Assembly (NCBI RefSeq): GCF_000576575.1
Contig: NZ_AWQS01000022.1
Location: 1 to 34,602 of the forward strand
Direction of reading: 5' to 3'
DNA from: Intrasporangium chromatireducens Q5-1
GTDB taxonomy: Bacteria; Actinomycetota; Actinomycetes; Actinomycetales; Dermatophilaceae
Length of the DNA: 34,602 bases
Shown: one piece after another, positions 1 to 34,602 of the stretch
Layout of the letters: each line of letters begins with the position of its first letter
Numbering within the stretch: position 1 is the first letter of the stretch
Notes under the pieces: generated by a model
Seen by the model: only the letters and a program-made list of their open reading frames with translations
The model's database searches: none
What the model was told of the DNA's origin: nothing
Position numbers and translations under genes: made by a program

Positions 1-876
1 CGCGAGGACCGTCGCGGCGCCCGACGCCGGCAGCGCGAGCACGACGGCGTCGGCCTCGAGCCGGTCGCCGTCGCTGACGTGCAGCTCGTACCGGTCACCG
101 AGCCGCTCGACGGCGAGGACGGCGCGGCCCAGGAGGACCGTCGCGTCGGCATCGTCGAGCAGCCGGTCGGTCAGGACGCGCAGGCCATCGGCGAACGACG
201 CGAAGGCCGGCGCGGGCGCCGGTCCGGTCGTTGGTCCGGTCGCCGGGGCACTGCGGCGACGGAGCAGGATCGAGCGGCGCTCCGAGGCCGGCCCGACCAG
301 CGAGGGTGCACAGGCGCGGAGGCTGAGCTCGTCGATGTCGCCGGCGTGCAGGCTGCCGAGGAGCGGGTCGACGAGGCGGTCGGCCACCTCGCGCCCGAAG
401 CGCGTCTCGAGGAAGGCGCCGACCGACGTGTCGCTCTCCGGAGCCAGAGGGGCGGCGACGTGGGCGGCCAGTGGCTCGAGGCTGGCCCGTCCGAGGCCGC
501 GCAGGGACATCACCCGGCTGCCCAGGACGGGGCGCAGCCGGGTGGGGCCGGCGGGCCCCACCCCCGCGGGCAACGGGCGGAGCCGGTCGGACGTCCAGAG
601 CAACGTCGTGCCGGGTCGCGCTCCGACGACGTCGTGCGTGAGCCCGACCTCGTCGACGAGGCGCCGGGCGGCAGGCGAGGCGAGGTGCAGCGCCTCGGCC
701 CCGACGTCGACGGCATGGCCGGCGAACTCGACGGTGCGGACCTGGCCACCGACCCGCTCCGACGCCTCCACGAGCGTGACCTCGCACCCGGCGTGGGCGA
801 GACGGTGGGCCGCGACGAGGCCGGTGACGCCCGCTCCGACGACGACGACGGTGGGGCGGTGGCGCAGCTGGTGCAT
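1..876 (-). CDS. hemY: Coproporphyrinogen/protoporphyrinogen oxidase, C-terminus beyond the window
   Basis: FAD-dependent oxidase of heme synthesis; in actinobacteria this family normally oxidises coproporphyrinogen III to coproporphyrin III. The minus strand is open from an ATG at 876 to the window edge, giving 292 codons of the N-terminal part. After MHQLRHRP comes a dinucleotide-binding fold, VVVVGAGVTGLVAAHRLA (about residues 9-26), then VTLVEASERVGGQVRT, the usual FAD ADP-binding region of the flavin amine oxidase/HemY family. The segment GRASLEPL...FGREVADRLVDPLLGSLHAGD matches the family's membrane/substrate-binding middle part. An AGGAGA ribosome binding site lies 6 nt before the ATG. 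The gene appears monocistronic at its 5' end, 83 bases downstream of the LOG gene stop. The family call is firm; the exact substrate (copro- versus protoporphyrinogen) is inferred from taxonomy. Confidence 0.85.
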   Translation of the reverse strand, partial: MHQLRHRPTVVVVGAGVTGLVAAHRLAHAGCEVTLVEASERVGGQVRTVEFAGHAVDVGAEALHLASPAARRLVDEVGLTHDVVGARPGTTLLWTSDRLRPLPAGVGPAGPTRLRPVLGSRVMSLRGLGRASLEPLAAHVAAPLAPESDTSVGAFLETRFGREVADRLVDPLLGSLHAGDIDELSLRACAPSLVGPASERRSILLRRRSAPATGPTTGPAPAPAFASFADGLRVLTDRLLDDADATVLLGRAVLAVERLGDRYELHVSDGDRLEADAVVLALPASGAATVLA

Positions 877-890
877 GGGCACTCTCCTGG

Positions 891-911
891 GATGCAGTAC
901 TACGCATCGTA
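891..911 (-). promoter_or_regulatory. Candidate hemY -10 box and overlapping operator-like palindrome
   Basis: On the minus strand a TACGAT hexamer (911 to 906) fits a -10 box about 30 nt before the hemY ATG. It overlaps an imperfect palindrome at 891-908, arms GATGC and GCATC around AGTACTAC. The overlap with the expected -10/start region suggests a repressor site. No -35 box or known regulator motif is recognisable. Confidence 0.35.
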
Positions 912-957
912 GGAGATGGTCGGGGGTGGGTCGTACCCGGCCCCGGCCGGGCAGGTC

Positions 958-999
958 GGTCAGGTATGCCGCTGAGCCCGCTCAGCGGCATACCTGACC
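958..999. terminator. Perfect 19-bp hairpin at the 3' end of the LOG gene, built from two inverted GTATGCCGCTGAG copies
   Basis: Arms 958-976 and 981-999 are exact reverse complements around a 4-nt CCCG loop. The minus-strand LOG gene runs through it: its last codons and TGA stop are inside the hairpin. There is no T-run, so it would be a T-less actinobacterial terminator or an mRNA-stabilising hairpin for the LOG transcript. Each arm contains one copy of the 13-mer GTATGCCGCTGAG, which recurs singly in the window (10544, 11393, 23553), so this is also an instance of the dispersed motif described in the findings. Confidence 0.7.
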
Positions 1000-2168
1000 T
1001 CGCGCTCGCCCTCCACGGGCGGCAGGAAGCCAGCCTGCGCCCGCGCGCCCGCCACGAGCGGGAGGGCGTCCTCCAGGGCATCGACGAGGTGCAGGGCACC
1101 GGCCATCCGGCGCCCCTGGGCGAGCTGCTGCAGGGCCGGCCAGACCGGCACCGTTCCGGTCCAGTGCTCGCGGCCCACCAGCACGAGCGGTGGCAGCTCG
1201 ACGTCGTCGAGGGCGTAGTACAGCGGCGTCACGGCCTGGAAGATCTCCTGGACGGTTCCCGCCGCGCCGCTCAGCACGACGATGCCGGCCGTGCAGCGCG
1301 CGAGCAGGCCGTCCTCCCGCAGGGCGTTCGAGAAGTACTTCGCGACGGCGTCGCAGAACACGTTCGGCGGCTCGTGCCCGTAGAACCAGGTCGGGATCCC
1401 GAGCGAGCGGGCCGACGGGCCAAGGGTTTCCGGCCGCGCGTCGAGGGCGTCGTCGTGCTCGAGCAGCTCCCGTCGGATCGCCATCGCGACCCGGGCCCAC
1501 GGGGTGACGTCGGGACGGAAGCTGGGCACCGCGGCGAGCCGGGGGAGTGCGTCCTCGAGTGCGGCCGGGTCACGGCAGAACGCACCGAGGTTGGCGGCCT
1601 CCATCGCGCCGGGCCCTCCGCCGGTGACGACGAGGTGGCCCTGTGCGGCGAGCGCGTGCCCCAGGTGAGCCGCGTCGGCATAGGCGGCGCAGCCTCGGGC
1701 GACCGCGTGACCACCCATCACCCCGACGACGGACCGGTCGCCGACGAACTCGTCGAGCCCGTCCGTGACGGAGTCGTCGTGGATCGCCCGGACCAGTGTC
1801 GCGAAGGCGTCCGTCGCGACCCTCGTGTCCGTCGACCACTGGTAGGCCCGTGCGTCCGGGGTGCCCCCGTAGCCGTGCTCGCCGAGACCGGCATAGAGGT
1901 CCTCGGGGACGTAGAGGCCGCGCCAGGGGTCGATCGGCGCCCCGGCGAGACCGGGGAAGACGACCGCGCCACCGACGAGGAGGATCTCGGCGACGTCGGG
2001 AGGGACGACCCCGCCGAGGACGACGAGCCCGGCGAGGCCAGGGTGGCCCGCCAGCCGGGGACCGTAGCCGCTGAGGTCGAGGTTCTGCAGGCGCAGGCCG
2101 GACAGGGTCGTCCCGGAGTCGAGGTAGTCGTCGAGCTCGTCGAGGGTCTCGATCTCCATGCCGGACAT
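960..2168 (-). CDS. LOG-family Rossmann-fold protein with a degenerate PGG motif
   Basis: 402 residues from ATG 2168 (MSGMEIETLD...). The nucleotide-binding core carries VTGGGPGAMEAANLG (about 181-195), the first signature of the LOG/TIGR00730 family (cytokinin riboside 5'-monophosphate phosphoribohydrolases and relatives). The second signature, normally PGGxGTxxE, reads SGAAGTVQE (about 300-308): the GT and E are kept but PGG has become SGA. The protein is about twice the usual LOG length, with some 140 extra N-terminal residues of unknown fold. Phosphoribohydrolase activity on nucleotide monophosphates is therefore only a family-level guess. An upstream in-frame start would add 32 residues overlapping the promoter region; I prefer 2168 because GGTGGGG precedes it. 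Divergent from the acyl-CoA ligase, with 85 bp between the starts. Confidence 0.75.
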   Translation of the reverse strand: MSGMEIETLDELDDYLDSGTTLSGLRLQNLDLSGYGPRLAGHPGLAGLVVLGGVVPPDVAEILLVGGAVVFPGLAGAPIDPWRGLYVPEDLYAGLGEHGYGGTPDARAYQWSTDTRVATDAFATLVRAIHDDSVTDGLDEFVGDRSVVGVMGGHAVARGCAAYADAAHLGHALAAQGHLVVTGGGPGAMEAANLGAFCRDPAALEDALPRLAAVPSFRPDVTPWARVAMAIRRELLEHDDALDARPETLGPSARSLGIPTWFYGHEPPNVFCDAVAKYFSNALREDGLLARCTAGIVVLSGAAGTVQEIFQAVTPLYYALDDVELPPLVLVGREHWTGTVPVWPALQQLAQGRRMAGALHLVDALEDALPLVAGARAQAGFLPPVEGEREVRYAAERAQRHT

Positions 2169-2177
2169 CCTGCCCCA

Positions 2178-2196
2178 CCGAGCCGCCGCGGCTCGG
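2178..2196. promoter_or_regulatory. GC-rich hairpin or operator in the LOG 5' region
   Basis: Perfect 8-bp inverted repeat CCGAGCCG (2178-2185) and CGGCTCGG (2189-2196) with a 3-nt loop, 9 nt upstream of the LOG ATG at 2168. In the LOG mRNA it would sit against the ribosome binding site. It could equally be a protein-binding palindrome in the divergent promoter region. Confidence 0.35.
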
Positions 2197-2253
2197 AGAC
2201 TCGCGGCCCGCAAAGGGCTGACGCCGGCCGGGGCGGATGGCAGAGTGCCGTGC

Positions 2254-3924
<1,671 letters not shown>

Positions 3925-3966
3925 CCTTGGGCACCCGAGCGCCGGCCGACCTGATTGGATCGGCCG

Positions 3967-4902
3967 GTGCTCGGTGTGCTGGAGGGGTTCGCGACGATCG
4001 CGATCGTCGTCGCGGTCGGGTGGCTGCTCGCCCACCTGCGCCTCCTCGACGAGTCGGCGCAGAACAACCTGTCGCGGCTCGCCTTCTACGTCGCCTCGCC
4101 GGCCCTGCTGCTGCAGGTCATGCAGCGCACGCCCCTCTCGGCGGTGCTGTCTCGCAACCTCGTCACGTCGCTCGTCGCCTTCGCCGCCACGGTCACGATC
4201 TATCTGCTCCTCGCCCGGTCGCGCGGGGCGGCCGCACCGCTCGGGTCCCGGCTCATCGGCAGCCTCTCCGCGGCCTACGTCAATGCCGGCAACCTCGGCA
4301 TCCCGATCGCCCTCTACGTGCTGGGCGACGTCGCGTGGGTGGCTCCGACGCTGCTCATGCAGCTGCTCATCATCACGCCGGTCTACATGGCCCTCTTCGA
4401 CAGCGACGCCCGGGGCGAGCGGCCCACGGTGCTCCGGAGCATCCGGCGGATGTTCAGCAACCCCATCACGATCGGTGCCCTCGCCGGCCTGCTGATCTCG
4501 CTGCTCGACGTGACGCTGCCGCGAGTGATCGGTGGGTCGATCGACCTGCTCGGCAACATGGCCGTCCCGGCCATGCTCGTCGCCTTCGGCATCTCGCTGC
4601 GGCGTGGGCCCAGACCGGCGGCGGGGCGCGCGGCGCGGCACGTGTGGACCATCGTCGCGCTGAAGACGCTCGTCATGCCGGCGATCGCGCTCGGCTTCGG
4701 CCTGCTGATCGGGATGCGCGGCGCGCCGCTGTTCGCCGTCGTCGTGACCGCGGCGCTCCCCACCGCGCAGAACATCTTCACGTATGCCGTCCGCTACCGC
4801 CGCGAGGTCAACCTGGCCCGCGACGCCATCTTCGTCACGACTTTCGTCTCGGTGCCCGTGATCCTCCTGATCGCCGCCGGGTTCCACCTCGCCGGCGTCT
4901 GA
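3967..4902 (+). CDS. AEC-family (auxin efflux carrier-like) permease
   Basis: 311-residue integral membrane protein made of two hydrophobic halves, with about 8-10 predicted helices (first helix FATIAIVVAVGWLLAHL). The segment NAGNLGIPIALYVLGD is the conserved crossover region of AEC/bile-acid-type carriers, and TAALPTAQNIFTYA is its second-half counterpart. Bacterial members export or import small organic acids such as malate or malonate; the substrate here is unknown. GTG 3967 (MLGVLEGF) is preferred; a TTG at 3955 would add four residues. TTGGAT sits 6 nt before the GTG, a weak leaderless signal. It is 42 bp downstream of the acyl-CoA ligase and in the same direction, so co-transcription is possible. 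Confidence 0.85.
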   Translation: MLGVLEGFATIAIVVAVGWLLAHLRLLDESAQNNLSRLAFYVASPALLLQVMQRTPLSAVLSRNLVTSLVAFAATVTIYLLLARSRGAAAPLGSRLIGSLSAAYVNAGNLGIPIALYVLGDVAWVAPTLLMQLLIITPVYMALFDSDARGERPTVLRSIRRMFSNPITIGALAGLLISLLDVTLPRVIGGSIDLLGNMAVPAMLVAFGISLRRGPRPAAGRAARHVWTIVALKTLVMPAIALGFGLLIGMRGAPLFAVVVTAALPTAQNIFTYAVRYRREVNLARDAIFVTTFVSVPVILLIAAGFHLAGV

Positions 4903-4944
4903 CCCGTTCCGATCTCGTCCCGGCTCGGGGAAGGCGGTCGGGGT

Positions 4945-4950
4945 TAGGGT
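4945..4950 (+). promoter_or_regulatory. Leaderless-type -10 box for gabD
   Basis: TAGGGT lies at -12 to -7 counted from the A of the ATG at 4957, the spacing expected when transcription starts at the start codon. The GAGGG next to the ATG is too close to act as a ribosome binding site, which supports a leaderless mRNA. Confidence 0.65.
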
Positions 4951-4956
4951 CGAGGG

Positions 4957-6420
4957 ATGGCAAGCGTGACAGAGCAGTCAGTGATCGAGTCGGTCCCGAC
5001 GGGACTGCTCATCGGCGGTGAGTGGCGCGACGCGGACGGTGGTGGCAAGCTCGCCGTCCACGACCCGGCCACGGGCAACGTGCTGACCCACGTCGCGGAC
5101 GCGACGCCGGGCGACGGCCGGGCAGCCCTCGACGCCGCCGCGGCGGCGCAGGCCGACTGGGCCCGGACGCCACCGCGCGAGCGGGGGGAGCTGCTCCGGG
5201 CGGCATACGAGCAGATCACCCGGCGGGCCGACGAGTTCGCGCTCCTGATGACCCTCGAGATGGGCAAGACGATCGCGGAGTCGAAGGGCGAGGTGACCTA
5301 TGGCGCCGAGTTCTTCCGGTGGTTCTCCGAGGAGGCGGTGCGCATCGCGGGGCGGTGGTCGACCGCGCCCAACGGCACCACGCGCCTGCTGACGATGAAA
5401 CAGCCGGTCGGCCCGACCCTGATGATCACCCCCTGGAACTTCCCGCTCGCCATGGGCACCCGCAAGATCGGCCCGGCCATCGCCGCGGGCTGCACCATGG
5501 TCGTCAAGCCGGCCAGCCAGACCCCACTCACGATGCTCGCCCTGGCGCAGCTGCTCCAGGACTGCGGCCTGCCCCCGGGCGTGCTCAACGTCGTGACGAC
5601 CAGCGACAGCGGTGGCGTCATGGAGCCGCTCATCCGCGACCCCCGGCTGCGCAAGCTGACCTTCACCGGCTCGACCCCCGTGGGCCGGGCACTCATGGAG
5701 CAGGCGAGCGAGCAGATCCTGCGGGTGTCCATGGAACTCGGTGGCAACGCCCCGTTCCTCGTCTTCGCCGATGCCGACCTCGACAAGGCCGTCGAGGGGG
5801 CGATGCTGGCCAAGATGCGCAACATCGGTGAGGCGTGCACCGCCGCCAACCGGTTCTACGTGCACGAGTCGGTCGCCGAGCAGTTCACCGAGCGGCTGGC
5901 GTCGCGCATGGGCACGCTGAGGCTCGGCCGGGGCACCGAGGACGGGGTGGACGTCGGTCCCCTCATCGACGAGAAGTCGCGCGACAAGGTCGCCGCCCTG
6001 CTCGACGACGCCGTCACGAAGGGGGCGCGGGTCGTCACCGGTGGCCAACCCGTCGACGGGCCGGGGTGGTTCTTCCAGCCGACCGTGCTGGCCGACGTGA
6101 CCGCGGACGCCGACGTCAACCGTGAGGAGATCTTCGGACCGGTTGCGCCCGTGCGCACGTTCGGCACCGACGAGGACGCCGTGCGGATGGCCAACGACAC
6201 CGAGTACGGTCTCGTCGCCTACGTGTTCACCCGAGACCTGGCCCGCGCCATCACCGTGAGCGAGGCCCTCGAGTACGGCATGGTCGGGGTCAACCAGGGC
6301 ATCGTCTCGAACCCGTCCGCCCCGTTCGGCGGGGTCAAGGCGTCCGGCGTCGGTCGGGAGGGCGGCGCCGAGGGGATCGACGAGTACCTCGAGACGAAGT
6401 ACGTCGGCATCGCGCTCTGA
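4957..6420 (+). CDS. gabD: NAD(P)-dependent succinate-semialdehyde dehydrogenase
   Basis: 487-residue aldehyde dehydrogenase that probably oxidises succinate semialdehyde to succinate (GABA shunt end step). ALDH landmarks are complete: PWNFP (159-163), VVKPASQTP, coenzyme loop GSTPVG (238-243), general-base E260 in MELGGNAP, catalytic C294 in GEACTAANR, and EEIFGPV with PFGGVKASGVGREGG near the end. Length and the GEACTAANR/GVGREGG context are typical of GabD-type enzymes, though close relatives use other semialdehydes. It has its own likely leaderless promoter and no GABA transaminase nearby, so the GABA link rests on family only. Confidence 0.85.
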   Translation: MASVTEQSVIESVPTGLLIGGEWRDADGGGKLAVHDPATGNVLTHVADATPGDGRAALDAAAAAQADWARTPPRERGELLRAAYEQITRRADEFALLMTLEMGKTIAESKGEVTYGAEFFRWFSEEAVRIAGRWSTAPNGTTRLLTMKQPVGPTLMITPWNFPLAMGTRKIGPAIAAGCTMVVKPASQTPLTMLALAQLLQDCGLPPGVLNVVTTSDSGGVMEPLIRDPRLRKLTFTGSTPVGRALMEQASEQILRVSMELGGNAPFLVFADADLDKAVEGAMLAKMRNIGEACTAANRFYVHESVAEQFTERLASRMGTLRLGRGTEDGVDVGPLIDEKSRDKVAALLDDAVTKGARVVTGGQPVDGPGWFFQPTVLADVTADADVNREEIFGPVAPVRTFGTDEDAVRMANDTEYGLVAYVFTRDLARAITVSEALEYGMVGVNQGIVSNPSAPFGGVKASGVGREGGAEGIDEYLETKYVGIAL

Positions 6421-6428
6421 CCGCCGCC

Positions 6429-6457
6429 ACCGGATCTCGAGGTGCGAACCCTCCGGT
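6429..6457. terminator. Weak hairpin after gabD
   Basis: ACCGGA (6429-6434) pairs with TCCGGT (6452-6457) around a 17-nt loop, starting 9 nt after the gabD stop. There is no T-run. It could be a weak intrinsic terminator before the next gene's promoter. Confidence 0.25.
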
Positions 6458-6529
6458 CCTGTGGGACGATCCGCGCGGATCTCGGCAAAGCGGCATCTCG
6501 TTCCGATGCCCTGTGGTCAAATCGGTCAC

Positions 6530-7543
6530 ATGGGGAAAAGGGGATCTGGGGTGGGGGCTGCGCCGCGTTCGGTGGCGACGCTGCTGGAGCAGACCGACAT
6601 GCTGCTGCGCAGGGGTGAACGGGCCGGGGCCACGGTGTGGTCCACGGGCTTCCCCCTGCTCGACGAGGCGCTGGGCGGGGGGCTGCGCTCCGGCGAGCTC
6701 GCCCTGCTCGGTGGCCCCCAGGGGAACGGCAAGACGATGATGGGGCTGCAGTTCGTGCGCAACGTCGTGCGTGCTGGCCGCACCGGGATCATCTTCTCGT
6801 ACGAGCACCAGGCGAACACGCTGATGGAGCGGCTGATCTCGCTCGAGGCGGCCGAGTCGGACTCCGGCTCGGCGGCGTCAGTGCTCGAGGTCCGCCGTGG
6901 CCTCGAGACGGGCACCGCCGGCGGCTCGCTCGAGGAGCTGCTGGCGTCCATGCGTGGGGGCGCTGCGGCCTATGCGGCGCTGCGGTCGTATGGCGACCGG
7001 CTGCACATTCACGAGTCGTCGGGCGCCTCGACGACGCTGAACGAGCTGCGGGCCGTCATCACGGACGTGCACGACCGGACGGGACAGGTGCCGTTCGTCC
7101 TCGTCGACTACCTCCAGAAGATCCCGGTGGACGGGGCGAGCGAGGACGAACGCATCACCGGTGCGGTCGAGGGCGTCAAGGACCTTGCCCTCGACCTCGG
7201 GGTGCCGGTCGTCGCGGTGTCAGCCGCCGACAAGGCGAGCCTCGCGGCGGGTCGCCGGATGCGGACACACGACCTGCGCGGGGCCTCGGCGCTGGCCTTC
7301 GAGGCGGACGTCGTCATGATCCTCAGCGACAAGATCGACGTCGTCTCGCGCGACCACCTCGTCTACGACCTCGCGAACATCCAGCGCTTCCGCGAGTGGT
7401 CGGTGCTGACCCTTGAGAAGAACCGTCACGGCCGCGGGGACGTCGAGCTCGAGTTCGGCAAGGACTTCGAGCACGGGCGGTTCATCACCGAGGGCCGTGA
7501 GGTCCGCGAGCGCCTCATCGACGAGCGGATCGTCGTCTCCTAG
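6530..7543 (+). CDS. Stand-alone DnaB C-terminal (RecA-fold) ATPase domain protein
   Basis: 337 residues from ATG 6530. It corresponds to the ATPase half of replicative helicase DnaB without the N-terminal primase-interaction domain. Walker A is GGPQGNGKT (61-69). Walker B is FVLVDYLQKI (D193), very like the DnaB IDYLQ motif. The sequence then gives the sensor-like SAADKASLAAGR, DLRGASALAFEADVVMIL, and the terminal KNRHGRGDVELEF that matches the DnaB KNRxGxxGxVxLxF motif. These features favour DnaB over RecA, RadA or KaiC. The cellular role is unknown; there are no phage, replication or repair neighbours. In-frame starts upstream exist (6461 and others); 6530 gives the most compact N-terminus. 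TCAAAT lies 7 nt before it, only a poor -10. Confidence 0.75.
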   Translation: MGKRGSGVGAAPRSVATLLEQTDMLLRRGERAGATVWSTGFPLLDEALGGGLRSGELALLGGPQGNGKTMMGLQFVRNVVRAGRTGIIFSYEHQANTLMERLISLEAAESDSGSAASVLEVRRGLETGTAGGSLEELLASMRGGAAAYAALRSYGDRLHIHESSGASTTLNELRAVITDVHDRTGQVPFVLVDYLQKIPVDGASEDERITGAVEGVKDLALDLGVPVVAVSAADKASLAAGRRMRTHDLRGASALAFEADVVMILSDKIDVVSRDHLVYDLANIQRFREWSVLTLEKNRHGRGDVELEFGKDFEHGRFITEGREVRERLIDERIVVS

Positions 7544-7583
7544 CGCGGCACTGCAGGCGTGCCCACGGCCCGGTCGCTCGGCG

Positions 7584-7615
7584 CGAAACGCTCAGGACAC
7601 GAAAGGCTCAGGGCA
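7584..7615 (+). repeat. Tandem 16-bp direct repeat upstream of the PPOX gene
   Basis: CGAAACGCTCAGGACA (7584-7599) is followed directly by CGAAAGGCTCAGGGCA (7600-7615), with two mismatches. It lies at about -67 to -36 from the predicted leaderless start at 7651, where an activator or repressor would bind. The regulator is unknown. Confidence 0.6.
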
Positions 7616-7623
7616 CGCGTGCC
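7612..7623. promoter_or_regulatory. 12-bp perfect palindrome over the -35 region of the PPOX gene
   Basis: GGCACGCGTGCC is self-complementary and covers about -39 to -28 relative to 7651. It overlaps the end of the tandem repeat. This is a plausible operator, but GC-rich palindromes are common here. Confidence 0.4.
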
Positions 7624-7638
7624 GTCGGTGGCTGCCGC

Positions 7639-7644
7639 TACCGT
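7639..7644 (+). promoter_or_regulatory. Leaderless-type -10 box for the PPOX gene
   Basis: TACCGT occupies exactly -12 to -7 from the ATG at 7651, and there is no ribosome binding site in front of the ATG. Confidence 0.65.
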
Positions 7645-7650
7645 CGAACC

Positions 7651-8175
7651 ATGCGTGAGACACCAGAGGAGATCGCCGCCCTGCAGGCGCTGCTCGACGC
7701 CTCCCGCGGCCGGGCGACCGGGCACCTGCGGTCCATCATCAGCGACGAGCGCACGCTCTCGGCCGCCGAGCTGGTGCAGCTCCTGACCGGAATGAAGGTC
7801 CTCACCGTCGCCACCGTGACCGCCCGGGGGGAGCCACGCATCAGCGCTCTGGACGGTCACTTCCTGCACGGCACGTGGACCTTCGGCACCGACGGGGGCT
7901 CGGCCAAGGCGAGGCACCTCGCGCGGCGCCCCGCGGTCAGCGTGGCGCATGTCGACGGTGAGGAGCTCGCGCTCTTCAGCCACGGCACTGCGGAGCTGTT
8001 GCCCCCGGGCCCGGAGCGGGACGAGGTGGACGCGCACTGGACCGCCCACTACGGCAGCAGCCCGTTCAGCTGGGGTGACGACATCCGGTTGTACCGCCTC
8101 CGCATGACCTGGGCCGTGGCCTATGCGTTCCAGCGCGAGGAGCTGCTCCAATCACGAGGGGTCACGGAGCCCTGA
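7651..8175 (+). CDS. Pyridoxamine 5'-phosphate oxidase-family (split-barrel flavin-binding) protein
   Basis: 174 residues. The core LTVATVTARGEPRISALDGHFLHGTWTFGTDGGSAKARHLARRPAVSVAHVDGEELALFSHGTAELL follows the PPOX/FMN-binding split-barrel pattern: a strand with a GEPR turn, then a (S/T)xKxRxLxxxPxVxV segment that contacts the FMN or F420 phosphate. Such proteins are oxidoreductases or heme/flavin/F420-binding proteins, and the ligand is not readable here. The N-terminal 45 residues are helical and family-unspecific. The gene is served by its own leaderless promoter preceded by a tandem repeat. It converges on the GPH permease with only 3 nt between the stops (TGA CGG TCA). Confidence 0.75.
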   Translation: MRETPEEIAALQALLDASRGRATGHLRSIISDERTLSAAELVQLLTGMKVLTVATVTARGEPRISALDGHFLHGTWTFGTDGGSAKARHLARRPAVSVAHVDGEELALFSHGTAELLPPGPERDEVDAHWTAHYGSSPFSWGDDIRLYRLRMTWAVAYAFQREELLQSRGVTEP

Positions 8176-8178
8176 CGG

Positions 8179-9534
8179 TCAGCTCTCGCGCTCCTCGACG
8201 CCGGCCCGGGCATGCCGCTCCGCGAGCTCCGCGACGAGGGTGCGAAACACCTTCTCGGACAAGGGATAGACGAGCATGACCACGCCGGCGGCGATGGCGA
8301 GCACGGCCGGGATGGCCCCTGCTGCGACCCTGATGGCGGTGAGCGCGGACTGCGGCTGGCTGCCGGAGGCCGCGACGTAGCCGCCGAGCGACAGGGCGAA
8401 GGCGGCCGCCCAGCCGCCGACTCCTTGGCCCGCCTTGCGGGTGAAGGAGAGCAATGCGTAGTTGCTCGCCTCGGCGCGCAGTCCGCTCCTCCACTCGCCG
8501 TAGTCCACGGTGTCGGCCTGGAAGGCGAAGATGAGGGTGTTGACCGTGCCCGTGCCGAGGCCCAGCACCCCGTAGGCGATGATCGACAGCGCCGTCCAGC
8601 CGGTCGGGGCGAAGGCGACCCCGGCGCCGCCCACCACGACGACGAGCGCCGCGACGAGGTAGGTGTTCCGCTTGCCCATGGATCCCGCCAGGCTCGGGAC
8701 GAGCATCGCCGCGCCCACCATGGCGAGGGTCTGGATGAGCGTGAGGACGATGTAGAGGTCCGCGCTCCCGAGGATGTCGCGGGCGTAGAACACCGCGACG
8801 GTCTGCAGCGAGAACATGCCGGTGAGGAAGAGCAGCGTCGCCAGGCACAGCAGCAGCAGTGGCCGGTTCTGCCTCAGCATCGAGACGGTCTGGCCGATGG
8901 ACACCTTCGCGGCGCGGACCTGGATGTTCTCGTGGGCCGTCGAGAAGCAGAAGAGATAGCTGAGGTAGCCGATCACCGCGAAGCCGATGGTCGTCAGGGT
9001 CAGGGTCCGCTGCAGGTTGCTCGCCGCGGAGATCTGGGGCGAGACCACGACCGCGATGGCGAGGATGGTGAGGGAGGCGCCGATGGAGCGGGAGCTCGAC
9101 AGCTTGGCCCGTTCGTCGGGGCTCTGCGTCATGGCGGCCGCGAGCGAGCCGTAGGGGATGTTGACGAAGCTGTACGCGAGTGAGAAGAGCAGGTAGCTGA
9201 CGAACGCCCAGACGGTCCGTAGCCCCGGAGACAGTCCCGAGGGGATGGAGAAGAGCAGGACGAGCAGGACGAGCAGGGGGATGGCCCCGAAGGCGATGAA
9301 GGGCCGGAAGCGTCCCCATCGTGTCGAGGTGAGGTCCACCGTGCGGCCCGCCACCAGGTCCGTCACGCCGCCCCACACGCGCGCGACGAGGAACAGGATG
9401 CCTGCCGTGGCTGCCGAGATGCCCGCGACGTCGGTGTAGTAGATGAGGAGGAAGGCAGCCACCATCGAGAACGTCAGGTTGTTGCCGACGTCCCCGAACG
9501 CGTAGCCGACGTACTCGACCCTGCGCAGCGCCAT
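8179..9534 (-). CDS. GPH-family (glycoside-pentoside-hexuronide:cation symporter) MFS permease
   Basis: 451 residues with about 12 membrane helices. The N-terminus YVGYAFGDVGNNLTFSMVAAFLLIYYTDVAGI and the following WGGVTDLVAGRTVDLTSTRWGRFRPFIAFGAIP are characteristic of the MelB/XylP/UidB group, with the cation-site acidic residues in helix 2 (D of VTD) and the conserved RWGRFRP loop. FQADTVDYGEWRSGLRAE in the second half is the matching GPH signature. It probably imports a sugar or glycoside with Na+ or H+. GTGAGG precedes the ATG by 6 nt. It starts 7 nt after the stop of the cytidylate-kinase-like gene, so the two form an operon. There are no glycosidase or sugar-kinase neighbours, so the substrate is open. 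Confidence 0.85.
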   Translation of the reverse strand: MALRRVEYVGYAFGDVGNNLTFSMVAAFLLIYYTDVAGISAATAGILFLVARVWGGVTDLVAGRTVDLTSTRWGRFRPFIAFGAIPLLVLLVLLFSIPSGLSPGLRTVWAFVSYLLFSLAYSFVNIPYGSLAAAMTQSPDERAKLSSSRSIGASLTILAIAVVVSPQISAASNLQRTLTLTTIGFAVIGYLSYLFCFSTAHENIQVRAAKVSIGQTVSMLRQNRPLLLLCLATLLFLTGMFSLQTVAVFYARDILGSADLYIVLTLIQTLAMVGAAMLVPSLAGSMGKRNTYLVAALVVVVGGAGVAFAPTGWTALSIIAYGVLGLGTGTVNTLIFAFQADTVDYGEWRSGLRAEASNYALLSFTRKAGQGVGGWAAAFALSLGGYVAASGSQPQSALTAIRVAAGAIPAVLAIAAGVVMLVYPLSEKVFRTLVAELAERHARAGVEERES

Positions 9535-9541
9535 GGTCGCC

Positions 9542-10249
9542 TCACCTGTCCTCGGTGGCCCGGGCGAGCCGGTAGCGGCTGCCCCGGACGATGAGGTCGG
9601 CGGACGCCTCGTCGTCGATCTCGCTCGTGTCGATGACGAGGTGGTAACCGGCCGGGTCCGAGCCGTCGATACCGTAGACGCGCCGGACGAACTTGACCCG
9701 CGCGTCGTCCTCGTAGCGCTGCCGCCGCTCGGCCGTCGCGCGGTCGATACCGTCGAGGTGCATCCGGCGCAGCAGGCGCTGCTCCAGGGGGGCGCGGAGC
9801 AGGACGTGCAGCGCCCACGGGTACCTGCTCAGCACGACGTTCCCGCCTCGACCGATGACGACGCCGCCCTCGAGCGCGATGCGGGCGAGCGTCTGCTCGA
9901 TGCCGGAGCGCACCCGCCGCGTCTGCAGGTCCACCATCTCCGGTGACCCGGACTCGGCACCCGAGACGAGGGAGCTCTGGCCGAGCCGGGAGAAGAACCG
10001 GTCCGACAGCGTGCGCGGCGCGTCGTCCACGTCGTCCACCACCTCTGCTGGCAGGCCGGTGTGCCGCTCCACCTCCTCCGGCATGTTCCGGTCGTGGAAG
10101 GGGACGCCGAGCACGTCGGCGACGAGCGGCCCGATCGAGCTGCCGCCGGCGCCGTAGAGGGCCGCGATCGTGACGATCGGTCGTCGAGGCGTTGCGCCGC
10201 TGTCGTCGGGCGGCAGCCCGGGGGAGCCGGGCGCGACCGTGGGGTCCAT
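9542..10249 (-). CDS. Cytidylate kinase-like family protein
   Basis: 235 residues. After a 25-residue lead, [35 protein letters not shown] matches the PF13189-type cytidylate-kinase-like proteins, which replace the P-loop GKS/T with GxGGxxIG. The rest ([36 protein letters not shown], then [27 protein letters not shown], then [11 protein letters not shown]) is the usual kinase core with LID-like arginines. A nucleoside monophosphate kinase function is not assured because the P-loop lysine is missing. The start at 10249 is the first in-frame ATG; GGGGAG directly touches it, so this mRNA may also be leaderless (TTCCAT 6 nt upstream, weak). The divergent dxr start is only 46 bp away. First gene of an operon with the GPH permease. 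Confidence 0.75.
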
Positions 10250-10283
10250 CTCCCCATGGAAGCAGCAACAGTGGGGGTTGGGG

Positions 10284-10289
10284 GAGAAT
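10284..10289 (+). promoter_or_regulatory. Candidate leaderless-type -10 box for dxr
   Basis: GAGAAT lies exactly 6 nt before the GTG at 10296. It keeps the two key bases (A2, T6) of the TANNNT consensus. There is no separate ribosome binding site. Confidence 0.45.
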
Positions 10290-10295
10290 GCGCGG

Positions 10296-11498
10296 GTGAC
10301 TGACGCGACCGCCCGGCCCCGACGGGTCATCCTGCTCGGCTCGACCGGCTCGATCGGCACCCAGGCCGTCGACGTCATCCGCCGCAACCCGGACCGGTTC
10401 GAGGTCCTGGGGCTGTCCGCCGGCGGCAACCTCGGGCTGGTGGCCCGGCAGGCGGTCGAGCTGCGCGCCCCGGTGGTGGCGGCCGCCGAGGCAACCGACG
10501 AGCAGCTCGCCCGAGCGATCGCGAGCGCTGCCGACCAAGCCGGCTCAGCGGCATACGACCCCGAGCTGATCACCGGACCCCACGCGAGCACCGCGCTCGC
10601 CGGCCGACCAGCGGACGTGGTCCTCAACGGCATCACCGGCGCCATCGCGCTCGAGCCGACGCTCGCGGCCCTGCGGGCCGGCACGACGCTCGCCCTGGCC
10701 AACAAGGAGTCGCTCATCATCGGCGGCCCGCTCGTGAAGGCGCTCGCCACACCCGGGCAGCTCGTGCCCGTCGACTCCGAGCACTCCGCGATCGCGCAGT
10801 GTCTCCGCAGCGGCTCCGCGGGGGAGGTGCGGCGCCTCGTCGTGACCGCGAGCGGTGGCCCCTTCCGGGGTCGCCCCCGCGCCGACCTCGCGGACGTCAC
10901 CCCGGCGCAGGCCCTGGCCCACCCGAACTTCTCGATGGGTCGGGTCATCACGACGAACTCGGCGACCCTTGTCAACAAGGGCCTCGAGGTCATCGAGGCG
11001 CACCTGCTCTTCGACATCCCCTTCGACCGCATCGAGGTGGTCGTCCACCCACAGCAGCTGATCCACTCGATGGTCGAGTTCGTCGACGGATCGACGATCG
11101 CGCAGGCCGGGCCGCCGCGGATGCTCGTGCCGATCGCGCTCGGCCTGACCTGGCCGGAACGGATCCCCGACGTCGACGTGCCGGTCGACTGGACGAAGGC
11201 CCAGACGTGGGAGTTCGAGCCGCTCGACGACGAGGCGTTCCCGGCGGTCGCGCTGGCGCGGCGGGTGGGGGAGGCGGGCGGCACGTGGCCGGCCGTCTAC
11301 AACGCGGCCAACGAGGTCTGCGTCGACGCCTTCCACGAGGGACGGATCGGCTTCCTCGGCATCGTCGACACCGTCGCGCAGGTCGTCGACGCGTATGCCG
11401 CTGAGCCGGCTTCCCGCGTCAGGGACCTCACGCTCGACGACGTGCTCGCCGCCGACGCGTGGGCGCGGGCCGCAGCCCGGGCTCGGGTGGCCGCCTGA
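10296..11498 (+). CDS. dxr: 1-deoxy-D-xylulose 5-phosphate reductoisomerase
   Basis: 400 residues. Second step of the MEP pathway: NADPH-dependent conversion of DXP to 2-C-methyl-D-erythritol 4-phosphate in the cytosol. Evidence: NADPH fold [17 protein letters not shown] (G15-G21); [12 protein letters not shown]; metal-binding [16 protein letters not shown]; substrate loop [45 protein letters not shown]; and [12 protein letters not shown]. All diagnostic segments are present and the length is normal. The GTG start at 10296 begins [15 protein letters not shown]; longer in-frame starts run into the divergent gene. It is followed by rseP and ispG, the typical actinobacterial order. Confidence 0.97.
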
Positions 11499-11503
11499 CG
11501 TCC

Positions 11504-11551
11504 GGTTCGAGGTATTCACAGGTCACCCATAGCCGGCGATTACCTCGAACC
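11504..11551. terminator. Inverted repeat between dxr and rseP
   Basis: GGTTCGAGGTA (11504-11514) is the exact reverse complement of TACCTCGAACC (11541-11551), with 26 nt between. It starts 5 nt after the dxr stop and ends 23 nt before the rseP -10 box. It could terminate dxr or be an operator for rseP; the spacer is long for an intrinsic terminator. Confidence 0.4.
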
Positions 11552-11574
11552 CGGTCCCTGCCCGGCATGGATGT

Positions 11575-11580
11575 GACAAT
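11575..11580 (+). promoter_or_regulatory. Candidate leaderless-type -10 box for rseP
   Basis: GACAAT lies at -12 to -7 from the GTG at 11587. GGAGGG directly abuts the GTG, too close for a normal ribosome binding site. Confidence 0.45.
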
Positions 11581-11586
11581 GGAGGG

Positions 11587-12933
11587 GTGTTGTTCTTCCT
11601 CGGTGTCCTCGTCGTCGCGGCTGGCGTAGCGCTGTCGATCGCCCTGCACGAGATCGGACACCTCGTCCCGGCGAAGAAGTTCGGCGTCAAGGTGACGCAA
11701 TACATGGTGGGCTTCGGGCCGACCGTGTGGTCCCGACGCAAGGGCGAGACCGAGTACGGCATCAAGGCCATCCCGCTGGGCGGGTACGTCCGGATGATCG
11801 GGATGCTGCCGCCCCGCCCCGGCGACGAGCCCGGGCAGCTGCGCCGGGTCTCGACCGGGCGGTTCAGCCAGATGGCCGACCAGGCTCGGGCCGACTCCAT
11901 GGAGGAGGTCAGGCCCGGCGACGAGGACCGCGTCTTCTACAAGCTGGCGCCCTGGAAGAAGATCGTCGTCATGATGGGCGGGCCCCTCATGAACCTGCTC
12001 ATCGCGGCGGTCCTGCTCACCGGCGTCATCACCCTCTACGGGCTGCCCCAGATCGCGCCGAAGGTCGGGGCGCTCTCGACCTGCGTGCCGACCGCGGCCC
12101 CCACCCTGCAGGTGCCGCAGCCGAAGTGCCAGCCCGGTGACCCGCAGGCCCCCAGCGTCCAGGGAGGGCTCAAGGTCGGTGACCGGTTCCTCTCGGTCAA
12201 CGGCCAGCCGGTCACGAGCTGGGACCAGGTCTCGGCCGCCATCCGCGACAGCCACGGTGCGCCGCTCACCTTCGTCGTCGAGCGTGACGGCGCCAAGCAG
12301 ACGCTCGTCGTCCACCCGGCCGTGCTCGACCGGGCCAGCTACGACGCGCAGGGCAACGCGGTGACCAAGGACGGCCGGCTCGTGCTCGAGTCGATGGGCT
12401 TCCTCGGCGTGGTGCCCGGCCAGGAGCTCGTCAAGACGCCGATCGCGCAGGCCCCGAAGTTCGTCTGGGACCAGACCGTCAACACCGCGGGGGTCCTGGT
12501 GAAGATCCCCCAGAAGATGGCCGGCATCGTCCAGGCGGCCTTCGGCTCCGGCGCGCGTGACCCCAATGGGCCGATCTCGGTCGTCGGCGTCGGCCGGATC
12601 GGCGGCGAGGTGGCCGCGATGGACATCCCGGCCAACGAGGGCGGCAACTGGCTCAAGCTCGCCCAGCTCGTCCTGCTGATCGCTTCGCTCAACCTGGCCC
12701 TGTTCGTCTTCAACCTGATCCCGCTCCTGCCGCTGGACGGCGGCCACGTTGCGGGCGCGCTGTGGGAGTGGGTCAAGAAGGGCTGGGCCCGGGTGCGGCA
12801 CCTGCCGGACCCCGGCTTCGTCGACGTCGCGAAGGGCCTGCCGATCGCCTACGGCATGTCGGTCGTGCTGATCGGCATGTCCGTCCTGCTCATCTACGCC
12901 GACATCGTCAAGCCGATCTCGTTGTTCGGCTGA
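11587..12933 (+). CDS. rseP: Site-2 protease (RseP/Rip1 family), membrane zinc metalloprotease
   Basis: 448 residues, M50 family. It cleaves membrane-anchored anti-sigma factors or similar single-pass proteins within the bilayer. The first helix holds HEIGH (H21, E22, H25), the zinc motif. The second zinc ligand is D384 in LLPLDGGH. A PDZ domain spans about residues 195-260 (GGLKVGDRFLSVNGQPVTSWDQVSAAI). About four helices are seen: 1-25, 118-140, 355-382 and 420-443. The proline-rich loop QVPQPKCQPGDPQAPS sits before the PDZ domain. It is placed between dxr and ispG as in other actinobacteria. The stop codon falls inside the first unit of the 81-bp repeat. Confidence 0.95.
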   Translation: MLFFLGVLVVAAGVALSIALHEIGHLVPAKKFGVKVTQYMVGFGPTVWSRRKGETEYGIKAIPLGGYVRMIGMLPPRPGDEPGQLRRVSTGRFSQMADQARADSMEEVRPGDEDRVFYKLAPWKKIVVMMGGPLMNLLIAAVLLTGVITLYGLPQIAPKVGALSTCVPTAAPTLQVPQPKCQPGDPQAPSVQGGLKVGDRFLSVNGQPVTSWDQVSAAIRDSHGAPLTFVVERDGAKQTLVVHPAVLDRASYDAQGNAVTKDGRLVLESMGFLGVVPGQELVKTPIAQAPKFVWDQTVNTAGVLVKIPQKMAGIVQAAFGSGARDPNGPISVVGVGRIGGEVAAMDIPANEGGNWLKLAQLVLLIASLNLALFVFNLIPLLPLDGGHVAGALWEWVKKGWARVRHLPDPGFVDVAKGLPIAYGMSVVLIGMSVLLIYADIVKPISLFG

Positions 12934-13107
12934 CGCCAAGGGCCGAGGACCCGAGCGAGGTACGAGGGAGGCCCGGAGGCCCGGTTCGGCGTCGGCCGTG
13001 GTGGGTTCGGCTGACGCCAAGGGCCGAGGACCCGAGGGAGGAACGAGGGAGGCCCGGAGGCCCGGTTCGGCGTCGGCCGTGGTGGGTTCGGCTGACGCCA
13101 AGGGCCG
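12925..13107 (+). repeat. 81-bp tandem repeat, about 2.3 copies, between rseP and ispG
   Basis: Units begin at 12925, 13006 and 13087, each with TTCGGCTGACGCCAAGGGCC. Units 1 and 2 are nearly identical (small changes near 12956 and 12961); unit 3 stops after about 20 bases. The first TTCGGCTGA is the end of rseP, so the repeat duplicates the last rseP codons plus the downstream sequence. Each unit contains GAGGACCCGAG followed by AGGCCCGGAGGCCCGG, which can fold. A related single copy is at 30162-30204. Probably a REP-like 3'-end element; no coding role seen. Confidence 0.85.
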
Positions 13108-13147
13108 GCCTTGAGGTGCCGTGGACGGGGCTGCCCGAAGCGGAAGC

Positions 13148-13153
13148 GATAAT
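13148..13153 (+). promoter_or_regulatory. Leaderless-type -10 box for ispG
   Basis: GATAAT (five of six matches to TATAAT) ends 6 nt before the ATG at 13160. No ribosome binding site precedes the ATG. Confidence 0.65.
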
Positions 13154-13159
13154 GGACCC

Positions 13160-14320
<1,161 letters not shown>

Positions 14321-14328
14321 CTCCCAGC

Positions 14329-15000
14329 GTGGTCGGCGTCCGCTCAGAGGAGCGGTATGCCGCTGTGCTCGCCCTCGCTGACCGCATCCGGACGCTCCGG
14401 CCCGGCGAGCGCGTCGCCGTTGCGGTCGACGGTGTCGACGGCGCCGGCAAGACGGTGCTCGCGGACGAGCTCGCCGAGGCCGTGGGGCCGGGCCGCCACG
14501 TGGTGCGGGTCTCGATCGACGGGTTCCACCGGCCCCGGACGGAGCGCTACCACAACGGCACGGGCCCGGAGTCGTTCTACCGGGACTCCTACGACTACGC
14601 GGCGTTCGCGGCAGCGGTCCTCGACCCGTTCCGCAGCGGCAGGCCGATCACGCCCGCCGTCAACGACGTGGACCGCGACGTGCGGATCGACGTGCCGGCC
14701 GTGGCTGTGGCGTACGACACCGTGCTGCTGGTCGACGGCATCTTCCTGCACCGACCGGAGCTGCGCGACGCCTGGGACGCCACCGTCTTCGTGGACGTCC
14801 CGTTCGAGGTCTCCGTGCCGCGGGGCAACGCCCGGTTCGCGGGCAATCACGATCCCGACCCGGAGGGCGTGGACAACCACCGCTACGTCGGTGGACAACG
14901 TCTCTACTTCGCCGAGGCGGACCCTCGGTCCTGCGCCACGTGGGTCCTCGACAACACGGACCTCGACCGACCGCGGCTGCTGCCCGGGACCTTCGTCTAG
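14329..15000 (+). CDS. Uridine kinase-like P-loop NTPase
   Basis: 223 residues. Walker A is VAVDGVDGAGKTVLADELAE (K41, T42). A lid/substrate region follows (RVSIDGFHRPRTERYHNGTGPESFYRDSYDYAAF), and LLVDGIFLHRPELRDAWDATVFVDVPFEVSVPRG resembles the Walker B and base-binding parts of uridine kinase/phosphoribulokinase-like proteins. It lacks enough family-specific residues for me to claim uridine as the substrate. The GTG start at 14329 has no visible ribosome binding site, and expression probably depends on ispG, which ends 8 nt upstream. Its TAG stop shares CTAG (14997-15000) with the convergent membrane-protein gene. Confidence 0.75.
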   Translation: MVGVRSEERYAAVLALADRIRTLRPGERVAVAVDGVDGAGKTVLADELAEAVGPGRHVVRVSIDGFHRPRTERYHNGTGPESFYRDSYDYAAFAAAVLDPFRSGRPITPAVNDVDRDVRIDVPAVAVAYDTVLLVDGIFLHRPELRDAWDATVFVDVPFEVSVPRGNARFAGNHDPDPEGVDNHRYVGGQRLYFAEADPRSCATWVLDNTDLDRPRLLPGTFV

Positions 15001-16214
15001 GGCACGAGCTGGCCGAGAAGCCGCTCGGCGTAGACCTCGGCGAGGACGGCGAGGAAGAAGCCGATGCCGGGGACGGCCAGCGCCGTCACCGCGTGACTGC
15101 CGGCCTCAGAGCTGCGGGGTGTCAGCGGTGCGTCTCGGACGGCGTCGTAGACCGCCATGACCGCGCGCAGCTGCCCGGTCTGCGCCGGCGTGAGGTCGCC
15201 CACGCGCACCCCGAGGTCGTCGACCTGGTGCTGCAGCTGCTCGAGGGTCCGCTGCTGGTGGCGCCGGACGATGGTGCGCACGCTGGCGCGGACACTGACG
15301 TAGGACAGGATCGTCACGAGGTAGCCGGAGAGGGTCATCGCGCCGACGAGGGCGATGAGGAAGGTCGAGGACCCGGGCGCCACGAGCAGCGCGACCGGCA
15401 GCATGCTGAACACGACACTGACGCCGCCGACGATCGCCACCGTCCCCCAGGCATGGAGCATCAGGGGAATGGCGGGCGTGTCCGCGGGACTGAGCCACCA
15501 CAGTCGGTGCGGGTACTGCGACTCGCGGCGGAGGAACAGGGTCGTGATGAGGAACCCGAAGAACACCTGTTCGCTGAACTCGTACAGGACCAGCATGAGC
15601 ATGGCGACGCTGCCGACATGCAGGGAGGTCAGTCCCTCGGGGGCCACCGCCATGCCGACGGCGAGCACCGGCAGTGTCAGCGCCGCACTGACCGCGACCC
15701 TGACCGACAGGCGCAACCAGCGCCGCGGCAGCTGCGTGAGCAGCAGGACGTCGCCCTCGCGTTCGAGCCGGCCGGTGAGGGCCAGGAAGTCGTCGAGCCG
15801 GGACGTGTGCGGGTAGCCGCTGGCGAGGGTGACGACCTGGTCGGCAGCGAAGAAGACGGCCACGAGGCACCAGCTCCACAGCGGCGCGTCGTGCCACGCG
15901 CCGGCGGCCGTCGTGACGAGGACCGGCAGCGCGAGACGCACGGCGACCGCGAGCAGCCCGACCCCTGCGAACCGGCGGGTGCTGGGTCGCTCTGCCGGGC
16001 GGCCGGTGACGAGCTCGACCAGTCTGGGAACCAGGAGCGTGTGCGCGACCTCGTCGATCGCGACGCGCAGGTCTGCGAGGCTCGTCGCCAAGGTGCCGTC
16101 GCCCACCTGCGCCGTCGTCCGGTCATCGGTGCCGCTGCCACTGCTGGTGTCGATGTCAGTTGCCATGGCCGTCGCCCCCGTCCCGCTGCCTCCGGTGCGA
16201 TCGTGCGACGTCAC
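14997..16214 (-). CDS. Multi-pass membrane protein of unknown function
   Basis: 405 residues; I do not recognise the family. A hydrophilic, Ser/Thr/Gly-rich N-terminus (1-45) is followed by LADLRVAIDEVAHTLLVPRLVELVTG and about seven hydrophobic segments (for example GLLAVAVRLALPVLVTTAA, SWCLVAVFFAADQVVTLA, ALTLPVLAVGMAVA, VAMLMLVLYEFSEQVFFGFLI, AWGTVAIVGGVSVVFSMLPVALLVA, FLIALVGAMTLSGYLVTILSYV). A cytosolic stretch, VRTIVRRHQQRTLEQLQHQVDDLGVRV, looks like a short coiled coil before the last helix. The GTG start at 16214 has GAGG upstream; an ATG at 16166 is an alternative. Its stop overlaps the uridine-kinase-like stop by 3 nt, leaving no room for an intergenic terminator. Confidence 0.7.
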   Translation of the reverse strand: MTSHDRTGGSGTGATAMATDIDTSSGSGTDDRTTAQVGDGTLATSLADLRVAIDEVAHTLLVPRLVELVTGRPAERPSTRRFAGVGLLAVAVRLALPVLVTTAAGAWHDAPLWSWCLVAVFFAADQVVTLASGYPHTSRLDDFLALTGRLEREGDVLLLTQLPRRWLRLSVRVAVSAALTLPVLAVGMAVAPEGLTSLHVGSVAMLMLVLYEFSEQVFFGFLITTLFLRRESQYPHRLWWLSPADTPAIPLMLHAWGTVAIVGGVSVVFSMLPVALLVAPGSSTFLIALVGAMTLSGYLVTILSYVSVRASVRTIVRRHQQRTLEQLQHQVDDLGVRVGDLTPAQTGQLRAVMAVYDAVRDAPLTPRSSEAGSHAVTALAVPGIGFFLAVLAEVYAERLLGQLVP

Positions 16215-16272
16215 CGGGCCCGCCTCAAGGGCCCAACGTCCCCCGAAGGGGCGGAGCCCGGGCAGACGTCGT

Positions 16273-16278
16273 TAGGGT
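16273..16278 (+). promoter_or_regulatory. -10 box for rnz (leadered)
   Basis: TAGGGT, with an expected transcription start near 16285. A strong GGAGG ribosome binding site lies close before the ATG at 16314, giving a leader of about 30 nt. This contrasts with the leaderless starts elsewhere. Confidence 0.5.
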
Positions 16279-16313
16279 GGCCGGGCGGTGAGGGAACTGC
16301 GCAGGAGGTGGCC

Positions 16314-17222
16314 ATGCGGGAGCTCGTCGTCCTCGGCACCGCCTCCCAGGTGCCGACCCGGACGCGGAACCACAACGGCTACCTGCTGCTCTGGGACGGT
16401 GAGGGCCTGCTCTTCGACCCGGGGGAGGGCACCCAGCGGCAGATGATCCTGGCTGGGGTGTCGGCCAGCCAGGTCACCCGGATCTGCCTGACCCACGTCC
16501 ACGGCGACCACTGCTACGGGCTGCCCGGTGTGCTCTCGCGGATGGCCCTCGACGGTGCCGAGCACCGGGTCGAGCTGCACTACCCCGCCTCCGGCGACGG
16601 GGTCGTGCGGGCGCTCGTGTCGCTCGCCACCGGCGTGCTCGACCTGCACCTGCGGCCGCACGGCTCGGCGGGCGAGGTCGCTCCTGGCCTGTCGGTCCAG
16701 CCGCTGCGGCACCGCGTGGAGTGCTACGGCTACCGGCTCGTCGAGCCAGATGGGCGCACCATGCTCCCGGAGCGGCTCGCGGCGGCTGGCGTCTTCGGTC
16801 CTGAGGTCGGGCGGCTACAGCGGGAGGGACGCCTCGGTCAGGTTCGGGTCGAGGAGGTCAGCGTCGTCCGGCCGGGCCAGAAGTTCGCGTTCGTCATGGA
16901 CACCGCGCCATGTGCCGGTGCCGAGGAACTGGCCGACGGCGCGGACCTCCTCGTCGCCGAGTGCACCTTCGCCGACGAGGAGAGCGAGCTGGCCGCGGCA
17001 TACCTGCATCTCACAGCGGGGCAGGCGGGCCAGCTCGCCGCGCGCGCCGGAGCACGGCGGCTGCTCCTGACCCACTTCTCGTCGCGCTACCCGGACCTCG
17101 ACCCGCTGCGCCGCCAGGCGCTGGAGCGCGCCGGTGGGGCGGAGGTGCTGGCAGCGGTGGACCTCGAGCGCATCCCGCTGCGGCGTCGGCGCAGGACCGC
17201 GCAGGGGCGCCCAGCCCGCTGA
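16314..17222 (+). CDS. rnz: Ribonuclease Z (tRNA 3'-processing endonuclease)
   Basis: 302-residue metallo-beta-lactamase-fold nuclease that removes the 3' trailer from tRNA precursors. It starts MRELVVLGTASQVPTRTRNHNGYLL, the RNase Z N-terminus. The zinc motif THVHGDHCYGLPG (H61, H63, D65, H66) is followed by the GLPG that separates RNase Z from other MBL proteins. Later metal ligands fall in LRHRVECYGYR (His), VMDTAPC (Asp) and LLTHFSSRY (His), with AECTFADEE as the family's ECTF segment. Length is that of short-form RNase Z. It has a good ribosome binding site and its own promoter. It lies between an unknown membrane protein and a GNAT gene, with no tRNA gene nearby. Confidence 0.9.
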   Translation: MRELVVLGTASQVPTRTRNHNGYLLLWDGEGLLFDPGEGTQRQMILAGVSASQVTRICLTHVHGDHCYGLPGVLSRMALDGAEHRVELHYPASGDGVVRALVSLATGVLDLHLRPHGSAGEVAPGLSVQPLRHRVECYGYRLVEPDGRTMLPERLAAAGVFGPEVGRLQREGRLGQVRVEEVSVVRPGQKFAFVMDTAPCAGAEELADGADLLVAECTFADEESELAAAYLHLTAGQAGQLAARAGARRLLLTHFSSRYPDLDPLRRQALERAGGAEVLAAVDLERIPLRRRRRTAQGRPAR

Positions 17223-17278
17223 TCGGATGGCGAGCGCGTGTCCGAAGGGTGAATGGTGACGCGCGCCGAGGTGACAGG

Positions 17279-18151
17279 GTGCGGTTCGGGCGGCAGGCTG
17301 TGGATGTGCTCCGCCAACGTGTGCCCGTGCGACCGCTCGGGCTCGCCGACCTGGATGCGGCGATGGAGGTCTGCGCGCGGGACCGCGCCGCGGGCGTCTT
17401 CGTCGCCGCCCGCATCGCGGAGGGCGCCCTACGGCGGCACCCCGGCTCGCTCCTCGGCCACTACCGCGACGGGTACCTCGACGGTCTGGCCTGGGTCTCG
17501 GCCAACATCGTGCCGGTGGGGCTCGACCCGGACGGCGCGGCGGCACTCGCGACCCGGATCGGCAAGATGCGGCGCCTCTGCGCCTCGATCTTCGGCCCCA
17601 GCGAGGAGGTCGCGGCCCTCTGGGCGCAACTGGCCCCGACGTGGGGGCCGGTCCGGGCGATCCGCGACTCGCAGCCGCTGCTGACCACCTCGACCCGTCC
17701 GTCGGTGCTGCAGGTCGCGCTCGACGAGCGGGTGCGGCCCGCTCGCCCCGACGAGGTCGACATCGTCCTGCCCGCAGCGGCCAACATGTTCACCGAGGAG
17801 ATCGGCTACCCGCCCTACTTCGGCTCGGACCGGGGCTACCGCTCCGGCATCGCGGCCCTGATCCGCCAGGGACACACGTTCGTGCGTGTCGAGAACGGCG
17901 AGGTCGTCTTCAAGGCCGACGTCGGGTCGCTCGCGCTCGGCTGCGCGCAGATCCAAGGTGTCTGGGTCCACCCGGCCCTGCGCGGCCAAGGGCTCGCCGT
18001 GCCTGCCATGGCGGCCGTCGTCGAGCAGGTCCTCGACGGCCTCGCCGACGAGGTCTCGCTCTACGTCAACGACTACAACGCCCCGGCCCGGGCCACCTAC
18101 GCCCGCTGTGGTTTCGAGCAGGTCGGTGAGTTCCGCACCATCCTGCTGTGA
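17279..18151 (+). CDS. GNAT-family acetyltransferase with an N-terminal DUF4081-like domain
   Basis: 290 residues. The N-terminal half (VPVRPLGLADLDAAMEVCARDRAAGVFVAARI...GLAWVSANIVPV) is the actinobacterial domain that usually precedes this GNAT. The C-terminal half carries the acetyl-CoA site IQGVWVHPALRGQGLAVPAMAAVVEQVL (R/QxxGxA type) and NDYNAPARATYARCGFEQVGEF. In related genomes this gene sits right after ispG, and here accessory genes have come between them. The start is uncertain: GTG 17279, 17300 and 17306 are all in frame, and none has a clear ribosome binding site. The substrate is unknown. Confidence 0.8.
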   Translation: MRFGRQAVDVLRQRVPVRPLGLADLDAAMEVCARDRAAGVFVAARIAEGALRRHPGSLLGHYRDGYLDGLAWVSANIVPVGLDPDGAAALATRIGKMRRLCASIFGPSEEVAALWAQLAPTWGPVRAIRDSQPLLTTSTRPSVLQVALDERVRPARPDEVDIVLPAAANMFTEEIGYPPYFGSDRGYRSGIAALIRQGHTFVRVENGEVVFKADVGSLALGCAQIQGVWVHPALRGQGLAVPAMAAVVEQVLDGLADEVSLYVNDYNAPARATYARCGFEQVGEFRTILL

Positions 18152-18223
18152 CCCGGTTCACGGCATCGTCCGACACCCTCACGGGAGCAGCCCGACGCGG
18201 CAGAGCAGACCCTCGCCCGTCGG

Positions 18224-19066
18224 TCAGCCGAAGGCGAGCGTGACGCTGTCGCCGATCCGGCGGTAGCCGAGCGCCCGGTAGATCCCGTTGCTCGTGGGGT
18301 TCCCGAGGTCCGTGTAGAGCATGCACGCCTCGCCGTCCGCCATCCGCTCATCGCTGAGCGCGGCCACGACCGCGGAGGCGTAGCCGTGGGCGCGCTGCTC
18401 CGGCGGCGTCCACACCCCGGACACGCGGGTGACCCCACCGGCGGGCACCGAGGCGTAGGCCATTGAGACCGGCTCGCCGGACTTGTCCTCCCACAGCCCC
18501 AGACGGCCCGCCTCGATGTGGCCCATCGTCGAGACGGGGCTGCCGGCGGTCGCGACGGCATGGTGGAAGTCGCGGGCCCACCCGTCGGTCAGGTCCACAT
18601 CGCTGGGTCTGGCACGGCGGTAGCGGCCGGGTACGGCGAAGGGCAGCGTCGGGCGACGGGGCAGGTCGTAGACGCCGAGCTCCATCACGGTCCGAACCGT
18701 GGAGGCCGAGGTGGTCCACTCCGCGGCGAAGGCCTCCGCCGGCGCTCGGACACCGCCGACCCCTGGGAGCGCGTCCCCTTGGGAGGCCAGCACGGTCGCG
18801 AGGTCACGGGCCTGCTCCGGTGTGGCGAGCCCGATGTGCAGCGGATGTGGGGGAGTGTGCATGAAGGCCGCCACGACGGCCGCCTCCTTGTCCCGTGCCA
18901 CCCACCAGCGAGGGCTGTCGTACCGGGTCGGGTCGGCGATGAGTGCCTTGATGTTGCTCGCGATGACGCTGAGCCACAACGGTTCCCGTGCTATGAGCGG
19001 CGCGACCCAGTCGCGGGCCTGCGCCGGGCTGGTGGTGCACGCGAAGGTCACGGTGGTGAGCGGCAT
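18224..19066 (-). CDS. GNAT-family acetyltransferase
   Basis: 280 residues from ATG 19066 (MPLTTVTFACTT), with GGGAGA 9 nt upstream. The N-terminal half is divergent. The C-terminal half shows the GNAT core: RRARPSDVDLTDGWARDF, then SGVWTPPEQRAHGYASAVVAALSDERM (acetyl-CoA pyrophosphate loop QRAHGYA), then YTDLGNPTSNGIYRALGYRRIGDSVTLAFG. The terminal NPTSNGIYRALGYR segment is the usual C-terminal GNAT helix-turn. It converges with the other GNAT gene across 72 bp in which I see no strong hairpin. The substrate is unknown. Confidence 0.8.
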   Translation of the reverse strand: MPLTTVTFACTTSPAQARDWVAPLIAREPLWLSVIASNIKALIADPTRYDSPRWWVARDKEAAVVAAFMHTPPHPLHIGLATPEQARDLATVLASQGDALPGVGGVRAPAEAFAAEWTTSASTVRTVMELGVYDLPRRPTLPFAVPGRYRRARPSDVDLTDGWARDFHHAVATAGSPVSTMGHIEAGRLGLWEDKSGEPVSMAYASVPAGGVTRVSGVWTPPEQRAHGYASAVVAALSDERMADGEACMLYTDLGNPTSNGIYRALGYRRIGDSVTLAFG

Positions 19067-19132
19067 ACGGTCCAATCTCCCAGCCGCCGACGGTCATCGT
19101 CACCTCGATTGTCCGCGGCGTCGCGCGTCGGG

Positions 19133-19159
19133 TGTCACAGAAGCTCCCGCGCCGGTGTC
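19133..19159 (+). promoter_or_regulatory. ECF41-type promoter in front of the carboxymuconolactone-decarboxylase gene
   Basis: TGTCACA (19133-19139) is followed after exactly 16 nt by TGTC (19156-19159). As I recall it, the published ECF41 target promoter is TGTCACA-16 nt-CGTC, so there is one mismatch. The leader to the ATG at 19201 would be about 35 nt and contains GGAGGAG. The ECF41 sigma gene lies in the same operon, so autoregulation is expected. Confidence 0.65.
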
Positions 19160-19200
19160 TTCATGTCGACCGACACCAGAACAGGAAAGCTGGAGGAGAC

Positions 19201-19791
19201 ATGGGTGACACGACGAGGATCCCGACCGCTGACGTCACGGGCATCTATGGCGCGCTGGTGAGGCTGGGCGCCCGACGCATGTTGGGGAAGGTACCCGACT
19301 CCGTAGGCGTGATGTGGCACCACCGTCGGGTGATGCTCGACCTCATGTCGATCGGACGCAAGTCGGAGAAGTGGGACGCCCTCGACGCGAGCCTGGCCTC
19401 GTTCGCGACGATGGCGGCGGCCGCGGCGATCGGGTGCAGCTTCTGCCTCGACCTGCACTACTTCATGGCCCACAACCATGGCCTCGACGAGGCGAAGGCG
19501 CGCGAGGTGCCGCGGTGGCGCGAGTCGGACGTGTTCACGCCGGTCGAGCGACGCGTCATGGAGTATGCCGAGGCGATGTGCGAGACGCCGGTCGCCGTGA
19601 CGGATGAGCTCTCCGACGCGCTGCTCGCTGACCTCGGCCCTGCCGGGCTCCTCGAGCTCAGCGCACGGGTCGGCCTCATGAACGCGACCGCCCGCTCGAA
19701 CATCGCGTTGGGCATCCGCTCGGAGCACTTCTCGGACGCCTGCGGCCTGCCGCCGTTGGCGTCGCCGTCCCCGGTGCGCAACGCCTCATAG
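19201..19791 (+). CDS. Carboxymuconolactone decarboxylase/AhpD-like protein
   Basis: 196 residues. The active-site motif CSFCLDLH (C79, C82, H86) is the CxxC...H of AhpD-type peroxidase/disulfide reductases, inside the CMD fold (LASFATMAAAAAIGCSFCLDLHYFMAHNHGLDEAKAREVPRW). It probably acts in redox or peroxide detoxification; true carboxymuconolactone decarboxylation is unlikely with a CxxC site. GGAGGAG precedes the ATG. The ECF41-type promoter and the sigma gene 10 nt downstream form the standard ECF41 pairing, in which the sigma factor controls a CMD, oxidoreductase or epimerase gene. Confidence 0.85.
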   Translation: MGDTTRIPTADVTGIYGALVRLGARRMLGKVPDSVGVMWHHRRVMLDLMSIGRKSEKWDALDASLASFATMAAAAAIGCSFCLDLHYFMAHNHGLDEAKAREVPRWRESDVFTPVERRVMEYAEAMCETPVAVTDELSDALLADLGPAGLLELSARVGLMNATARSNIALGIRSEHFSDACGLPPLASPSPVRNAS

Positions 19792-19801
19792 GGTGAGCGC
19801 C

Positions 19802-20677
19802 ATGGAGGTCGACCCCTTCGTCACCCACCGCAGCCTGCTCTTCACGGTCGCCTACGAGATGCTCGGCTCGGCTGCCGACGCCGAGGACGTGGTGCAGGAG
19901 TCCTGGCTGCGGTGGGCCGGCGCCGACCAGGCCGAGGTGCGTGACGCACGTGCCTACCTCGTGCGGATCGTGACGAGGCAGGCGCTGAATCACCTGCGGA
20001 CCGTGTCCCGCCGACGCGAGGATTACCCCGGCGAGTGGCTGCCGGAGCCGCTGCTCACGAGCCCGGACGTCGCGGAGGATGTCGAGCTCGCCGAGAGCCT
20101 GTCGATGGCCACGCTGACCGTGCTCGAGACCCTCGGGCCGACCGAGCGCGCGGTCTTCGTGCTGCGCGAGGTCTTCGACGTCCCCTATCCGGAGATCGCG
20201 GAGGCGGTCGGCAAGCCCGCGGCCACGGTCCGGCAGATCGCCCACCGGGCCAAGCAGCACGTCGCCGCCCGCCGGCCGCGCGTGGAGGTCGACCGGACCG
20301 AGCAGGAGCAGGTGCTCGAGCGGTTCCTCCGTGCCGTCAACACCGGCGACCTCCAGGGCCTCATGGACGTCCTCGCGCCGGACGTCGTCGCGGTCGCGGA
20401 TGGTGGTGGAAAGGTGCGCGGGGCCGCGAGGCGCCCCGTGGTCGGTGCGGCCAAGCTCGCCGCCTACGTGCTCGGTGGCTTCGAGAGGCTCGGCGTGCGG
20501 CCGGTGGTCAGCGCCGCCTGGGTCAACGGCGCCCTCGGCGCGCTCGTGGAGGTGGACGGGGCGCTCATCGCCGCCCTCGGCATCGACATCGAGGGCGGGC
20601 GGATCGCGCGGATCTACTCGGTGGCCAACCCGGACAAGCTGGCGCGGCTGGACTCAGCGGCAGCGCTCTCGCGCTAG
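19802..20677 (+). CDS. sigJ: ECF41-group RNA polymerase sigma factor with fused SnoaL-like regulatory domain (SigJ type)
   Basis: 291 residues. Sigma region 2 spans about 5-75 (LLFTVAYEMLGSAADAEDVVQESWLRW) and region 4 about 105-160 (LGPTERAVFVLREVFDVPYPEIAEAVGKPAATVRQIAHRAKQHV). A SnoaL-like domain of about 120 residues follows. Two ECF41 hallmarks are present: WLPEPL in the region 2-4 linker and NPDKL at 276-280, the conserved motif of the C-terminal extension that adjusts sigma activity in place of an anti-sigma factor. No anti-sigma gene is nearby, in agreement. ATG 19802 is chosen (GGGTGAG upstream); a GTG at 19793 is possible. The stop shares CTAG with the convergent methyltransferase. 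The stimulus is unknown. Confidence 0.88.
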   Translation: MEVDPFVTHRSLLFTVAYEMLGSAADAEDVVQESWLRWAGADQAEVRDARAYLVRIVTRQALNHLRTVSRRREDYPGEWLPEPLLTSPDVAEDVELAESLSMATLTVLETLGPTERAVFVLREVFDVPYPEIAEAVGKPAATVRQIAHRAKQHVAARRPRVEVDRTEQEQVLERFLRAVNTGDLQGLMDVLAPDVVAVADGGGKVRGAARRPVVGAAKLAAYVLGGFERLGVRPVVSAAWVNGALGALVEVDGALIAALGIDIEGGRIARIYSVANPDKLARLDSAAALSR

Positions 20678-21474
20678 AGCCGGGCGATGAGCTCGCCGTG
20701 TGTCATCACGAACCACGCGTCGGGGTGGCGCGACCACTCGAGCCACGCCCCGCTGATCCAGTCGAGCTCCTGCTGGGTCGCCAGGCCCTTGTTGAGAGCC
20801 TGCGTCGCATAGCTCGACTCCAGCACTCGACGAGCCCAGGTCCTTCCCCACCACGAGCACTGCTCCGGAGTGCTGTAGCCCCAGATCGAGGCGGTCGGCT
20901 GAAGGTCCGTCAGGCCCGCGAGGTGTGCCCAGGCGGTGAGGCGACGACCGGCATGGGGCTCCGCCGCGTTGGCTCGTGCCGCGCCGACGTAGACCTCCAT
21001 CCATCGGGTCATCCCCGGAAGCTCGGGATACCAGGTCATCGAGCCGTAGTCCGCGTCCCGGACCGCGATGATTCCACCCGGTCGGGTGACCCGCGCCATC
21101 TCGCGCAGGGCCGCGACCGGATCTGAGAGGTGCTGCAGCACCTGGTGGGCGTGGACGACGTCGAACTGTCCTGCATCAAAAGGAAGCTCGTGGACATCGG
21201 CAACCTCGAACCGTGTCGCCGTGTCCCCGCGGTCACGTGCGTGCCTGCGCGCGGACTCGAGGGGTGCCTCCACCGCATCGACGCCGATGACCGTTCCAGC
21301 GCCCACCGCCTCGGCGAGGTCGAGCGTGATGGTCCCCGGACCGCAGCCGACGTCGAGGAGGTCGTCGCCGTTACGCAGGTGGGGGAGCAGGTAGGCCGCG
21401 GAGTCGGCTGCCGTGCGCACACCGTGGGAGGCAAGAACACTCGGCTGGTGACCGTGGAGATAGACGTCGCCCAT
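20674..21474 (-). CDS. Class I SAM-dependent methyltransferase
   Basis: 266 residues. SAM motif I is LLDVGCGPGTITLDLAEAVG (from about residue 39), with motif II acidic VIGVDAVEAPL, then FEVADVHELPFDAGQFDVVHAHQVLQHLSDPVAALREMARVTRPGGIIAVRD, typical of the UbiE/Methyltransf_11 group. The C-terminal 100 residues hold many Trp/Tyr (MTWYPELPGMTRWMEVY, QCSWWGRTWARRV) and probably form the substrate lid. The substrate is unknown. ATG 21474 is placed exactly 6 nt after a TAGCCT box. It converges with the sigma gene and overlaps it by 4 nt. Confidence 0.85.
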   Translation of the reverse strand: MGDVYLHGHQPSVLASHGVRTAADSAAYLLPHLRNGDDLLDVGCGPGTITLDLAEAVGAGTVIGVDAVEAPLESARRHARDRGDTATRFEVADVHELPFDAGQFDVVHAHQVLQHLSDPVAALREMARVTRPGGIIAVRDADYGSMTWYPELPGMTRWMEVYVGAARANAAEPHAGRRLTAWAHLAGLTDLQPTASIWGYSTPEQCSWWGRTWARRVLESSYATQALNKGLATQQELDWISGAWLEWSRHPDAWFVMTHGELIARL

Positions 21475-21480
21475 GTGCGG

Positions 21481-21486
21481 AGGCTA
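21481..21486 (-). promoter_or_regulatory. Leaderless-type -10 box for the methyltransferase
   Basis: On the minus strand TAGCCT occupies -12 to -7 from the ATG at 21474. No ribosome binding site is present. Confidence 0.6.
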
Positions 21487-21631
21487 GGCCGACGGCCGGC
21501 CTGGCGTCGGGTGTGACCACGGGCTGCGCGGAGGCGCCGCAACGGGAGGGACGGTGAAACGGGAGCGAAGTGAGCGGCATACGGAAGATATCCTTCGGTG
21601 GTTCCGCCCCCTGCCGCTTGAAGGAGTCCCG

Positions 21632-23398
21632 GTGGCCCTGCACATGTCGTCCCTGTTCCTACGCACCCTGCGCGAGGATCCGGCGGACGCCGAGGTCCCG
21701 AGCCACCGGCTCCTCGTCCGCGCCGGCTACGTCCGGCGGGTCAGCCCGGGCATCTACGCCTGGCTGCCGCTCGGGCTGCGCGTGCTGCGCAACGTCGAGC
21801 GAGTCGTCCGCGAGGAGATGGACGCCATCGGCGCCCAGGAGCTGATCTTCCCGGCGCTGCTGCCGCGGGAGCCGTACGAGGCGACGAACCGGTGGACCGA
21901 GTACGGCGACAACCTGTTCCGCCTCAAGGACCGCAAGGGCGCCGACTACCTGCTCGGCCCCACCCACGAGGAGCTGTTCACCCTCACGGTCAAGGACCTC
22001 TTCAGCTCCTACAAGGACCTGCCGGTCAGCCTCTACCAGATCCAGACGAAGTACCGCGACGAGGCGCGACCCCGGGCCGGGGTGCTGCGCGGCCGCGAGT
22101 TCGTCATGAAGGACTCCTACAGCTTCGACATCCACGAGGCCGGGCTCGAGAAGAGCTACCAGGCGCACCGCGACGCCTACGTGCGGATCTTCGACCGGCT
22201 CGGCTTCGACTATGTCATCGTCCAGGCGATGTCCGGCGCGATGGGCGGCTCGCGCAGCGAGGAGTTCCTCGCGACCGCCGAGGTCGGCGAGGACACCTAC
22301 GTGCGCTGCACGAGCTGCGAGTATGCCGCGAACGTCGAGGCCGTCCGCGTGCCGGCCCCCGCACCTGTGCCGCTCGAGGACGCCCCCGCCGCGCATGTCG
22401 AGGACACCCCCGACACCCCCACCATCGAGACCCTCGTCGACGACCTCAACGACCGCTTCCCGCGGGGCGACCGGCCGTGGACGGCGGCCGACACCCTCAA
22501 GAACGTCGTCGTCATGCTCGTCCACCCGGACGGCACCCGCGAGCCCCTCGCGATCGGCGTCCCGGGTGACCGCGAGGTCGACGAGAAGCGGCTCGAGGCG
22601 CAGGTGTCTCCGGCCGAGGTGGCCGCCTTCGAGGCCGCCGACTTCCAGGCGCACCCGGGGCTGGTCAAGGGCTACATCGGCCCCGGCGCGCTCGGGCTCG
22701 AGGGGACGACAGGCATCCGCTACCTGCTCGACCCGCGCGTCGCCGAGGGCACCCGCTGGGTCACCGGGGCCAACGAGCCCGGACGCCACGTCGTCGACCT
22801 CGTCGCGGGGCGTGACTTCGCCGCCGACGGGACGATCGAGGCGGCCGAGGTGCGGGCCGGTGACCCCTGCCCCGCGTGTGACGGCGTCCTGGAGAGCGCT
22901 CGCGGCATCGAGATGGGCCACGTCTTCCAGCTCGGCACCAAGTACGCCGAGGCGCTCGACCTGAAGGTCCTCGACCAGAACGGCAAGCTCGTCACGGTCA
23001 CGATGGGCTCCTACGGCGTCGGCGTCTCGCGCGCGGTCGCCTGCGTCGTGGAGGGCAACCACGACGGGGCTGGCATCATCTGGCCCCGCGAGCTCGCACC
23101 TGCGGACGTGCACGTCGTCGCGGCCGGCAAGGACGAGCAGGTCCTCGCCGCCGCCGAGCAACTCGCCGCCGACCTCGAGGTGCGGGGCCTGACCTGCATC
23201 GTCGACGACCGCAAGGGGGTCAGCCCGGGCGTGAAGTTCAAGGACTCCGAGCTCGTCGGTGTCCCGACCATCCTCGTCGTGGGCAAGGGGCTCGCCAGCG
23301 GTGTCGTGGAGATCAAGGACCGGCGCACCGGTGAGCGCCGTGAGGTGCCGGTCGAGGGAGCGGTCGCCGAGGTCCTGGCCGAGGTCGGCCGCGCGTGA
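21632..23398 (+). CDS. proS: Prolyl-tRNA synthetase, bacterial type with editing insertion
   Basis: 588 residues, class II synthetase charging tRNA-Pro. Motif 1 region [35 protein letters not shown]; TxE loop [59 protein letters not shown] (motif 2); a YbaK-like editing insertion at about residues 225-390; motif 3 [17 protein letters not shown]; then an anticodon-binding domain to the end. GTG 21632 is preferred over ATG 21644 because AAGGAG lies 5 nt before the GTG but about 17 nt before the ATG. No T-box leader is present. It heads the proS-HAD-tauE group; the HAD gene starts inside its stop (GTGA). Confidence 0.96.
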
Positions 23399-24132
23399 CC
23401 GACGGTGCCGGCGCGCCGGTGCGCGCCGTCATCTTCGACTGGGGCGGCACGATCACGCCGTGGCACGAGGTCGACCTGCGCGCGCAGTGGACCGCGTTCG
23501 CCGACGGCGTCGGGACGCTCGCGTGTGCCCGTGACGACCTGGCCGCGAGGCTGTATGCCGCTGAGGACGTGGCGTGGCAGCGTGGCCGCTCGCACGGCGG
23601 GAGCGCCCGGCTGCACGAGATCCTCGAGTCCTGCGGGCTCGCGGCCGGCCACGCGCTGACGGAGGCCGGCACCGCGGCATACCGCGCCTTCTGGGAGCCG
23701 CACACCCTGACCCACCCCGCGGTCGCGCCGCTGTGGGGGCAGCTGCGAGCCGCCGGACTGCGGATCGGGGTGCTGTCCAACACGATCTGGGACCGCGACT
23801 ACCACCGGTCGGTGTTCGAGCGGGACGGCGTGCTCCACCTCATCGACGCGGACGTGTACTCGAGCGAGACCCCGTGGGTGAAGCCGCAGGCGGAGATCTT
23901 CCGGCACGCGGCCGAGACGATCGGGGTCGCGCCGGAGGAGTGCGTCTACGTGGGGGACCGGTCCTACGAGGACGTGCACGGTCCTCAGCAGGTCGGCATG
24001 CGCGCCATCTGGATCCCGCACTCGCGGATCCCGGTCGAGCAGCAGGTCTCGCACGAGGCGACACCCGACGCGGTCGCGCACGAGCTCAGCGACATCGCGG
24101 GCATCGTCGCCGCGTGGAACGCCGCCCGGTGA
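23395..24132 (+). CDS. HAD-superfamily hydrolase
   Basis: 245 residues, Rossmann-like HAD fold with a helical cap. Motif [11 protein letters not shown] (nucleophile D15), motif [12 protein letters not shown], motif [11 protein letters not shown] (Lys), motif [20 protein letters not shown]. The second Asp of the phosphatase signature DxDGT is Gly here (DWGGT), so general acid/base chemistry may differ from that of ordinary phosphatases. The family includes phosphatases of small metabolites; the substrate is unknown. It starts at GTG 23395 overlapping the proS TGA, and its TGA overlaps the next ATG (TGATG), so the three genes are translationally coupled. Confidence 0.85.
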
Positions 24133-24914
24133 TGGCTGACCCCACCGTCACGACGCTGCTGTTCCTCGCGCTCGCAGCCTTCGCGGCCGGTTGGATCGAC
24201 GCCGTCGTCGGCGGCGGCGGGCTCATCCAGCTGCCCGCGCTGCTCATCGGCCTGCCCGGCGCGAGCCCGGCACAGCTGCTCGCGACGAACAAGTTCGGCT
24301 CGATCTTCGGCACGGCGACGAGCTCGGTCACGTACTACCGCCGGGTGCAGCCTGACCTGCGCACGGCGCTGCCGATGGCCGCCGTGGCGTACGCCGGGTC
24401 CATCGGAGGTGCGCTGATCGGCCTGCACATCCCGAAGTCGATGTTCAACCCGATCATCCTCGTGCTGCTCGTCGTCGTCGGCACCTACACGCTGCTCAAG
24501 CCCGACCTCGGGCGCGAGTCCATCCGCCGCTTCCACGGGCCGAGGCACACCGTCCTCGCGATGGCGACCGGCTTCGTCATCGGCGTCTACGACGGCGCGC
24601 TCGGGCCGGGGACCGGCTCGTTCCTCGTCTTCGCCCTCGTCGGGCTGCTCGGCTATGCCTTCCTCCAGGCGAGCGCGACGGCGAAGATCGCGAACTTCGC
24701 GACGAACCTCGGCGCGCTGACCCTCTTCGCCCCGATGGGCCTGGTCATGGTCAAGGTCGGCCTGGTCATCGCGGCGGCAAACCTGCTCGGTGGCTACACC
24801 GGTGCGCGGACCGCCGTGGCGAAGGGGAGCGGATTCGTCCGTGCCGTCTTCGTCCTGATCGTGACGGCGTTCGTCGTCAAGATCTCGGGAAGCCTCGTCG
24901 GCTGGTGGGCCTGA
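24132..24914 (+). CDS. TauE/SafE-family membrane permease
   Basis: 260 residues with about 7-8 helices. The first repeat, LALAAFAAGWIDAVVGGGGLIQLPALLIGLPGASPAQLLATNKFGSIFGTATSSVTYYRRV, carries the family's GGGG and ATNK segments. The second repeat, GFVIGVYDGALGPGTGSFLVFALVGLLGYAFLQASATAKIANFATNLGAL, mirrors it. The family exports sulfite, sulfoacetate and other sulfur- or carbon-containing anions; the substrate here is unknown. It begins inside the HAD stop codon (TGATG). Confidence 0.88.
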   Translation: MADPTVTTLLFLALAAFAAGWIDAVVGGGGLIQLPALLIGLPGASPAQLLATNKFGSIFGTATSSVTYYRRVQPDLRTALPMAAVAYAGSIGGALIGLHIPKSMFNPIILVLLVVVGTYTLLKPDLGRESIRRFHGPRHTVLAMATGFVIGVYDGALGPGTGSFLVFALVGLLGYAFLQASATAKIANFATNLGALTLFAPMGLVMVKVGLVIAAANLLGGYTGARTAVAKGSGFVRAVFVLIVTAFVVKISGSLVGWWA

Positions 24915-24955
24915 CGTCCGGCCGCGTTCCAAGCCAGGTCGGAACCAGGTCGAAG

Positions 24956-25186
24956 CTAGACGGCGACGCGGCGCTTGGTCACGTGGGCCGAGGCCCGACG
25001 CACGCCGACCAGCCGGGCCAGCTCGTCCCGTCGGGCGATGAGCGCCCGCAGCCCCTCGTCGCGCTCCGCCTCGATCGAGCCCATCATCGCGCGGGTGCGG
25101 CGAATGCCCTCCTCGACGCGTGCGAGCTCGTTGACCAACTGCCTCAGCGACCTGGAATCGGTCCTGTCCACCATGTGCCGCCCCAT
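24956..25186 (-). CDS. Small coiled-coil protein of unknown function
   Basis: 76 residues (MGRHMVDRTDSRSLRQLVNELARVEEGIRRTRAMMGSIEAERDEGLRALIARRDELARL...). Heptad-like Leu/Ile/Val spacing from about residue 14 to 60 suggests one helical hairpin, and the tail (RRASAHVTKRRVAV) is basic. I recognise no family. An internal ATG at 25174 is an alternative start. Codon use resembles the neighbours, but no strong ribosome binding site is seen, so this is less certain than the other genes. Confidence 0.5.
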   Translation of the reverse strand: MGRHMVDRTDSRSLRQLVNELARVEEGIRRTRAMMGSIEAERDEGLRALIARRDELARLVGVRRASAHVTKRRVAV

Positions 25187-25197
25187 TCAGATGATGG

Positions 25198-25220
25198 CCG
25201 CGGCGTACCTCGTGCCGCGG
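25198..25220. promoter_or_regulatory. Hairpin upstream of the small coiled-coil gene
   Basis: CCGCGGC (25198-25204) pairs perfectly with GCCGCGG (25214-25220) around GTACCTCGT. It is 11 nt before the minus-strand ATG at 25186 and lies in the 133-bp divergent region shared with the ferric-reductase operon. No other clear element was seen there. Confidence 0.35.
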
Positions 25221-25319
25221 TCCTGCGCCATACCTACCCACTTCTGCTGAGAACACGCTGGGGAACTGCTCACACGCGCGCCCGGATCTCTTCACAGCCG
25301 ACGGACAGGTGACGCCCCG

Positions 25320-26744
25320 ATGCTCATCGTCATGACGAGCCCGACGCTGTCTCCGCGGACGCTGCCCGGCAAGGCCCCGCGGGGAGTGCGTGGTGGGCCG
25401 ACCCCGCTGTGGTGGCGCGACCTCTCCGGTGCCACCGGCTGGGCCGTGGTGCTGTTCGTCGTCGCCCTCTGGGTCCACGAGGGCGGCCTCACCGACCTCG
25501 CGGGCTGGGGGAATGGCCTGACCAGCCTGGGCCGGCTGGCTGGCCTGCTCGCCTCGGTGCTCCTGCTCATCCAGGTGGCCCTGATGGCGCGCATCCCCGT
25601 GGTCGAGCAGGCGTGGGGGCAGGACGAGCTGGCCCGCGTCCACCGGGTCGTCGGGTTCACCTCGATCTGGTTGATGCTGGCCCACATCGGCCTGACCACC
25701 CTCGGCTATGCCGACGGCACCACGCTCGGGGTCGTCGGCACGTTCCTCGACCAGGTGCTGCACTCCGGGGGCATGCTGCTGGCCCTCGCCGGGACCGTGG
25801 CGCTGCTCATGGTCGTCGTGACGTCGGTGCGCCGCGCGCGGCGCCGGCTGCGTTACGAGTCGTGGCACCTGCTGCACCTCTACGCGTACCTCGGGGCGGG
25901 CCTGGCCCTGCCGCACCAGCTCTGGACGGGCACAGACTTCCGTGCGAGCACCGTCTCAACGGTCTTCTGGTGGGGCCTGTATGCCGCTGTGCTCGCCGCC
26001 GTCGTCGTCTTCCGCGTGCTCCTCCCGCTCATCCGCACCCGCCGCCACCGGCTCGTCGTGGGCCGCGTCGTGCACGAGGCTCCCGGGGTGGTGTCGGTCC
26101 ACGTCGTGGGCCGCGACATGCACCGGCTGCCGGTGCGCGCCGGCCAGTTCTTTCAGTGGCGCTTCCTCGACGGGCAGGGCTGGACCCGCGCGAACCCCTA
26201 CTCGCTGTCCGCGGCCCCCGACGGGCGGGCGCTGCGGATCACCGCCCGCGTCGTCGGCGACTCCACGGACCGGTTGACCCGGCTGCGTCCCGGGGTGCCG
26301 GTCGCCATCGAGGGGCCGTACGGCCGGCTGCACGAAGGCGTCGCGACGAGCGAGCGAGCCGTGCTCATCGGGGCGGGAATCGGCATCACTCCGCTGCGGG
26401 CCCTGCTCGAGTCCCTGCCGGCGGGCCGGGACCGCACGGTGCTGATCCAGCGGGTCCGCTCCGGCGAGGACGTGCTGGGGGCCGAGCTCGAGGACCTGGC
26501 CCGCTCGCGCGGCGCCCGGCACTACGTCCTGGCCGGGCCCCGGATCAAGGACCGCACCAGCTGGCTGCCCGAGCAGTACTCGCTGTGGGCCGACGCGACG
26601 GCACTGCGCCACCTCGTGCCCGACATCGCCGAGCGCGACGTCTACGTCTGCGGACCGACCCCCTGGATGGATGCCGTCGTGGCGGCGGCACGCGACTGTG
26701 GCGTGCCCGACGCGGCGGTCCACACCGAGCAGTTCGCCTACTGA
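25320..26744 (+). CDS. Ferric-reductase-like transmembrane protein with FAD/NAD(P) ferredoxin-reductase domain
   Basis: 474 residues. The N-terminal ~235 residues form about six helices with histidines suited to bind two hemes: H108 (RVHRVVG), H122 (LMLAHIGL), H183/H186 (SWHLLHLYAYL) and H199 (LPHQLW). The C-terminal half is FNR-like: FAD motif RANPYS (290-295), NAD(P) motif GAGIGITPL (from 351) and CGPTPWMD (from 444). It should pass electrons from cytosolic NAD(P)H through FAD and heme across the membrane. The natural partner is the next gene's FMN domain rather than free iron. ATG 25320 is taken (GGTGA upstream); MTS at 25332 is possible. First gene of a three-gene operon. Confidence 0.88.
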   Translation: MLIVMTSPTLSPRTLPGKAPRGVRGGPTPLWWRDLSGATGWAVVLFVVALWVHEGGLTDLAGWGNGLTSLGRLAGLLASVLLLIQVALMARIPVVEQAWGQDELARVHRVVGFTSIWLMLAHIGLTTLGYADGTTLGVVGTFLDQVLHSGGMLLALAGTVALLMVVVTSVRRARRRLRYESWHLLHLYAYLGAGLALPHQLWTGTDFRASTVSTVFWWGLYAAVLAAVVVFRVLLPLIRTRRHRLVVGRVVHEAPGVVSVHVVGRDMHRLPVRAGQFFQWRFLDGQGWTRANPYSLSAAPDGRALRITARVVGDSTDRLTRLRPGVPVAIEGPYGRLHEGVATSERAVLIGAGIGITPLRALLESLPAGRDRTVLIQRVRSGEDVLGAELEDLARSRGARHYVLAGPRIKDRTSWLPEQYSLWADATALRHLVPDIAERDVYVCGPTPWMDAVVAAARDCGVPDAAVHTEQFAY

Positions 26745-26847
26745 CCCCCGGCCCGACGATCCGGCAGTCGCCGGACCCGACGGAGCACCGGACAGCGTCG
26801 TCCGGCCCGATCCCCACCCCTCGACACCTCCCTCGACAGGAACACCG

Positions 26848-27342
26848 ATGAGACGCATTGTCTACTGGGCGATGAGCACGCTGACCGTGCTCGTCCTGCT
26901 GCTGAGCTATCCCACGTCCCGGAACGCGACGGCGGTGTCGGCCGAGAGCCGGCGGCTCGCGGTCCCGACGGTGCCCGCCAGCGGCGGCTCCTCCCCGTCG
27001 GCGGCGGGCACCTCGGATGGAGCGTCGAGTGGTTCGACGGGTGGTTCCCCTGGTGGTGCCACGGGGACCCGAACGGTCACGGGCGACGCGATCATGACCC
27101 GCTACGGCAATGTCCAGGTCCAGATCACGGTGACCAATGGCAAGATCACCGCCGCCGATGTCACCCAGATCCCGTGGCAGGACCGGCACGACCAGGTGAT
27201 CAACTCGCAGGCCGTGCCGATCTACAACGACGAGGCGGTTCAGTCCCAGTCGGCGCAGATCGACGTCGTGTCGGGTGCCACCTACACGTGGGACGGCTAC
27301 ACGCAGTCGCTCCAGTCGGCCATCGACAAGGCGAACCTGTGA
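26848..27342 (+). CDS. FMN-binding domain protein, membrane-anchored or secreted
   Basis: 164 residues. A signal or anchor segment (IVYWAMSTLTVLVLLLSY, about 4-21) is followed by a Ser/Gly/Thr-rich spacer of about 50 residues and one FMN-binding domain (PF04205 type). The domain ends in IDVVSGATYTWDGYTQSL; T145 of SGAT is the expected covalent FMN attachment site, as in NqrC/RnfG. AGGA lies about 7 nt before ATG 26848. It starts 103 bp after the ferric-reductase-like gene. This should be the outer electron acceptor of the operon. Residues after the SGAT motif end quickly, so this is a single-domain protein. Confidence 0.88.
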   Translation: MRRIVYWAMSTLTVLVLLLSYPTSRNATAVSAESRRLAVPTVPASGGSSPSAAGTSDGASSGSTGGSPGGATGTRTVTGDAIMTRYGNVQVQITVTNGKITAADVTQIPWQDRHDQVINSQAVPIYNDEAVQSQSAQIDVVSGATYTWDGYTQSLQSAIDKANL

Positions 27343-27352
27343 GGAGCGCGGC

Positions 27353-28129
27353 ATGAGTCTCGGGGCCGTTTCTGCCCACCGGCCGCCGGCGCGGCGGGGC
27401 TGGGTGGAGCACATCATGGGGATGCCGATCAGCGTCCACCTCAAGGGCGCCGACGTGCACGGCCCCGACGCTGCGGAGGCGGTGTCAGCGGCCTACGCCT
27501 CGCTGCGCGAGATGGACCGCGTCTTCTCCACGTACCGGCCCGACTCGGACGTCATGCGGCTGCGTCGGGAGGAGGTGACCCTCGGCGGGTGCAGCCCGCT
27601 CGTCCGGGAGGCGTGGCGGCTCGGCGAGGAGGCGCAGCGCGTCACCCACGGGGCGTTCACCACGCTGCTGCCCGTGGGCGGGGGCGAGTTCGCCTTTGAC
27701 CCGACCGGCCTGGTCAAGGGCTGGGCCGTCGACCGGGCGGCAGCCGCGCTGGCGCAGCTGCCGGACACGTCGTTCTGCATCAATGCCGGTGGCGACCTCG
27801 TCGTCGGAGCGCACCCGGAGCTACCCCAGGAGGGCGATGGCGCGATCCGGTGGACCGTGGGCATCGAGGACCCGCGTGACCGCACGGTGATCGCGCGCAC
27901 CGTGGAGCTGACCCACGGCGCCGTGGCCACCTCGGGCACGGCGGCCCGGGGGGCGCACCTCTACGACCCCGCCTCGGGACAGATGGTGGGCCGGTCCGGC
28001 TCGGTCACCGTGATCGGCCCGACCCTCGTGTGGGCCGACATCTGGGCGACCGCACTCTTCGTCGGGAGCGCCGCGACGCAGGAGGCGTTCCAGCGCTCCG
28101 CCCCGGGCTACACGTTCTTCCGGCTCTGA
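27353..28129 (+). CDS. apbE: FAD:protein FMN transferase
   Basis: 258 residues. It transfers FMN from FAD onto Thr/Ser of SGAT motifs in target proteins. Family segments: MGMPISVHL; DRVFSTYRPDSDVMRLR; FAFDPTGLVKGWAVDRA (D116, K122); CINAGGDLVVG (D148); HGAVATSGTAARGAHLYDPASGQ (from about 188); and the C-terminal WADIWATALFVG metal region. The Mg2+ ligands are likely in these Asp/Thr positions. No signal peptide or lipobox is seen, unlike many ApbE proteins. The target FMN-binding protein is encoded 10 nt upstream; GGAG lies 7 nt before the ATG. Confidence 0.92.
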   Translation: MSLGAVSAHRPPARRGWVEHIMGMPISVHLKGADVHGPDAAEAVSAAYASLREMDRVFSTYRPDSDVMRLRREEVTLGGCSPLVREAWRLGEEAQRVTHGAFTTLLPVGGGEFAFDPTGLVKGWAVDRAAAALAQLPDTSFCINAGGDLVVGAHPELPQEGDGAIRWTVGIEDPRDRTVIARTVELTHGAVATSGTAARGAHLYDPASGQMVGRSGSVTVIGPTLVWADIWATALFVGSAATQEAFQRSAPGYTFFRL

Positions 28130-28143
28130 CGCGCTGAAGCGCG
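28130..28143. terminator. Short GC hairpin between convergent apbE and the YyaL-like gene
   Basis: CGCGC, a TGAA loop and GCGCG directly follow the apbE stop. The intergenic gap is only 25 nt. No T-run; it may act for both strands. Confidence 0.4.
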
Positions 28144-28154
28144 CGGCGCGGTGG

Positions 28155-30134
28155 TCAGTCGCGGCCCAGGAGGCGGCGCAGGTCCTCGACCTCGGTCACG
28201 GGGGCGTCACAGACGAAGCCGCGGCAGACGTACGCCGCGGAGCAGCCCCGGACGAGCGGCCGGCCCTCGAGGAGCGGGACGTCTGGGCTGTCGGGGCCAC
28301 CGGCCGCGAGGACGAGACCAGGACTCGTCGAGGCCCGCACCACGGAGAGCATCTCGGCGGCGACCTCATCGGCACCGACCACCGCCACCTCGAGCGGACC
28401 GGCGGCGAGGGCCTCGGCGACCGCGAGGCTCCACCCGGCGAACCTGGGATCGCGGGCGGCGAGTGCACCGGCCGCGTCGACGGCGCGGCGGCCCGCCTCG
28501 AGATGCGAGGCGCTGCCGGTCAGCGCCCCGAAGGTCACGAGCGCGCCGGCCAGGGCTGACTGCCCCGACGGCTCCGCGTTGTCCGAGCCGGACCTTGGCC
28601 GCAGATAGAGCTGTTCGGCGTCCGAGGCGGTGTCGTGGAACCCGCCGTCGTCATCGCCGAAGCGCTCCAGTGCCTGGTCCAGCAGCTCGCCCGAGCTGCG
28701 CAGGTAGCGGGCGTCACCGGTGGCCTGGTGCAGGGCGAGCAGCCCTTCTGCGAGGTTGCCGTAGTCGTCGGCCACCGCCTCGGCTGTGCTCACCCGGCCC
28801 GCGAGGGACGAGCGTCGCAGCCGCCCGTCGAGCAGATGCGTGCCCAGGACGAGGTCGGCACCCTGCCGCGCGGCGCGCACCCAGTCGGGTCGGTCGAGGG
28901 TGGCGCCGGCCTCGGCGAGAGCGGCGATCGCGAGGCCGTTCCACGACGTGACGACCTTGTCGTCCCGTGGCGGCTGGGGTCGGTGGCCGCGGTCCCGGAG
29001 GAGCCGGCTCCGGATCCCGGAGAACCACTCGGCGTCCGCTGGGTCTTGGGGCAGCTGCAGCGTCGACGTGCCGTGCTCGAAGGTGCCCTCCGGCGTCACC
29101 CCGAGGACCGCCGCGACCGCGCGCCCGTCCTCCTCGCCGAGTGCCTCCGCGAGCTGGTCCGGTGTCCACACGTAGGTCAGGCCCTCGCGGCCCTCCGTGT
29201 CGGCATCGAGCGAGGCTGCGAACCCACCCTCCCCGGTGCGCAGGTCCCGCAGCAGGAACTCGGCAGTCTGCTCGACCACGCGGAGGGCAATGGCGGAGCC
29301 GGTCGCCTTCCACCAGTGCAGGTAGACCCGCAGCAGGAGGGCGTTGTCATAGAGCATCTTCTCGAAGTGGGGCACGACCCAGGAGGCGTCGACGGAGTAG
29401 CGGGCGAAGCCCCCGCCGAGCTGGTCGTAGATGCCTCCGCGCGCCATCGCCTCGAGGGTCCGAGCTGCCATGTCGAGCGCCATCGCAGCGCCGGTCCTGG
29501 CGTGGTGCCGCAGGAGGAACTCGAGCACCATCGAGGGCGGGAACTTCGGCGCGCCGCCGAACCCGCCGTTGGCGTCGTCGAAGCTCGTCGCGAGCCGCGC
29601 CACGGCGGTGGCGAGGACCTCCTCGCCGATGTGTGCCGTCTCTGGCGCGCTGCTTGCCTGCGCCAGAGCGGTCGCGATGTGGGTGCCGCTCGCCCTCACC
29701 TCGGCCTCCCGAGCGCGCCACGCATCGTCGATCGCGGCGAGCAGCCGCACGAACTGCTGGCGCGGGAAGTAGGTGCCGCAGAAGAAGGGCTCGCCCTCAG
29801 GCGTGAGGAAGCAGGTCATCGGCCAGCCGCCGCTGCCCGTCGTCGCCGTGGTCGCGGCCATGTAGACCACATCGACGTCGGGTCGCTCCTCGCGGTCCAC
29901 CTTGATCGAGACGAACCGGTCGTTCAGCAGGGCCGCGACGTCCTCGTCCTCGAACGACTCGTGCGCCATGACGTGGCACCAGTGACAGGCGGCGTAGCCC
30001 ACGCTGAGCAGGATCGGGACGTTGCGGTCGCGGGCTTCGGCGAAGGCGGCCTCGTCCCACTCCTGCCAGTGCACAGGGTTGTCGGCATGCTGGCGCAGGT
30101 AGGGCGACGTGGCGTCCTTCAGACGGTTGGCCAT
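28155..30134 (-). CDS. Thioredoxin-domain protein of the YyaL/SPATA20 (DUF255) family
   Basis: 659 residues. The N-terminal thioredoxin-like domain (about 1-165) has SVGYAACHWCHVMAHESFED with C50 and C53 in CHWC, then FVSIKVDREERPDVDVVYM and GGWPMTCFLTPEGEPFFCGTYFP. The rest (to 659) is an alpha/alpha toroid like N-acylglucosamine 2-epimerases or glycosidases (GGFGGAPKFPPSMVLEFLLRH, GGIYDQLGGGFARYSVDASWVVPHFEKMLYDNA, DDKVVTSWNGLAIAALAEAG). The function of this widespread family is unknown. Start ATG 30134 is set exactly 6 nt after a TAGCGT box. It converges with apbE. Confidence 0.88.
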   Translation of the reverse strand: MANRLKDATSPYLRQHADNPVHWQEWDEAAFAEARDRNVPILLSVGYAACHWCHVMAHESFEDEDVAALLNDRFVSIKVDREERPDVDVVYMAATTATTGSGGWPMTCFLTPEGEPFFCGTYFPRQQFVRLLAAIDDAWRAREAEVRASGTHIATALAQASSAPETAHIGEEVLATAVARLATSFDDANGGFGGAPKFPPSMVLEFLLRHHARTGAAMALDMAARTLEAMARGGIYDQLGGGFARYSVDASWVVPHFEKMLYDNALLLRVYLHWWKATGSAIALRVVEQTAEFLLRDLRTGEGGFAASLDADTEGREGLTYVWTPDQLAEALGEEDGRAVAAVLGVTPEGTFEHGTSTLQLPQDPADAEWFSGIRSRLLRDRGHRPQPPRDDKVVTSWNGLAIAALAEAGATLDRPDWVRAARQGADLVLGTHLLDGRLRRSSLAGRVSTAEAVADDYGNLAEGLLALHQATGDARYLRSSGELLDQALERFGDDDGGFHDTASDAEQLYLRPRSGSDNAEPSGQSALAGALVTFGALTGSASHLEAGRRAVDAAGALAARDPRFAGWSLAVAEALAAGPLEVAVVGADEVAAEMLSVVRASTSPGLVLAAGGPDSPDVPLLEGRPLVRGCSAAYVCRGFVCDAPVTEVEDLRRLLGRD

Positions 30135-30140
30135 GCCGCC

Positions 30141-30146
30141 ACGCTA
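30141..30146 (-). promoter_or_regulatory. Leaderless-type -10 box for the YyaL-like gene
   Basis: TAGCGT on the minus strand is at -12 to -7 from the ATG at 30134, with no ribosome binding site. Confidence 0.6.
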
Positions 30147-30161
30147 CGCGGCTGGCGCTCA

Positions 30162-30204
30162 CCCCGGCCTCGCTCCTTCGTCGCTCGGGTCCTCACGCCT
30201 TGGC
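30162..30204 (-). repeat. Single copy of a dispersed 3'-end repeat related to the 81-bp unit
   Basis: On the minus strand, directly after the TGA of the APH(6)-like gene, come GCCAAGG, GAGGACCCGAGCGA, AAGGAGCGAGGCC and GGGG. The 81-bp unit after rseP begins after the stop in the same way: GCCAAGG, then GAGGACCCGAGCGA, then AGGGAGGCCC. Both sit at a gene's 3' end in the same orientation as that gene. Confidence 0.6.
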
Positions 30205-31134
30205 TCAGTCGTTCATGGCCTTGATGATCATCACCGCCAGGCTCACCCGGTCGTGCCCGTCCGGGTCCTGCGCCGCCTCCACCGCGTTGTCGGCTTCCCG
30301 CACGATCGTCCAGGCCCGAGCCCGGCCCTCGTCGATGCCGGCGCGCTCGCAGATGATCTCGAGTCGGCGCCGCAGTGCCCACCGGATCTCCGAGCCGGTC
30401 CCCAGCTCGTCCGCCCGGTTCCACAGCGACGGTGCGACCTCGAAGGCCGGGTCGCCGGCCATCGGCTTCGGGTCGATCACGAGCCAAGGCGCTCGGTAGG
30501 CGCCGAGCACGTTGCCGTAGTGCAGGTCGGTGTGGAGCAGCCGATCCTCGACGGGGGGACGCGTGACGAGCTCACGGGCGAGCGCCGCGGCCTGGTCGAG
30601 GTAGCGCCGTGGCATGACGGGTGGTGCCGCCCGCAGCTCGACGGCCTGGCGCTCGGCATAGTCGACGAGGCGAGGCAGCCGGGGATGGGGCGGGCGCCGG
30701 AGCGTGCCGAGCAGGCCACCGATGACCTCGCAGGCGGTGTCGACGTCGACGCGGTGCAGGTCGCGGTGGTGCAGGTGCTCGAGGAGCATCGCGAAGCGGG
30801 TGGGGTCCGCCCGGTAGAGCCGGACCGCGCCGTGGCCGTTCCAGACCTGCAGCGCGAGGGCCTCGGTCGCCGCCTCCGGGTGCGGCCAGCTGACCTTGAG
30901 GACCGCCTCCTCGCTGACGCCGGCCAGTTCGCGGTGCGAGCCGAGCAGCCGGACCGGCAACGCGATCGAGCAGACGCCGGTCATGGCCTGACCGATGGGC
31001 TCCAGCTCCCACTCCGCGAGCAGGTCGGCGAGCAGGCGCGGCAGGTCGTCGACCCAGTCCTCACCCGAGACGTACCCGTCGGCCGGGTAGCTGCTGACCC
31101 GCTGCACGAAGTGCGCGGGGATGAGGTGGATCAC
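30205..31134 (-). CDS. APH(6)-like aminoglycoside/hydroxyurea phosphotransferase family protein
   Basis: 309 residues. The C-lobe has LLHTDLHYGNVL (catalytic HxDxxxxN) and APWLVIDPKPMAGDPAFEVAPSLWNR (the DPK metal motif and the PxxGDPAFE segment of the PF04655 family of streptomycin 6-kinases and relatives). The N-lobe VLKVSWPHPEAATEALALQVWNGHGAVRLYRADP has the usual Lys and glutamate. Family members phosphorylate aminoglycosides or related compounds, but many chromosomal actinobacterial copies have no shown resistance role. The start is GTG 31134, overlapping the TGA of the upstream DUF4439 gene (GTGA), with GGAGGG upstream. The two are co-transcribed. Confidence 0.8.
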   Translation of the reverse strand: MIHLIPAHFVQRVSSYPADGYVSGEDWVDDLPRLLADLLAEWELEPIGQAMTGVCSIALPVRLLGSHRELAGVSEEAVLKVSWPHPEAATEALALQVWNGHGAVRLYRADPTRFAMLLEHLHHRDLHRVDVDTACEVIGGLLGTLRRPPHPRLPRLVDYAERQAVELRAAPPVMPRRYLDQAAALARELVTRPPVEDRLLHTDLHYGNVLGAYRAPWLVIDPKPMAGDPAFEVAPSLWNRADELGTGSEIRWALRRRLEIICERAGIDEGRARAWTIVREADNAVEAAQDPDGHDRVSLAVMIIKAMND

Positions 31135-32123
31135 GAACGTGGCCCTCCGCTGGTGCCGGGGAACGCGGTGAGAGGTATGCCGTGCGCCGGGCCGAGCGCC
31201 TGGACGCGGGCACTCCACGCGGCCACGTCCTCGAGCCCCGTCGCGGACCGGGCGAGGGCCACCAGCTGTGGCGTCGCGCCGATGGCGCGCCTCAGCAGGT
31301 CCCTCGCGAGCCGCGCCGCCGCCTGGGGCGTCGTCACGGCATACGGCAGCTGCCAGCCACCGGGCAGGGCCCGGCCCGGCAGGCCGGGACCGACGTCGTC
31401 GAGGAGGGCGTGAAGCGCATCGAGCGTCGTCAGGGCGGCCGTGCGGGCCGCTCCCGTCGACTGGGCGGCCACCACCTCGAAGCCGTAGACGAGGGGCGCG
31501 GTGCGCTCGAGGAGGGCGGCGTGGACCGCCTGAGGGCTCTGGCCCTGGGGCGCCACGGCTGCGCCGAGCCGGACAGCGGCGGCGAGTCGAGCGGACGTGG
31601 CGGACAGCAGGATGAGGCGGGTGTCGGTGTGCGACCCGGCCAGTGACTCCCACCGCCCGGTCGGCAGCTCGGCCAGCACGGCTCCCAAACGTCCCGGTCC
31701 GGTGGCGGCGTCGGGCGCCGCGGTGGTGCTCGCCGTCGCGCCCGACACGGGGGCGGTGTTGATCACGGCCGTCGGGACGCCGGCGTTGGTCAGCCGTCCG
31801 GTCAGGACGACGTCCTGCTCCCGGAGGACCCGGACCGCGTCCCGCACCGCGGCGTGCGCGGCTTCCGCAGCCGGGAGTGCCTGCGCCTGCGCGACGAGGA
31901 CCCGGACGTCCCGGACGAAGCCGACGAGCAGGTCCTCGTCCGCGACCTTCTCCCGCGTGGGCACCGGCGGTGGGGGCTGCGGCAGGTCGAGCCGCACGCC
32001 GCAACCGGCCAGCAGGCCCAGCGAGGCAACCACGCCGGTGAGCACGGCGCGGCGCGGCACCCCGACGGGTTCCCGCTCCCGGGAGTGGCACGGCCCGACT
32101 CCCGCCGTGCCGCCCGAATCCAT
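31131..32123 (-). CDS. DUF4439 ferritin-like-domain lipoprotein
   Basis: 330 residues. The N-terminus PRRAVLTGVVASLGLLAGC contains RR followed by a hydrophobic stretch and the lipobox LAGC, so it should be exported (possibly by Tat) and lipid-anchored. Then comes a low-complexity linker and two helical segments: VADEDLLVGFVRDVRVLVAQAQALPAAEAAHAAVRDAVRVLREQDVVL, and the C-terminal LAGSHTDTRLILLSATSARLAAAV...VYGFEVVAAQSTGAARTAALTTLDALHALLDDVG, which matches DUF4439. In actinobacteria this gene usually lies next to rimP, divergently, as here. The function is unknown. ATG 32123 is 6 nt after a CATGAT hexamer. Confidence 0.75.
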   Translation of the reverse strand: MDSGGTAGVGPCHSREREPVGVPRRAVLTGVVASLGLLAGCGVRLDLPQPPPPVPTREKVADEDLLVGFVRDVRVLVAQAQALPAAEAAHAAVRDAVRVLREQDVVLTGRLTNAGVPTAVINTAPVSGATASTTAAPDAATGPGRLGAVLAELPTGRWESLAGSHTDTRLILLSATSARLAAAVRLGAAVAPQGQSPQAVHAALLERTAPLVYGFEVVAAQSTGAARTAALTTLDALHALLDDVGPGLPGRALPGGWQLPYAVTTPQAAARLARDLLRRAIGATPQLVALARSATGLEDVAAWSARVQALGPAHGIPLTAFPGTSGGPRS

Positions 32124-32129
32124 GGCCAG

Positions 32130-32135
32130 ATCATG
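32130..32135 (-). promoter_or_regulatory. Candidate leaderless-type -10 box for the DUF4439 gene
   Basis: CATGAT on the minus strand at -12 to -7 from the ATG at 32123. It keeps A2 and T6 of TANNNT; weaker than the other examples. Confidence 0.35.
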
Positions 32136-32175
32136 GCATGCCCCGCTCGCGGGGCAGGGACGGCACGGGTTCCCC

Positions 32176-32181
32176 TAGAGT
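32176..32181 (+). promoter_or_regulatory. -10 box for the rimP-nusA operon
   Basis: TAGAGT, with a transcription start expected near 32188 and a leader of about 50 nt. AGGAGG (32222-32227) lies 9 nt before the rimP ATG. The DUF4439 promoter faces away on the other strand. Confidence 0.5.
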
Positions 32182-32236
32182 TGTGCTCACACGTGCCCAC
32201 GGGCACTCATTCGAGAAGAGCAGGAGGCAGGGTCAC

Positions 32237-32797
32237 ATGAGTGCGGCCGATCAGGTGAGGGAGTCGCTCGAGCCGGTCATCGCACCCCTCGGCCTCGTGA
32301 TCGAGGACGTCACCGTGTCTCCCGCGGGCAAGCGGCGCGTCGTGCGGGTGCTCGTCGACACCGACGTTCGCGGCATCGCCGTCGCGGACACGAGCAGCGT
32401 CGTCGAGCCGCTCTCCCTCGACCGGGTCGCCGAGGCGACCCATGCGGTGAGTGACGCGCTGGACGCGTCCGCGGCGCTGGGTGACGCGCCATACGTCCTG
32501 GAGGTGTCCTCGCCCGGGGTGGGACGCCCGCTCACCACTCGTGACCAGTTCCGACGCAACGTCGGCCGTCTCATCACGGTCGAGCACGCCGGTGGGGAGG
32601 TCACCGGGCGCCTCGTTGCCGTGGGCGCCGACACCCTGACCCTCGAGGTGCCTGCAGCCAAGAAGTCCCCGGAGCACTCCGTCTCCGTCGACCTCGGCGA
32701 CGTCCGCAAGGGCACCGTCCAGGTCGAGTTCACGCGGAGCGACCACGACGAACCAGAGGCATCGGACGACTCGTCGGATGCGGAGGAGGAGAGCTGA
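32237..32797 (+). CDS. rimP: Ribosome maturation factor RimP
   Basis: 186 residues. It helps assemble the 30S subunit. The N-terminal domain [35 protein letters not shown]... and the [28 protein letters not shown] segment are the family signatures, followed by the SH3-like C-terminal domain and an acidic tail ([18 protein letters not shown]). AGGAGG lies well spaced before the ATG. The stop overlaps the nusA ATG (TGATG), indicating translational coupling. Confidence 0.95.
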
Positions 32798-33801
32798 TGG
32801 ACATCGACCTGGCTGCGCTGAGAGCCCTCGAACGCGAGCGCGACATCAGCCTCGAGGTGCTCATTCCCGCGATCGAGCAGGCGCTGCTCGTGGCCTACCA
32901 CCGCACCGATGGCAGCTACCGGATCGCGCGGGTCGAGCTGGACCGCAAGTCCGGGCACGTCACGGTGTGGGCACGCGAAGAGGGCGAGCTGTTGCCCGCG
33001 GAGGAGGGCGAGCGCCCGGAGCGCGGCGAGCCGGGCCCCGAGTTCGACGACACCCCCGAGGGGTTCGGCCGGATCGCCGCATCGACCGCCCGCCAGGTCA
33101 TCGTGCAGCGCCTGCGCGACCTCGAGGACGAGGCGGTGCTCGGCGACTTCAAGGGCCGGGAGGGCGATGTCATCTCGGGCGTCGTCCAGCAGAGCCAGGA
33201 CCCCCGCAACGTGCACGTCGACTTCGGCGCGGTCGAGGGGCTCCTCCCGCTCGCCGAGCAGGTGCCGGGGGAGAGGTACACCCACGGCGAGCGAGTGCGC
33301 TGCTACGTCGTCAGCGTGAAGCGCGGCCCCAAGGGGCCGCAGGTCGGGCTGTCTCGCACCCACCCCAACCTCGTCCGGCAGCTGTTCCGGTTCGAGGTCC
33401 CGGAGATCGCGGATGGCACGGTGGAGATCGCCGCCCTCGCACGGGAGGCCGGCCACCGCACGAAGATCGCCGTCCGCTCCACGATCCCGGGAGTCAACGC
33501 CAAGGGCGCCTGCATCGGGCCCATGGGTGCCCGCGTGCGGGCTGTCATGACCGAGCTGCGTGGGGAGAAGATCGACATCGTCGACTACTCCGACGACCCC
33601 GCGCGCTTCGTCGCCGCGGCGCTCAGCCCCGCCCGGGTCCAGGCCGTCGAGATCGTCGACCCGGTCGCGCGCACGGCCCGCGTCACGGTCCCCGACTACC
33701 AGCTCAGCCTGGCGATCGGCAAGGAGGGGCAGAACGCCCGTCTCGCCGCGAAGCTCACCGGCTGGCGCATCGACATCCGGCCGGACACCGAGCACGAGTG
33801 A
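32797..33801 (+). CDS. nusA: Transcription termination/antitermination protein NusA
   Basis: 334 residues, actinobacterial short form without the C-terminal acidic repeats. The N-terminal RNA-polymerase-binding domain (about 1-115) is followed by an S1 domain (about 125-195: [49 protein letters not shown]) and two KH domains: [50 protein letters not shown], and the C-terminal [28 protein letters not shown]. It binds elongating polymerase and RNA. The rimP-nusA-ylxR-infB order is standard. Confidence 0.97.
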
Positions 33802-33858
33802 CACGGCGAGCGCCACACCGTCGCACCAGCCGGTCAGCGAGCACGACCCCACACGCGG

Positions 33859-33864
33859 TAGACT
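33859..33864 (+). promoter_or_regulatory. Candidate internal -10 box for ylxR-infB
   Basis: TAGACT ends 5 nt before the GTG at 33870, so ylxR and infB may also be read from a leaderless transcript starting here as well as from the rimP promoter. Confidence 0.45.
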
Positions 33865-33869
33865 TGTCT

Positions 33870-34244
33870 GTGGCCGACCGGTCTGGACTCCGCGCTGAGC
33901 CGTCCCGCACCTGTGTGGGATGTCGACGCACGGATAGCTGGTCGGCACTGCTGCGAGTCGTCGCGGATCAGGCGAAGGACGAGAGACCCCTCGATGGGCC
34001 GATCATCCTCCGCCCCGACCCGGGACATCGGATGCCCGGGCGGGGTGCGTGGTTGCACCCGACACCCGAGTGCTTCGAGCTGGCGGTGCGCCGGAAGGCG
34101 TTCGGTCGTGCCCTGCGCCTGCAGGCCGCGGTCGACCTCCACGCCGTCGCCCACCACGTCGGGGCCCACCCGCAGCACGCGGTCGTCGCACTCGCGCCGA
34201 CCATCACGTCAGAAGAACGGTCAAACGCACATGAGGCGGGTTGA
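33870..34244 (+). CDS. ylxR: YlxR-family RNA-binding protein (RnpM-like)
   Basis: 124 residues. It begins ADRSGLRAEPSRTCVGCRRTDSWSALLRVV with the conserved CxxCR (C15, C18), then PGRGAWLHPTPECFELAVRRKAFGRALRL, the family's GRGAW and FGRAL region. In Bacillus YlxR (RnpM) binds RNase P RNA; elsewhere it is described as a nucleoid- or RNA-binding regulator. The C-terminal 30 residues (LHAVAHHVGAHPQHAVVALAPTITSEERSNAHEAG) are less conserved. The start is GTG 33870, supported by the adjacent -10 box; TTG 33864 is an alternative. The stop lies inside the first mini-ORF of the infB leader. Confidence 0.88.
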   Translation: MADRSGLRAEPSRTCVGCRRTDSWSALLRVVADQAKDERPLDGPIILRPDPGHRMPGRGAWLHPTPECFELAVRRKAFGRALRLQAAVDLHAVAHHVGAHPQHAVVALAPTITSEERSNAHEAG

Positions 34245-34296
34245 AACGCGATGAGCACCCGATGAGTACTCAGCGATGAGCAAGCCCCAGTTGTAA
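34231..34296 (+). promoter_or_regulatory. Chain of four overlapping mini-ORFs in the ylxR-infB leader
   Basis: Four tiny ATG-started frames follow one another: 34231-34254 (MRRVETR), 34251-34265 (MSTR), 34262-34279 (MSTQR) and 34276-34296 (MSKPQL). Each of the first three ends in CGA TGA, and that TGA overlaps the next ATG as ATGA. The first begins inside the 3' end of ylxR in another frame. The last ends with TAA 14 nt before the infB hairpin. The core is three copies of CGATGAG at 34249, 34260 and 34274. A terminating ribosome could restart at each junction. Whether they are translated is not shown. Confidence 0.6.
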
Positions 34297-34310
34297 CGAC
34301 GGTTCGACCA

Positions 34311-34337
34311 CTCCTGTCGGTCGGGCCGAGACAGGAG
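34311..34337 (+). promoter_or_regulatory. Hairpin that sequesters the infB ribosome binding site
   Basis: CTCCTGTC (34311-34318) is the exact reverse complement of GACAGGAG (34330-34337). The 3' arm contains the AGGAG Shine-Dalgarno sequence 4 nt before the infB GTG at 34342, so the folded form would block initiation. An 11-nt loop allows a further 3-bp CGG/CCG helix. Confidence 0.6.
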
Positions 34338-34341
34338 AAAT

Positions 34342-34602
34342 GTGGCCAAGGTCCGAGTCTACGAGCTCGCCAAGGAGCTCGGAGTCGAGAGCAAGGTTCT
34401 GCTCGCACACCTCAAGAGCCAGGGAGAGTTCGTCCGGTCGGCGTCGTCGACCATCGAGCCCCCCGTAGTCCGCAAGATCAAGGAGACGTTCCCGCAGGAG
34501 CACGCTGCGGCCAGCGGGAAGCCAGCCGCCCGGAAGACGGCCAAGAGCGCGCCGTCCGCGCCGGCCAGGGCCGAGGCAGCCGCTCGGCCGAGCGCGCCGG
34601 CA
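34342..34602 (+). CDS. infB: Translation initiation factor IF-2, N-terminal part (3' end outside the window)
   Basis: 87 codons to the window edge. [50 protein letters not shown] is the conserved IF2-N module found at the N-terminus of actinobacterial IF-2. It is followed by the Ala/Pro/Lys-rich linker ([30 protein letters not shown]) that precedes the GTPase. The GTP-binding domains are not in the window. GTG 34342 with AGGAG 4 nt upstream is chosen; an ATG at 34340 is in another frame. Confidence 0.95.

Follow-up and report, generated by a model that had tools for sequence, protein, structure and literature searches.

A conserved chain of ATGA-linked mini-ORFs upstream of infB in Actinomycetes: a candidate termination-reinitiation relay that may sense IF2

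The leader of infB, the gene of the translation initiation factor IF2, carries in Actinomycetes a conserved chain of very short overlapping reading frames. We consider it moderately probable that this leader acts as a termination-reinitiation relay, which would tie infB translation to the reinitiation capacity of the cell and plausibly serve the autoregulation of IF2. The leader was studied in a stretch of 34,602 nt from Intrasporangium chromatireducens Q5-1 (contig NZ_AWQS01000022.1; the whole stretch is referred to as the window), and it was compared with infB loci gathered by protein match from relatives, from named genomes, from the class and from the phylum.

In the window, where all features described here lie on the forward strand, the leader contains four mini-ORFs of 7, 4, 5 and 6 codons, which are joined by ATGA and of which the first three end in CGA TGA, exactly as had been described in the earlier note on this DNA. 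Mini-ORF1 occupies positions 34231-34254 (ATG AGG CGG GTT GAA ACG CGA TGA, encoding MRRVETR), mini-ORF2 34251-34265 (ATG AGC ACC CGA TGA, MSTR), mini-ORF3 34262-34279 (ATG AGT ACT CAG CGA TGA, MSTQR; its start overlaps the stop of mini-ORF2 by ATGA) and mini-ORF4, the last one, 34276-34296 (ATG AGC AAG CCC CAG TTG TAA, MSKPQL). The TAA stop of mini-ORF4 (34294-34296) is followed by 3 nt and then by a predicted hairpin, S1 (34300-34328), in which CGGTTCGACC (34300-34309) pairs with GGTCGGGCCG (34319-34328). A rival, lineage-restricted hairpin, S2 (34311-34337), would pair CTCCTGTC (34311-34318) with GACAGGAG (34330-34337) and would thereby mask the infB Shine-Dalgarno (SD) sequence AGGAG, which we read from the sequence at 34333-34337. 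The infB gene starts with GTG at 34342, and its 5' end (34342-34602) is cut by the end of the contig. A search of positions 31000-34602 with the covariance models of Rfam 15 gave no match up to E = 1, and neither a terminator-like site nor a sigma-70-type promoter was found in 33800-34602.

Mini-ORF1, which had been counted as a member of the chain, is probably not part of it. Among the leaders that were read it is present only in the window's own leader (L001) and in that of a congener (L002), and the relatives have AAGGCGGG or AAGCGGGT in its place; we thus rejected it, as genus-specific, from the mechanism discussed below. The conserved chain consists of mini-ORF2 to mini-ORF4, starting in the window at 34251, and it has from two to five members in other leaders.

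No second chain of at least three ATGA-linked ORFs (each of at most 8 codons) is present on either strand of the 34.6-kb window. The flanks of relatives (loci L031-L091; 338 kb, both strands counted) contain 55 such chains, every one of them within an infB leader. When looser criteria were applied (ATG or GTG starts, overlaps of -4 or -1, at most 12 codons), a chain of at least three linked mini-ORFs was detected in 167 of the 171 non-redundant Actinomycetes infB leaders, in comparison to 1.5% of dinucleotide shuffles. The chain of mini-ORFs is real and far beyond chance.

The chain was seen by name in Terrabacter, Cellulomonas, Ornithinimicrobium, Micrococcus, Corynebacterium, Nocardioides and propionibacterial relatives, and it is also present in the leaders of small AT-rich genomes. 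Names inferred for further families suggest that Streptomyces (family f37, genus g77) and Mycobacterium belong to the chain-bearing families; the suggestion in the earlier note that Streptomyces carries similar runs before infB is probably right, since the chain occurs in these inferred-Streptomyces leaders. In the Bifidobacterium-type leaders L022 and L065 we observed a reduced chain of two ORFs with a longer last ORF, followed by a different hairpin. A covariance model of the leader, built from 34 leaders, matched 247 of the 297 genomes of the class at E <= 0.01, and the listed matches that were compared with infB loci end at the infB start. In the window's genome the same search indicated a single copy, located at infB (next best E 0.07); a pattern match in the genome's own contig C165, which falls on the beginning of a coding gene and has a spacing of 12 nt and unlinked frames, was rejected. 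Matches of the model outside the class were weak and were also discarded, the best one (G367) looking like a chance hit in, or antisense to, coding sequence. The leaders fetched from outside Actinomycetes with a readable infB start showed no such chain when inspected by eye, and many of them have hardly any gap between ylxR and infB.

Next to its mere presence, the geometry of the chain is informative. When all ATGA tetramers were taken, with no demand for linkage, 327 of the 364 spacings between nearest ATGAs were 2 modulo 3, the value that linkage demands, with 11, 14 and 17 nt making up most of them, and the exceptions that were inspected either lay outside the chain or skipped a GTGA link. 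Changes in length were collected from 287 close leader pairs, which are not independent of each other. Of the 18 net length changes seen between aligned ATGA anchors, 15 amount to 3 nt, two to 6 nt and one to 14 nt, the last corresponding to one whole extra mini-ORF, so that the other 17 of the 18 are multiples of 3. Between the last stop and infB only 44 of 215 length changes are multiples of 3, indicating no frame rule there. Counts of gap runs in the pairwise alignments, which were tried as well, proved uninformative inside the chain, where many runs have a length of 1 and are probably compensating gaps, and they were replaced by the anchored net changes.

The links themselves are ATGA or, rarely, GTGA, TAATG or TGATG. 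GTGA replaces ATGA at one link, with the linkage kept, in L141, L142, L158 and L230-L233; the Mycobacterium-like leaders of this set (L141, L142, L230-L233) read ATG AGC ACA CCG TGA, then GTG AAG ... CGA TGA, and then ATG ... TAA. The ATGA frame linkage, on whose conservation in ylxR-infB spacers the earlier reading depended, is kept across Actinomycetes. As judged from the sequence comparisons, the reading-frame linkage of the chain is under selection, and evolution gives good support for its translation; this pattern of spacings, indels and links would not be predicted for a simple nucleotide motif.

Most units of the chain have 4 or 5 codons, and MSTQR and MSTR are the commonest peptides. 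The repeated CGA-TGA ends, which the earlier note had stressed, turned out to be a strong preference and not a rule: of the 254 unique linked mini-ORFs, 139 have CGA directly ahead of the linked stop, and CAA, CCA, GCA and AGA come next in frequency. CGA is decoded by an inosine-containing tRNA, and a weak P-site CGA codon may make it easier for the ribosome to move onto the overlapping AUG. The sequence of the last-ORF peptide varies freely among leaders. The predicted duplexes with the anti-SD indicate that internal mini-ORFs have no SD (mean -4.3 kcal/mol), that the first mini-ORF has a weak SD at most (-7.4 kcal/mol, compared with -6.4 kcal/mol for shuffled sequences), and that infB has a strong one (mean -9.4 kcal/mol).

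The first conserved ATG is preceded by a conserved 5' block (34233-34250 in the window, GAGGCGGGTTGAAACGCG, with the consensus GGAAGCRGGTYGAG; the consensus in alignment A2 is CCGGAAGCGGGTCGA), which lies about 17-18 nt ahead of that ATG and stands where the window has mini-ORF1. It offers a weak SD at best and has no conserved pairing. In family f35 (L147-L156) we also noticed a conserved TTGTGTAAC or CATGTAGGAC 20-40 nt before the block, which look like a possible infB promoter. Coupling of ylxR into the chain was considered and rejected, as no more than 17 of 163 leaders have ylxR joined to it through an overlap of -4 or -1.

Of 177 leaders, 176 have a stem of the S1 type downstream of the last stop, although the search itself favours stems, so that this count is no proof by itself. 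Its 5' arm usually starts 1-5 nt past the last stop, which lies at this arm in nearly all leaders, and 12-19 nt usually remain between its 3' arm and infB. In a sequence-only alignment of 45 diverse leaders, with Corynebacterium and the Mycobacterium-like leaders left out, 94.1% of the cells of S1 were paired and 17 cells were changed on both sides, and at most 58% were paired when the arms were slid; RNAalifold recovered the stem unprompted. The S1 hairpins of Corynebacterium and of the Mycobacterium-like leaders differ in sequence (CTAG..., GAGGCG/CGCCTC). In the window, S1 is the predicted minimum-energy fold of 34297-34341 (-18.6 kcal/mol), in which AGGAG remains unpaired. The alignments and predicted folds indicate that S1 is a general, covarying hairpin beside the infB SD; no conserved fold was found in the stretch of the chain itself.

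In the Micrococcaceae-like leaders L071, L078, L080, L085 and L253, inspected by eye, the last ORF is extended to 23-35 codons, encodes an unconserved peptide and stops at or inside the 5' arm of S1, so a ribosome translating it should melt S1 there. In L253 (genome G040, contig C12) the leader is directly followed by repetitive infB-like sequence that lacks the infB N-terminus, probably as a result of a collapsed assembly.

The hairpin that had been proposed earlier, located 14 nt past the last stop and containing the infB AGGAG in its 3' arm, corresponds to S2. Its pairing is indeed perfect; however, it is not the sole fold, since S1 competes with it at a near-equal predicted energy (-17.7 kcal/mol for S1 versus -18.3 kcal/mol for S2 in the window, computed on a slightly different stretch than above). 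In 35 of 176 leaders, where chance would give about 9, S2 scored above controls with a shuffled loop (p <= 0.05), and these leaders belong mainly to Micrococcales; within this S2 group the sequences of S2 are quite different from each other in L020, L036, L045, L052, L190 and L193. In the MAFFT alignment A3, S2 is displaced by a single base in a part of the rows. S1 and S2 have 3' arms that are 0-4 nt apart (mostly 0-2; 1-2 nt for the hairpins of the window) and their energies are close, and from pseudoknot geometry the close 3' arms suggest that a full S1 and a full S2 should exclude each other.

We also ran folding predictions with the S1 5' region blocked. In the S2 group this raised the predicted cost of opening the SD for natural loops (by +0.95 kcal/mol) and lowered it for shuffled ones (-1.85 kcal/mol); as this group was picked for having S2, the result is a matter of consistency and no independent proof. 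Outside the S2 group, blocking of the S1 arm affected SD opening no more than it did with shuffled loops (+0.44 kcal/mol, versus +0.38 kcal/mol). We further considered a third fold, pairing the 3' arm of S1 with early infB codons (AAG GTC CG). It was rejected, since with the 5' arm blocked the SD is masked less by natural S1 arms than by permuted ones. In several relatives of the S2 group the SD is predicted to be masked even without a ribosome. Class-wide masking of the SD by the S1 loop was rejected, and masking was kept for about 30 leaders, mainly of Micrococcales. The masking of AGGAG by CTCCT, as it had first been proposed, survives as a supported prediction for a part of Micrococcales and fails for the class as a whole, in which S1 leaves the SD free.

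In the mechanism that we prefer, a ribosome would start at the ATG at 34251, make a peptide of four residues and terminate at CGA-TGA. The terminating ribosome would then re-initiate at the overlapping ATG, and the cycle would repeat until the last stop at 34294-34296. Termination-reinitiation at AUGA has been demonstrated for ppe2 of M. tuberculosis (PMC11260477); infB is not mentioned in the main text of the M. tuberculosis Ribo-RET paper. A ribosome positioned on the last TAA should cover 34300 to about 34306, melting S1, and should leave 34311 onward free. In the lineage of the window, the melted S1 would free its loop to pair with the infB SD as S2, masking it. This would establish a negative feedback: at high reinitiation capacity a ribosome would reach the last stop, and infB translation would be lowered. 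Since successive reinitiations are needed to reach that stop, the response to reinitiation capacity (IF2, initiator tRNA, recycling) would be expected to be steep.

Initiator tRNA is brought to the ribosome by IF2. Moreover, ejection of short peptidyl-tRNAs from the P site by IF1 together with IF2 has been reported (Karimi 1998, as cited in PMC10192219), which is a further possible way in which the mini-ORFs could sense IF2. The product of infB would thus act on the very steps that the relay repeats. The sensed signal would accordingly be IF2 or initiation capacity, and the most economical purpose would be the homeostasis of IF2 itself; in the preferred version a ribosome at the last stop would lower, rather than raise, infB translation.

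The opposite sign has to be weighed as a serious, if distinctly less probable, explanation, according to which the chain hands ribosomes over to infB and S1 shortens the gap between the last stop and the SD, so that infB translation is raised; feedback, if any, could then come from the ejection of short peptidyl-tRNAs stimulated by IF1 and IF2 at high IF2. Termination-reinitiation usually raises downstream translation (PMC6728339, PMC4833913, PMC11260477), a folded S1 would put the last stop and the SD about 12-20 nt apart, and the peptides of 4-6 residues are, going by the title of Karimi 1998, within the range of short peptidyl-tRNAs. The more open SD of natural arms under blocking and the lack of masking by folding outside the S2 group also agree with such a handover. 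However, infB has its own strong SD and lies about 35-60 nt past the last stop at an unconstrained distance, and S2, in the part of Micrococcales that has it, would oppose the handover.

Two further explanations appear improbable. The chain might only cover the gap between ylxR and infB with ribosomes and so prevent Rho-dependent termination; as ylxR almost abuts infB in many non-Actinomycetes leaders, Actinomycetes would have acquired an extra gap that needs covering, but the rarity of ylxR overlaps with the chain speaks against such a bridge, and the uniform units of 11 or 14 nt, the fixed stop-to-S1 geometry and the covariation of S1 would be superfluous for coverage. Marginally weaker still is the idea that CGATGAG is a protein-binding motif in RNA or DNA with incidental open frames, since, although this motif recurs and the sequence of the S1 arms (GGTCC/GGACC) shows unusual conservation, the spacings follow 3n+2 with length changes in multiples of 3, the linking starts are either ATG or GTG, the CG before ATGA is often lost while linkage is kept, TAATG or TGATG substitute for ATGA in some leaders, and the chain has no conserved fold.

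Several known systems share a part of the features of the infB leader. The stops and starts of the chain overlap or adjoin in different frames, which is the defining arrangement of termination-reinitiation (TeRe) coupling. Coupling by NTGA overlaps, as in M. tuberculosis uPPE2-PPE2 (PMC11260477; surveyed in PMC6728339), has in common with the infB leader the 4-nt ATGA or GTGA overlap and internal starts without SD, together with a presumed forward hand-over of ribosomes. Whereas uPPE2-PPE2 is a single link of two genes, the infB leader has serial links between frames of 4-6 codons, the last of which stops at a hairpin, about 45 nt short of the target gene.

The yeast GCN4 leader also has serial short uORFs, and in both cases output is expected to depend on repeated reinitiation and on the supply of initiation factors and initiator tRNA. 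In GCN4 the uORFs are widely spaced and are read by scanning 40S subunits; the infB leader, in contrast, belongs to a bacterium, has overlapping frames and controls the gene of an initiation factor itself. By this analogy, the leader might tentatively be seen, at somewhat less than even confidence, as a bacterial counterpart of GCN4, a class-wide multi-step termination-reinitiation counter through which infB would steeply read out reinitiation capacity (IF2 itself), with the reading passed to the SD by the hairpin at the last stop.

Actinobacterial leader-peptide attenuators (trp, ilv, cys; PMC1262725) likewise have a short translated leader frame with its stop at competing hairpins. In contrast to them, the infB leader has no run of regulatory codons (no single-amino-acid run is present in MSTR, MSTQR or MSKPQL), no intrinsic terminator in 33800-34602 and an unconserved last peptide, and its control is presumably exerted at translation initiation. 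The LEU element upstream of leuA in Actinobacteria (PMC1262725) shares an upstream ORF and a fold in which the SD takes part and which may be a pseudoknot or an alternative structure; it has, however, a single ORF whose leucine-codon run pairs with the SD and no ATGA-linked chain, and the infB leader has no leucine run and precedes a different gene.

The infB leader shares its kind of target, an initiation-factor gene, with the control of the E. coli nusA-infB operon and with the autoregulation of E. coli infC (IF3). The latter acts through the AUU start of infC. The mechanism here is a different one, infB having an ordinary GTG start and a strong SD. E. coli infB is also known to be cold-induced (PMC6511841).

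In the open-access papers searched, no earlier description of the infB leader was found. We therefore provisionally regard the infB relay leader as new, resembling as a kind TeRe coupling and leader-peptide control, and in its logic GCN4.

To our knowledge, how the level of IF2 is set in bacteria outside E. coli is poorly understood. A class-wide leader, present in Corynebacterium and, by inferred names, in Streptomyces and Mycobacterium, allows IF2 homeostasis and serial reinitiation to be tested directly in strains that are in routine laboratory use. Biochemistry would gain from it a natural multi-step substrate for reinitiation, and it may respond to antibiotics that act on initiation, termination or recycling.
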